DNA from: a virus
Length of the DNA stretch: 38,598 bases
Strand: one strand, 5' to 3'
IMG/VR virus record: IMGVR_UViG_3300037344_000012
Span: 1 to 38,598 of that record
Both the position numbers and the translations under genes were made by a program. Position 1 is the stretch's first letter. Each line of letters starts with the position of its first letter. The notes under the pieces were generated by a model that did no database searches, was not told the DNA's origin, and worked only from the letters and a program-made list of their open reading frames with translations. Below, piece after piece: positions 1-38,598 of the stretch.

Positions 1-64
1 CAGCATCACGAGCAGCATCCCAAGCAGCATCAGAAGCTGCTTTTAGTTCTTCTAGTTTAGTCAT
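1..64 (-). CDS. Alanine-rich tandem repeat protein, partial at window edge
   Basis: This is the start of a fourth copy of the alanine-rich family found at 64-757, and the window edge cuts it. It begins MTKLEELKAASDAAWDAARD, identical to the N-terminus of the next copy. Its ATG shares one base with the TAA of the upstream copy (TAATG), so translation is probably coupled. The Shine-Dalgarno AAGGAA lies inside the last codons of the upstream copy. Bases 1-127 match 201-327 exactly, so this copy is a recent duplication. Function unknown. Confidence 0.7.
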   Translation of the reverse strand, partial: MTKLEELKAASDAAWDAARDA

Positions 65-264
65 TAGGTTGTTTCCTTTGTTTTCTTCAGTTCAGCTTCA
101 TACGCAATCCAAGCATCATAAGCAGCAGCATCAGCAGCCTCCCAAGCAGCAGCCCAAGAAGCATCACGAGCAGCATCCCAAGCAGCAGCATCACAAGCAG
201 CAGCATCACGAGCAGCATCCCAAGCAGCATCAGAAGCTGCTTTTAGTTCTTCTAGTTTAGTCAT
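64..264 (-). CDS. Alanine-rich repeat protein (array copy)
   Basis: A 66-aa protein with N-terminus MTKLEELKAAS, an A/D/W/R-rich centre built from AAWDAARDA-like units, and C-terminus YEAELKKTKETT. The pattern predicts one long amphipathic helix or coiled coil. No enzymatic motif, signal peptide or membrane segment is visible. It overlaps both neighbouring copies by one base. The codons for its C-terminal KKTKETT contain the AAGGAA ribosome site of the next copy, so the duplicated unit carries its own translation signal. I do not recognise a family; repeat slippage could also explain the composition. Confidence 0.72.
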   Translation of the reverse strand: MTKLEELKAASDAAWDAARDAAACDAAAWDAARDASWAAAWEAADAAAYDAWIAYEAELKKTKETT

Positions 265-512
265 TAGGTTGTTTCCTTTGTTTTCTTCAGTTCAGCTTCA
301 TACGCAATCCAAGCATCATAAGCAGCATCAGCAGCCTCCCAATCAACATCAGCAGCATCATCAGCCGCAACACGAGCAGCAGCAAGAGCAGCAACACGAG
401 CAGCAGCCCAAGTGCGCCCGCCAGCATCAGCAGCACCCCAAACATCATAAGCATCACGAGCAGCATCAAGAGCATTATCAGAAGCTGCTTTTAGTTCTTC
501 TAGTTTAGTCAT
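264..512 (-). CDS. Alanine-rich repeat protein (array copy)
   Basis: An 82-aa paralog of the neighbouring copies with the same N-terminus (MTKLEELKAASD) and C-terminus (AYDAWIAYEAELKKTKETT). The alanine-rich centre is longer and more diverged, with a G/R/T insertion (about residues 26-35). Its ATG overlaps the upstream stop as ATGA, and the Shine-Dalgarno AAAGGAAAC lies in the upstream gene. Termini are conserved and the centre varies, as expected from repeat slippage inside a maintained frame. Function unknown. Confidence 0.72.
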   Translation of the reverse strand: MTKLEELKAASDNALDAARDAYDVWGAADAGGRTWAAARVAALAAARVAADDAADVDWEAADAAYDAWIAYEAELKKTKETT

Positions 513-757
513 TTTGTTTCCTTTGTTTTCTTCAGTTCAGCATCATAAGCCTCGTAAGCAGCAGCAAAAGCATCAGCAGCAGCAGCGGCACCGCCCCACT
601 CAGCATCATAAGCAGCATCACGAGCGGCCTTGAGTTCTTCTAGCTTAGTCATTGGTTCATCCCTGACTAGGGCTAGGATAGCGTCGGCTGTAGCCGAAAA
701 ACCATAGCCTTCATAAGCTATCAAAAGGCCCTTAATCTTATCTCGCATGTTAGTCAT
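509..757 (-). CDS. Two-part protein: small phage domain plus alanine-rich copy
   Basis: The 82-aa frame joins a non-repeat N-terminus (about residues 1-35, MRDKIKGLLIAYEGYGFSAT then ADAILALVRD) to a full array copy starting at residue 36 (MTKLEELKAARDAA). The N-terminal part resembles a short stand-alone protein common in phages, with a helix and an ADAILAL motif. The second ATG (position 652) has an AGGGATG sequence just upstream and may be an independent internal start. This is the founder-side end of the array. Function unknown. Confidence 0.65.
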   Translation of the reverse strand: MTNMRDKIKGLLIAYEGYGFSATADAILALVRDEPMTKLEELKAARDAAYDAEWGGAAAAADAFAAAYEAYDAELKKTKETK

Positions 758-893
758 TGGTTTGTTCCCCTTCTTCGATATTTATAAACTTAATCCAGAT
801 ATTGCCATCTGCGAAGTCTTCCACGACTTCCCAATCAGAGTCGCCCTCTTCGATTATAGTGTCGAGCCAGTTAAAAAAGTCTTCACGGTTCAT
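750..893 (-). CDS. Small acidic hypothetical protein
   Basis: A 47-aa acidic protein starting MNREDFFNWLDTIIEEGDSD and ending GEQTND. The ATG is preceded by AAAGGAACC at good spacing. The stop lies 8 bases inside the next gene, which is typical of the tight packing here. Acidic and aromatic residues alternate (W, F and I among E and D), giving a small alpha/beta look, but no family is certain. It may be a small host-takeover protein, but nothing in the sequence proves that. Confidence 0.6.
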   Translation of the reverse strand: MNREDFFNWLDTIIEEGDSDWEVVEDFADGNIWIKFINIEEGEQTND

Positions 894-930
894 AGCGGTT
901 CCTTTGGTTTAGTTAGGTGGTTTGGTGTTG

Positions 931-1164
931 TTATTGACCTAAGATGGTTTCATCTTCCATCATAACTTTTTTCATTTCAAGAATGTCTGCTTTCTCTTTC
1001 TCAGGTGTTTTACCCAAGACAGCAAGAACAATCCACATGAGTAGAGGCGAGACGAGGAGCCCCCCCGCAGTGTAACCCCAAGCATTACGCCCACGTTTTT
1101 CAGCCATTTTGTAAGTGATTACAGCGAAGGCAGCGATAAAGATAAGTACAAGAATAAGTTCCAT
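931..1164 (-). CDS. Two-helix membrane protein
   Basis: A 77-aa protein with start MELILVLIFIAAFAVITYKM, chosen because AAAGGACA precedes this ATG at standard spacing; a longer frame starts five codons earlier without such a site. Hydrophobic segments at about residues 1-18 and 35-55 flank a basic loop (EKRGRNAWGY), and the tail is charged (KTPEKEKADILEMKK). The topology suits an inner-membrane protein. Its ribosome-site block, GAAAGGACATACTATG, is repeated at the small gene 3109-3258. Function unknown. Confidence 0.65.
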   Translation of the reverse strand: MELILVLIFIAAFAVITYKMAEKRGRNAWGYTAGGLLVSPLLMWIVLAVLGKTPEKEKADILEMKKVMMEDETILGQ

Positions 1165-1192
1165 AGTATGTCCTTTCAAGACGTGTGTTTGT

Positions 1193-1579
1193 TTACTTAT
1201 AAAAGATGTGGGATCCGACTTTAGCTACTGGTGTGTAGCTGGAGACCCAGTAAGGGTTAACATAGTCAGCGTGGTACATAGTGGCACCAGAACTAGGCAA
1301 GTCGATGTCCCCATTAAGGTAGGCATCAACCAAGGCAGTGGTGTCCTCCCAAGCCAGCTTGTCAAGGTAAGACATGCGGGTCGGATCGTCATGGACACCG
1401 TCGTGTGTCCAAGAGAATTGCTTCTTATCCCAAACAACTTCACATACTGTGTCTGGGTAGCTTCGTGATTCTACACGGTTCATTGTTACTTCGATTACTG
1501 CCAGTTGACCCATGACGGGTTCTGTGCGAGCCTCAAAGAATACGTTTAGTGCTAGGCACATTGCGGTTGTCATAATCAT
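1193..1579 (-). CDS. SleB-like cell wall hydrolase
   Basis: A 128-aa protein resembling the Hydrolase_2/SleB family, which cleaves peptidoglycan glycan strands. Visible features are an N-terminal ALNVFFEARTEP block with the likely catalytic Glu at residue 16, then GQLAVIEVTMNRV, YPDTVCEVVW and KQFSWTHDG. The C-terminal part contains MYHADYVNPYW and ends GSHIFYK. The length is that of the minimal catalytic domain. The start is supported by AGGAG seven bases upstream. No clear signal peptide is present, so export would need a holin or the protein may be virion-associated. It lies far from the holin and M15 endolysin, so the genome encodes two wall hydrolases. Confidence 0.8.
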   Translation of the reverse strand: MIMTTAMCLALNVFFEARTEPVMGQLAVIEVTMNRVESRSYPDTVCEVVWDKKQFSWTHDGVHDDPTRMSYLDKLAWEDTTALVDAYLNGDIDLPSSGATMYHADYVNPYWVSSYTPVAKVGSHIFYK

Positions 1580-1594
1580 AGTTATTCTCCTAGT

Positions 1595-1783
1595 TTAGTA
1601 AATAACATTCATCTCTACAGCTGACTGGTAGTCTTGGGAAGCTGCAGCTATTAGCGCTGCCACAATTTCGGGGAATTCCAGAGGGTCCATATCATGTTTT
1701 TTAAGGGCGTGAAGAGCGCCTTCTAAGTACACTTCTGCTGTAGCAGTAGCTTGGTTCATTGCTTGAGTTGCTGTCATAGCCAT
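1595..1783 (-). CDS. Small hypothetical protein, Ala/Met-rich
   Basis: A 62-aa protein starting MAMTATQAMNQATATAEVYL, preceded by AGAGGAAAAT. The rest looks helical (GALHALKKHDMD, then EIVAALIAAASQDYQSAVEM). No recognisable domain. It lies three bases after the preceding gene and just before the SleB-like gene, so it belongs to the same run of small accessory genes. Function unknown. Confidence 0.6.
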   Translation of the reverse strand: MAMTATQAMNQATATAEVYLEGALHALKKHDMDPLEFPEIVAALIAAASQDYQSAVEMNVIY

Positions 1784-1785
1784 AG

Positions 1786-1986
1786 TTATTTTCCTCTAAG
1801 TAGTTTTACATTTTCAAGCTTACGTGCTTCTTCTCGGTAACGATAGCAGGAGTCATAAGCATCAGACTCGTGTGCCTTTATCTTAAGTCTTTGAATTTCT
1901 CTTGCGAGGTCTTCGTTAGTGTAGTCCCTATAAGCATCAAGTAATGCCAAGCGACCTTCTTGTAAGATTTGTTCAGCTAACGTCAT
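1786..1986 (-). CDS. Small charged helical hypothetical protein
   Basis: A 66-aa protein rich in charged residues (NEDLAREIQRLKIKAHESD, then YRYREEARKLENVKLL), predicted largely helical and possibly coiled coil. The ATG overlaps the stop of the upstream nuclease-like gene by four bases (ATGA). No known family is recognised. The coupling suggests it is made with the nuclease-like protein, but a functional link is only inference. Confidence 0.6.
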   Translation of the reverse strand: MTLAEQILQEGRLALLDAYRDYTNEDLAREIQRLKIKAHESDAYDSCYRYREEARKLENVKLLRGK

Positions 1987-2393
1987 TGGGATACTCCATG
2001 TCTCTTTTCAATGTAGGCTATGATTTGTTTAACTGTCTGACCTTTGAAGGGTTTTACAACAGCCGCTCCGTTGCGGTCTTTCATACGAATCTCTACGACT
2101 TCACAGTCTTTTAAAGAGATGTCGCCTTCCTCATCTTCCCACGCTGTGATAGCGTAGACTGGCTTTTGGCACCACATCACAAGACGGTCAAACAAGATGG
2201 ACTGTCCTTTTGTGATCTGTTTACCGTGGCGTTTAACTTCGATAAGGACAAGAGCCTTACCTTTTACATCGTAAGCCGCGTCAATGTCTGTGAACCCACC
2301 AACAGAAGAAGCACCTTGAAAGAAGATAGCCCTGTTGAAGTGAGTGCGGTTGCGGATTACTTGATCGTTAGTTGATTTAGTCACGTAGGTCAT
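1983..2393 (-). CDS. PD-(D/E)XK-like nuclease
   Basis: A 136-aa protein with the hallmark arrangement of small PD-(D/E)XK nucleases of the VRR-NUC/Holliday-resolvase type: GGFTDIDAAYD with a candidate metal-binding Asp at about residues 35-41, then a beta strand ALVLIEVKRHGKQI with the E-x-K pair, then a helix beginning KGQSILFDRLV. Proteins of this type cleave DNA with a bound metal ion. No DNA-binding domain is attached. The gene overlaps both neighbours by four bases. A role in DNA junction processing or host DNA degradation is possible; the fold call is based on motif pattern only. Confidence 0.6.
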   Translation of the reverse strand: MTYVTKSTNDQVIRNRTHFNRAIFFQGASSVGGFTDIDAAYDVKGKALVLIEVKRHGKQITKGQSILFDRLVMWCQKPVYAITAWEDEEGDISLKDCEVVEIRMKDRNGAAVVKPFKGQTVKQIIAYIEKRHGVSQ

Positions 2394-2671
2394 TTAGACT
2401 CTCCTTGTTTTTTGTTTTCGGGGATAAACCAAGCAATAGCTGCGATATAATCGATTAAGAAAATACCAACAATTATTAAGGTTCCTAGCGTGTGATCACT
2501 AGCAAGCATTCCGAAAGAAACGGGGATTGCGATAAGTGGCAGGGGTTGGGCGAAGATTGTTGTTCTCAGCAGTTGAAACAAAAGACCTGCAAGGAACATT
2601 CTCAGTGTAAACCCTATAAGAACAGTCAGGGGTGGTACGAGAAAGAAGTCTAGGATTGGGGTAGAGGACAT
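2390..2671 (-). CDS. Small multi-pass membrane protein
   Basis: A 93-aa protein beginning MSSTPILDFFLVPPL. This start was chosen because GGAAGGAAC sits directly upstream; an in-frame start 16 codons earlier lacks one. Three hydrophobic stretches are visible: FFLVPPLTVLIGFTLRMFLA, then PLPLIAIPVSFGMLA, then TLIIVGIFLIDYIAAIAWF. The short C-terminal tail is charged (PENKKQGESK). The topology could fit a holin or membrane-modifying protein, but a better holin candidate lies at 20559-20957. Function unknown. Confidence 0.6.
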   Translation of the reverse strand: MSSTPILDFFLVPPLTVLIGFTLRMFLAGLLFQLLRTTIFAQPLPLIAIPVSFGMLASDHTLGTLIIVGIFLIDYIAAIAWFIPENKKQGESK

Positions 2672-2696
2672 TTGATGTTCCTTCCAAAGTTGGGTG

Positions 2697-2765
2697 TTAG
2701 TTTTTGCTCCAGAGTACAAGTACTACGACAAGCATGATGATCGGGTAGAAAAGTAAAGCTTCCAT
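2697..2765 (-). CDS. 22-aa single-helix membrane micropeptide
   Basis: A 22-codon frame beginning MEALLFYPIIMLVVVLVLW and ending in a short basic tail. The ATG has a strong AAAGGAGAAT ribosome site at ideal spacing, stronger than at many larger genes here. Almost the whole peptide is one membrane helix. It fills the gap between two membrane-protein and ART-like genes. Real small phage membrane peptides look like this, but the frame is short enough that chance cannot be excluded. Confidence 0.5.
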   Translation of the reverse strand: MEALLFYPIIMLVVVLVLWSKN

Positions 2766-2803
2766 TAGATTCTCCTTTTATGATGTAGCAAAGCCCGTAC
2801 AAT

Positions 2804-3097
2804 TCATACGGGGTGGACAGTAGATACTTCAACAAAGCAGGATGCTGTGTTTTCAAAGTAAGCGCGGGGGAGTACCCACTCGGCAAAAGTGCCGTGGATA
2901 GCGTCGCCTTCACATACACCACGGTATGCGTTGAAGTGAGCTGGAAGTTCATCCATCTCGATTTCTACTACAGCACCCTTGGAGTACTTGGCAGCGTTGT
3001 CGTAAGAGTCAGTCCAGTGGGTTAAGTCGCGGGTCTGCTTGTCAAGGGCCAATTCGTTTGCTTCACGGATCGTAGTGCCACGGTAGAATTTGATCAT
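2804..3097 (-). CDS. Possible ADP-ribosyltransferase-like small protein
   Basis: A 97-aa protein starting MIKFYRGTTIREANELAL, chosen because AAAGGAAT precedes this ATG. The order of motifs resembles small ART-fold enzymes, which transfer ADP-ribose from NAD to a target: an early YRGT (candidate motif-1 Arg), a central LTHWTDSYDNAAKYSKGAVV with Thr/Ser next to a strand, and a late GTFAEWVLP with a candidate catalytic Glu. The length is short for the family. Phages such as T4 use ARTs to modify host RNA polymerase, so the role would fit, but the assignment is inference from motif order. Confidence 0.45.
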   Translation of the reverse strand: MIKFYRGTTIREANELALDKQTRDLTHWTDSYDNAAKYSKGAVVEIEMDELPAHFNAYRGVCEGDAIHGTFAEWVLPRAYFENTASCFVEVSTVHPV

Positions 3098-3108
3098 TGT
3101 GTATTCCT

Positions 3109-3258
3109 TTATATTTCTATACATTTAACGATTACTTTGTTGCCAGTTTCATGACGCAATTCAGAGGCAGTACAGTCAGCATCCGCTGGGCAGGTATCAT
3201 CAGATGCCACGTAGGGGCCGTCTTCAGGGTCGATCACGATGATTACATAGAGTTTCAT
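3109..3258 (-). CDS. Small hypothetical protein
   Basis: A 49-aa protein starting MKLYVIIVIDPEDGPYVASD, with conserved-looking cysteines (CPADADC and a late C). The start was chosen because GAAAGGACATACT precedes it, the same block found before the membrane protein at 931-1164. It is the first gene after the tape-measure terminator, so it probably opens a new transcription unit. An N-terminal strand plus a Cys pair could bind a metal, but this is not shown. Confidence 0.55.
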   Translation of the reverse strand: MKLYVIIVIDPEDGPYVASDDTCPADADCTASELRHETGNKVIVKCIEI

Positions 3259-3301
3259 AGTATGTCCTTTCAGAGACAGTTGGGTTATTTGATGTTTCTT
3301 C

Positions 3302-3330
3302 ATTATAGAGGGGTAGATTTCCCCACTTTT
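3302..3330 (-). promoter_or_regulatory. Candidate promoter for the accessory gene unit
   Basis: A perfect TATAAT (3302-3307 on the minus strand) lies downstream of the tape-measure terminator and about 45 bases before the first small gene. The 17-base spacer contains a short GGGG/CCCC inverted repeat, which could be an operator or part of a second hairpin. The -35 position reads AAAAGT, a poor match to TTGACA. This may be a bacterial-type promoter needing an activator, or a chance match. Confidence 0.35.
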
Positions 3331-3368
3331 TTGGCCCTTTTTACACTTAAAATACTTCTGGTTTTGAT

Positions 3369-3396
3369 AAAAAAGGCCACCCCCGAAGGGATGACC
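3369..3396 (-). terminator. Rho-independent terminator after tape measure
   Basis: On the minus strand GGTCATCCC pairs over nine positions with GGGGTGGCC around a TTCG loop and is followed by six T. It lies 28 bases after the tape-measure stop codon, ending the structural unit. The C(TTCG)G loop is the exceptionally stable tetraloop type. It belongs to a family of similar hairpins in this window. Confidence 0.85.
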
Positions 3397-3423
3397 ATAG
3401 TTTATATTTTAGTTTATTAGAGG

Positions 3424-6400
3424 CTAGCGACGACCCCGTTCCTTGTTAGTGGCATTAACACCGCCAGTAATCTGTGGCATCATCTTGACAATCTCTTTAC
3501 GAGTTTGACGAGATACATCCCCAGAAACATTGATGTTGTACACTTGCTGTTGCTGTTGTGAGTTGTTGTTGCCCATACGAGATACATCGTTCTTTGACAA
3601 AACAACTTCACCTGGCATAAGCATAGCAGGGACAGAGTCCTTACCAGCCTGTGATGTCGAAGTGCTTGGCACGATACCACCTTGGGAGAACCCAAAGATA
3701 GAACCAATGCCACCGAGGAGTGATGAGAAGAAGCCACCCTCGCCACCGATACCTGAAAGCATACCGCTAATTGACTCAAACATACCTGAGAAGATACCGC
3801 CCAGAGAGTCTAACAACCCGCCGCCACTAGCACCACTAGCGCCGTCAACTCCGGATTTAATGCCTTTCTGAACAGTGGCACCAACCTTGTCACCAAAGCC
3901 TAACATACCTTGGAAGATCCCTGCGAGGGACTCTCCAAGACCACCTTCTCCACCAAACAAAGCGTCTGTGAAGCTCTGTGTGAAGCTATTGATAATGTTG
4001 GAAGTGAAGCTATCAGCTAGTGCTGTAAAGAACTCCTTGGTGTCACCTGACATGAGGAGTTGGGATAGAGCACCTTGGAAGTCAGCTTGGAAGCTATCAC
4101 TGTATTGTTCAGCAAGAGCTTTAGCATCGGCGGCTGCGCTTGATGTAGTAACAAGATTAGAAACTTCTTCTTCAGAGCCTTCTGTCAGTATTGTGTTTTG
4201 CTCTGCGGTTAAATTTAGAAGCTCCTGAATGAGACCGTTGAGTTCAGCGACTGCTGCGTCATCTCCGCGACGTATCGCTTCGTTGCGCTGACGAACAAGA
4301 CGACCACCTGTTTGAGAAACATAACCCCCAGCACTAAACTGAGGTAGCATTCCTTTGTTGAGCAGGTCTAGCTTGTCCTTACCAAGGGCTTGAACAGCAG
4401 ACGCCTTAATGACGTACTCACCGTTAGACAACATCGCAGGGATGCTGTCAGAGGTGCCTGTACCAGCGCCACGAACAGAACCCCCAGTTGCGTATCCACT
4501 GGGTGTCAGTGCAGACTCTGGGGCGCGCGTTACTAACTGTGCAAGGGCAGGGTTGTCTGCCAGTAGCGATAAAGCTTCGTCTATAACTTCCGCAGCTTTC
4601 TCCGCGTTAGTCGAGAACCCAAACAGACCAGTCCCCATTTGAATCAGGGATGTTTCGGAACCTAAAACATTTTCTTTAAGCTTGTTTAGGGCCTCTGGGC
4701 CAAGGGTTGCAAGAGTTTCGGCGTCAGCGATGCCGTTCGCTATCTGAGCCGAAGCCGACTCACCAGAACTACCAGCAACATCTCTGGCGATGCCCACTTG
4801 CTGTTCTTCTGAGGTTTCACCAGAGAAGACTCTCTTGACACGATTGACAACCTTGTTAGTAGCGCTAGTTAGAAGATCAGACAAGATGTCTGCCGCGATT
4901 GCGACTGCCGCGACTATACCTACTTGTATTGCTAAACCAATCATCGCGCCTAGCGCAGAGCTGGCGGCAACTAAGGCTGGTGCCGTTCTTGCAGCAACTA
5001 GTGCTGATCTTAACGCAGCTGCTAAAGCGGCAGCGCCAGTTGCTGAGAACATGTATGCCACCATCTTGAGACCTAGCCCAAGTAAGAGTTTAGTTAGCTT
5101 TGGTGCCATAACAAAGGCTCCAAGGGCAATGAGTAGTGCCTGCCCAAGTTTTGTTCCGAAATCACTCTCGAAACCCTCCCCAAACAAGCCAATTAAAAAC
5201 TCGTCTGCAAGGTTCTCTGTTAGGGTGAGAATCCCTGCGAGGATGTCAGCAACAACATCGCCGTCTTCGGCAAAGGCATCTGCTATAAGTTTACCAAAAC
5301 CTCTGGCAACGTCACCTGCGGCTGTCTGGAACTCGGCATTATCCTTAAGACTTCCAATAGCAAAAAGAAAGGCTCCTATGAGGCCCCCTCTGATTGCAAA
5401 CCCTCGTAAAGGTTTGTTAAGCGCTGCAGCTAAAGCAGTTGTGATTACAGCCGCAAGTTGGTCGGAGTTGCTATTGAAGTAGCCTTTGATTTCCGCTTTA
5501 CTTTCATTCAAAGATTTAACCAAAGAACCAATAGCGATCACAAGGGGGGTTCCCTTGATCAGACCAACTGTTTTATTCCAAGCACTCTTAACAAGTTCTA
5601 CGGCCTTGTCAAAGCTTCTTTCGAGTTCAAGAGACAAGGGTAAGTCTTTTCCTGTCTTCAAGTAAACATAGTCAGCAAACGCATCCCAGCCACGGGACAT
5701 AGTATCCATAGTGGCTTTCCAAGCAGTAGATAGCCCGCGAGTAATGTTTGTCTTAAGCCCACCTGTTTCTTCGATACCTGTGATCATCTGTTGCCAGCGA
5801 TCAGCAACCTCAAAGTGAAGACCTTCAAACACGCCGATAAGGGCGGTAGCCCAGCTGCGGATATACCCTGTTGCAGTGTCTAAGTGAACACCCCACGCGT
5901 CGGTGTTGCCAATAGCAGCCTTACCACCTTCTTCGTGGTTACGGTCAAATATGCCTGTCCAGAGAGACTTACCAACAATCCGTTCCCAAATCTCGTAGAA
6001 GATACCAACCACGTTATCGCGGAACTGGCGGAGGCGGGCAAGAGCAGTACTAAGCCCTGTAAACACACGGGTAGATAAGTCTACCTGTGTTATAGCCTCG
6101 TCCATTCCGATGTAGCCCGCTTCTCGCCGCCACATGTTTTTAACAACGTCTTTGATTTCTCCGACTTTAGTTACAACAGTGTTGTACGCCTCAGTAAGGG
6201 CCGCTGAAACGTTGTCTACTAAAGCTTTTGTGTCCAAGTCTTCGGTAAACAACTTACCAAGGAACTCCCCAACATCTTGGGCAAAGAACTTTATTTCAAA
6301 CTTTAGGAGTGTGAAGTTTGCCCTTGCAAGCAAAGCCCAACGACCAATGTTTTCACCAAGGTATTTAACCGCCGTAGTGGCCAGCAGAATACCGTCTTTG

Positions 6401-7170
6401 ATGTCCGCAGACACCCCGATGGCCTTGTCCATCTCAGCGATGGCTCGTGTGAACTGATCTTTAAATACAGTACCAAGACCAGCAACGGTTGAGTTCATAG
6501 TCAAGAACTCTGTTTCCATCTTAGTTGCGCCATCAGTGATAGCGTCGAATACTGCTTCTGCTGTTAACAAACCGTCTTGTGCTGCCTTGCGAAGTTCCCC
6601 AAAAGGAATCCCCATACCTTCAGCAATTGCTTGTGCTAAACGAGGCATACCTTCGAGTACGGAATTCAATTCCTCGCCACGAAGTTGACCAGAGGACAAG
6701 CCCTGTCCAAGCTGAACAATAGCCGCCTTGGCTGTTTCAGCAGAAGAACCTGAAAGGATTGCCGCTTGTTGAACTGCTTCTGTAACAACAAGGAGTTGTG
6801 AGGCAGACTTGCCAGAGTCTTTTAGTGCTAAACCGAATCGGCTGAAGGTCTCGGCAGCAGCATCTACGCCACCACGGGAACGTTCCGCAATGTCAAAAAG
6901 CTCCTTCATAACCACTTTAGTTTTACCGAGGTCTTGTGTGACCAGGTTAACGCGGTTGCTGAGGTTTGTCATTTTGTCAGAGGCTCTTGTGATACCCTTT
7001 GTCAGGGCTCCGCCTGTGAATATCGCAGTAATACCAACAGCCATCTTCTGGAAGCCACGGGTTAGCTTTTGTGTTCTTACGTCTAAGTTGTTTAGGGAGC
7101 GTTCCAGCTTCCCTAGTTCGTTTGTGGCCTGTCGAGCATTTGCTCTGACCTTAATTTCTACTCCACTCAT
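3424..7170 (-). CDS. Tail tape measure protein
   Basis: A 1248-aa protein and the largest single-frame tail gene; its length sets tail length. The N-terminus is a basic, helical tape-measure domain (about residues 1-250) with SRFGLALKDSGKSASQLL and GQGLSSGQLRGEELNSVLEG, typical of the family. Hydrophobic stretches follow at roughly 590-615 and 690-785, expected for a protein that enters the membrane at DNA ejection. The C-terminal part has two copies of a glycine-rich motif (SDSIPAMLSNGEYVI and DSVPAMLMPGEVVLS). The start is fixed by AAGGAGAT upstream. A terminator lies just before it, so its level is likely lowered relative to the tail tube. Confidence 0.95.
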   Translation of the reverse strand: MSGVEIKVRANARQATNELGKLERSLNNLDVRTQKLTRGFQKMAVGITAIFTGGALTKGITRASDKMTNLSNRVNLVTQDLGKTKVVMKELFDIAERSRGGVDAAAETFSRFGLALKDSGKSASQLLVVTEAVQQAAILSGSSAETAKAAIVQLGQGLSSGQLRGEELNSVLEGMPRLAQAIAEGMGIPFGELRKAAQDGLLTAEAVFDAITDGATKMETEFLTMNSTVAGLGTVFKDQFTRAIAEMDKAIGVSADIKDGILLATTAVKYLGENIGRWALLARANFTLLKFEIKFFAQDVGEFLGKLFTEDLDTKALVDNVSAALTEAYNTVVTKVGEIKDVVKNMWRREAGYIGMDEAITQVDLSTRVFTGLSTALARLRQFRDNVVGIFYEIWERIVGKSLWTGIFDRNHEEGGKAAIGNTDAWGVHLDTATGYIRSWATALIGVFEGLHFEVADRWQQMITGIEETGGLKTNITRGLSTAWKATMDTMSRGWDAFADYVYLKTGKDLPLSLELERSFDKAVELVKSAWNKTVGLIKGTPLVIAIGSLVKSLNESKAEIKGYFNSNSDQLAAVITTALAAALNKPLRGFAIRGGLIGAFLFAIGSLKDNAEFQTAAGDVARGFGKLIADAFAEDGDVVADILAGILTLTENLADEFLIGLFGEGFESDFGTKLGQALLIALGAFVMAPKLTKLLLGLGLKMVAYMFSATGAAALAAALRSALVAARTAPALVAASSALGAMIGLAIQVGIVAAVAIAADILSDLLTSATNKVVNRVKRVFSGETSEEQQVGIARDVAGSSGESASAQIANGIADAETLATLGPEALNKLKENVLGSETSLIQMGTGLFGFSTNAEKAAEVIDEALSLLADNPALAQLVTRAPESALTPSGYATGGSVRGAGTGTSDSIPAMLSNGEYVIKASAVQALGKDKLDLLNKGMLPQFSAGGYVSQTGGRLVRQRNEAIRRGDDAAVAELNGLIQELLNLTAEQNTILTEGSEEEVSNLVTTSSAAADAKALAEQYSDSFQADFQGALSQLLMSGDTKEFFTALADSFTSNIINSFTQSFTDALFGGEGGLGESLAGIFQGMLGFGDKVGATVQKGIKSGVDGASGASGGGLLDSLGGIFSGMFESISGMLSGIGGEGGFFSSLLGGIGSIFGFSQGGIVPSTSTSQAGKDSVPAMLMPGEVVLSKNDVSRMGNNNSQQQQQVYNINVSGDVSRQTRKEIVKMMPQITGGVNATNKERGRR

Positions 7171-7187
7171 AGCGGTATCTCCTTAAA

Positions 7188-7239
7188 TAAAAAAAAAAGC
7201 CCCCGATAGTATCCCGTATATTGGGAAGCCATCAGGGGC
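7188..7239 (-). terminator. Terminator/attenuator just upstream of tape measure
   Basis: On the minus strand GCCCCTGAT pairs with ATCGGGGGC over nine positions, with an inner TCCC/GGGA helix, followed by a run of about ten T. The tape-measure ribosome site AAGGAGAT starts almost immediately after the T run. It ends the connector-tail tube-chaperone unit, and read-through or a downstream promoter must supply the tape measure. Confidence 0.85.
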
Positions 7240-7249
7240 AATTTTTCTA

Positions 7250-7585
7250 TTAGGCTGGGGTAATTACGCCAATAGTCGTTAGTACTTGTTCAATAAAGTA
7301 ACGAGGTGCCTGTTGGCTATGCCCGTTGTTTAGTGCAGATATGTGTTCAACCTCGTTGATGATAGCACCACCAACAAAGCCTTTAAACCTGTTTTTCTCA
7401 ATTTCGTATAGCCAACCGAGGCGGGCCTCTCCTGTATCAACAGGGGTGACAACCTTCAGTTGGTTGGTTCCGTACTTTATTAAGGACTCTATGTCCTTGT
7501 TTGCAAGTTCTTCGAATTCACGCTCAATGCGATCCATCTCTCGTCGGAAGTTAACTACCTCCAAAGATACTATACTATTTTTCAT
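7250..7585 (-). CDS. HK97 gp10-like neck/tail-completion protein
   Basis: A 111-aa protein with the typical VVTPVDTGEARLGW core (about residues 44-57) and the later HISALNNGHSQQAP block, both hallmarks of the HK97 gp10-like family that sits at the head-tail junction. A helical N-terminus (FRREMDRIEREFEELANKD) precedes them. Unusually, it sits after the tail tube and chaperones rather than with the other connectors. The ATG overlaps the gpT-like stop as TAATG. The downstream terminator ends its transcript. Confidence 0.75.
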   Translation of the reverse strand: MKNSIVSLEVVNFRREMDRIEREFEELANKDIESLIKYGTNQLKVVTPVDTGEARLGWLYEIEKNRFKGFVGGAIINEVEHISALNNGHSQQAPRYFIEQVLTTIGVITPA

Positions 7586-7923
7586 TACTTATCCATCCAA
7601 GGTGGTGTCCAACCAGAATTGTCACCGTCCTTGGCTTTTAGCATCATGGACAAGAACTGCCCCTTGGGGAGCGCGGTTTCTGGAACTGGAGTGTTTTCTT
7701 TCATAAGCCTCAACGAGGCAAATATGTCGTGTGGTTTTCCCTTGTAACCCTGCGCTTGCAGTAACAAGAAAACCCTTTGATCTTCTCTCCAGCCGATTGG
7801 CCGCTTCCTAAAGTAATGTGCCCACTGTAGTAACTCACTGTAAGGCATCTCACCTTTTAGTTTGTAGACAGGGATGCGTAGCTCGTGGGCTATCTCAAAT
7901 ATAGTCTCTTCGGATTGTGTTAG
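7585..7923 (-). CDS. Tail assembly chaperone T-extension (gpT-like, reached by -1 frameshift)
   Basis: This 112-codon frame has no good start of its own at the gpG stop. It is entered by a -1 slip at 7923-7929 and reads LTQSEETIFEIAHELRIPVY, then MPYSELLQWAHYF and RKRPIGWREDQR. The RPIGWREDQR block is the recognisable core of gpT-type extensions, which bind the tape measure while gpG coats it. The combined gpGT would be 211 aa. An internal ATG (at 7848) is in frame, but the conserved sequence upstream of it argues against it being the main start. Confidence 0.82.
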   Translation of the reverse strand, partial: LTQSEETIFEIAHELRIPVYKLKGEMPYSELLQWAHYFRKRPIGWREDQRVFLLLQAQGYKGKPHDIFASLRLMKENTPVPETALPKGQFLSMMLKAKDGDNSGWTPPWMDK

Positions 7924-8219
7924 TTTCCCTCACCACCGCCGAGACCAGAGACTCGCATAATTTCTTCGGATAGTGTGTTAAGTTCCGCCATTGGGAACCC
8001 TGAGAACTCTTCCTCAGTGAGCTCATCTGCGCCCACTACGGAGAGTTGAATAATATCACGGAGAAGTTTGACTTGGGAGGCTGCGCCTTCGGTCTTGTTA
8101 GACTCGGCAATCATACCTTGCATGTCTAGAATTTGACCAACTGTCAACTTCTTTACTTCTACTTCGTCGCCCATGAAAGGGACTTTTTCTGTTAGTGCTT
8201 TGCCAACGAGATGTTTCAT
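7920..8219 (-). CDS. Tail assembly chaperone (gpG-like)
   Basis: A 99-aa protein in the usual place for gpG, between tail tube and tape measure. It has an N-terminal MKHLVGKALTEKVPFMGDEV strand-rich part and then acidic helices (VGQILDMQGMIAE; ADELTEEEFSGFPMAEL). In lambda-like phages gpG and the frameshift product gpGT chaperone the tape measure during tail assembly and are absent from the virion. The slippery GGGAAAC at its last codons produces the longer partner. Confidence 0.8.
   Translation of the reverse strand: MKHLVGKALTEKVPFMGDEVEVKKLTVGQILDMQGMIAESNKTEGAASQVKLLRDIIQLSVVGADELTEEEFSGFPMAELNTLSEEIMRVSGLGGGEGN
7923..7929 (-). promoter_or_regulatory. Programmed -1 ribosomal frameshift site GGGAAAC
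   Basis: The minus strand reads G GGA AAC TAA in the gpG frame. This is an X XXY YYZ slippery heptamer placed directly before the gpG stop codon. A -1 slip gives GGG AAA CTA and opens the 112-codon gpT-like frame. Phage lambda uses GGGAAAG for the same purpose. The fusion joins 8219-7923 to 7923-7585 with base 7923 read twice. Confidence 0.85.
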
Positions 8220-8240
8220 TGCTTATCTTCCTTACTTTGA

Positions 8241-8477
8241 TTAATCTAATTTATCTTTTTCTGAGAACAATTCTTGATTGTTAGCTTGAAAATCGTCTAG
8301 CATCTTACGGACAGTGTGGAGAACGGAAAGTGTTTCCATAATCTCACGGCCTACTGCTGAGTCATTGTCAAAGTCTTGGAATCGTTCAAATGATTTTCGA
8401 ATACTAATATCTACACTTCTACGCATATGGCGGAAGGTAGTACGCATAACGAAAGCCTTACTAAAAGGTTTATCCAT
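8241..8477 (-). CDS. Hypothetical helical protein between tail tube and gpG
   Basis: A 78-aa, mostly helical, charged protein (basic N-terminus MDKPFSKAFVMRTTFRHMRR, acidic C-terminus LFSEKDKLD). I do not recognise a family. Its position between the tail tube and the chaperone suggests a tail assembly role, but it could be a cargo gene. A TCCGGAGAACTATA sequence provides the ribosome site, and a G/C-rich hairpin separates it from the tail tube gene. Confidence 0.65.
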   Translation of the reverse strand: MDKPFSKAFVMRTTFRHMRRSVDISIRKSFERFQDFDNDSAVGREIMETLSVLHTVRKMLDDFQANNQELFSEKDKLD

Positions 8478-8499
8478 TATAGTTCTCCGGGATAGGTCA

Positions 8500-8523
8500 G
8501 GGAGACCCCCGAAAGGGACTCCC
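8500..8523 (-). terminator. GC-rich hairpin after the tail tube gene, no T run
   Basis: On the minus strand GGGAGTCCC pairs with GGGGTCTCCC (one T-T mismatch) around a TTTC-type loop, starting about ten bases after the tail tube stop. No T run follows, so it is probably an RNA-stability or partial-termination element rather than a full terminator. It belongs to the hairpin family also found at 3375, 18084, 20984 and 33619. Confidence 0.6.
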
Positions 8524-8532
8524 TTGGTTAGT

Positions 8533-9072
8533 TTAGGCCGCAGCTACAGTTGCTGGTCCGAAGAAGTCGGACTGAGCAGACAAAGTAACAGTTGCAGTAG
8601 TTGCATCTGTCAAAGCTGGGTTCACGAGGATAGCTTCAACCTTACCCAAGAAGTAGAACTCTGTGTTCTCTGGGACGATTGTTGCAGCTGCACCTTCAGC
8701 TTCAGTAACTGCGGAAGCAGCCATCATGAAGCGGAATACAGCGTTAGTGCCGATGAGTGCGTGAATTGCAGCCATGTCTTCAGCAACGTAGTTGACTGTA
8801 ACTTCAAGGCTTGGGGCGTCAGATTGACCCTGAACCTGTGAAGAAGTGTTTTGACCATAAACAGGAACGTTTACGATGTTTGCAGGTGTACCCACGGATG
8901 GGAATTCACGTACAGAAGGCATACGGACGTGTTCAGCGTCAGGTGTACCGGGGCTCGAGCCTACGAACAGTGCAGCGCACTCTGCGGCTGTGTCTGTTGC
9001 GGCTGGGATTGTGCCCGTGAAAAAGTCGAGGTAGGTAAAGATACCTGCGCCCAACGAGGAAATATGTGCCAT
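8533..9072 (-). CDS. Major tail tube protein
   Basis: A 179-aa protein starting MAHISSLGAGIFTYLDFFTG, in the canonical tail-tube position between tail terminator and chaperones. It is rich in Ala, Thr and Val with alternating strands (LEVTVNYVAEDM; TEFYFLGKVEAILVNP; TATVTLSAQSDFFGP), typical of the single-domain tube fold in siphophages. The stable hairpin after its stop codon would favour high mRNA levels of this abundant protein. The assignment rests on position, size and composition. Confidence 0.85.
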   Translation of the reverse strand: MAHISSLGAGIFTYLDFFTGTIPAATDTAAECAALFVGSSPGTPDAEHVRMPSVREFPSVGTPANIVNVPVYGQNTSSQVQGQSDAPSLEVTVNYVAEDMAAIHALIGTNAVFRFMMAASAVTEAEGAAATIVPENTEFYFLGKVEAILVNPALTDATTATVTLSAQSDFFGPATVAAA

Positions 9073-9075
9073 TTT

Positions 9076-9477
9076 TTATTCTCCGTATTTGATAAATGGA
9101 ATGATGTAAGATGCACTATAAAGTGCTTTGTTTTGGGGGTCTAACCCCTCTACGTTTAGGTAAGAAGACCCAAGCTTTGTACCGTTAGTTAGTGTCTTGT
9201 GTTCTAGGAGGATGTCAATGAGATTGGCAATAGCCATAACTCGTCCTTGACCTTCACCTGCCTTTGTAAACACCTTGACAGCTACTAACCCTTCATACTT
9301 TTTCTGAACGCCGTAAGCGGACAGGGATGAGTTTGAAGGCATGAATTTAATCACCACGTACTCACTATTACTACCAACAGCCCCTAGATAGTTATCTGGG
9401 CGGGTGTCGATATTATTAGCGGTCCATGTAGTAGAACCAAAAGCAGTTTCTATGTCTCTCAGGATTAAGTCATACAT
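9076..9477 (-). CDS. Tail terminator protein
   Basis: A 133-aa protein with the family features MYDLILRDIETAFG, then GEGQGRVMAIANLIDILLEHK and the closing YSASYIIPFIKYGE. Tail terminators form a ring that stops tube growth and joins the head connector. The gene overlaps the upstream connector gene by one base and lies three bases before the tail tube gene, as expected for the head-tail junction cluster. Confidence 0.8.
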   Translation of the reverse strand: MYDLILRDIETAFGSTTWTANNIDTRPDNYLGAVGSNSEYVVIKFMPSNSSLSAYGVQKKYEGLVAVKVFTKAGEGQGRVMAIANLIDILLEHKTLTNGTKLGSSYLNVEGLDPQNKALYSASYIIPFIKYGE

Positions 9478-9815
9478 TATAACTGTTCCCTTGTTAGTGA
9501 CAACGTAATCACAAAACCATCATCTGAATGGTCTGTGATGTTGTACACAGTACCCCCTGCTGTCAAAGTATCGTAACCATCAACAGACACGTTAGACTTC
9601 ATTAGGGCAGTGCTACTAAAAGCACCGTCTGAAGGCTTAGTTGTTGATTGTATAAATACAGTGACGTTTGCAGAGGTAGTGGTCCCTACGGTCTCACCAG
9701 TGGTGAAGTCGTAAGAGCCTACTGTTTTGTTTGAGATAACACCAGAAACGGCCAAGTCACCGATTGCTGAAAACGCTTTGTCTACAGCAGCTGTGATTTT
9801 AGACCGAAGTGACAT
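9477..9815 (-). CDS. Head closure / head-tail connector protein
   Basis: A 112-aa protein with helical N-terminus (MSLRSKITAAVDKAFSAIGD) and a beta-rich remainder ending VITLSLTREQL. By position, between adaptor and tail terminator, and by size it fits a head-closure (stopper) protein that seals the portal after packaging. The beta-barrel-like pattern of alternating V/T/S residues fits this class. No unique motif is recognised, so the call depends mainly on synteny. Confidence 0.65.
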   Translation of the reverse strand: MSLRSKITAAVDKAFSAIGDLAVSGVISNKTVGSYDFTTGETVGTTTSANVTVFIQSTTKPSDGAFSSTALMKSNVSVDGYDTLTAGGTVYNITDHSDDGFVITLSLTREQL

Positions 9816-10321
9816 CAGTTAGCCCTCCACCAACCAGCACCCATCCCAGCCGAACCTTTACGAATAAGGGGGCGGAGGGATTTAAGGACGATGGATGGCT
9901 TCATTGGAAGGCGTGTTGTGTCGCCATTACTATCTGAGAGACTAATAGAACCCACCGAGATGGATTCAAAAGTTTGAGACTGTCCCGCAAGGACATCCTC
10001 GTTGTCTACCAGATGTAAAGCCTGTTCGTAAACAGCAGTTTTAACACGACTTGGTGTCTCGTCGTCTGCGATAGTTACTTGAAGACCTAAACGGTCATCG
10101 TTGTAAATAGCGTTCTTGCGAGGCCAAGCCAAAGCTTGAGAGGAACTAACAGCAGAACCAATCCAAGAGCTATCATCAATCAGCGCGGTGGCTGTGACAA
10201 GAGCTTGTTCTTTGATTTCGTTAGTAGCGGCAACCCAGTTGGCACTATCAATACGAGTCTCAAAGTATGTATCAGCGTCTGCTATCGAAACGTAGCTGTT
10301 TGTATTGAGTACAAGTGCCAT
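9815..10321 (-). CDS. Head-tail adaptor protein (DnaT-like family)
   Basis: A 168-aa protein with SYVSIADADTYFETR, a W, then EQALVTATALIDDSSWIGSA and QALAWPRKNA. This pattern is typical of the phage adaptor family often labelled DnaT-like, which binds below the portal. The C-terminus is basic and glycine-rich (RKGSAGMGAGWWRAN). It directly follows the capsid gene, the expected adaptor position, and is coupled to the closure gene by a one-base overlap. Confidence 0.78.
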   Translation of the reverse strand: MALVLNTNSYVSIADADTYFETRIDSANWVAATNEIKEQALVTATALIDDSSWIGSAVSSSQALAWPRKNAIYNDDRLGLQVTIADDETPSRVKTAVYEQALHLVDNEDVLAGQSQTFESISVGSISLSDSNGDTTRLPMKPSIVLKSLRPLIRKGSAGMGAGWWRAN

Positions 10322-10342
10322 TAGTTCACTCTCCTATTATCA

Positions 10343-11461
10343 TTAAGCGTGGAAGATAGGCAGGATGCCCAAGTTCAATGCGTCCATTTTACGTGTGTAC
10401 GAAGCGCCAGCGCCCATAGTTGCGTTAGTAGCGAATGCGTTAGATGCACCAGCCCAGTCGTAACCCATTGGGTGGTTGATGAAGCCCCAACGGTACCATA
10501 CGTTTGTAGAACCACCACCGAGGTAGGACGCAGCAGCGCGGTCTACTTCAACTGGAGTTGGCATGTTGATTGCAGTTGCAGCAACAGAACCCGGCTTGAC
10601 AATGAATGAGCACTTAGTAGAAACAGCGTTCAAATCGCCAGCTGTGAAGCCAGAAACCATCTGGTTTGCACGAGTCATAACCAAGCGGAACTTGCCACCG
10701 AAGATTGTTGAGAACTCAAGGTTGCCATCTGTAACTTGGGTTTCGTCAACCAAGTTGGCAGCACGCATTTCAGCCATCACTTCAGGGGAAGTAACCATGT
10801 ACATGAAATCAGGCTCATGGTCTTTGAATGTAGCGCCAATAGATTTGAACAGACGCTCACCACGGGCAGCACCCATAGCGGACGAGTCGAACAACTTACG
10901 AGCATCGCCAGCACCAGTTGCAGCAGCACCGTGAAGGCCAGCAGCGTTGATGTCACAGAAGAATCCAGTTGCAGCTACGTCACAGTCAGTATCATAATCG
11001 ATAACCCCACCGTTACCAGTACCAGCAAGGTCGCCAAGAGCAACTTCGCTCAATGCTACGCCTTTGAGGACTGACAACAGAGCATCGTGCTCGTCTTGTG
11101 CGCGGACTTCAGAGAAGTCACGAGCGATTTTAGCCAGACCGTCTTGCTTAGAGACAACTTCTTGCATGTTAACTTGCTCTGCACCGAAAGTACGAACAGT
11201 CTTAACGTAGTTAGCAACGTCAGTTGCGATGTCAGTGTAAGTACCGTCAGTTGCGGAAGACAAAGAAGCAACGTTTACGTTTGCGGAGAGGGGCTTGTAC
11301 CAGCGGAACTGGCCTACGAAAGATTCGCCGGATGCGTCGATGCGCTGGTCGGAAGCAACGATGCCTGTGCCGTTAAGCTTCTTAGCAGTCGAGTAAGCTT
11401 CGTCGGAGTAAGCGGAGATTGCCAGAGCAATGTTCTGGAAGTCTGTGTTTGTAATAGCCAT
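10343..11461 (-). CDS. Major capsid protein
   Basis: A 372-aa protein starting MAITNTDFQNIALAISAY, directly after an acidic scaffold gene. Composition and length fit an HK97-fold capsid subunit. There is an N-arm, an elongated E-loop region (GQFRWYKPLSANVNVASLSS), a long spine helix with many charged residues (VVSKQDGLAKIARDFSEVRA) and a conserved-looking C-terminal LNLGILPIFHA. No N-terminal protease-cleaved delta domain is evident, so the separate scaffold probably directs assembly. The ribosome site AAAGGAAT supports the start. Confidence 0.92.
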   Translation of the reverse strand: MAITNTDFQNIALAISAYSDEAYSTAKKLNGTGIVASDQRIDASGESFVGQFRWYKPLSANVNVASLSSATDGTYTDIATDVANYVKTVRTFGAEQVNMQEVVSKQDGLAKIARDFSEVRAQDEHDALLSVLKGVALSEVALGDLAGTGNGGVIDYDTDCDVAATGFFCDINAAGLHGAAATGAGDARKLFDSSAMGAARGERLFKSIGATFKDHEPDFMYMVTSPEVMAEMRAANLVDETQVTDGNLEFSTIFGGKFRLVMTRANQMVSGFTAGDLNAVSTKCSFIVKPGSVAATAINMPTPVEVDRAAASYLGGGSTNVWYRWGFINHPMGYDWAGASNAFATNATMGAGASYTRKMDALNLGILPIFHA

Positions 11462-11497
11462 TGTGTAATTCCTTTAGAATTTTATAGTATAAGTTAG

Positions 11498-12166
11498 TTA
11501 TAGGTTGAAGTTACCTAGTTTGCCCTTAGAGGCAAGAGCTAGAATTTCTTGAGTTGACATTTCACTGATAGACTTTGAAACATCAGTCGAAGGCGCTCCA
11601 GCTGGATTGCCTGTACCTGCTCCGGAGTTAGACTTAACACGGAACAGGAATGAGTTATCTTCGGACTTAGCATAAGCTTCAACGTAGTCACGAATATTTG
11701 AACCTGTGGAGTGCAACCATGCACCCTCTTCGTTTTGAACCAATTGGTCAACGATTTCTCTGCGAGCCATGTCGCGAGACTTTTCGCTGCGGAATTCCAT
11801 GCCAGCAAGTGCATCATTCAATACACCGTCGCGCTTAAGCTTAGTTGTCTCAGTTGCGTAGACGTCTAGTTTAGCACGGGCTTCGGCAAGTTCCATTTCA
11901 AGAGCTTCTTGGACTTTGCCCTCTTCTTTCATGCGAGCAATAGTTGCTTCCTTTGCGGAGGCTTCCATTTCTGCTTTAAGTTTGAGAGCTTCGTCACGCT
12001 CACTGACCATACGGTCCATGTTAGCTTTCATCTTAGCTAAACGTTCTTCAACGATTGCTTCGACGCCATCTACAGGAGCTTCTGGAGCAGCTGGTGTTTC
12101 TAGTGTTTCTTCTTCAACAACAGGTTCTACTGGTGTTTCTACTTCTTCGATAATGTTATCGCTCAT
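11498..12166 (-). CDS. Capsid scaffolding protein
   Basis: A 222-aa protein with a very acidic, proline-containing N-terminus (MSDNIIEEVETPVEPVVEEE), a long coiled coil at about residues 35-105 (ERLAKMKANMDRMVSERDEA and on) and a flexible Ser/Gly-rich C-terminus. This is the usual design of phage scaffolds, which template the procapsid and then leave. Its place directly before the capsid gene and after the MuF gene is canonical. AGAGGAAAT provides the ribosome site. Confidence 0.9.
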   Translation of the reverse strand: MSDNIIEEVETPVEPVVEEETLETPAAPEAPVDGVEAIVEERLAKMKANMDRMVSERDEALKLKAEMEASAKEATIARMKEEGKVQEALEMELAEARAKLDVYATETTKLKRDGVLNDALAGMEFRSEKSRDMARREIVDQLVQNEEGAWLHSTGSNIRDYVEAYAKSEDNSFLFRVKSNSGAGTGNPAGAPSTDVSKSISEMSTQEILALASKGKLGNFNL

Positions 12167-12262
12167 GTTATTTCCTCTCTAGCACAGCTAGGGTTATATG
12201 TTGGGTTAAGAGTCACAGACTCATTAGTTGTTAGTAGTGCAGTACGTGGCTATTACAAATAT

Positions 12263-13277
12263 TCACGGACCAATCCCGTACCAGTCATTACCGGGACGGA
12301 TACTTTCAAGCAATTCTTTTGGAGTAATCTTATTTGGAGGGTCAATTAAACCATCGTCTTTTGCTCGTTGTAGATACCTATTATATGTCGCCCTTGACAT
12401 ACCAGACTTTCGCATTGCTTTGAGAGTCTTATGAATGGTGCCTTCTTTTAGCGCATCTGCGTAGATTTGCCGAAGAGCCCATTTAGCGGGAACCGCTTCA
12501 CCAAGGTTCGAGAAAAACGCATCATGGATAGTTCCAGTGTCTACGTTATTTTTCTTCCCCCAAAGGTGGAATTGACGGACAATCACAGCATCGTTACTGT
12601 GGTTTCCGTTAACACCAAGCCCAATCGCGGCGTCTTGAATGGACTGCGGGGAGGCTAGTTTGCCATCCGCACTTGGTGCTTCGTATAGGTTAAAGACTTT
12701 CTTACCTGTAACAGGGTCTGTAAAGTCTATTCTTACTTGTTCCTTAACACGATATCTTTGCATCATGGTTTTACCATCAAAAGTAACCCAAGGAATGTCA
12801 ACTGATCCAGACTCTTTAACGAAGTCTTTAGCAATGTCTTTCCAGAAGTTAATAAACTTACCAGTAACGGGAACTTCTTTTTCTAACTGACGTGACATAA
12901 TCCCTGAAATCTTCTCGAACAACCGAGTACCTACAAGGTCTCCTGTTTCATCGGTAAGCTTCATTAAGAATGTGTGCATGTCTTCAGAGTTCTTCATACC
13001 CTCCCTAAACTCTGACCTTGCGGTCTCATAGAGAGAGTCTGTGATAGATGTTCCTTCCTTGGAAGCAGCAACTACTTGTTTCTTTAAGTCGCGCAGTTCA
13101 TCAATGCGAGACCAATTCTTTCTGTCCATTTCAAAGCTAATCTTAGCGTCAATGGCAGCTTTAAACTTATCAACTTCTTTTGTGGAGATAGCGATCTTAC
13201 CCTTCTTGGCAAGAACCTTCGCGAACTGGTTGGCCACGTTAGCAGCCTTAGTCGCGTCCCCGGCTCCATAAAATGCT
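12263..13277 (-). CDS. MuF-RNA polymerase fusion, exon 2 (polymerase C-terminal half)
   Basis: Exon 2 encodes residues 1144-1480 of the spliced protein and has no start of its own; the splice completes a split Val codon at 1143. It begins AFYGAGDATK, finishing the fingers motif whose Tyr1146 aligns with T7 RNA polymerase Tyr639. Further T7-like blocks follow in order: IPWVTFDGKTMMQRY (compare HWVTPDGFPVWQEY in T7), GVNGNHSNDAVIV (compare NFVHSQDGSHL) and TGTIHDAFFSN, where His1394-Asp1395 match T7 His811-Asp812, the second catalytic Asp. All catalytic residues are kept. A GTG inside the exon could only start a catalytically useless fragment. Confidence 0.88.
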
Positions 13278-13304
13278 CGTTTTATTTTGTGTTCAACAAG
13301 GTAG

Positions 13305-13838
13305 TCAATCCTTGCCCGATAAATAAAAGGCTTCCCCTCGTTTTACCATACGTCCAACTGTTCTGTGGCTAATGCCCAGTTGTTCAGCGGCCTTACGAGA
13401 AGACTTGTATACAACACCCTCAATGCTTACTTGCTTTGACAGGTGGTGGTTATCATTCAATCGTTTAGAAAGGTTAGCACCAAAACCTTCAGGTTTAGGG
13501 CGTCCCTTGTGAAGCTTAGAAATGGCTTCTTTTTGCTCACTACTTAACTTTACACCTTGTCTAACCAAGCTTTGTGCTTTGTTTATAGATTTAGGTTTTA
13601 TGTTATGTCTACCAGACATCATCGTAAAGGCAAAAGCCATAGATTTGTTTCTATGTATTTTCCACAATAAGTGATGTGCGGTATAGTGAGCCTTGAATGT
13701 TAAGTATACAAGGTTGTCTTCATCATCTGTGCCGCCCATAGATTTAGGAAGGATGTGGTGGCGTTCTGAGTAGTACTCAGGTTTGCTTTTCACACCGTGT
13801 TTCCTTATGAGTTCATCATAATGATTTTTGTAGTTCAT
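13305..13838 (-). CDS. Intron-encoded HNH homing endonuclease
   Basis: A 177-aa protein with an HNH nuclease core at about residues 26-56 (SERHHILPKSMGG, NLVYLTFKAHYTAHHLLW), a NUMOD-type DNA-binding segment (KLHKGRPKPEG, about 108-118) and a C-terminal IENR1/NUMOD1-like helix-turn-helix (YKSSRKAAEQLGISHRTVGR). Such enzymes cut the intron-free allele so that repair copies the intron. It lies downstream of the ribozyme S element, leaving the catalytic core intact, and its stop is 27 bases from the 3' splice site. An AAAGGAAAAT ribosome site precedes it. Confidence 0.92.
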   Translation of the reverse strand: MNYKNHYDELIRKHGVKSKPEYYSERHHILPKSMGGTDDEDNLVYLTFKAHYTAHHLLWKIHRNKSMAFAFTMMSGRHNIKPKSINKAQSLVRQGVKLSSEQKEAISKLHKGRPKPEGFGANLSKRLNDNHHLSKQVSIEGVVYKSSRKAAEQLGISHRTVGRMVKRGEAFYLSGKD

Positions 13839-13884
13839 TTATTTTCCTTTTATTTATCCGCTATATGTCGCCATATAGACCAGA

Positions 13885-14025
13885 CTATATCTTAAACTCT
13901 TTCAGCTTCCCCATTAAAACAGCCCATTCAGGTTTGTCGTAATGTCGTTTCCACCACTTAAGGGGTTTAGCGGTTGCACCTCTTGGTGCTTCATAGTAGA
14001 GTTTCTCTGCTTTTCCATCTGACAT
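13885..14025 (-). CDS. 46-aa frame inside the ribozyme core
   Basis: A 46-codon frame starting MSDGKAEKLYYEAPRGATAK and ending in KLKEFKI, with a GAAAGGAGTACATCTAA ribosome site. It sits in the segment between the R and S core elements (P8 side) and its stop codon TAG is part of the S element. The peptide is basic with WW and W residues (PLKWWKRHYDKPEWAV), like a small nucleic-acid binding protein. It may be a remnant or a maturase-like aid, or simply P8 sequence that happens to be open. No family recognised. Confidence 0.4.
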   Translation of the reverse strand: MSDGKAEKLYYEAPRGATAKPLKWWKRHYDKPEWAVLMGKLKEFKI

Positions 14026-14141
14026 TTAGATGTACTCCTTTCGGATAGTCGTTGAACGTTCCCCTTTCGGGGCTTCGCTGCTGATTGTCTCATTTCTGAG
14101 ATGTTCCAGCAATTAACAGAGTTTATACATGGCAACATTTC

Positions 14142-17100
14142 ACCATGTTTTGGTTTTTGGCAGCCTTCATAAGGTCTGTCCAGTCTAGGTCGAGTTCTGC
14201 AAGTTCAGGTATAGCTAAAAACTCAGGGTCGGCTACAGTCCGTTTAGCAATCTCATCGTAGAGTCTTTGCTTTTTAGAGGTCTGTAGCACGTTAGACAGT
14301 TCACCCGCAGCACGGTCTCCTGTTGATAAAGAAATAATCTGAGCTCCAGAGGAACTAGCATCATTCTCAATCATCATCTTGGTTTTGTACTGTGAAATAA
14401 GCTTAAGGTCTTCAGGTGTCCACTGAGTTTTATCAATGACCATACGACCACCCATGTGCTTATAAATACGTGTGTACTCAAGGGCAAGACGAGCAAGTTT
14501 ACCAATCTCTTTATCCTCAGTAGCAGCTGCCAGTGGGTTAGATAGGAATTCCTTAATGCGTCGGTCAGGCTGTGTTTTACTTAACATGGCTTCACCCATA
14601 GCCAAGAGGTTTTCTTCTTGGTCTTTGAAAGCCTTTAAGCGACCCTTCAAGGTAAGTGTGTCAAGTGGACTACCCACCAGTGCCCCGATTTGTACCTGAA
14701 GTTCCTCAATAGCATCTGAGTTTATTCGCACAGCCCTAGAGGTGTTCAAGAACGGACGAACCGCTTCCCCTTTGGTGGGGGTTAGTAGTCCACGGTGATA
14801 AACACGACCACGAAAGTCAATAGAAGCATCAACAGAAAAAGCTTGGTTACGCTGGCGATAGAATTTGGCAGTAGCTAAAACACCACGACCGTCATTACCA
14901 CGAGACATAAAGAGCTTCTTCCACTCGTTAACTGAGTCCCACTTCTTAGCTTCACCGCGTTTGTCATTAAAATAAATAACACGTTCAGCAAAGTCAAAGA
15001 AGTCGTTGTCAACCTCGTACTTAACAGAAGTTGCGTGATTTAACATACCAGATATATCGCGGTCAATCTGGTTGGCGTCATAGTCAGCATAGACCCTTTC
15101 GGAAACTACTGGCATCCTAGTCTTGCGACCACGAGCGTCATAGTATTCTTTACTGCCTGCACGAGCATAGACTTTATCACGGGGGTGATAGATGCCGAAG
15201 CGACGTGCGGTACGTGCCTTCTCTGCTGAAATCTGTAGCTGGCGCATTGGCCCGTTTACGATTGTCAGCTGGCGAGTAACGCTTACACCACGGAGAGCTT
15301 TGTCACTAACTGGTCGACCTGTGGCCAAATCAATAGGAGAGGAAGTTCCAATGTCACGGATAGTAGTTGTACGGATCATCCCCTGTTTTTCAAGAGAAGC
15401 AATAATACGACTACCATCTTTGTGGAAATCTTTTAAAGACTTTGAGCGAAGTGGGTTAAGACTACCCAGTTCATCATCAAACATCTTGCCAATCTTGATT
15501 GCAAGCATGTCATAGTCTGCGCCGTCAGCAGTTGCAATTGACTCCATTGCTTTGGCAGTTGCCTTGATAGTTTTGTCTTTAATATTCTCAATAGCCTTCC
15601 TGCGGTCTCGACTGTGTAGAAACTCTAAATCCAGAAGTTCTCGTGTCTTACCTCGTAAGTTTGATATCTGTGTAGTAATCCAGCTATCTGAGGGTGGAGT
15701 CTTTTCAAAGAACTTTTCAAGACGCTTCTTGGCCTTGTATCCGGGTATCTTTTCTAAAAGCTTCTTTACAATTTCCTTACGACTAGGGTACCTACTAATA
15801 ATAGGTTGTGTGTAAGCTGCAATAGGGCCTCTGCCGTTGTAGTAAGCCTTTTTAGCTAGCTTTGAGCCATACTTACCGCGCCACGTTTCAATGTAGCGGT
15901 TGTCTGCAATTTGACCGTCTATCAGCTCTGAGATAGTGTATTTCTTGTTAAAGATAAAGACTTCAGGGTCGTTGGCTAGTTTTGCAGTTAAAGACCCAAA
16001 TAACTTACCACGATCTGAACTACGGTTAAACATAAGGGTACCTAAGTCTTGTACTGCGTTAAGAGTGAACTTACGCATTACAGAGGTAGGTTTACCCCAA
16101 GCTTCACCTGTAGCGTTATACCTTGTAAAGGTTTGACGCAACACATCAGTGATTACAGATTGTTGGTTTATAGAGATGTCTTTCCCCAAGTCACCTACAA
16201 AGTCAGTTATAAACTTCTTCTGTGCGGGCTCTAGTGCATCACTTTCAATAACACGGGCCAGTCGCTCTTGTAGGACTTCTGGTTCTTGTGTTTGTAGGTG
16301 ACGACCAGCACCGCTCGTATAGTCTGCCCCATCGGCATTCATAACAGAACCTTCACGGCTGTTCTTGAAAGACCTTCGGCTACCTTGCTTTTGTGACAAA
16401 GAGTTACCTTTGAAGTCAGTAAGAGCTAGTGCTTGAGCGTTTTCAGCTGCATCGTTCTTAAAGTGTTCACGAAGAGCAACACGATTAGCCTTAGAAGACA
16501 TGAGTTCATCTGGCGTAGAGAAGCCAAGGTTTACATTACTCTCGTTCTGCGCAGTGGGCCGTGTTACAGTTTTATTTGCACGACGCATTAGACCAGCGAT
16601 AGATAGGGCCTTGCCTACTGGTGAAACAAACTCCGAGGCCAGTAGCTTACCTTGTTGGAAAAGCTTAGCCTGACGTTCCCCCCCTAAGTTCTTAATCTGA
16701 ACTGCGGTAGACTGGCGACGAAGCCAATCTGAGTAGGTCTTAATTTTTGAAGGTTCCCCTGTCAACTCTGTGGGGTTCATATTCTTAAGGTTTCTTGGTT
16801 TAATGTTCTTAGACTCAAGGGCCTCAAGATCAGCCTTATCCTTTACAACTGGCACCATTGTTGAACGACAGTTGAAGTGCAAAGGGGGCTGATAGCGAGT
16901 ATCCCCCACCTTGTAAACTTGACCATTGTGGAAAGAGCAAATAGAGCTAGTGCGACCGTCCAAGATAGCAGTAAACATAAAGCCATTCAAGACTTCCTTG
17001 TTTGCTTCCATAAGATTGCCAAGAGCTTGTGTCTGCACACTTGTCATAGAGGTGCGGGTCAATGTCCTAGCTTGGTGTTCAGTTATCTTAGTTGTCTTCA

Positions 17101-17569
17101 ATACATCTTTTATGATATCATTTTGGGTTAGCCCATTAGCTAAACCTGCTTTGACTTTAGTCTGAATTCTTACAAGCTCACCAGAAGCAATGTTGGACAA
17201 GTTATCTTTAACAGTTCTAACGCCCTTGATGCGCGGCCCTGTTATTTCTGATAGCAATTCTTTGGTTGTTGGCTTCTGTGTTCTGTAGAACTTCTTAATC
17301 TCGGAGTCAAGGTTGTTCTTATGAAAGGCAGTCTCAGCTGTAAACAACTCAGACAAGCTACTAGAAACAGATTTGTTCATTTCGTTACCGAAACGAGTAA
17401 CCTCTGGCTTTACGCTAGACCTAATATCCTTCTTCAGGATCTCTGCTAGGTTCTTTCGGTGTTGTCTAATAATATTTCGTTGTGCGAGTTGCTGACCGTT
17501 TTCATAGAGACGAAGGTCTCCACTGTGGTCAATAATCCTATCGAAAATCTTTTCATTTATTCCAGTCAT
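14142..17569 (-). CDS. MuF-type head protein fused to T7-like RNA polymerase, exon 1
   Basis: Exon 1 encodes residues 1-1143 (the last codon is split) of a 1480-aa protein. Residues about 150-243 form a MuF domain with HQARTLTRTSMTSVQTQ and DGRTSSICSFHNGQVY, then PPLHFNCRST, as in minor head proteins such as SPP1 gp7. Residues about 250-900 are a long linker and N-terminal polymerase region without motifs I can name. Residues 918-924 are DFRGRVY (T7: DWRGRVY); Asp1070 in NDASSSGAQ matches T7 Asp537, the first catalytic Asp; Lys1138 matches T7 Lys631. The gene follows portal and precedes scaffold, the standard MuF position. GAGGTAAAACGA precedes the ATG. Unspliced RNA would end after five intron-coded residues. 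Confidence 0.92.
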
Positions 17570-17574
17570 TCGTT

Positions 17575-18060
17575 TTACCTCGTTGGCGCGTACTCACCGT
17601 AGTATTTTACTTCGGCCTTTCTGCGTGCTTGGGTCGCGCCCTCAAGTGTGTCGAACATACCTAGCTGCTTTCGCTTGCCATTTATGTTTATTCGAGCTGT
17701 CCACTTTTGTTCACGACTACGGAATCCTACTCCCGTGACACCCGACTTATTGTTCGAAGGTGTCTTTCTATTCATATTATTTTGAGACGGAGTTACTAAC
17801 CTCAGATTCTTAATGAGGTTGTTACATTTGTTTCCGTCTATATGGTCTATAATAAAACCTTCAGGAATGCTGCCGTTGTGCAGTTCCCATATGATTCTGT
17901 GTTCGGGGCTCTTTCTTCCTAAAAAATGAACTCTACGATAACCCCCACCTGTTGCACAGAAGTGGCCTACACGGTATCCTGCCTTAACTAGGTGGTTGTC
18001 TCTGTCATATTTAGCGAGAAGTTTTCCCTCTTCGTAAATGAAGTGTTTATTGTAATCCAT
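17575..18060 (-). CDS. Free-standing HNH endonuclease with AP2-like domain
   Basis: A 161-aa protein with an HNH_3 core (SPEHRIIWELHNG, then GFIIDHIDGNKCNNLIKNLR, about residues 50-88) and a C-terminal AP2/ERF-like DNA-binding domain (SGVTGVGFRSREQKWTARI, then LGMFDTLEGATQAR). This is a mobile homing nuclease that inserts between phage genes. It sits between portal and the MuF gene, where the two are normally adjacent. Flanking hairpins and a tRNA-like segment look like insertion-associated DNA. No ribozyme core is visible around it, so it is not intron-borne. Confidence 0.92.
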   Translation of the reverse strand: MDYNKHFIYEEGKLLAKYDRDNHLVKAGYRVGHFCATGGGYRRVHFLGRKSPEHRIIWELHNGSIPEGFIIDHIDGNKCNNLIKNLRLVTPSQNNMNRKTPSNNKSGVTGVGFRSREQKWTARININGKRKQLGMFDTLEGATQARRKAEVKYYGEYAPTR

Positions 18061-18066
18061 TGTTTC

Positions 18067-18105
18067 CCCCTATATAGGGGTTTGGCCTCCCCCGAAGGGG
18101 AGACC
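18067..18105 (-). other. Paired stable hairpins upstream of the HNH gene
   Basis: On the minus strand the first hairpin (18105-18084) pairs GGTCTCCCC with GGGGAGGCC over nine positions around TTCG; a second (18080-18067) is CCCCTATATAGGGG. No T run follows. The first is a member of the recurring intergenic hairpin family. It may end or protect the portal mRNA, and the second could hide the HNH ribosome site, limiting nuclease expression. Confidence 0.6.
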
Positions 18106-18114
18106 TTTGTTTGA

Positions 18115-18196
18115 TGGTTAATTAGAGAATTGAACTCTTTCTACTCGTGTCACGACGCCTGTGATGACTTTAAGTAGCTGCAAACCTGCTTTAACC
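18115..18196 (-). other. tRNA-like segment, not a functional tRNA by inspection
   Basis: An 82-base stretch between the portal stop and the HNH gene. Its ends pair like an acceptor stem (GGTTAA with TTAACC), and near the 3' end it has a T-arm-like AGAG-TTCAATT-CTCT with a canonical seven-base loop. The D arm is reduced to GCA/TGC. The only anticodon-like stem (TCAC/GTGA) has a loop without U33. It may be a decayed tRNA or a structured RNA left by insertion of the neighbouring nuclease gene. Confidence 0.3.
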
Positions 18197-19770
18197 TAAT
18201 TATCTTCTACCTTGACTTTGTCGCCTTCTAGCTCAGTGTTAGAGACTAGGGGGTCAACTTGAATAGCTGCAACAGCTTCTTCATCGTCATAGTTAGCAGG
18301 TAGGAAGTCGTTGTACTTAGCAATAGTGATGAAAGTATCACGAGAAATAATGCCAGACTGGTACCATTCAGCAACAAGACGCATAGAACCTTCTCCACCC
18401 ACAGTAGCTGCGAAGTCGGAGGACAACTGGAATTCAACATCATTGCCCGTAAGCTCTGTGTCATACTTCCAGTTAATCATAAAGGAAAGAATCTCTTGCA
18501 TAGTACCAGAGATTTTAGCGTTCATTGTTCCTAGCTGTGCTGTCTGAGAAGCGTTACGAATCTCTAGAGCAACACCTGAAGCGGCTTGTTCTGGAGACAA
18601 CATACGGATGCCCATCTTGGCCATCTCACCAACGGTGGCTTCAATAGCACGGTCCATGTCCCCTAAAGCACCTGTTGGTGTTTCGAGTACAGTGATGGAC
18701 TCGTCCTTACGAACCCGCAACCAAGTACCAAGACCAGCACCAACGAGTTCTTCAAACTCTTCGTCAGTCATGTCAGACTGTACCACTGGTGTGTAGGTTG
18801 CCGCACCGTATAGTAGGTGGTTACGACGGGATACTTTGTTGTAGAGGGCTACTTCTCTGTCAATCAGAGGCATAAGTACTGGTTCAATAGGCTCAATCTG
18901 ACCATTCAGAGGCCAAGCAGGAATACGGCTTAGACGCTGACCAAACTTCATTGGGTAGACTGTATCATACTTCTGGAAACCACCATCAGCAGAATCTTCG
19001 TACTCTTGAGTAATAACGCCGTTAAGTGCTTCTACTTCATGAGAGCCGTGAGCCTTCTTGTAGTAATCAAGAACCAACAAACCCTGTTCATCAAGGTAGT
19101 GGTCACAAACAGTATCTACATAGTTAGGGTGCCAAGGGTTCTCTGCCGTGTATTCTTCAGTAATATACCGAGTAGTCCAACGACTAAGAGTTTTAGCACG
19201 AGTAACTGGGTGTGTCTTTGTCTGAACGTTAATGACATTCTCAGCCTTAATCAAAACAGGATAAGGGGAGATCATATTACGTTCTTCAGGTGACATGTAT
19301 TCTAGCTCTTCATCAGATATAGAAGGGCGGTCAATATAAACCCAAGCACGGGAGGTTTGTAGTTCTTCCCAGATGGCTGCGTCCAAGAAGTTGAACATAG
19401 AAGCACCATCTAGTGTAATGTCTTTTTCAAGCCAATCACGAACATCATCCCCAAGACCATCTGGTAAAGTCAGTGTGGAAGGTTTACGGAGCAAAGCACT
19501 AATCAACACACGAGCATACTGGGTTGTTAGACCGGGTAGTTCAGCTTCAGACTTGTAGAAGTCATACTGTGTTTGTGTCATGCTTGGGGAGAAAGGGAGA
19601 AGGAGATTAGAGTAATCACGCTCTACATACTCATCGTGGGCTTTGGCGTGAGCTTCACCTTGTAGTACCGCGCGGGCTTTCTTCCACAAGGGCTTCATAG
19701 ACATGTAAGAAGCACTGGGGGTTTCTACTCCACGTTTCTGTGTATTAGCTGCTGTCTTTACTAGAGCCAT
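18196..19770 (-). CDS. Portal protein
   Basis: A 524-aa protein with start MALVKTAANTQKRGVETPSA. It resembles the DUF4055-type portal family: an N-terminal PLWKKARAVLQG helix and DYSNLLLPFSP, a central YARVLISALLRKP, a clip/stem region with MPLIDREVALYNKVSRRNHL, and a C-terminal crown-like acidic tail. The portal forms the twelve-fold ring through which DNA passes. It precedes MuF, scaffold and capsid. The motor gene terL is about 15 kb upstream, separated by the tail-tip and fibre genes. GAGGTAATAAT precedes the ATG, and a regulatory gap with a terminator lies upstream. Confidence 0.9.
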   Translation of the reverse strand: MALVKTAANTQKRGVETPSASYMSMKPLWKKARAVLQGEAHAKAHDEYVERDYSNLLLPFSPSMTQTQYDFYKSEAELPGLTTQYARVLISALLRKPSTLTLPDGLGDDVRDWLEKDITLDGASMFNFLDAAIWEELQTSRAWVYIDRPSISDEELEYMSPEERNMISPYPVLIKAENVINVQTKTHPVTRAKTLSRWTTRYITEEYTAENPWHPNYVDTVCDHYLDEQGLLVLDYYKKAHGSHEVEALNGVITQEYEDSADGGFQKYDTVYPMKFGQRLSRIPAWPLNGQIEPIEPVLMPLIDREVALYNKVSRRNHLLYGAATYTPVVQSDMTDEEFEELVGAGLGTWLRVRKDESITVLETPTGALGDMDRAIEATVGEMAKMGIRMLSPEQAASGVALEIRNASQTAQLGTMNAKISGTMQEILSFMINWKYDTELTGNDVEFQLSSDFAATVGGEGSMRLVAEWYQSGIISRDTFITIAKYNDFLPANYDDEEAVAAIQVDPLVSNTELEGDKVKVEDN

Positions 19771-19910
19771 ATTATTACCTCATTAATTAAGTTAATCAGG
19801 CATTATGCCTTATGTTGTTGTTGTATTACTATATTTAAAGATACACCAATACAATATAGTGTCTTTAGATATGTCTTTAGATATAGTTATATTAGGGAGA
19901 GGGTCTGGGG

Positions 19911-19929
19911 TCATTATTCCGCCCTATTT
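19911..19929 (-). repeat. 19-bp direct repeat, copy 2 (portal-proximal)
   Basis: The minus strand reads AAATAGGGCGGAATAATGA, identical over 19 bases to 20021-20039, 110 bases upstream. This copy lies just after the terminator T run. The ATAGGG core recalls phage-polymerase initiation sites such as the T7 TATAGGGAGA, which is notable because the phage encodes a T7-type polymerase. A promoter role is speculative. Confidence 0.6.
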
Positions 19930-19935
19930 TTTCCG

Positions 19936-19977
19936 ATAAAAACAAGACAGACCCGCTAGGTAATTCCCAGCAGGTCT
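19936..19977 (-). terminator. Rho-independent terminator after the lysis genes
   Basis: On the minus strand AGACCTGCT pairs with AGCGGGTCT over nine positions (one G-T pair) around an 11-base loop, followed by GTCTTGTTTTTATC. A second small perfect hairpin, CAGACT-CTCA-AGTCTG, lies just upstream (19994-20009). Together they end the tail-tip and lysis transcript before portal. Confidence 0.85.
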
Positions 19978-20020
19978 CTTGATAGAGGACTGTCAGACTT
20001 GAGAGTCTGTCCCCTTGTTA

Positions 20021-20039
20021 TCATTATTCCGCCCTATTT
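20021..20039 (-). repeat. 19-bp direct repeat, copy 1 (after endolysin stop)
   Basis: The minus strand reads AAATAGGGCGGAATAATGA and begins directly after the endolysin stop codon. It is identical to 19911-19929. The two copies flank the terminator, so they are either paired control sites or the product of a small duplication. Confidence 0.6.
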
Positions 20040-20040
20040 A

Positions 20041-20562
20041 TTATTTAGGAATCTCGTAGTGAGGTCCGTCAATAAATGGCCGTCTTCCTTGTGACTTTCT
20101 CAATGAAACATAGGCTTCGTGAGCTTCTGTTCCAGTGTGTTCATTAAGGTTGTGAGTCCAAGCACCACCCCAACGAAGTGGGACACCTAACTCTTTACAA
20201 GCCTTAGCAAATGCATCAGAGATAGTAATGTAGTGGTCCAAGTCCCAGCTTACTTTACCGTCCACATAAGCAACAACATCTACAGCCATTCCGTCTTGAT
20301 GACGAGAGTGCCGTGTCTGTGTCTTACCTGTGGCCATAAGCTGGTTTTGCTCATGTTGAGTCCGAAGACCACAAGTAATACCGAAGTCCACAGAGCTATA
20401 AGTCAGAGCTAGTCGAGCAACCTTAATGAGGTTCTCGTCCACATCTGCCATTTTCATTTCAGAGCGGCCTCCAAACTTCCAGTTGTAGGTCTTTGTTTGT
20501 ACGGGCTTTGCGGCTTTCTTCTTTTCAGAAGTCTTACCTAAAAACATTTTAGTAAATTTCAT
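20041..20562 (-). CDS. M15-family endolysin (L-alanyl-D-glutamate peptidase-like)
   Basis: A 173-aa protein starting MKFTKMFLGKTSEKKKAAKP; this ATG overlaps the holin stop (ATGA). The M15C core shows GGRSEMKMADVDENL, then VDFGITCGLRTQHEQ and SRHQDGMAVDVVAY with zinc ligands His88 and Asp95, and a late GPHYEIP with His168. The enzyme cuts peptide cross-links of peptidoglycan, as does the T5 endolysin. The basic N-terminal extension of about 25 residues is unusual and may aid membrane or virion association. It is coupled to the holin, giving a classic lysis pair. Confidence 0.9.
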   Translation of the reverse strand: MKFTKMFLGKTSEKKKAAKPVQTKTYNWKFGGRSEMKMADVDENLIKVARLALTYSSVDFGITCGLRTQHEQNQLMATGKTQTRHSRHQDGMAVDVVAYVDGKVSWDLDHYITISDAFAKACKELGVPLRWGGAWTHNLNEHTGTEAHEAYVSLRKSQGRRPFIDGPHYEIPK

Positions 20563-20957
20563 CGTGGGGCTTTCCAGGTGTCTACCATCTTCTCGCCTGA
20601 ACGACCAACAATATAACCACCAACACCAATCTGCAGGAGATTCCACAGTTCGACAGGCAGGTCAATCGCAAGTTCTTTCTCAAAGAAGAGGTTCAGAACG
20701 GGGAAGAACAAGTAGTTCATTGCTACAATGGTTACAATGACCATCATCAAGAGGGGTCTCCAAGTGGCGGTTAACCAGCTTTCAGACTTAGCTTCAGCTA
20801 AGATTATATTCCCACGAACCTTCTCCAAAGAGTCGGTATGTTCTAGGAGTGCTAGTTTGATTTCAGATTCAATCTTTGACTGTTCTAGTTTATCAGGTAC
20901 AAGACCTGCAACAATTTTACCAAGCAAGGGCGCAAGGATTGGGATTAGTTGTAGCAT
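20559..20957 (-). CDS. Holin, GTA three-helix type
   Basis: A 132-aa protein with a hydrophobic N-terminal helix (MLQLIPILAPLLGKIVAGLV), a charged helical middle, then AEAKSESWLTATWRPLLMM running into a transmembrane segment and a third near GGYIVGRSGEKM. The SxSWLTATWRPLLM block is characteristic of the GTA_holin_3TM family, common in alphaproteobacterial phages and gene transfer agents. It makes membrane holes timed for lysis. The endolysin start overlaps its stop codon. Confidence 0.88.
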   Translation of the reverse strand: MLQLIPILAPLLGKIVAGLVPDKLEQSKIESEIKLALLEHTDSLEKVRGNIILAEAKSESWLTATWRPLLMMVIVTIVAMNYLFFPVLNLFFEKELAIDLPVELWNLLQIGVGGYIVGRSGEKMVDTWKAPR

Positions 20958-20983
20958 ACTTCATGCTCCTATATTTGTTAAGA

Positions 20984-21010
20984 GGCCACCCCCCTTTTTA
21001 GGGGATGACC
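20984..21010 (-). terminator. GC-rich hairpin between tail chaperone and holin
   Basis: On the minus strand GGTCATCCCC pairs with GGGGxxTGGCC around TAAAAA. The arms are almost the same as the terminator at 3369-3396, but only a weak T-containing tract follows (TCTTAAC). It may partly terminate or stabilise mRNA between the tail-tip and lysis genes. Confidence 0.6.
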
Positions 21011-21018
21011 AGTTCTTG

Positions 21019-21075
21019 TTAAGGTTTAGCGGGCCAAGTGATGTGTCTACTGCGTGTCCCTAGTTTATACGACAT
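21019..21075 (-). CDS. 18-aa micro-frame resembling an endolysin N-terminus
   Basis: The frame reads MSYKLGTRSRHITWPAKP and has AAAGGATAAACT before its ATG. MSYKLGxRS is the usual opening of M15C endolysins, although the actual endolysin here starts differently. It could be a remnant of a displaced endolysin gene, or a chance frame in the gap before the holin. Confidence 0.35.
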   Translation of the reverse strand: MSYKLGTRSRHITWPAKP

Positions 21076-21085
21076 AGTTTATCCT

Positions 21086-21472
21086 TTACTGTGGGGGTAC
21101 AGGCCAAGTTACCTCATTGGGAAAGGTCTCTTGACTTGTAATGTCTCGTAGTTCTTGCCGATATGTTGCCCATGCAGCCTGATCCACTGGCGCATCGGCA
21201 ACTTGTGTCCAATCTGATGCTGCTAGGGCTTGATTTCTTTCAATCCTGACTTTCACATCAGCCGACATTTCGAGAACCTCATTGCTTTCGACGTCTGCGG
21301 TTCCGACCTCGACGGGCAGGACCACCCCTTCAATCACTGTGAATTTGTCGTCGGGGAAGTGTCCGTCCAAGATGCCATGCTCGTCACTGAGGTTGACAAC
21401 GTGGCTGTCAGGGCATGTCAAGTTATCCAATATCTGCCCTGTGGCCTTGTCATATATAGTGTAAGCCTTCAT
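21086..21472 (-). CDS. Phage tail assembly chaperone-like protein (after the J-like gene)
   Basis: A 128-aa protein with a C-terminal block IERNQALAASDWTQVADAP, then WATYRQELRDITSQETFPNE and VTWPVPPQ. This is the signature of the Phage_tail_APC family, found next to tail-fibre or host-specificity genes. The N-terminal half is acidic and variable. Its ATG overlaps the stop of the 993-aa J-like gene by four bases, so it likely assists that protein or its fibres. Confidence 0.82.
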   Translation of the reverse strand: MKAYTIYDKATGQILDNLTCPDSHVVNLSDEHGILDGHFPDDKFTVIEGVVLPVEVGTADVESNEVLEMSADVKVRIERNQALAASDWTQVADAPVDQAAWATYRQELRDITSQETFPNEVTWPVPPQ

Positions 21473-24450
21473 CGCTTTAACTCCGTTGTCTCAAGAAACC
21501 TTGATGAAATATCAGGTCCGACGTTTCTACCTCCAACAGTTTTAACGTAAACAGATACGGTTCTTGATCCCGCCGATGGATTTATCACCATCGCTACAGT
21601 TTGGCTAGTTTTGTAGAAGATAGTATCCAAAGTATAAAAGCTGCCGAAACTGCGAAGTTCGTCGTAGTTACCTCCCGACACGTCAAACTCCCTTTGGGAC
21701 ACGCCATCCAACCTAATGTCTACCCTCGCTCGCGCTAGGTCATCGAAAGACGCATTAAACAAAACAGAAACAGGACCCCCGCTGGCGTCTATATTAAGAG
21801 ACCTAACTTCACGATAGGTTGAACTGAGAGTAAGAAGTCCAGCGTTAAAGCTGGCAAACCTGTTTGTGATAGCCCCGCCTTTGATTTGAAGCGTATCTAC
21901 AGCTAGGTTCGCAATAGCGCCATTGGCGGCTGTAATTGAATTAGCTGCCATTGAGTTTGCCGTCACCGACCCTGCCGCCAGCTTGGACGCGATGATGGAT
22001 CCCGCTGCAATTTTGTCGGCTGTTACTGCACCTACATCTAGAGAATCTGCAGTAACCGTACCGTTGACCAGTAAGTTGCCATCAATGAACTCTGCCTGCT
22101 CAATCCAAGACGTGTTAGCGTTATTACGCAGGTATCCTGTAGCGAGGTCAGCAGTGTTGACAACAATGAACCTGTCACCTGCAACAATCGCCAGACCTGT
22201 CGCCGTGGAGAAGAAGGCACCTATTGTCGAGTTAGAAAGTCCTGCGGTTGTAGCCGAGGTTCCTGTCTCATAACGCCACCAACCTGCACCACGTGCTCCT
22301 GTAGCACCATCTACACCATCATCACCATCATCACCATCATCACCAGCGGGACCAACAAACAATACAAACTCAATACTGGACCGAATCGGTAGTATAGGTA
22401 GGTCACTGGTATAGGGGTAGTAGGCTACGTAGGTGTTAGACCCAAGAGTGTAGCTCTGTGTGTTTGTTGCTCCATTGGCAGTGTTTGCGTAGATAACCGC
22501 AACCCTACCTAAAGTCAGCAACTGGATTGTAACATTTTCCACTGTGTCTCTTGTAGAAAGAGTACCAACAGGGGAACGAGATCGGATACTGAAGTCATAC
22601 ACGCCAGTGACCAAGCCACCGACATCAAAGACATTTGCCCGTGTTACTCCGAGGTTCTCCCAAGTAGCGCCGTTATCCCCAGAGATCTCTAAAAGATACT
22701 CAGTGGCAGCGATATCATTAGCAAACACCCAAGAAAGCTTACCAGAAGAAGTGCCGATTGTTGTTGTTGCACCTGGTGTGTAAGCGAAGGCAGTTGGAGG
22801 TTCTACTGTGAAGTCAAACACAGGAGGGTCAATGTAGGCGATGTTGTCAGCTACGTTCCAAGCAAGGTTCTGGAAGTCAAACTTGTAGCATGTAAGCTTG
22901 ACTGTGAAGTCAGACACGATCTCAATAGACTGTACGCGGAATACCTCGTTGGTAATCGCGACACTTGTGGAAGTGATGTTGACAAAATCACCAGGTTCTA
23001 AGTTAAGGCCCTTCTTGGACACAGTTAGCGATAGCGTGAACATTGTCCTGGACATACGAACCGACTGCTCTGCCATAGCGAGGGCGTGGTAAGGGTCTGA
23101 GACGCCGTCCACGGTAAAGTCCGCTTGGAAGGGTTGACCATTATCTTCATTAAGGTAGGTGTTATGTGTCGCAGAGAAGGACTCTGGCCAAGTCATAGAG
23201 TCTTCTTTGAAGTCCTCATGCTCGTTCAGGAAGCCGACTGTTGCTTGGCTAAGGCGATCCGACGCGGGAGGCCAAGCCATGCTGATACTATCACGAATGA
23301 TGTCATCATCTGTAAAGAAGTGAGAAGCACCTACAAGGCTGTTCTGTTCTGCCACAGTGGTGGGGTACTCCAGTAGTAGCTTATACTTACCTTCGGAGGA
23401 CCATGTTAGCTCTGCCATACCCATTGTTGATAGGATACGCTCGATGTTATCGCGGATCTTATCTTCTGTGTCCAGTGCAATGTTGCACTCATACAAAGGG
23501 ATAGGGCGCGTTGCTGTTAGTGTTGTCTGCACCCAAGCCGTCTTGTTCCAATACCAGTAGTTGCCGCTATCGGTGGTAAGCCACAACTCATTTTCATAGG
23601 TGTGTTTCTCAAGGTCTGTTGGTCTAGATGCGTTGTTAGCAACAGTGTTTACTGTCTTCTGTCCGTTGACCTTACCACCTACTGTGCGACTTGTTGCGAC
23701 GATAGTATCACAGACGTCGGTAGCATGGTAAAAAGATTCTAAGTCAAGCTGCGAAGTAGGTAGGCCGCGACCGAAGTCAGAGTTCGTCAAGTAGTCAAGC
23801 AGACACAGGGCAGGGTTGTTTGAGTAAACCTTACCTGTGCTTAGGCTGTAAACACCTGCGGTTTCCTTAACCCAGTTGACCTTACGGCCCTTTACAAGGA
23901 ACTCCATCTGCGGGATACCGTTGTAGTTGTAGTCGTCTCGGTTGAGTTTAAAGGTGGAAGAAGCGAAGGCTGTCTTCGTGAACTTGTTTGTTGATGCCAC
24001 GCCGTTAGCGGTAGCAACAGGGTCAGCTGAACCACCGTCGTTGAATGTTCTGATGAAGTGTTTAAACTTCTCTTCAACTGAGTTGTAGTGCTGTCCGTTA
24101 ACCTTAACCCACTGGACACCCTCGATGCCCTCTTGGCATAGTGCGTACTGTACGTGGAGGTACTCGTTCTTAGAGCCCCCTGCGCTTGTGTTTGTGAAAG
24201 TTTCTTGGAAGTCCTTAGAGGAAGCACTCGTGGCAGCGACAAAGTTGTCGGTCACTAGGTGTTTGACCTCGATGCCCCCCAGGGAGTTCTTACCGTAGAC
24301 AACAGGAATGTGGGCTGCTGTACCCGATACCGTTACGTTAAAGCCTTTTCGCTTGTCGGCTTCACGTTTTTGTTTATTGCTCTGCGCAATCTGAAAGGCA
24401 GTGGAGACTACAAAGAGTATCTTGCTTAATAGTGCTGCTTCTATACCCAT
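21469..24450 (-). CDS. Central tail-tip / host specificity protein (J-like)
   Basis: A 993-aa protein. The N-terminus has a hydrophobic helix (ALLSKILFVVSTAFQIA) and then the conserved FNVTVSGTAAHIPVVYGKNSLGGI block seen in tail-tip hub proteins. A large hub region carries KLLLEYPTT and GDFVNITSTSVAI. Fibronectin-like segments follow at about residues 550-650 (STSGKLSWVFA type), then a short collagen-like stretch (GDDGDDGDDGVDGATGARG, about 705-725), and a repeated DxxAVTADKIAAGSI-type helix region. It is the likely adhesin and DNA exit point. The ATG shares a base with the upstream stop. Confidence 0.88.
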   Translation of the reverse strand: MGIEAALLSKILFVVSTAFQIAQSNKQKREADKRKGFNVTVSGTAAHIPVVYGKNSLGGIEVKHLVTDNFVAATSASSKDFQETFTNTSAGGSKNEYLHVQYALCQEGIEGVQWVKVNGQHYNSVEEKFKHFIRTFNDGGSADPVATANGVASTNKFTKTAFASSTFKLNRDDYNYNGIPQMEFLVKGRKVNWVKETAGVYSLSTGKVYSNNPALCLLDYLTNSDFGRGLPTSQLDLESFYHATDVCDTIVATSRTVGGKVNGQKTVNTVANNASRPTDLEKHTYENELWLTTDSGNYWYWNKTAWVQTTLTATRPIPLYECNIALDTEDKIRDNIERILSTMGMAELTWSSEGKYKLLLEYPTTVAEQNSLVGASHFFTDDDIIRDSISMAWPPASDRLSQATVGFLNEHEDFKEDSMTWPESFSATHNTYLNEDNGQPFQADFTVDGVSDPYHALAMAEQSVRMSRTMFTLSLTVSKKGLNLEPGDFVNITSTSVAITNEVFRVQSIEIVSDFTVKLTCYKFDFQNLAWNVADNIAYIDPPVFDFTVEPPTAFAYTPGATTTIGTSSGKLSWVFANDIAATEYLLEISGDNGATWENLGVTRANVFDVGGLVTGVYDFSIRSRSPVGTLSTRDTVENVTIQLLTLGRVAVIYANTANGATNTQSYTLGSNTYVAYYPYTSDLPILPIRSSIEFVLFVGPAGDDGDDGDDGVDGATGARGAGWWRYETGTSATTAGLSNSTIGAFFSTATGLAIVAGDRFIVVNTADLATGYLRNNANTSWIEQAEFIDGNLLVNGTVTADSLDVGAVTADKIAAGSIIASKLAAGSVTANSMAANSITAANGAIANLAVDTLQIKGGAITNRFASFNAGLLTLSSTYREVRSLNIDASGGPVSVLFNASFDDLARARVDIRLDGVSQREFDVSGGNYDELRSFGSFYTLDTIFYKTSQTVAMVINPSAGSRTVSVYVKTVGGRNVGPDISSRFLETTELKR

Positions 24451-25010
24451 TAGATCTTACCCCACTTTACTGTTATTTGGTTATTTTTGAAAATCTCATC
24501 AAAAGAAGTGTCATCTGAACTTTTCTGGTCCATGCCTGCTTTTGATGTAATGAAGGAGCGAACCATGTCCAAGTCAGACATAGGGGATGTACCCTCAAGT
24601 ATCGCTAGCTTAGTCTCGAAGTCTGCCTCAATAGAAGGGGCGTCCACGAAGCCACTGTAGGCGCTTATGATGTCTGCGGGGGCTAGTAGGGGCTCACCGT
24701 TAACGTCCAGTAGCGCAACCTTCACATCAATAGACTTACCTACAACGTTCAGTCTGAACTCCGCAGCCAGGTTATCGGTAAGGTCCGCTATGACGATCTT
24801 GTAGGATTCGCGGTCAACCACTGAGGAAAACTTAGGCGAGTCAAACTCAAACAAACCACCATCAGACAGGTAGGTGTTGCCCTCGTATACTGTGTCCCTA
24901 TGGTGGGATGACAGGTAGTACGTGGAGCTAAAACCTAGCTTGATTAGAAAGATAAACTTGATGGTACCACTGTCTATTACGGCCTGTGCCGCACTTGAAA
25001 AAGTTCTCAT
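24450..25010 (-). CDS. Tail-tip protein (GTA hub-like)
   Basis: A 186-aa protein starting MRTFSSAAQAVIDSGTIKF. It has a beta-rich pattern with YYLSSHHRDTVYEGNTYL and FEFDSPKFSSVVDRESYKI, like the first domain of DUF2163/hub-type tail proteins in gene transfer agents and siphophages. It lies just before the J-like gene and overlaps both neighbours by one base, the usual hub position. The family name is from pattern memory only. Confidence 0.65.
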   Translation of the reverse strand: MRTFSSAAQAVIDSGTIKFIFLIKLGFSSTYYLSSHHRDTVYEGNTYLSDGGLFEFDSPKFSSVVDRESYKIVIADLTDNLAAEFRLNVVGKSIDVKVALLDVNGEPLLAPADIISAYSGFVDAPSIEADFETKLAILEGTSPMSDLDMVRSFITSKAGMDQKSSDDTSFDEIFKNNQITVKWGKI

Positions 25011-25618
25011 TACAGAGCCTCGATCAAGGTTATAGATCCCAAGCTGGAAAGGACGCCATCTGTGAAGGTGATACCTGCAGTGTTATCGATACTGCGGTAG
25101 TAGGTAAGGATAGCTGCGCTACCCGTCTTGACCGTGTGTGAGGTTGTTAGGGCTACTTGGAGTTTAGGGAAGATGTTAATAGGTGCGTTTGAACCCAAGT
25201 TAAAGTCAGCATCCGCAGTGACCATGTAGAGTTTATCATGGTTGGAGAACTTGATGAAGCTGCCCTTGGGTAAAAGACCAGAGACTGCTACGGTAGTTCC
25301 ATAGACAACAGAGGTGCCAGCGGTTGCTGCGGAACCCACAGGTACTGAAGTGGTGCTCACAGTTATGCGGGTATCTACCGCAGGTAGCTGTGGCATGACC
25401 ATCGTGTCAACAACGTCAACATCCAGCACCGAGTTAACCAGAAGATCAACTTGTGTGTCGGCTGTACCAACAACCCCGAAGTTAAGCTCCCAGCGTTGAA
25501 CGTCCTGTGACGCTCTCTGTAGTTTGAGGGACACAGTCTCTACTTCAAACATAGGTTCGTTAGATGTGATGGATAGTGGTGCCAAGATTTGCGCACCGTT
25601 AAAATAGTATACCGACAT
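25010..25618 (-). CDS. Distal tail-like protein
   Basis: A 202-aa protein with an N-terminal beta domain (MSVYYFNGAQILAPLSITS; LKLQRASQDVQRWELNFGVV) and a C-terminal domain containing GLLPKGSFIKFSNHDKLYMV. The QRWELNFG block and the insertion-domain layout are typical of distal tail or baseplate-like proteins that join the tube to the hub. It sits between NlpC/P60-like and hub-like genes. Function is inferred from position and pattern. Confidence 0.6.
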   Translation of the reverse strand: MSVYYFNGAQILAPLSITSNEPMFEVETVSLKLQRASQDVQRWELNFGVVGTADTQVDLLVNSVLDVDVVDTMVMPQLPAVDTRITVSTTSVPVGSAATAGTSVVYGTTVAVSGLLPKGSFIKFSNHDKLYMVTADADFNLGSNAPINIFPKLQVALTTSHTVKTGSAAILTYYRSIDNTAGITFTDGVLSSLGSITLIEAL

Positions 25619-26064
25619 TATAAATTCCTAAGTGGTCTTGCGATTAAAGTTATGTGGCGCTCTAAAAAGAAAGCTTGTTTATAAGCTTCAGTGCCGCTAT
25701 TTTTTTCATTTGTTGAGACCCAATGAGTACCATCGTGTACCATTGCGCCTAAGTGGAAGGCTAAATCGCCTAGTTTTGGTCGTTTATTTCTGACCACTTC
25801 ATATCCGCAATATTCGGCGTATTGTTCTAGGTTGTATCCTGCTACAAGTAGGTTTCTAAACCAGCCCTTAACAGAATCGAAAGGTTCCTTAACTATGTCT
25901 CTAGCTTTTGTCTTGCCTCGGAGTTCTTTATCGTACTCAGCAAGCAAAGCGAAACAGTCGTTAACACCTCTAGTGTAATTCTCGCAACTTTCTGTAAGAG
26001 CATCTATGGTACAGCAAGCCCGTTGCAAGGCTCCTGACATCTCTTCTTCTGTGTAATACTTCAT
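25618..26064 (-). CDS. Tail NlpC/P60-like protein
   Basis: A 148-aa protein with RGVNDCFALLAEYDKELRG, where Cys37 follows the typical N-D-C pattern of tail-associated NlpC/P60 peptidases, and later KLGDLAFHLGAMVHDGTHWV. Such proteins at the tail tip open peptidoglycan during entry. The His expected after GDL is present as His104, His110 or His114, but the spacing is not standard, so activity is uncertain. GAGGGAGTCAGT precedes the ATG, and a long inverted repeat lies upstream. Confidence 0.7.
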   Translation of the reverse strand: MKYYTEEEMSGALQRACCTIDALTESCENYTRGVNDCFALLAEYDKELRGKTKARDIVKEPFDSVKGWFRNLLVAGYNLEQYAEYCGYEVVRNKRPKLGDLAFHLGAMVHDGTHWVSTNEKNSGTEAYKQAFFLERHITLIARPLRNL

Positions 26065-26132
26065 ACTGACTCCCTCAGAGTGATACAGAGGGTAACAACA
26101 GTGTAGTCTAAGGGGCTACCCCCATCTAACAT
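26061..26132 (-). CDS. 23-aa micro-frame coupled to the NlpC-like gene
   Basis: A 23-codon frame starting MLDGGSPLDYTVV whose TGA overlaps the next ATG. Its possible ribosome site AGAGGG lies in the 5' arm of a 14-bp inverted repeat (26149-26136 with 26100-26087). This arrangement resembles a leader peptide controlling a coupled downstream gene. The frame is short and may be chance. Confidence 0.35.
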   Translation of the reverse strand: MLDGGSPLDYTVVTLCITLRESV

Positions 26133-26149
26133 ACTTGTCGTCACCCTCT
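26087..26149 (-). promoter_or_regulatory. Long inverted repeat in the leader of the NlpC-like gene
   Basis: On the minus strand AGAGGGTGACGACA pairs with TGTTGTTACCCTCT over 14 positions (two G-U pairs). Its loop contains a second small hairpin, GGGG-TAG-CCCC. No T run follows, so it is not a standard terminator. The stem would hide the ribosome site of the 23-codon frame, suggesting translational control or mRNA protection between PhoH and the tail-tip genes. Confidence 0.6.
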
Positions 26150-26160
26150 GGTGCTCTTTG

Positions 26161-26886
26161 TTATACTTCTTCTGTAATAAACATCCTTACCAAGTCGGCA
26201 ACAATGTCTGAGCGTACAATATCATCTACACCAAACTCAATAACAGGAACGTTAAGGTTATGTTTGTCGCAGAGATAAGCAAACTTCATTAGGTCTCGTC
26301 CGTTCTTTACATCGGACTGTGCAGGATCCCCCATTAAGACTAGCTTAGAGTTCTCACCAATACGTGTACTGATAGCCTTTAGCTCGTCCATAGACAGGTT
26401 TTGAGCCTCATCAACAAGTACCAAGGCGTCCTCGTAGGAACGGCCACGGATTGTTTCAATAGGTTGGATCTCAATCTGCTCTTTGTTTAGCAAGTACTCG
26501 AACTTACCACTGCCAAACGCCTTCTTGAGGACGTCTAGCATAGGCATTAACCAAGGGGTCATCTTGTCATTTACACTGCCGGGGAAGTGGCCAAGGGACT
26601 TTCCTGTGGGAACGTTAGCACGAGTTAGTACAATCTTCTTGTAACCGCCTTTTAGAAACAACTGGGCGACCGTGCCAACAGAACAATATGTTTTACCAGT
26701 ACCTGCACAACCGATAGCGATGACGATTGGGGCTGTTTTGACCGAGTGAATGAGATAGTCTTGCTTTTCATTCTTAGGTAGAACGTTAAAGTTAGCAACC
26801 TTGTGGTCTTGGTACATATTTCTTGTTTGTTGTTCACGCTCGTAAGCGGGTTTCTGGCGAGAGTTACGAAGTTTTTGCTTAGCCAT
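26161..26886 (-). CDS. phoH: PhoH-like ATPase
   Basis: A 241-aa PhoH-family P-loop protein. The Walker A GCAGTGKT is at residues 59-66 and the Walker B LVLVDEAQ has Asp159-Glu160, followed by a sensor-like LVLMGDPAQSD. The N-terminus is basic (MAKQKLRNSRQKPAYERE). PhoH proteins are ATPases, possibly RNA helicases, and are frequent in marine phages; their role in infection is unsettled. Its location within tail-fibre and tail-tip genes is unusual for a metabolic gene and suggests a late-expressed cargo gene. Confidence 0.93.
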   Translation of the reverse strand: MAKQKLRNSRQKPAYEREQQTRNMYQDHKVANFNVLPKNEKQDYLIHSVKTAPIVIAIGCAGTGKTYCSVGTVAQLFLKGGYKKIVLTRANVPTGKSLGHFPGSVNDKMTPWLMPMLDVLKKAFGSGKFEYLLNKEQIEIQPIETIRGRSYEDALVLVDEAQNLSMDELKAISTRIGENSKLVLMGDPAQSDVKNGRDLMKFAYLCDKHNLNVPVIEFGVDDIVRSDIVADLVRMFITEEV

Positions 26887-26964
26887 AGGTTTGGTTTTCC
26901 TTAGAAAATGTTACTAATGATTGTACGGGCTTTGTGGACGCCCCAATTAAGGGACGCCTAGTTA

Positions 26965-27156
26965 TTATACGGTAGCTCCTAGTACAACCAAAGTACCAGC
27001 TTCCACCTGCCGCATGATCTCTGCGTAGTGGCGGTTGGATGGGTCCAAGGGGACAGACATGAGTTGTCCGTCGATTGTGGCTTGGATTGACGAAGGGTTG
27101 CCAGACATGGGGTCTGTCGTTTGGTTGGCTGCTGTTATGTTCATTTGGCTTTCCAT
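26965..27156 (-). CDS. Small fibre-associated hypothetical protein
   Basis: A 63-aa protein starting MESQMNITAANQTTDPMSGN; the ATG follows GCGGAG and lies just after the fibre stop codon. The C-terminal half, IQATIDGQLMSVPLDPSNRH then YAEIMRQVEAGTL, is a recurring short phage motif of unknown function found behind tail-fibre genes. It may be a fibre chaperone. No catalytic motif is visible. Confidence 0.65.
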   Translation of the reverse strand: MESQMNITAANQTTDPMSGNPSSIQATIDGQLMSVPLDPSNRHYAEIMRQVEAGTLVVLGATV

Positions 27157-27157
27157 G

Positions 27158-28222
27158 TTATAACTCCGCATCGAATTTTAAGCCTAGTGACCCAGCATAC
27201 GTTAGAGTTACACCCTGACCACCAGTAAGACCCGCCGCAGTAGCGTTAAGGAATGCTGCGTCTGTAAAAGTAGCTGCTGAGATAGCGGATATTGGTTGAT
27301 TTGAACCTGTTTTACTCACATAAGGAGTACCCGTATAACTGAATGTTGGGGCTACTCTCATAGTTGCCGAAAACACTTTAATGTAATATGCTGCGGTTGT
27401 GCTTTCACAGTACCCGACTGCTGCAGCACTCATTTTATTGTATTCCTGATAATACCGCTGACACCTCGCCAGTTCATCCCCGTAACTCCTGTGTTCGAAG
27501 GGGGTGGATTGGTCGCCTAGTTCTAGCTGGACGCCTGTGATCTGGAAGTAGTTATTTACCGAGGCTGACACATCAACTTGGCTTGGAGCCTCGTTGCTAC
27601 CAACGTAATCCTGCCAGACTGCGCTAGGAGAACCTGTGGTAAACGCACTACCAGCGGCAAACCACCAACCTATGCTAATACCGTAAGCAGCTAAATTAGG
27701 TACAGCCCTGACCTCATCGCCTGCAAACGTGATCGTCTTGTACTCCCAAGCGCCAGACACGGCAATGGTGTACTGCTTAGATATTAAGCGATCTGTGCCC
27801 TCAGGGTTATAGAGTCTACACGCATATGTGCCAACAACATTGGATTTAACCCAGAAGCCGACTGTAACATCCGCAGCATTTGAAGTACCATAACCCAGTT
27901 GTTGCAGGTCAATTCCCCCAATAATCTGCTGGTGTTGTCCAACCATGCCCGTTGGTGCGGTGCTGGCTGTAGTACATAAATACTTCATTGATGTAGCAAA
28001 CCCCACTGGGGCATCTGTTTCTTTCGAAATAGTCCAAGTGCCTGCTGTGCTAAGATTACTGAACCAACGGTCTAGTGATCGGTAAGCTCCTGTAGTAATC
28101 CCAGATACGCTGGCTGACCTCTGAGCTACCTGCATTCCACCGTTCACAATAACATTACGGTTGCTCAATGCACCGTCTGAATACGCATTGCCTAGATCGG
28201 CTAGGCCTCTTGCTTTGCTCAT
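27158..28222 (-). CDS. Tail fibre protein
   Basis: A 354-aa protein starting MSKARGLADLGNAYSDGALS. The start was chosen because GAGGTAACACC precedes it and it overlaps the upstream stop (ATGA). An N-terminal NRNVIVNGGMQVAQRSAS block is common in marine phage fibres and leads into a lectin-like beta domain (RSLDRWFSNLSTAGTWTIS; GVQLELGDQSTPFEHRSYGD). The ELGD-STPFEHR closing motif marks a carbohydrate-binding-type fold. It probably contacts the host surface. Confidence 0.8.
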   Translation of the reverse strand: MSKARGLADLGNAYSDGALSNRNVIVNGGMQVAQRSASVSGITTGAYRSLDRWFSNLSTAGTWTISKETDAPVGFATSMKYLCTTASTAPTGMVGQHQQIIGGIDLQQLGYGTSNAADVTVGFWVKSNVVGTYACRLYNPEGTDRLISKQYTIAVSGAWEYKTITFAGDEVRAVPNLAAYGISIGWWFAAGSAFTTGSPSAVWQDYVGSNEAPSQVDVSASVNNYFQITGVQLELGDQSTPFEHRSYGDELARCQRYYQEYNKMSAAAVGYCESTTAAYYIKVFSATMRVAPTFSYTGTPYVSKTGSNQPISAISAATFTDAAFLNATAAGLTGGQGVTLTYAGSLGLKFDAEL

Positions 28223-28593
28223 GGTGTTACCTCTGTAGGCTTCGGGTGTGCATCTTTCACCGCTTTGATTGTATCCTGCCAACCTGAGATACCGTTATGG
28301 TAAAGATCGTCAAGTTGGTCTTGGATGGATGGGTAGATGGTAGACCGTTGTTGCTTGTATGCGTTAGCTGCACGGTCTGCTTTGTTAGCTACGTTAGCCA
28401 CGTCGATATCGGTAAGGAAACCGTCGGTCATTTCGTCTGGCGTGATTCCATACTTCTCAAGCAGTTTCTCTGTTTTGAATGCGATGAAGTCCGACAAGTT
28501 GAACTCTGGATCAACCGACCTCTCGAGCACAAAAATGTCCACGTCGTCAATGCTGTCGTTTAGTATAAGCCGTTCTGTTTGTGATAGTGCCAT
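28219..28593 (-). CDS. Fibre-linked protein with YPSIQDQLDDLYH motif
   Basis: A 124-aa protein with a helical N-terminus (MALSQTERLILNDSIDDV) and a C-terminal YPSIQDQLDDLYHNGISG followed by W and IKAVKDAHPKP. The YPSI-DQLD-LYH tail recurs in many marine phage structural proteins, often at fibre or chaperone C-termini. It sits between two fibre genes and overlaps the next start, so a fibre-assembly role is likely but not proven. Confidence 0.65.
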   Translation of the reverse strand: MALSQTERLILNDSIDDVDIFVLERSVDPEFNLSDFIAFKTEKLLEKYGITPDEMTDGFLTDIDVANVANKADRAANAYKQQRSTIYPSIQDQLDDLYHNGISGWQDTIKAVKDAHPKPTEVTP

Positions 28594-28607
28594 TGTGTGT
28601 GTTCTCC

Positions 28608-29717
28608 TTATATCAGAAATTGAGATGAGCCGACGCCTGTGCCTTCGGTGCTTCTAGCATAGTTACTTTGAATTTCCACAGTGATTACCCATGCGTTAGC
28701 TGTGGAGGATGTTGAACGGGCTGTCAGTGTTCTGCTATTAGTCCCATAACCACTGCCAGCTTTCCAACCTAAGACCAAATTGCCACTGACGTTTGTGAGT
28801 GTAGTACCTTGTCCAGCATAGTCATTTGATACGGACAGAAATGCTGTCTGAGACCCACGGAATACCCCTGTTGATGTGTCACACGCCGAAACTGTGATTT
28901 TGTAGGTTGCTCGGTTTGCACAAAGAAGGATGTCTTGAGTTGAGGTAGTAAGGGTAATGTACTTGGACTTCACAACTTGCATTCCGTTTAGGTTAAGACC
29001 ACCTGTTGTTACAACATCGCCAGCAACGGCTCCATTGAAGGAGGGGTCAGATGAACCAGCTATAACACCACCTAAACTGTTGATACGCATTCGTTCTGCG
29101 TTGTTGGTCGTGATTGCCATGTAAGGCGCAGACCCACCACTGCTTACAATTCTATTGTAACCGTACCCAGAGCGAGGCTGAAATACGATTTGTGAAAGGG
29201 CAGTGTTGCTTCCGCCAGTCTGCTGGATGAAGGCTGTTGCACCAACAGAAAGCTGACCGTCTGTGGCAGAGCCGTTATATGAAGTGACTTCGCTTTTCTC
29301 AATGTGAAGCTGGCTGTCTACTGTGGTAGCGCCAATCCCGACATTCTCACTAGCATCAATTGTAATCGCCGTGGACGTTGCGTTGTCGTCGATGCCCACT
29401 GAGGTAAACGCCCCAGTAGCAGTCAGCACGTCAACTGTAGTAGTCCCAGTGAACGTCTGGTTAGCCACCTCAAACGGTGTGTAGCTAATGATCTCTACTA
29501 CATCAGAAGCAGCAGCACCAGTGGTGAGTACTACATCAGAGGAGTTAGTAGCTGTGTAGTCCACGGTGTCTAGCAAGTGAATGCCGTTGAGGTACACGTC
29601 TACGAACTGAGGCGTGTACCCTACTGTAGCGAAGGTGGTCTGTGAAGCTGTAGCTGTGAAGGACTCACGGTGCTGTGTAGCTTGTGGGACTGGCTGTGTG
29701 CCGATGTATCCACTCAT
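28608..29717 (-). CDS. Tail fibre protein (marine module type)
   Basis: A 369-aa protein starting MSGYIGTQPVPQATQHRESF. The N-terminal ATVGYTPQFVDVYLNGIHLL, then TGAAASDVVEIISYTPFEV, is a common fibre module. A GAFTSVGIDDNATSTAITID repeat is shared almost exactly with the next fibre. The C-terminus is a beta-rich tip (ITLTTSTQDILLCANRATYK). It overlaps the downstream frame as ATGA on its 5' side. It is likely one of several alternative adhesins. Confidence 0.8.
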   Translation of the reverse strand: MSGYIGTQPVPQATQHRESFTATASQTTFATVGYTPQFVDVYLNGIHLLDTVDYTATNSSDVVLTTGAAASDVVEIISYTPFEVANQTFTGTTTVDVLTATGAFTSVGIDDNATSTAITIDASENVGIGATTVDSQLHIEKSEVTSYNGSATDGQLSVGATAFIQQTGGSNTALSQIVFQPRSGYGYNRIVSSGGSAPYMAITTNNAERMRINSLGGVIAGSSDPSFNGAVAGDVVTTGGLNLNGMQVVKSKYITLTTSTQDILLCANRATYKITVSACDTSTGVFRGSQTAFLSVSNDYAGQGTTLTNVSGNLVLGWKAGSGYGTNSRTLTARSTSSTANAWVITVEIQSNYARSTEGTGVGSSQFLI

Positions 29718-30967
29718 GGTGTTACCTCCAGTGCAGCTACACGAACCTTCAGTGCAGCGATTTCAGTTAGTGCCTCTTGCAAGGCTGCGGTCAGGATTGG
29801 TGTGAGCTTAGAGTAGTCAACGGACTGCATGTCAGGGACACTACGGGTTCCCATGACTGCTTCTTCTGTCTCAGTGGCAGGGGTTACCTCGTACTCTTCG
29901 TCCATCATGGCATCTTTAGTGCCAGTCACTGCACGGGGGTGAACCTCTTGTAGCTCATGAGCAAGGAAGCCATCGTACCATAGGCCATCTACGATAGCTG
30001 TGTAGGTGCAGGGCTTCATAGCCATGACGATGTCAGCAGCGCCTTGGATAGCAGTTACGTTCTCTTTTAGTCGGTAGTCAGAGGAATGGTTGTAGGATGT
30101 TGCTGAACCTGTGACTGAGATGTTACCGACCTCAACACCGTTATATCTAAAACGAGCGATATTGCCTGTGGTTGCTTGGCGGTTCAAGTGCAGGGCTTCA
30201 CCCCCAGAACGTGAGCAGAAAACTGTATTGAGTGAGCTTAAACTTATACCCTGTGATCCAGTCCCCGTAACCCCGCCTAATGTGTTAGCAGTACCCACAA
30301 GCACATTGCCCGATGAGTCGATACGCATGGCCTCTGCACCGTCAGTGCCATTTGCGTTGGGTGCAAATATTAACGAATTGCCGTTGCCGCTATCATCCTC
30401 AACGGCACCCATATACGCCCTGCGGTTGCTTGCGGCGGTATGTGCAAAGATGATTTTAGACGTGTTGGACACTTGGTTGTCCAGAAGAATATTACCTCCA
30501 AGGATGTGCAACTTTTCATCTGGTGAAGCTGCCCCAATCCCGACATTGCCCGATGCGTCAATGCGCATACGCTCGTTGCCGCCACCTGTTGCAATAACTA
30601 ATGCTTGGTTGTTGTGTCCATACTGTATATAACCATCAGCCTTCGCTGCGGCGGTACCTGTACCATTAGCGAAAAACAAAGAGCCTGCATTGGCTGTACC
30701 GCTGTATACGGTTACGCCATTGTTGCCCGATCCACCACCTACAACTAAGTTGTCTCCAGCAGCATCAAAATCACTAGGCGAATCTGTACCAATCCCGACA
30801 TTCTCACTAGCATCAATCGTGATAGCTGTAGAGGTTGCGTTGTCGTCGATGCCGAGGGACGTGAAGGCTCCACTGACTGTGGTATCACCTGCGACTGTCA
30901 TGTCACCCGTTACATCGGCTGCTGTTGTGCTAAGGAGTACGGCCCTAGTGCCGATATAACCAGCCAT
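29714..30967 (-). CDS. Tail fibre with C-terminal S74 auto-cleaving chaperone
   Basis: A 417-aa protein. The N-terminal MAGYIGTRAVLLSTTAADVT is a short attachment peptide, followed by beta-repeat modules (NVGIGTDSPSDF; GNVGIGAASPDEKLHI). The C-terminal domain from about residue 295 is SSDYRLKENVTAIQGA, the signature of the S74/intramolecular chaperone family: it trimerises the fibre and then cuts itself off at the conserved Ser, with Lys as partner. A final coiled coil (ALTEIAALKVRVAALE) fits. It is co-translated with the next fibre. Confidence 0.9.
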   Translation of the reverse strand: MAGYIGTRAVLLSTTAADVTGDMTVAGDTTVSGAFTSLGIDDNATSTAITIDASENVGIGTDSPSDFDAAGDNLVVGGGSGNNGVTVYSGTANAGSLFFANGTGTAAAKADGYIQYGHNNQALVIATGGGNERMRIDASGNVGIGAASPDEKLHILGGNILLDNQVSNTSKIIFAHTAASNRRAYMGAVEDDSGNGNSLIFAPNANGTDGAEAMRIDSSGNVLVGTANTLGGVTGTGSQGISLSSLNTVFCSRSGGEALHLNRQATTGNIARFRYNGVEVGNISVTGSATSYNHSSDYRLKENVTAIQGAADIVMAMKPCTYTAIVDGLWYDGFLAHELQEVHPRAVTGTKDAMMDEEYEVTPATETEEAVMGTRSVPDMQSVDYSKLTPILTAALQEALTEIAALKVRVAALEVTP

Positions 30968-31275
30968 TAGGTTTGCTCCAGTACACTCAGGATCACATCA
31001 GCAGAGGTGGCCGCATCACTCGTTACAACAACAGTGTTAGTTGTCTCTAGAATGATCTTGCCATCAAGCACTGATACTGCTGAGTTAGCTGGGATAGGTA
31101 CACCCTTCACTAAGTAAACACCAGCAACCTGGACATCTACAGCAATCTGAGAAGCAGTGACGTTGGAGATATTAAGTCCAATGACAACTGCTGTAGTCGA
31201 AGCACCTACCGTATACGTAGTGACAGGCGAGGTGCCAACACTAGCGGAGGTGTAGTTAAGAAAGGTATTAGCCAT
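30967..31275 (-). CDS. Small virion beta protein, fibre-linked
   Basis: A 102-aa beta-rich protein (MANTFLNYTSASVGTSPVTT; VYLVKGVPIPANSAVSVLDG; VILSVLEQT). The pattern of a strand, a K-G-x-P-I-P-A turn and a closing SVLEQT recurs in small marine phage structural proteins close to fibres. It may form part of the fibre or tail decoration. Its stop overlaps the S74 fibre start as TAATG. Confidence 0.65.
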   Translation of the reverse strand: MANTFLNYTSASVGTSPVTTYTVGASTTAVVIGLNISNVTASQIAVDVQVAGVYLVKGVPIPANSAVSVLDGKIILETTNTVVVTSDAATSADVILSVLEQT

Positions 31276-31294
31276 TTGTTAGTTCCTTGTTTGA

Positions 31295-33118
31295 TTACCC
31301 TAGGGCGATTGCCAAAGCAAGGGCTGTACCCGCTTGGTCTACGTCTAACGTTGTTCTTGAGGTTGCTGCGTCAGCATCGTCTACTAGGGACGCACCGAAC
31401 GTGGAGATGGTTGTCGAGGCAGGGAGGACTAGCGTTTTGATATCTGCATCGACCTCTGAATCCATCAAGGCTCCAGCTGCGGTTACATTAGTGACATCAG
31501 TCACATCGGCTAGCGCTTCGATAGCGTTCAGCTTAGTATGATCAGCGTCGGTAAAGACGTTACTGTCAGTCGCCGCTTCTACAGCTGTACGAATCTCTGC
31601 GTCTGTTTGGTCTGCTGTAGCACTAGCCTCGATAGCGTCTAACTTAGCACCGTCAGTAGCTATATCACGTCCATCTACCGTACTGTTTGTGGTGACAGCC
31701 CCTGTAAGAGCTCCACCTGACTGTGGTAGTGCATCGGTGGCTAGCGTTCCCTGTGCTGCGGTAGCGTACGCAGACGAAGCTGTAGTAGATGCTGTACCTA
31801 GTCCGAGGTTTGTACGGGCGACTGCAGCATCAAGAACATCAGACAAGTTGTTTGTTGTCAGTAAGGTTCCAGACAAGGAGGCGTAAGCAGCCAACCAAGC
31901 GGAACCGTCATAGACCTTCATAGTGTTGTCTGTGCTGTTGAAGTACAACGAACCGGACACGAGGGCGTTACCATCGTTGTCTAGTGCGGGTGCTGAAGCC
32001 TTCTGCCCTAGGTAGCGATCATCGAAGCTATCCAGTGCAGCAAGGGTGGCGTCACGAGCAGCCTCTGCGGCGCTTTGAGCGTTCCCTGCGGACGTGACGT
32101 GTCCAGCAGCCGTAGTAACATCAGCAGCAGTGTCGATTGTATCCTGGTTAGTAGCTACCAGATCAGCCGCGACAGCAGCCCGATCGAGCCCTGTTTGTAC
32201 TTTGTCGGCCTCTGTCAATATGACATCAGCGTTAGTTAAGGCAACATCAGCAGCGGTAGCTACGGTGTCAGCTGCAGTCAGAACCAAGTCGGCTGCAACA
32301 GCAATACGATCCAAACCGGTCTGTACCTTGTCAGCCTCTGCAAGTACAACATCAGCATTGGTTAGAACAACGTCTGCAGCAGTATCAATTGTGTCTTGGT
32401 TAGTTGCCACGAGATCAGCGGCTGTGTCAATCGTATCTTGGTTAGTAGCTACCAGATCAGCTGCGACAGCAATACGGTCTAGTCCTGTTTGCACCTTATC
32501 GGCTTCCGCAAGAACAACATCAGCATTGGTTAGAGCAACATCAGCATTGGTTAGAACAACGTCTGCGTTAGTAATAACGACATCAGCGGCGGTAGCAACA
32601 GTGTCGGCTGTAGTTAGAATAAGGTCCGCAGCTACAGAGGCCTTATCAGCGGCAACTAGGGCCTTATCAGCAGCAACTGTTTGTTGATCTGCATCTGTTA
32701 GCGCCAAGTCAGCTGCAACAGCAATACGGTCTAACCCTGTTTGTGTACGATCAGCAGAGGTGAGTAGGGCTGCATAAGTCCAAGCACTACCTGTGTAGAT
32801 ACCCATAGCACCTGATGTCGTGTTATAGAACATAGCACCGGAAGCAACAGCATCACCATTACCGTCCAAGGTTGGTTCTGTGGCTTGTGAACCCAGGTAA
32901 GCAGCATTGAAGGAAGGAATACCATCAATAGCTGTACTAGGTCCAAGGTTTATAGTCTGAACAAGTGCACCTGTTGAATCCGAGATATCGAACTTAAGGT
33001 TGTTACTTGCATCGAAGTATACGTTTGACACAGAGTGTCCCTGAGAACCCTGCCCACCAGTGCGGGAGAGGCTAAGTGCGTAGGAGTTGTCCCCTGCGAT
33101 TGTTATAGAGTAAGACAT
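31295..33118 (-). CDS. Long coiled-coil tail fibre with repeats
   Basis: A 607-aa protein. An N-terminal beta domain (MSYSITIAGDNSYALSLSRT; a short GGQGSQGHS stretch) and a GDAVASGAMFYNTTSGAMGI module lead into about 200 residues of near-identical 7- and 14-residue repeats (ADVVLTNAD, ADKVQTGLDRIAVAAD). The module is then repeated (GNALVSGSLYFNSTDNTMKV) before a beta-rich C-terminus. The repeats predict a long trimeric stalk. The matching DNA repeats allow slippage in stalk length. It is probably the main fibre shaft. Confidence 0.85.
   Translation of the reverse strand: MSYSITIAGDNSYALSLSRTGGQGSQGHSVSNVYFDASNNLKFDISDSTGALVQTINLGPSTAIDGIPSFNAAYLGSQATEPTLDGNGDAVASGAMFYNTTSGAMGIYTGSAWTYAALLTSADRTQTGLDRIAVAADLALTDADQQTVAADKALVAADKASVAADLILTTADTVATAADVVITNADVVLTNADVALTNADVVLAEADKVQTGLDRIAVAADLVATNQDTIDTAADLVATNQDTIDTAADVVLTNADVVLAEADKVQTGLDRIAVAADLVLTAADTVATAADVALTNADVILTEADKVQTGLDRAAVAADLVATNQDTIDTAADVTTAAGHVTSAGNAQSAAEAARDATLAALDSFDDRYLGQKASAPALDNDGNALVSGSLYFNSTDNTMKVYDGSAWLAAYASLSGTLLTTNNLSDVLDAAVARTNLGLGTASTTASSAYATAAQGTLATDALPQSGGALTGAVTTNSTVDGRDIATDGAKLDAIEASATADQTDAEIRTAVEAATDSNVFTDADHTKLNAIEALADVTDVTNVTAAGALMDSEVDADIKTLVLPASTTISTFGASLVDDADAATSRTTLDVDQAGTALALAIALG
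32094..32760 (-). repeat. Internal direct repeats encoding the fibre stalk
   Basis: DNA units encoding AADLVATNQDTIDTA, ADVVLTNADVVLAEA and DKVQTGLDRIAVA recur several times with few changes. Spacing and frame are kept, so gain or loss of units changes stalk length by whole heptads. This is coding repeat, not CRISPR. Confidence 0.85.
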
Positions 33119-33561
33119 TAAGAAGCCTCCGTTGGGCTGTAACGAACCTGAACAAGACCGCGAAGGGGCTTCCAGATTTGTTGGTTGATACCTAGACCGG
33201 TGTCTGCCACTTCTAGCTCAATGTAGCCATAGATAGGCTGATCCGGCTCTGGGGTTGTTGCCCAAGCACTGATCAGACCCTCTGGGATGACGATCTCGAT
33301 AGCATTGTCCGTAGTTGTTGTGTCAATAATAGTAAGGGTCTGAACATTTCCACCCGCTAAGGGGTCTGTAGGAATAGTCCCAGAACCTTGGCTGTTTTCC
33401 GCCTCAACAACCTTGGCTGTTAGGGTGTAGCCAACTAAGCTCGTTAGCCAGCTGAGAGTAATACCGAGGCGCGTTTGTTCGCCCTGAATAACAGAGATTA
33501 GGATTGACCCATCATCTGTAATGACGTCCTTAGACGTCGCTGTGATTTTTGAACGTGCCAT
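33118..33561 (-). CDS. Fibre-adjacent beta protein
   Basis: A 147-aa protein with an N-terminal strand set (KITATSKDVITDDGSILISV; GEQTRLGITLSWLTSLVGYT) and a C-terminal WKPLRGLVQVRYSPTEAS. The TLSWLTxxVGYTLTAKV pattern resembles Ig-like or upper-baseplate-type domains that anchor fibres. It is coupled to the long stalk fibre by a one-base overlap, so it probably attaches that fibre to the tail. No family is certain. Confidence 0.65.
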   Translation of the reverse strand: MARSKITATSKDVITDDGSILISVIQGEQTRLGITLSWLTSLVGYTLTAKVVEAENSQGSGTIPTDPLAGGNVQTLTIIDTTTTDNAIEIVIPEGLISAWATTPEPDQPIYGYIELEVADTGLGINQQIWKPLRGLVQVRYSPTEAS

Positions 33562-33618
33562 TTATAGTACTCCTTGCCGAACCTCAGTTGGGCAGTAAAA
33601 GGGTTATAGGTGTAGTCA

Positions 33619-33640
33619 CACCCCCCGTTTAAGGGGGATG
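33619..33640 (-). terminator. GC-rich hairpin before the fibre module
   Basis: On the minus strand CATCCCCC pairs with GGGGGGTG around TTAAA, 13 bases after the stop of the basic protein gene. No T run follows. It matches the family of C-tract/G-tract hairpins that mark module boundaries here and may set relative mRNA levels. Confidence 0.6.
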
Positions 33641-33652
33641 CTTTGTTTATAC

Positions 33653-34336
33653 TTAGTTGCGACGACGAGTTGTACCGTTCAGATTTTTAGCGCGAGCCCG
33701 GCGAAGACGTGCTGCACGTTCTGCCGCTGCGTTAGACGCGATACGAGATGCACCTGCCTGTGCTCCAGCAGCCCTTGTGCGCTTAAGAGTAACAGCATTA
33801 GCTGCACCTGCTGAACGAGCGTTAGCTTCAGTGTTGCGGTTCTGAGTCGCAATAGACTGCTGAGAGACGTTACGATTACGAGGCGCGTTAGAATTCGCAC
33901 CCGCTGAACGAGCGTTAGCTGTAGAGTTCTTAGCCTTGGTAGCTTGGTTCTGCTGACGTCGGTTAGTAGTACGTTTGACAACAGCACTAGCAGAACTACG
34001 AGCGGAAGCAACAGCACCACGAGCGGTGGAAGCAGCTGCTGTTGCCCGTTTACGGACAACGTTAGACCTTTTAGAAACCTGAGTACGTGCTTTATTAGTA
34101 AGGCTCATACCCTTACGACCTGAGTTAGCACTGCTACGAGCGGCACTAGCGCGCTTTGCCACAGCGGCTTTCTTAGCCTCTTGGCGCTTCTTCAGAGCAG
34201 AGGTCTTAGAACCTGTTACTTTGTTGCGTACTTTGTTTACGAGAATGCTGCCTTTAGACTTAGCACGTTTAGCAGCAGAGGCAGCCTGAGCAAGTTTCAA
34301 AGCAGCTTTTTGACGGTATGTCATTTGTTTAGCCAT
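33653..34336 (-). CDS. Arg/Ala/Ser-rich basic protein
   Basis: A 227-aa, strongly basic, low-complexity protein starting MAKQMTYRQKAALKLAQAAS. It has Lys/Ala repeats at the N-terminus and a long R/A/S/N-rich tail (NTEANARSAGAANAVTLKRT and similar units twice). No globular domain is visible. Composition resembles histone H1-like or protamine-like DNA-binding proteins. It lies directly after a second basic protein and the terminase, so it may bind packaged or host DNA. AAGGAC precedes the ATG. Confidence 0.75.
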   Translation of the reverse strand: MAKQMTYRQKAALKLAQAASAAKRAKSKGSILVNKVRNKVTGSKTSALKKRQEAKKAAVAKRASAARSSANSGRKGMSLTNKARTQVSKRSNVVRKRATAAASTARGAVASARSSASAVVKRTTNRRQQNQATKAKNSTANARSAGANSNAPRNRNVSQQSIATQNRNTEANARSAGAANAVTLKRTRAAGAQAGASRIASNAAAERAARLRRARAKNLNGTTRRRN

Positions 34337-34369
34337 TGTAGTAGTCCTTATTGGGTTCTTAGAACCACG

Positions 34370-34891
34370 CTATTTTAGACGACGAGCAGTACGTCGAGAC
34401 TGTGTGTTGGCGAGACGTCGAGCCTTACGGGCATAGTGTCCAAGCTTAAGCCTGCGAGCTTTGTTGACAATGTTCCCACGCTTCAAGAAAGAACCTTGGA
34501 GGTTCCGCTCGGTGCTCTGTGCAACATCATCATACTTAGCTACTTTCTTCATAAGTGAAGCGCGGCTCTCAACCTTCTTTGCTTTTCGTTTAGTAACTTT
34601 AGTAGCTGCGCGGGAGATGCGCTTACTAGCCGAGGCAGACTTCTTAGCAACCATTTTAGCAGGTTTAGCAGCAGCCTTCGTTACCTTCTTAGCAACCTTA
34701 CCAGCAGGCTTAGTAACCGCTTTGCTGATAGTCTTTTTCAGAGCCCCTTTGAGGCCCTTGCCTTTGCGTTTCATAGCAGAAACCTTAACAGCCTTAGCCA
34801 GAGCAGCCTTTTGTTTAGCTGTCATGGGCTTTACCATGCGCTTCTTGCCAGCACGTTTAACTAGCTTAGCTACGCCTCTGAAAATAGCCAT
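34370..34891 (-). CDS. Histone H1-like basic protein
   Basis: A 173-aa protein starting MAIFRGVAKLVKRAGKKRMV. It is dominated by Lys/Ala/Ser repeats (SKAVTKPAGKVAKKVTKAAA; KPAKMVAKKSASASKRISRA), the composition of bacterial histone H1-like proteins, with a slightly more mixed centre (KKVAKYDDVAQSTERNL) and an Arg-rich end. Probably a DNA-binding protein. Its ATG overlaps the preceding gene stop. Charge rather than a specific fold supports the call. Confidence 0.75.
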   Translation of the reverse strand: MAIFRGVAKLVKRAGKKRMVKPMTAKQKAALAKAVKVSAMKRKGKGLKGALKKTISKAVTKPAGKVAKKVTKAAAKPAKMVAKKSASASKRISRAATKVTKRKAKKVESRASLMKKVAKYDDVAQSTERNLQGSFLKRGNIVNKARRLKLGHYARKARRLANTQSRRTARRLK

Positions 34892-35076
34892 TAGTTTATT
34901 CCCTCTTTGTTACAAGAGACTACGAACTCATACTCTAGGTTTAAGGAGTCCAAGTAGTCAGTTATTGTTTGTTGTTTTTGATTACAAGCCTCTTCAGACT
35001 CATTAACTATAGGGTGCCAACCATCTACAATAGTGGGCTCACCATTAATAATGAACAGGATAACAAGATACCACAC
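34891..35076 (-). CDS. Small protein with hydrophobic N-terminus
   Basis: A 61-aa frame with GTG start overlapping the terminase stop (TAGTG). It begins MWYLVILFIINGEPTIVDGW and ends VVSCNKEGIN. The first ten residues could be a weak signal or membrane anchor; two Cys (about residues 31 and 55) could pair outside the membrane. Similar MWYLVxLFxxNGxP proteins occur behind terminase genes in other phages, from memory. Function unknown. Confidence 0.6.
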   Translation of the reverse strand: MWYLVILFIINGEPTIVDGWHPIVNESEEACNQKQQTITDYLDSLNLEYEFVVSCNKEGIN

Positions 35077-35579
35077 TAGAAGCCGAAGCCTTTAGTTGTT
35101 ACTTTAGTACCGCCTCGCACAGGGAACAAATACTCCACAGCATAACGTAGACCATCAGTCCAGTGCTCAACACCCTCTTTCTTACAGATGGTGGCTGTGT
35201 CAGGGTTACTCTCTACCCATGCGGTACGTTCTATCGACTTAATAGTATTCGAACAACGTGGATGGATATACATGTCGATATCCCCATTAGCATTCTTGAA
35301 TTTCTTGTTAACAGCAGCAACACTATCAATGATAGGTGGTGCCTTGTTGTGAGCCCTTGTAGCTATCTTGTTAGCTTGTAGTATTGTAAAATCTGTCTGT
35401 CCAACAGCCGCAGAGGACTTCCTAGCACGACCACTAGGGTCAGGGTAGGAGATAAGCCTATGTCCAGCATACTTAGTAGCGAGTGCTCTAGCCAGGGTCT
35501 CTGTGTCTGGGTGTCCTTGGAACTCATCAAGGATGTGGATTTGGTTGCCTCTTAATGCAAAAGCACAAGAAGCCATTAT
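35076..35579 (-). CDS. terL: Large terminase, exon 2 (nuclease domain)
   Basis: Exon 2 encodes the last 167 residues of a 443-aa spliced protein and begins I-MASCAFALRGNQIHILDE. Joined to exon 1 it gives DFNVGIMASCAFAL, the first metal-binding motif of the RNase H-like terminase nuclease. Later parts include YPDPSGRARKSSAA and the closing EHWTDGLRYAVEYLFP with the last conserved Asp. It cuts concatemeric DNA at the end of packaging. An ATG at its start is by chance the second codon of the exon; translation from it would lack the motor. Confidence 0.92.
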   Translation of the reverse strand: MMASCAFALRGNQIHILDEFQGHPDTETLARALATKYAGHRLISYPDPSGRARKSSAAVGQTDFTILQANKIATRAHNKAPPIIDSVAAVNKKFKNANGDIDMYIHPRCSNTIKSIERTAWVESNPDTATICKKEGVEHWTDGLRYAVEYLFPVRGGTKVTTKGFGF

Positions 35580-35909
35580 CGTTTATGTTCAGTAAAGTTC
35601 GTTAGGCTTTACCCGAAGTGAGTTATGTTGTTTTTATTATTTTGAATTGGCCTGTTAAGGGGCATAACTCACTTCTGCTCATAGTTTCCTATGAGACCAG
35701 ACTATATCTTACACAACTCTTATGCTGTGTCCTCGCGCTTCCACCCACTTGGGTGTACTTCCTAGTAGCATAGCTACCGTAACGGAATAGTCGTTGCACG
35801 TTCAACCTAGGGTAATAACTAGGAAGCTTCGCTCAGGGTTGCCTTGCACCTTAGAGGTGTTTAGGGTTTCTCTGAATTCACGAGATTTAGAGTCGGCTAA
35901 TATAAAATC
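35580..35909 (-). ncRNA. Group I self-splicing intron without ORF, in terL
   Basis: A 330-nt intron. P1 pairs GTCGGT (35915-35910) with GCCGAC (35897-35892), placing the U-G pair at the 5' splice site. The Q region reads CCTGAGCGAAGC (around 35825), R is GTGCAACGACTA (35799-35788) and S is AAGATATAGTCTGG (35710-35697), giving P7 GACTA/TAGTC. The intron ends in G at 35580. Splicing keeps the frame and restores DFNVG-IMASC. P10 is weak. R and S are nearly identical to those of the intron at 13278-14141, so the two are related. No reading frame lies inside. Confidence 0.92.
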
Positions 35910-36737
35910 ACCGACGTTGAAGTCAATAGCAATGTGGACATCTTCACCTGTCTCAAAGTAAGGTAGGTTCTTGTCGATATGCTCACTACGATTAAACGTA
36001 TAGAACACAGTGTTACCAGAGTCCTCAAAGGAGGCAGAGTATTCTCTGGCAAATTTCAAAGGGTCTAGTGTTAGCTTAACCCGCTCAATCTCGTCATCAT
36101 CTAGATACGGAGAGTCGTGATAGGTATAGGTATAGCTCTTCCACTGTGCATCAGCGTCTTGTCTGTTGTACATCTCGTAGAAGTAGTTATAGCCCATTGG
36201 GGTACTAATGATTAGTGCCTTACCTGGCTTAGCGCCATGCTTGGCAGCGTTCTTCTTAGACCAACGGGTTGATATGCAGGGTTGAATGACTGACTCCCAA
36301 CTCTCTTTCAAGTTAGAACCAGCACCCTTCCAAGAGCATACCTCATCGGCTACTACGAAATACTGACCACTACCCCGCATACGCTCACTAGCTTCATACG
36401 ACCAAATCTTTAGTTGTACGTTCTTAGGGAACCAGAAGGTACCAGCTACACGACTAGACTTAATAGCATGTTCTTCCATGCCTAGCTGATAAGCCAGTAA
36501 AGGGAAATAGATATCAATCGCTTGCTGATAAGTCGGGGCTATGATAGCTACATTCTTGTTAGGCACATCAGAGTCTAGCTCCATCAGTTCTTGTACTGCT
36601 ATTACTGCTGCGCAAGCAGCGAGGTAGGACTTACCGAAACCTCGGCTCGCGTTAACCACAGCATAGCGCGTATCGTCTTCTATAAACAGGTCAGAGATAA
36701 TCTGCGACTGTCCTTCGTGGAGGATTACTTCACTCAT
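35910..36737 (-). CDS. terL: Large terminase, exon 1 (ATPase motor)
   Basis: Exon 1 encodes residues 1-276. The start MSEVILHEGQSQIISDLF was chosen because GGAAGG precedes it at the end of the HNH gene. The Walker A-like SRGFGKS is at about residues 31-37 and the Walker B FVVADE at about 127-132, followed by a coupling region with LIISTPMGYNYF. The exon ends in AIDFNVG, with the first nuclease Asp. TerL is the ATP-driven DNA packaging motor that docks on the portal. Without splicing the frame would continue 35 codons into the intron and stop. Confidence 0.95.
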
Positions 36738-36738
36738 T

Positions 36739-37110
36739 TTATACCTTCCAACCATTCTCTATCGCAGTCTCTACTCTGTGGCAATTAGCACAAAGGATGC
36801 GGCACTTGGTTAACTCTTGTTTAATACGTTTAATAGACCAGTTCTGATTATAGGCAGAGCGGCCTTGGGTGGTTGTCTTGGTGCCTCTCTCTATGTGAGC
36901 CATATCGAGGGCTGTGTGTGATTTGTTATAACCACACGTCGCACAACCACATTCTATTTTATAATTAGCAACAAACTCTCTTGCTGCTGTCTTACGGATG
37001 TTGGCTTGTTCTCTATCACAAACTGTACAAGTATAAGCAGGTCTCTTACGACCCATATACCGCCAGTTATCTTGAGTGAGCTCAACATCGCAATGATTAC
37101 AATTCTTCAT
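36739..37110 (-). CDS. HNH endonuclease between the terminase genes
   Basis: A 123-aa protein with two N-terminal CxxC pairs (CNHC; CTVC), then CGCATCGYNKSHTALDMAHI and KCRILCANCHRVETA, forming a zinc-supported HNH domain with LDMAHI and CANCHR. It ends two bases before the terL start. HNH proteins beside terminases can assist DNA packaging (HK97 gp74 type), but this one also fits a mobile nuclease given the intron in terL, whose insertion site it might cut. Both roles are inference. Confidence 0.88.
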   Translation of the reverse strand: MKNCNHCDVELTQDNWRYMGRKRPAYTCTVCDREQANIRKTAAREFVANYKIECGCATCGYNKSHTALDMAHIERGTKTTTQGRSAYNQNWSIKRIKQELTKCRILCANCHRVETAIENGWKV

Positions 37111-37124
37111 CTCATTCCTTGAGG

Positions 37125-37262
37125 TTAATAGCCAAGCTTTTTCTTGGGCTTCTTGGCGGGTTTCTTTGTTGCCTTCTTCTTCTTCATAGCAGAGTCTTTC
37201 ATCAGCTTTCCGTTAGGCATGTAGTGTGAGCCCTTTGGGGCTGGTTTACGTTTAATAGCCAT
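37125..37262 (-). CDS. 45-aa Lys-rich basic protein
   Basis: A 45-codon frame starting MAIKRKPAPKGSHYMPNGKL and ending in a Lys/Ala/Pro tail (KKATKKPAKKPKKKLGY). It fills the gap between two genes and starts two bases after the upstream stop. The composition is that of a small DNA-binding peptide. The HYMPNGKLMK segment recurs in small phage proteins near terminases, from memory. Confidence 0.65.
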   Translation of the reverse strand: MAIKRKPAPKGSHYMPNGKLMKDSAMKKKKATKKPAKKPKKKLGY

Positions 37263-37263
37263 G

Positions 37264-37530
37264 TTACCATTTCACCTTGTTAGCCCAGTAAGCCGCAGAC
37301 ATCTTGCCTTTAGCAATATTGGGGGCATGTCTAGCTTTAAAGTTCTTGTTACGTTTACTACCATCAGCAGAACCAACAGCACCTTGTTTACCAAAACGGA
37401 TAGTCTTGATAGTTGAGCCCACTTTAGCAACAACAACATGGCTCTTAGTCTTATGACCAGGAGTTGACTTAGGCTTGTTATAGCCACTAACACCAGCACG
37501 TTTAAGCCGTGGGTCAGGTTTAACTGCCAT
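37264..37530 (-). CDS. Small basic protein (DUF6321-like)
   Basis: An 88-aa protein starting MAVKPDPRLKRAGVSGYNKP; this start has AAGGA at good spacing, while an earlier in-frame Met does not. It has KSHVVVAKVGSTIKTIRFGK and a closing FKARHAPNIAKGKMSAAYW, the pattern of a small family found next to terminase genes in marine phages. The function of the family is unknown. It overlaps the terS end by 11 bases. Confidence 0.78.
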   Translation of the reverse strand: MAVKPDPRLKRAGVSGYNKPKSTPGHKTKSHVVVAKVGSTIKTIRFGKQGAVGSADGSKRNKNFKARHAPNIAKGKMSAAYWANKVKW

Positions 37531-37885
37531 CTTTAGCATCCTTCTTTTTTGTAGGAAGAGTTAGCTTAATAGCCATAGGGGTGGTTGTAGTGATTTCTTG
37601 TTCCATCTTCTCAGGAACCTTCTTATAGGAATACTGCATAAGGTTGTTAATGAGAGTGCCTTGAGTAGCTAACAACTGTGCATAAGCACCACTGCCAACA
37701 CGGACATCACCGTTATTAAGCTTCTCAGTAATCTCGAAGTATAGACGAGTCATTTCTTCAATAGGATCGAAACCAAGTTCTTCAAGCTTCTTCACAGATG
37801 CCATAGAATTAATGTTCTTAGCGCCTTTAGGACGACCACTACCCGGCCTCCGACCACCTTGTAGATTTTTACCACGATTACTCAT
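37520..37885 (-). CDS. Small terminase subunit-like protein
   Basis: A 121-aa protein beginning MSNRGKNLQGGRRPGSGRPK, a basic GRPKGAKN-type DNA-binding N-terminus, followed by a helical core (VKKLEELGFDPIEEMTRLYF; GAYAQLLATQGTLINNLMQY) and an acidic/basic tail. The LGFDPIEEM block and its place upstream of terL fit the small terminase that recognises the packaging site. A strong GAAAGGAGGTCC ribosome site precedes the ATG. It is the first gene of the structural unit. Confidence 0.78.
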   Translation of the reverse strand: MSNRGKNLQGGRRPGSGRPKGAKNINSMASVKKLEELGFDPIEEMTRLYFEITEKLNNGDVRVGSGAYAQLLATQGTLINNLMQYSYKKVPEKMEQEITTTTPMAIKLTLPTKKKDAKDGS

Positions 37886-38007
37886 TCGGACCTCCTTTCA
37901 GGTTCTAGAGTTTGATATCAGACAGTACACTTTAAATTACAAAAAGATACCAAAGAGTTATAAATAAGTTAAAAAGCTTCGTGTATAAGCCCTTAAAGTT
38001 ATTTAAG
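37886..38007 (-). promoter_or_regulatory. AT-rich leader upstream of the terminase unit
   Basis: A non-coding 122-base AT-rich stretch between a terminator and the terS ribosome site, expected to hold the promoter of the structural unit. Possible -10 elements such as TATAAC and TAATTT are present but no convincing -35. It does not contain the 19-base repeat found before portal. I cannot place a start site. Confidence 0.4.
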
Positions 38008-38038
38008 AAAAAACAGCGAAGAGGTTAGTCCTCGCTGT
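38008..38038 (-). terminator. Rho-independent terminator before the terminase unit
   Basis: On the minus strand ACAGCGA pairs with TCGCTGT, with an inner GAGG/CCTC extension, followed by six T. The hairpin overlaps the stop codon of the upstream gene (38025-38027). It separates the membrane-protein genes from the structural unit. Confidence 0.85.
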
Positions 38039-38243
38039 CTTCTTTTTGTACACGTCGTAGAATAGCGTTCTCAGCCATTAACACCTCAATCTGTCGCTGT
38101 AAAGAGCTTACAGTGTCATCATAAGATTTCTTGTTGAGAGCCATTGAACGGAAAAGTCCCATGAGTCCTGCCGCCACTACTACAAGGAAGATTCCAAGAG
38201 AGGGCGGTAGGTATTTCATAAGGATAGAAGCTTCAGCTATCAT
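38025..38243 (-). CDS. Membrane-anchored coiled-coil protein
   Basis: A 72-aa protein: one transmembrane helix (SLGIFLVVVAAGLMGLF, about residues 15-31), then a coiled coil (DDTVSSLQRQIEVLMAENAI) and an acidic end. This plan resembles an i-spanin (Rz-like) or a membrane-anchored regulator. AGAGGAC upstream supports the start. Its neighbour is also a membrane protein. A spanin role would need an outer-membrane partner, which I do not see here. Confidence 0.65.
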   Translation of the reverse strand: MIAEASILMKYLPPSLGIFLVVVAAGLMGLFRSMALNKKSYDDTVSSLQRQIEVLMAENAILRRVQKEDSED

Positions 38244-38247
38244 TGGA

Positions 38248-38598
38248 TTAGTCCTCTGTACCTAGCAAGAAGCCATAGACATAAAAGCTACATAAGCAGT
38301 AAGGTAAAGAAATAGCAGTTATTAGATTCCACCCACCAAGTTCTTGGAAAGCAGAAATAGAGATAGTCACCCAAGCAGTAGTAGCCATGAGGTTAAAGAC
38401 TCTTCGTTGTATTATTCCACTGTAATAGATTTGGCAAAAACCAAGAGTGAAAGCCATCCAAGCCCAGAAGAAGTTATTAACAGCCAAGGTTTCAGCGTGG
38501 AAGCCATAACCACCACCCATAAGTATAGTGAGAGAGATAAACCAGAACCCCATACCAGAGGCTTGTTCAAGACCCCTACCATAGAAAGTAATAGCATC
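38248..38598 (-). CDS. Multi-pass membrane protein, partial at window edge
   Basis: The frame is open to the right edge and reads DAITFYGRGLEQASGMGFWF before the first internal Met (38553), so the true start may lie outside the window. Four hydrophobic segments are visible (WFISLTILMGGGYGF; FFWAWMAFTLGFCQIYY; FNLMATTAWVTISISAF; LITAISLPYCLCSFYVYGFL). The C-terminus is acidic (GTED). Similar FYGRGLEQASGMGFW proteins seem common in marine phages, without known function. Confidence 0.6.
   Translation of the reverse strand, partial: DAITFYGRGLEQASGMGFWFISLTILMGGGYGFHAETLAVNNFFWAWMAFTLGFCQIYYSGIIQRRVFNLMATTAWVTISISAFQELGGWNLITAISLPYCLCSFYVYGFLLGTED

Follow-up and report, generated by a model that had tools for sequence, protein, structure and literature searches.

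A MuF minor head protein fused to a T7-type RNA polymerase is a candidate virion RNA polymerase in long-tailed phages

Analysis of a 38,598-nucleotide stretch of viral DNA (IMG/VR record IMGVR_UViG_3300037344_000012, hereafter the window) revealed a single protein of 1480 amino acids (aa) with MuF at the N terminus and a T7-type RNA polymerase at the C terminus, as assessed by Pfam and PHROG. This MuF-RNAP fusion is genuine. Such a link of a capsid part to a complete polymerase, in a little-known group of bacterial viruses, suggests that a viral RNA polymerase may be packed into the particle and enter the cell together with the DNA. We consider it likely that the MuF minor head protein (residues ∼1-340) and the complete T7-type polymerase (∼543-1477) together form a virion RNA polymerase that is injected and starts early transcription. 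The parts of the gene map as follows.

14142-17569, minus strand: exon 1, residues 1-1142 plus two bases of codon 1143; splice point set by intronless homologues
12263-13277, minus strand: exon 2, polymerase, from the remainder of codon 1143 to the stop
13278-14141, minus strand: group I intron (Rfam RF00028), within presumed O-helix codons
13305-13838, minus strand: HNH homing endonuclease ORF inside the intron (Pfam HNH PF01844, above cut-off)
16856-17167, minus strand: MuF domain, residues 135-238 (Pfam PF04233, E 1.1e-13)
14142-15943, minus strand: portion of the single-subunit RNA polymerase encoded by exon 1, starting near residue 543 (structure match on the relative L006, moved to the window by alignment)
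14360-14362, minus strand: Asp1070 (T7 Asp537), catalytic palm motif in DASSSGAQ (T7 alignment and conservation)
12521-12526, minus strand: His1394-Asp1395 (T7 His811-Asp812), catalytic palm motif (T7 alignment and conservation)

Joining 17569-14142 to 13277-12263 in the translation of the window gives one stop-free frame of 1480 aa, with the length and coordinates proposed in a first-pass annotation. The splice point was accepted since intronless homologues read through the site, namely L006, a single open frame with 82% identity to the spliced window protein, and gp28 of the cultured roseophage DSS3_VP1 (QGH74596, Naomviridae), which runs through it as NMVTFYGAG. The latter is an uninterrupted homologue of 1463 aa in the same genomic slot; unlike the window gene it lacks an intron at this site, and it is annotated only as minor head protein-like/head morphogenesis. 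Full-length homologues were found as uninterrupted ORFs in 60 cases (41 after dropping those at least 90% identical). The window copy is broken up and dependent on splicing, as might be expected of an annotation or assembly artefact in which two genes are joined by chance or by a chimera, but we give this practically no credence: an assembly artefact or false splice is ruled out by the 60 intronless frames, one of which is in a cultured phage with a complete-genome record. The fusion itself, also part of that annotation, is borne out by homologous sequences, Pfam/PHROG matches and the structure model of a relative. As judged from codon comparison, with synonymous sites near saturation, dN/dS is 0.06-0.08 across three gene parts between the window and L006 and 0.09-0.13 between L029 and L018, which shows purifying selection on MuF-RNAP.

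The RF00028 core of the intron (14151-13861, 91.8 bits, E 1.8e-22) is above the Rfam gathering score of 50, and the intron ORF also matches the I-TevI DNA-binding domain slightly under that model's own Pfam cut-off. A group I core is present at the break in seven of nine split MuF-RNAP loci; at the threshold used, none was found at the break in L137 and L143, and in L118 the break maps elsewhere than the other breaks. EBPR siphovirus 1 is split as well. Its first reading frame stops at the same place (NMVKCC), and the group I model had no match there at the gathering score.

The MuF half belongs to the head genes by sequence and by position. PF04233 scores 52.3 bits against a curated cut-off of 29.6, confirming the N-terminal MuF domain, and phrog_241 (head morphogenesis) matches residues 1-366 (E 8e-52). 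In a structure search, the modeled N terminus of a relative resembles viral proteins that are predicted to serve in head morphogenesis or as minor capsid components; its best PDB match has an E of 0.84, and the missing match is no sign of a new fold. The gene occupies the canonical MuF slot, as previously annotated, with the portal and an HNH ORF upstream, followed by the scaffold and the major head protein.

18196-19770, minus strand: portal protein (phrog_145, E 7e-49)
17575-18060, minus strand: HNH endonuclease ORF in the portal/MuF-RNAP gap (Pfam HNH_3, E 1e-20)
11498-12166, minus strand: head scaffolding protein (phrog_206, E 2e-10)
10343-11461, minus strand: major head protein (phrog_247, E 1e-25)
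3424-7170, minus strand: tape measure gene (Pfam TMP_3, E 3e-53)

This portal-to-scaffold/capsid slot recurs in DSS3_VP1 and in the relatives that cover the region. According to the available text of PMC12226406, MuF toxins occupy the same slot and MuF proteins are regarded as parts of the head. In SPP1, the portal is described as recruiting a small number of gp7 copies into the procapsid, and only ∼25% of virions lacking gp7 are infectious (PMC6316719, excerpt).

The C-terminal half has the hallmarks of a T7-class polymerase. It matches phrog_414 (RNA polymerase) on exon 1 (E 5e-16) and exon 2 (E 2.2e-7), and the Pfam RNA_pol match is under cut-off. The spliced protein contains DFRGRVY at 918, D1070 within DASSSG, M1142 and Y1146 within MVAFYG, WVTFDG at 1306 and HD at 1394-1395, so that the T7-type motifs (DFRGRVY, Asp1070, WVTxDG and His1394-Asp1395) are in the order first reported and, where a position was given, at that position. 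D918, D1070, K1138, Y1146, H1394 and D1395 are invariant in all 61 rows of the homologue alignment; loss of the two catalytic aspartates in relatives, which would have spoken against the initial assignment, is therefore not seen. These palm aspartates align with T7 D537 and D812 in both MAFFT and full-length profile alignments. The proposed equivalence of K1138, M1142 and Y1146 to T7 K631, M635 and Y639 is based chiefly on motif spacing; three of eight trimmed profile runs agree with it, whereas MAFFT and the full-length profile alignments do not match these residues to the T7 ones.

By profile search, T7 RNAP is the top PDB match (E 4.5e-6). A T7-class fold is also predicted by the model of the intronless relative L006, which matched T7 RNAP as its best PDB hit (Foldseek E 8e-19; VIA-align Z 30.2 over 519 residues at 16% identity), the match beginning near model residue 214, i.e. 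L006 residue 543. The fold is nearer to T7 than to N4 mini-vRNAP (Z 20.2). In a polymerase tree, whose deep branches are long and unsure, MuF-RNAP falls apart from T7, SP6 and a second phage polymerase (RNAP2), the MuF-RNAP rows forming one side of a branch, as do the RNAP2 rows. The N4 branches are so long that they cannot be positioned in the tree, and so we make no claim on the origin of the polymerase.

RNAP2, which groups with T7/SP6 in the tree, is a free RNA polymerase encoded in all 11 records of at least 60 kb and in 17 of 23 overall, and DSS3_VP1 also carries a second RNAP gene. No free polymerase was found in the other 6 of the 23, all of 27-54 kb and including EBPR siphovirus 1, an observation that is set against the virion-polymerase reading. 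Two classes of motif were found around these genes; in the window they map, with a nearby hairpin, as follows.

20021-20038, minus strand: class A promoter candidate, copy 1, upstream of the portal (exact AATAGGGCGGAATAATGA; 0 in 100 shuffles)
19911-19928, minus strand: class A promoter candidate, copy 2 (motif scan)
3375-3396, minus strand: hairpin resembling a terminator, in the gap from the tape measure gene to the class B site
3300-3330, minus strand: candidate early promoter of class B, lying 3' of the tape measure gene (AAAAGTGGGGAAATCTACCCCTCTATAATGA, 1 match; 0 in 100 shuffles)

Class A, which resembles the SP6 promoter, occurs in 10 genomes at 57 sites on the plus strand and 2 on the minus strand. 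It lies upstream of the portal/MuF-RNAP operon in 9 of 9 genomes and 182-203 bp past the RNAP2 match in 7 of 9, with no site between tape measure and RNAP2 in any of the 8 genomes having both landmarks. Class B, with the bipartite consensus TGNGRAAA-N6-YMTCTWWWAYGA, opens the early block (tape measure to RNAP2) and is found again in two distant clades. It has 27 sites in 14 genomes, all on the plus strand, 23 of which are in the early block that makes up 11% of the sequence. Both classes were derived from the same genomes used to count placement, and two of these genomes, G002 and G003, seem almost identical. The placement of class A and class B implies that MuF-RNAP is probably made late, when it would be of use chiefly if packaged.

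We infer that class B is an early promoter. In the window's clade it includes TATAAT and could therefore be read by a host polymerase despite a poor -35 region: at most 2 of 6 positions match TTGACA at any spacing of 15-19 (7 sites), and the window site is not called by a sigma-70 scan. The core reads TTATAT in a distant clade, where the spacing and much of the flanks are retained. N4 vRNAP requires a promoter hairpin. A hairpin of this type was considered for class B and dropped, no conserved stem being found in the seven sites folded.

Of 80 fetched class B records, 22 were searched for MuF-RNAP (12 whose stretch held no clade gene, plus 10 of greater length). The match is missing in 11 of these 22. 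Four of the 11 span 6-18 kb; in the seven that were inspected the missing match does not establish that the gene is absent, since none has both portal and major head protein, and one (G037) has no structural landmark whatever. In a further set, 5 of 34 class B records (41-54 kb) had no MuF-RNAP match.

In the infection cycle we infer, promoter function and assignment, packaging, injection and polymerase activity included, RNAP2 would read class A promoters late in infection and thereby drive the portal/MuF-RNAP/scaffold/capsid operon. The MuF part would keep a few polymerase copies at the portal within the procapsid, and these would exit the particle together with the DNA. In the new cell, MuF-RNAP would read the class B promoter, leading to transcription of the early block, which encodes RNAP2 at or near its end; RNAP2 would then take over at class A. 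Building into the head and injection find indirect support in the free RNAP, the late-type motif upstream and the separate early-block motif. The protein probably must unfold to traverse the long tail tube, which counts against injection. Also set against a virion polymerase are the sequence distance from T7, the TATAAT of class B, the absent N4-type hairpin and the O-helix alignment in only three of eight runs.

Other explanations share part of this evidence. The fusion polymerase might be packaged while host RNA polymerase reads class B, the MuF-bound enzyme serving another step, e.g. transcription-driven genome pulling at ejection. The TATAAT within class B in the window's clade would fit this, as would action of MuF at the start of infection, to which the ∼25% infectivity of gp7-less SPP1 virions points (PMC6316719, excerpt); however, the poor -35 match, the window site skipped by the sigma-70 scan and the TTATAT core that keeps its spacing and much of its flanks in a distant clade make it unlikely in our view. 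It is distinctly improbable that MuF-RNAP is a late polymerase tethered to procapsids that works in the producing cell without being injected. Its gene is indeed in a late operon behind class A motifs, but the presumed RNAP2 promoters already serve late genes, class B is a motif without another phage polymerase and lies mainly in the early block, and MuF proteins are considered to belong to the head (PMC12226406, excerpt). That the polymerase half is an inactive structural relic, as the weak Pfam RNA_pol similarity and the repeated presence of introns in presumed active-site codons might suggest, appears more improbable still, considering that all 61 rows keep its catalytic residues unchanged, that dN/dS in the polymerase part is low in both pairs computed and that the window intron splices out in frame.

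A virion RNA polymerase of this kind would have partial counterparts. As in N4, whose virion polymerase (gp50, 3500 aa) is a large virion protein, a T7-superfamily polymerase lies within a large protein; N4 also makes a second T7-like polymerase, RNAPII, after infection (PMC4496689, excerpt). In N4, however, injection and encapsidation are the task of other domains at the N and C termini, where MuF is the carrier here; N4 also has hairpin promoters and a short tail, whereas here no hairpin is conserved and the tail is long, judging from the tape measure gene. The two-polymerase program resembles that of phiKZ/AR9, where AT-rich early promoters near -10 are assigned to the virion enzyme and the second enzyme is an early product (PMC7598289, excerpt), but the phiKZ/AR9 enzymes are multisubunit. 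AR9 has uracil DNA (PMC7598289, excerpt), as does DSS3_VP1 (PMC12697855, excerpt). MuF polymorphic toxins and SPP1 gp7 share an N-terminal MuF encoded beside head genes, and MuF proteins have variable C-terminal cargo for which head delivery is proposed; according to the available text of the same sources (PMC5512222, PMC6316719, PMC12226406), that cargo consists of toxin/effector domains, not a polymerase as here. MuF toxins are linked to temperate phages; the roseophage relatives, in contrast, are described as lytic (PMC13037479, excerpt). The likeness to T7/SP6 lies in the fold, the palm motifs and the class A motif. We found no title or abstract describing a MuF-RNA polymerase fusion in the literature searched; the DSS3_VP1 genome paper could mention one. 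The group is common, with more than 500 database stretches per scan. A lead on prophage origin and hosts was dropped: of the three loci in a genome-contig scan, two came from a single Gammaproteobacteria bin and one was MuF-only, and the five plasmid matches listed among 21 records were all MuF-only.

Known virion polymerases are those of N4-like phages and of phiKZ/AR9-type giants. We lean, if only slightly, towards the fuller proposal that a portal-anchored MuF delivers a T7-class polymerase via a long tail and that this enzyme, unaided, starts infection from a bipartite promoter dedicated to it, making a widespread, partly uracil-DNA group of phages independent of host RNAP from the first minute. 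If true, ordinary-sized long-tailed phages would have a separate virion-polymerase solution, unrecognized in the annotation of a cultured phage, and MuF would gain a non-toxin cargo. With two promoter candidates and two polymerases now on hand for in vitro work, passage of a large enzyme through a tail tube and host-independent transcription of uracil DNA become directly testable.

Joining the minus-strand exons 17569–14142 and 13277–12263 yields 1480 codons followed by a stop, which reproduces the single frame that the first-pass annotation had proposed for MuF-RNAP, the gene fusing an N-terminal MuF minor head domain to a C-terminal T7-type single-subunit RNA polymerase. The intron contains a full group I core (Rfam, 91.8 bits, E 1.8e-22) and an HNH ORF. 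Two intronless relatives serve as a natural control and agree with this splicing: gp28 (1463 aa) of the cultured roseophage DSS3_VP1, which is uninterrupted and reads NMVTFYGAG at the splice site (NMVAFYGAG in the spliced window), and the close relative L006, 82% identical to the window across the protein. Both halves of the proposed fusion were recovered, Pfam detecting MuF at residues 135–238 of the spliced protein (E 1.1e-13) and PHROGs assigning head morphogenesis to the N terminus and RNA polymerase to exon 1 and exon 2 alike. The window is a 38,598-base IMG/VR virus record and, judged by relatives of about 60–75 kb and more, a fragment, with the following gene order.

Gene order in the window (all minus strand)
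Terminase, with a second group I intron at 35678–36003 (71.3 bits) at the large subunit gene
Tail and host-specificity genes
Portal
HNH ORF
MuF-RNAP (exons 17569–14142 and 13277–12263)
Scaffold
Major head protein
Tape measure
Terminator-like hairpin
Small-ORF block

In DSS3_VP1, too, the terminase annotation is in two pieces and includes a group I intron at this gene.

Structure prediction found the expected polymerase fold. An AlphaFold2 model of L006 residues 330–1479 (mean pLDDT 80) matches T7 RNA polymerase by Foldseek (E 8e-19) and by VIA-align (Z 30.2, 3.8 Å, 519 residues), with Z scores of 28 for mitochondrial RNAP and 20 for N4 mini-vRNAP. The T7 match begins near residue 543 and partly includes the T7-like N-terminal region. 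A profile of 40 relatives searched against PDB sequences identified T7 RNAP (E 4.5e-6) and aligned D537, WVTPDG, and H811-D812 (T7 numbering verified against the T7 record). The equivalence of K1138/M1142/Y1146 to T7 K631/M635/Y639 is likely but alignment-dependent, being obtained in three of eight trimmed profile runs and not in the other profile and tree alignments. A model of the MuF half (residues 1–420, pLDDT 79) found no match in a PDB search, and resembles predicted phage head-morphogenesis and minor capsid proteins. Rough dN/dS values, with synonymous sites near saturation, were 0.063 (MuF), 0.081 (middle), and 0.058 (polymerase) for the window versus L006, and 0.086, 0.115, and 0.128 for the related loci L029 versus L018.

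MuF-RNAP is a family, not a one-off oddity. Two IMG/VR scans gave at least 537 and at least 534 confirmed relatives, from each of which 80 were kept; among the 154 IMG/VR loci and two GenBank phage records examined, 60 carry a single uninterrupted frame across both halves (41 after dropping near copies of ≥90% identity), the remaining loci being truncated by a contig end, split, or MuF-only. At its lowest, in the most distant clade, identity to the window is ∼30%. Neither catalytic Asp is lost in relatives: D1070 and D1395 are invariant in 61/61 rows including the window, as are D918, R920, R922, Y924, K1138, Y1146, G1147, W1306, and H1394, with M1142 and D1310 kept in 60 and G1311 in 57. In the GenBank phage collection, the exon 2 half matches only DSS3_VP1 (two records), DSS3_PM1, and EBPR siphovirus 1. 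The gene breaks at or close to the same codon in many relatives; of nine split loci tested, seven have a group I core where the frame is broken. In four records (G047, G063, G018, and G045) MuF-RNAP matches in at least three pieces lying in separate frames, a pattern suggestive of several introns per polymerase gene. tRNA genes lie directly upstream of MuF-RNAP in L089, L091, and L092, and between portal and MuF-RNAP in DSS3_VP1 (L002:19816-19891), whose stretch 44600–75087 (L161) has, at the genome end, annotated nicotinamide phosphoribosyltransferase and glutathionylspermidine synthase metabolic genes. In the distant clade, the short repeat CCCGTTAAATTAACCC or similar occurs directly 3' of MuF-RNAP and elsewhere (G013 near 19605, G015 near 66344).

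A second, free polymerase (RNAP2, phrog_414) accompanies the fusion in 17 of 23 records, including 11/11 of those ≥60 kb, where it is one 722–769 aa frame in seven and in pieces or an enlarged frame in four (G011, G017, G018, and G021); in DSS3_VP1 it is gene 56. It was not found in six records, all 27–54 kb and including EBPR siphovirus 1, nor in the window fragment, where only the fusion polymerase was found.

Two candidate promoter motifs flank these genes. Class A is SP6-like and varies by phage group (AATAGGTGACGTTAAAGAAG in G011, AATAGGGCGGAATAATGA in the window; the SP6 record carries ATTAGGTGACACTATAGAAG). Scanning 10 genomes, each with its own motif and ≤3 mismatches, gave 57 plus-strand and two minus-strand sites. 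Class A lies upstream of portal in 9/9 genomes and 182–203 bp past the RNAP2 match in 7/9 (689 and 1295 bp in the other two). In all eight genomes where tape measure and RNAP2 were both located (G002 and G003 appear to be near copies), no class A site separates them. Class B consists of two parts at a fixed spacing: near-clade genomes carry AAAAGTGRGRAAA-N8-TCTATAAYGA, distant-clade genomes TTGCGGAAA-N6-TATCTTATATGA. A joint pattern matches 27 times across 14 genomes, always on the plus strand, and 23 of these sites fall in the early block (after tape measure, with RNAP2 at or near its end), which makes up 11% of sequence; the pattern was derived from these same genomes, so the evidence is placement and not site number. 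In G035, class B occupies the divergent junction ahead of RNAP2, with portal, terminase, and phoH on the strand opposite RNAP2 and replication genes; in G033, it lies at a divergent junction with terminase and phoH opposite. The window has a single copy (none in 100 shuffles), preceded by the terminator-like hairpin. Beyond it, the contig end (1–760, minus strand) holds repeated small frames rich in Ala/Asp/Trp (DAAWDAARDAA-like).

In IMG/VR, the near pattern occurs in 109 stretches; 68 of 80 fetched include at least one clade gene (tape measure, RNAP2, or MuF-RNAP). When 22 of these records were searched over their full length, MuF-RNAP was found in 11; the other 11 are fragments and need not lack the gene. 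The distant pattern occurs in 85 stretches, 80 of which were fetched; MuF-RNAP is present in 29 of their 34 records ≥39.8 kb and in 21/21 ≥60 kb (in two of these the match is partial and lies at a contig end). This association tracks descent and is by itself silent on which enzyme reads class B.

Since RNAP2 lies downstream of class B, some polymerase must be at hand from the outset to express it; either the host enzyme or MuF-RNAP carried in the particle could serve. Host RNA polymerase can be proposed as the reader, but the −35 region of class B is poor and the distant clade has TTATAT for TATAAT at the same spacing. A sigma-70 scan of the window did not call the class B site. The poor −35 region and the change to TTATAT, together with the placement of the polymerase on a portal-type carrier, lead us to favor packaged MuF-RNAP. 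Precedent comes from jumbo phages, in which the virion enzyme is considered to recognize AT-rich motifs that lie near −10 at early operons (PMC7598289). DSS3_VP1 DNA is described as containing uracil (PMC12697855), and host promoters may consequently be unreliable on its genome. SPP1 gp7 illustrates the route of a MuF protein into the procapsid (PMC6316719). A weak point of packaged MuF-RNAP is that a 1480-residue protein, whose presence in the virion we infer, would have to traverse the tail tube.

In our search of an open-access library, no listed title or abstract reports a MuF-RNAP fusion. In a survey of phage polyvalent proteins, the MuF fusions listed carry toxin and effector domains, and N4-like virion RNAPs are described as restricted to N4-like phages or prophages (PMC5512222). 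MuF-RNAP departs from N4 vRNAP in carrier, motif form, and virion type, and its fold is closer to T7, so we do not class it as an N4-type vRNAP. Packaged MuF-RNAP would read class B at the start of infection, giving RNAP2; MuF-RNAP, being downstream of class A, would probably be made late by RNAP2 reading that motif. MuF-RNAP and RNAP2 would thus work like N4 vRNAP and RNAPII.

Follow-up and report, generated by a model that had tools for sequence, protein, structure and literature searches.

What is the 864-nt segment that breaks a phage RNA polymerase gene inside its most conserved motif, and how could such a gene still yield one protein? We addressed this question in a 38,598-nt stretch of DNA from a marine-type phage, analysed whole and referred to here as the window. 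Our answer is that the segment is very probably a mobile, self-splicing group I intron, which interrupts motif B (the fingers motif) of a gene that fuses a MuF head protein to a single-subunit RNA polymerase (MuF-ssRNAP). The features read directly from the DNA are the fold signature of the RNA, a junction exact to the base, an enzyme with undamaged motifs, relatives in which the site is either empty or occupied, and a patchy distribution; from these we infer splicing in cells, DNA cleavage and homing.

An intron in motif B and its splice sites

The intron boundaries were set by the match to Rfam model RF00028 together with the exon junction of intron-less relatives. The features are as follows, from exon 1 to exon 2.

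14142..17569, minus strand: exon 1, with a MuF-like domain (residues ~1-366) and the RNAP N-terminal and motif A part (from the ORF and the splice reconstruction)
14142..14147, minus strand: exon 1 strand of P1, CATGGT (from the sequence and pair counts)
14141..13278, minus strand: group I intron, 864 nt, from G at 14141 to the terminal (omega) G at 13278
14134..14140, minus strand: intron strand of P10, AAATGTT (2 of 7 pairs changed on both sides across relatives)
14128..14133, minus strand: guide-sequence strand of P1, GCCATG (from pair counts)
13861..14127, minus strand: catalytic core, P3-P9 (from the Rfam alignment)
14115-14121 with 14005-14012, minus strand: P3, CTCTGTT with AAGCAGAG (from the Rfam alignment and coordinates)
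14046-14050 with 13883-13887, minus strand: P7, GACTA with TAGTC (from the Rfam alignment and coordinates)
13305..13838, minus strand: HNH endonuclease ORF, 177 aa, after P9 (PF01844, HTH_50, phrog_655)
13271..13277, minus strand: exon 2 strand of P10, AGCATTT (from pair counts and coordinates)
12263..13277, minus strand: exon 2, the remainder of the RNAP (AFYG of motif B, the HSND motif and motif C, IHDAFF), with the stop codon at 12263

Using cmscan, RF00028 matched 14151..13861 over the whole model with 91.8 bits (E=1.8e-22). This is far above the gathering score of 50, and the covariance-model search that an earlier note on this DNA had proposed thus bore out its group I intron call. The core also folded far better than shuffled sequences (z=-5.47). 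In introns of subgroup IA, the 5' strand of P7 is followed by additional hairpins (P7.1/P7.2). The predicted fold contains the hairpins TCCGAAAGGA and CATCT..AGATG, which are possible counterparts as judged with the general group I model.

The 5' splice junction reads ...AAAACATGGT/GAAATGTTGCCATG... on the minus strand (a slash marks a splice junction throughout), with a U.G pair at the splice site within P1. P10 consists of seven pairs, one of them U.G. Joining the exons gives ...KAAKNQNMVAFYGAGDATK... within a 1480-aa open frame, which is the uninterrupted frame of intron-less relatives. All of the P1, P10, U.G and terminal G features that the earlier note had read were found at the positions listed above, and its claim that the splice sites are exact to the base held, in that intron-bearing and intron-less relatives place them at the same base.

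Counted on a gap-free alignment of seven distinct intron versions, P1 and P10 were 95.6% paired, and pairing fell to 31-44% when the partners were slid by 1-3 nt. The U.G of P1 was invariant in the 7 distinct sequences. Two P10 pairs were changed on both sides, with A-U for U-A in one relative (L166) and G-C for A-U in the group of another (L188). The covariation is mild, since 60 of 500 shuffles reached the observed score, and this control is weak because few columns vary. A MAFFT alignment of the core was rejected for covariation counts because it misaligned P6/P7 of the window against the other intron lineage. The RF00028 E-value, the fold z-score and the loss of pairing in slid partners together exclude chance.

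The unspliced polymerase frame meets a stop 19 nt into the intron. An in-frame stop also falls 10-19 nt into the intron in 10 of the 11 other motif-B introns checked, the exception being L223. Such early stops would keep ribosomes off the intron core.

These data bear on whether the gene could instead be split without splicing, with the polymerase in two pieces and the HNH gene standing alone. Splitting by HNH insertion has been proposed as the origin of the N4-type two-subunit RNAPs (PMC5418858), and the record of EBPR siphovirus 1 lists three genes at the corresponding locus. A mere split, however, would not explain why the group I core is complete and pairs with the splice sites, and the break falls inside motif B. 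In addition, translation of exon 2 in its frame could first start at GTG 13237, so the second piece would lack AFYG. We consider this route very unlikely and favor an intron whose self-splicing would restore the 1480-aa polymerase protein.

The intron was also said to carry an HNH enzyme, and its ORF indeed matched PF01844 with 23.4 bits, over the cut-off, and the phrog_655 family 'homing endonuclease' with E=7.8e-38. HTH_50 was likewise over its cut-off and NUMOD1 was below; the C-terminal part is of the helix-turn-helix or NUMOD1-like, DNA-binding type. Both the frame and the motifs are intact. Self-splicing with HNH-driven homing is the standard mechanism for such an element and fits all of the data. 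In this mechanism, the RNA core would excise itself, with the 5' site set by P1 and the internal guide sequence and the 3' exon aligned by P10, and exon ligation would restore KNQNMV-AFYG. The HNH enzyme would most likely cut or nick intron-less copies of the conserved stretch in co-infecting phages, and repair of the cut copy would bring the intron in.

A second ORF of 46 aa, MSDGKAEKLYYEAPRGATAKPLKWWKRHYDKPEWAVLMGKLKEFKI, lies at 13886-14025 on the minus strand, across P7/P3'/P8 of the intron core. The last ~20 residues of this ORF recur in a relative, L055, with synonymous codon changes, but do not form one open frame there. We found no PHROG family for this ORF and no phage match by tblastn. 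It is possibly a remnant of an older protein.

The interrupted gene

The joined gene begins with a MuF part (PF04233, E=1.1e-13; phrog_241 head morphogenesis, E=8e-52). For the polymerase, exon 1 alone matched the phrog_414 RNA polymerase family (E=5e-16), and Pfam RNA_pol scored 23.4, just above its cut-off of 22, in a match that spans the exon junction. The T7-type catalytic residues that we sought, namely DxxGR, the motif A Asp, the motif B Lys and Tyr and the motif C HD, were all found, in the stretches DFRGRVY, ENDASSSG, KxxNMxxFYG and IHDAFF. KxxxMxxxYG at the intron site has the spacing of T7 motif B.

For L004, a relative without the intron, an AlphaFold model of the last 1000 residues, made from a 22-row alignment, had a mean pLDDT of 78.8 and a pTM of 0.77. 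Using Foldseek, its best PDB match was T7 RNAP (E=7.2e-19), and all of the best matches were T7 or mitochondrial RNAPs. We conclude that the C-terminal part of the gene is, as judged from motifs and predicted structure, a T7-type single-subunit RNA polymerase with predicted activity. Pfam, PHROG and Foldseek thus agree with the earlier placing of the site in the polymerase fingers motif, where KxxxMxxxYG is interrupted. The same note had spoken of an ssRNAP gene; the polymerase stands, but not as a stand-alone gene, because it forms the C-terminal end of a far longer fusion with a MuF head protein.

Relatives such as L004 and L145, and also phages DSS3_PM1 and DSS3_VP1, encode the fusion in a single uninterrupted ORF, which in the two phages is annotated "minor head protein". 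In DSS3_PM1 the gene sits between the portal and coat protein genes. This setting and the MuF fusion itself suggest that the polymerase is likely carried in the virion. Modules of the N4-like virion RNAP have been reported solely in N4-like phages, and a MuF-RNAP fusion is not mentioned in the part of that report consulted (PMC5512222). IMG/VR contains hundreds of relatives of this fusion of MuF to a T7-type RNAP within a head-gene module, which reveals a large and largely overlooked phage family in which a head protein bears a T7-type RNA polymerase.

Directly upstream of the MuF-RNAP gene lies a free-standing HNH_3/AP2 endonuclease gene (17575-18060, minus strand). L055, L004 and DSS3_PM1 have tRNA genes at this place, and no tRNA was found in the window.

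Empty and filled sites among relatives

Relatives were collected by IMG/VR scans that gave 55, the best 80 of at least 580, and the best 80 of 220. The motif-B site was uninterrupted and in frame in 161 of 175 distinct readable contigs or records, and it held an intron in the other 14, window included. Some of these carriers were found by pattern searches for the intron itself, so the unbiased intron share is a few percent; the sample is not random. The intron-less relatives that the earlier note proposed to look for are therefore abundant; they do not translate the segment as protein but are without it. A pattern scan with CATGGTRAAATGTTGCC was discarded, as 10 of its 11 contigs were chance matches with neither intron nor polymerase, which a longer pattern avoided. 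Inserts of ~700 nt in frame near residue 344 (L177, L184, L191 and others) were considered as introns and rejected, L177 being open when read fully. One polymerase subgroup (L177, L184, L191, L197) has a ~230-aa protein insertion shortly after motif B, in-frame and open in L177.

The intron position is identical in 13 carriers: the window, EBPR siphovirus 1 (L059), L066, L166, L188, L192, L194, L195, L218, L219, L223, L225 and L226. All 12 of the other introns directly follow CATGGT, and a terminal G was present in 11 of the 11 with a 3' end on the contig (that of L225 lies off its stretch). The polymerases of these 12 are only about 40% identical to that of the window. L185/L189 have an intron that lies upstream of the site by about 12 nt; its apparent last base is not G, which makes the 3' boundary uncertain, and it was excluded from the counts. 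That the insert could be an assembly chimera is suggested by the window being a single metagenomic contig, and we regard it as extremely improbable, since different samples have yielded 12 other contigs or records with the same arrangement, among them a GenBank phage record. This record, EBPR siphovirus 1 (JF412302), shares with the window the MuF-ssRNAP gene, the group I intron, the HNH enzyme and the identical site, in the region annotated as gp47/gp48/gp49; it differs in its polymerase, about 40% identical, and in its annotation. It labels neither an intron nor a polymerase, and our reading corrects the annotation of this locus.

A homologous intron (73% in the core) lies 3 nt upstream in L055 and has another guide sequence (GTGTTC against GAACAT). 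In both core and HNH trees the window grouped with L055, apart from the EBPR-type lineage at the same site as the window. Either one intron lineage shifted its position by 3 nt or this conserved stretch was invaded on two occasions, and insertion at the same site may have happened repeatedly. The identical guide across introns is no proof of common descent, because the guide is dictated by the conserved exon. The HNH of the window is only 34-43% identical to those of the same-site EBPR-lineage introns, so a recent transfer would be hypothetical.

On a tree of 95 polymerases, occupancy of motif B required 11 changes, with at least 6 of them forced by starred (strongly supported) branches. The tree does not separate gain from loss. 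The earlier suggestion that the intron could spread among phages thus gains indirect support from the patchy distribution, with homing as the putative route. We also considered that the intron still splices and is no longer mobile, persisting by vertical descent with occasional loss. Consistent with this, in several pairs the intron cores have diverged by broadly as much as the polymerases, the intron is present in only a few percent of relatives, and the polymerase tree fits loss as well as gain. However, the HNH frame and motifs are intact, occupancy requires 11 changes on the tree, the window and L055 are each nested singly among intron-less relatives, and several sites of the same gene were hit. 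We therefore judge immobility unlikely, though a serious contender, and favor a mobile intron.

Conserved target stretches and parallels in other phages

Group I introns were also found at HD/AFF of motif C (L035) and at VNG/NHSND (L174, L188, L209), with two introns in L188. When the non-overlapping 24-nt DNA stretches of the gene were ranked by conservation over about 40 effective sequences, QNMVAFYGA was first, IHDAFFTNL second and VNGNHSNDA third. The three intron-bearing motifs (B, C and HSxD) are exactly the top three stretches, and the description of the site as among the most conserved DNA holds, at rank 1, within the MuF-ssRNAP gene family. A covariance model of the intron family detected introns solely inside the MuF-ssRNAP gene in 170 neighbourhoods (about 1.3 Mb); it was built from the MAFFT core alignment including the window, so the score it gives the window does not count as independent evidence. 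The enzymes at motifs B and C are of the window type. At VNG/NHSND the HNH is of another type, resembling the HNH_3/AP2 protein encoded at 17575-18060 of the window, so at least the third-motif intron looks like a separate arrival. Taken together, group I introns appear to have invaded this gene repeatedly, at its three most conserved stretches. The locus offers a clean, quantitative case of homing introns settling where DNA is most constrained.

The element itself is of a familiar kind, and its target pattern is unusually clear. The SPO1/phiNIT1-type DNA polymerase introns (I-HmuI, I-BasI) likewise combine a group I core, an HNH enzyme and a conserved polymerase gene, and the window core is ~73-81% identical over ~90-130 nt to intron or intron-like segments in Bacillus SPO1-like and T4-like phages. 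They differ from the window in site and guide sequence, and the host gene of the window is a head-protein-fused ssRNAP. The PhiPA3 gp210 intron is likewise a group I element that encodes an HNH enzyme and sits in an RNA polymerase gene of a phage. PhiPA3 is a jumbo phage, however, and the gene belongs to its multi-subunit virion RNAP, which has no relation to the T7 type of the window. The gp210 enzyme was experimentally shown to nick the gene of a rival phage and block it (PMC11620839). By analogy with gp210, MuF-ssRNAP might be a dedicated battleground, in which a head-borne polymerase, probably co-ejected with the DNA, is targeted at its top three motifs by separate introns whose HNH enzymes act against the polymerase genes of co-infecting phages. 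We offer this idea tentatively, as a possibility on the doubtful side.

In Pseudomonas phage ZC08, an insertion in RNAP subunit 2 was described solely as a homing endonuclease (PMC5418858, KU356691). With 88.9 bits, it proved to be a group I intron, located in motif C (4704-4969 of L228, which is KU356691 45000-70774), and this annotation is corrected as well. Exon 1, which has the SVHD of motif C at its end, matched RNA polymerase (PHROG, E=3.6e-118). By reading of the sequence, the junction is GAC T/GT, one base from the L035 position, and the sister phage ZC03 has SVHDCYATHPNN uninterrupted. Like the window, ZC08 has a single-subunit-family RNAP gene broken at a catalytic motif by a group I intron; unlike it, the gene is an N4-type RNAP2, the motif is C rather than B, and the HNH-type enzyme is different. 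Our search of the open-access literature turned up no account of a T7-type RNAP gene that bears a group I intron.

The window holds a second group I intron, in terL (35909..35580, minus strand; 330 nt, 71.3 bits), in which no ORF was seen. Its removal would join DFNVG/IMAS at the nuclease motif. The terL of DSS3_VP1 is split at the same place by an insert on the scale of 742 nt with its own ORF, and is annotated as three genes.
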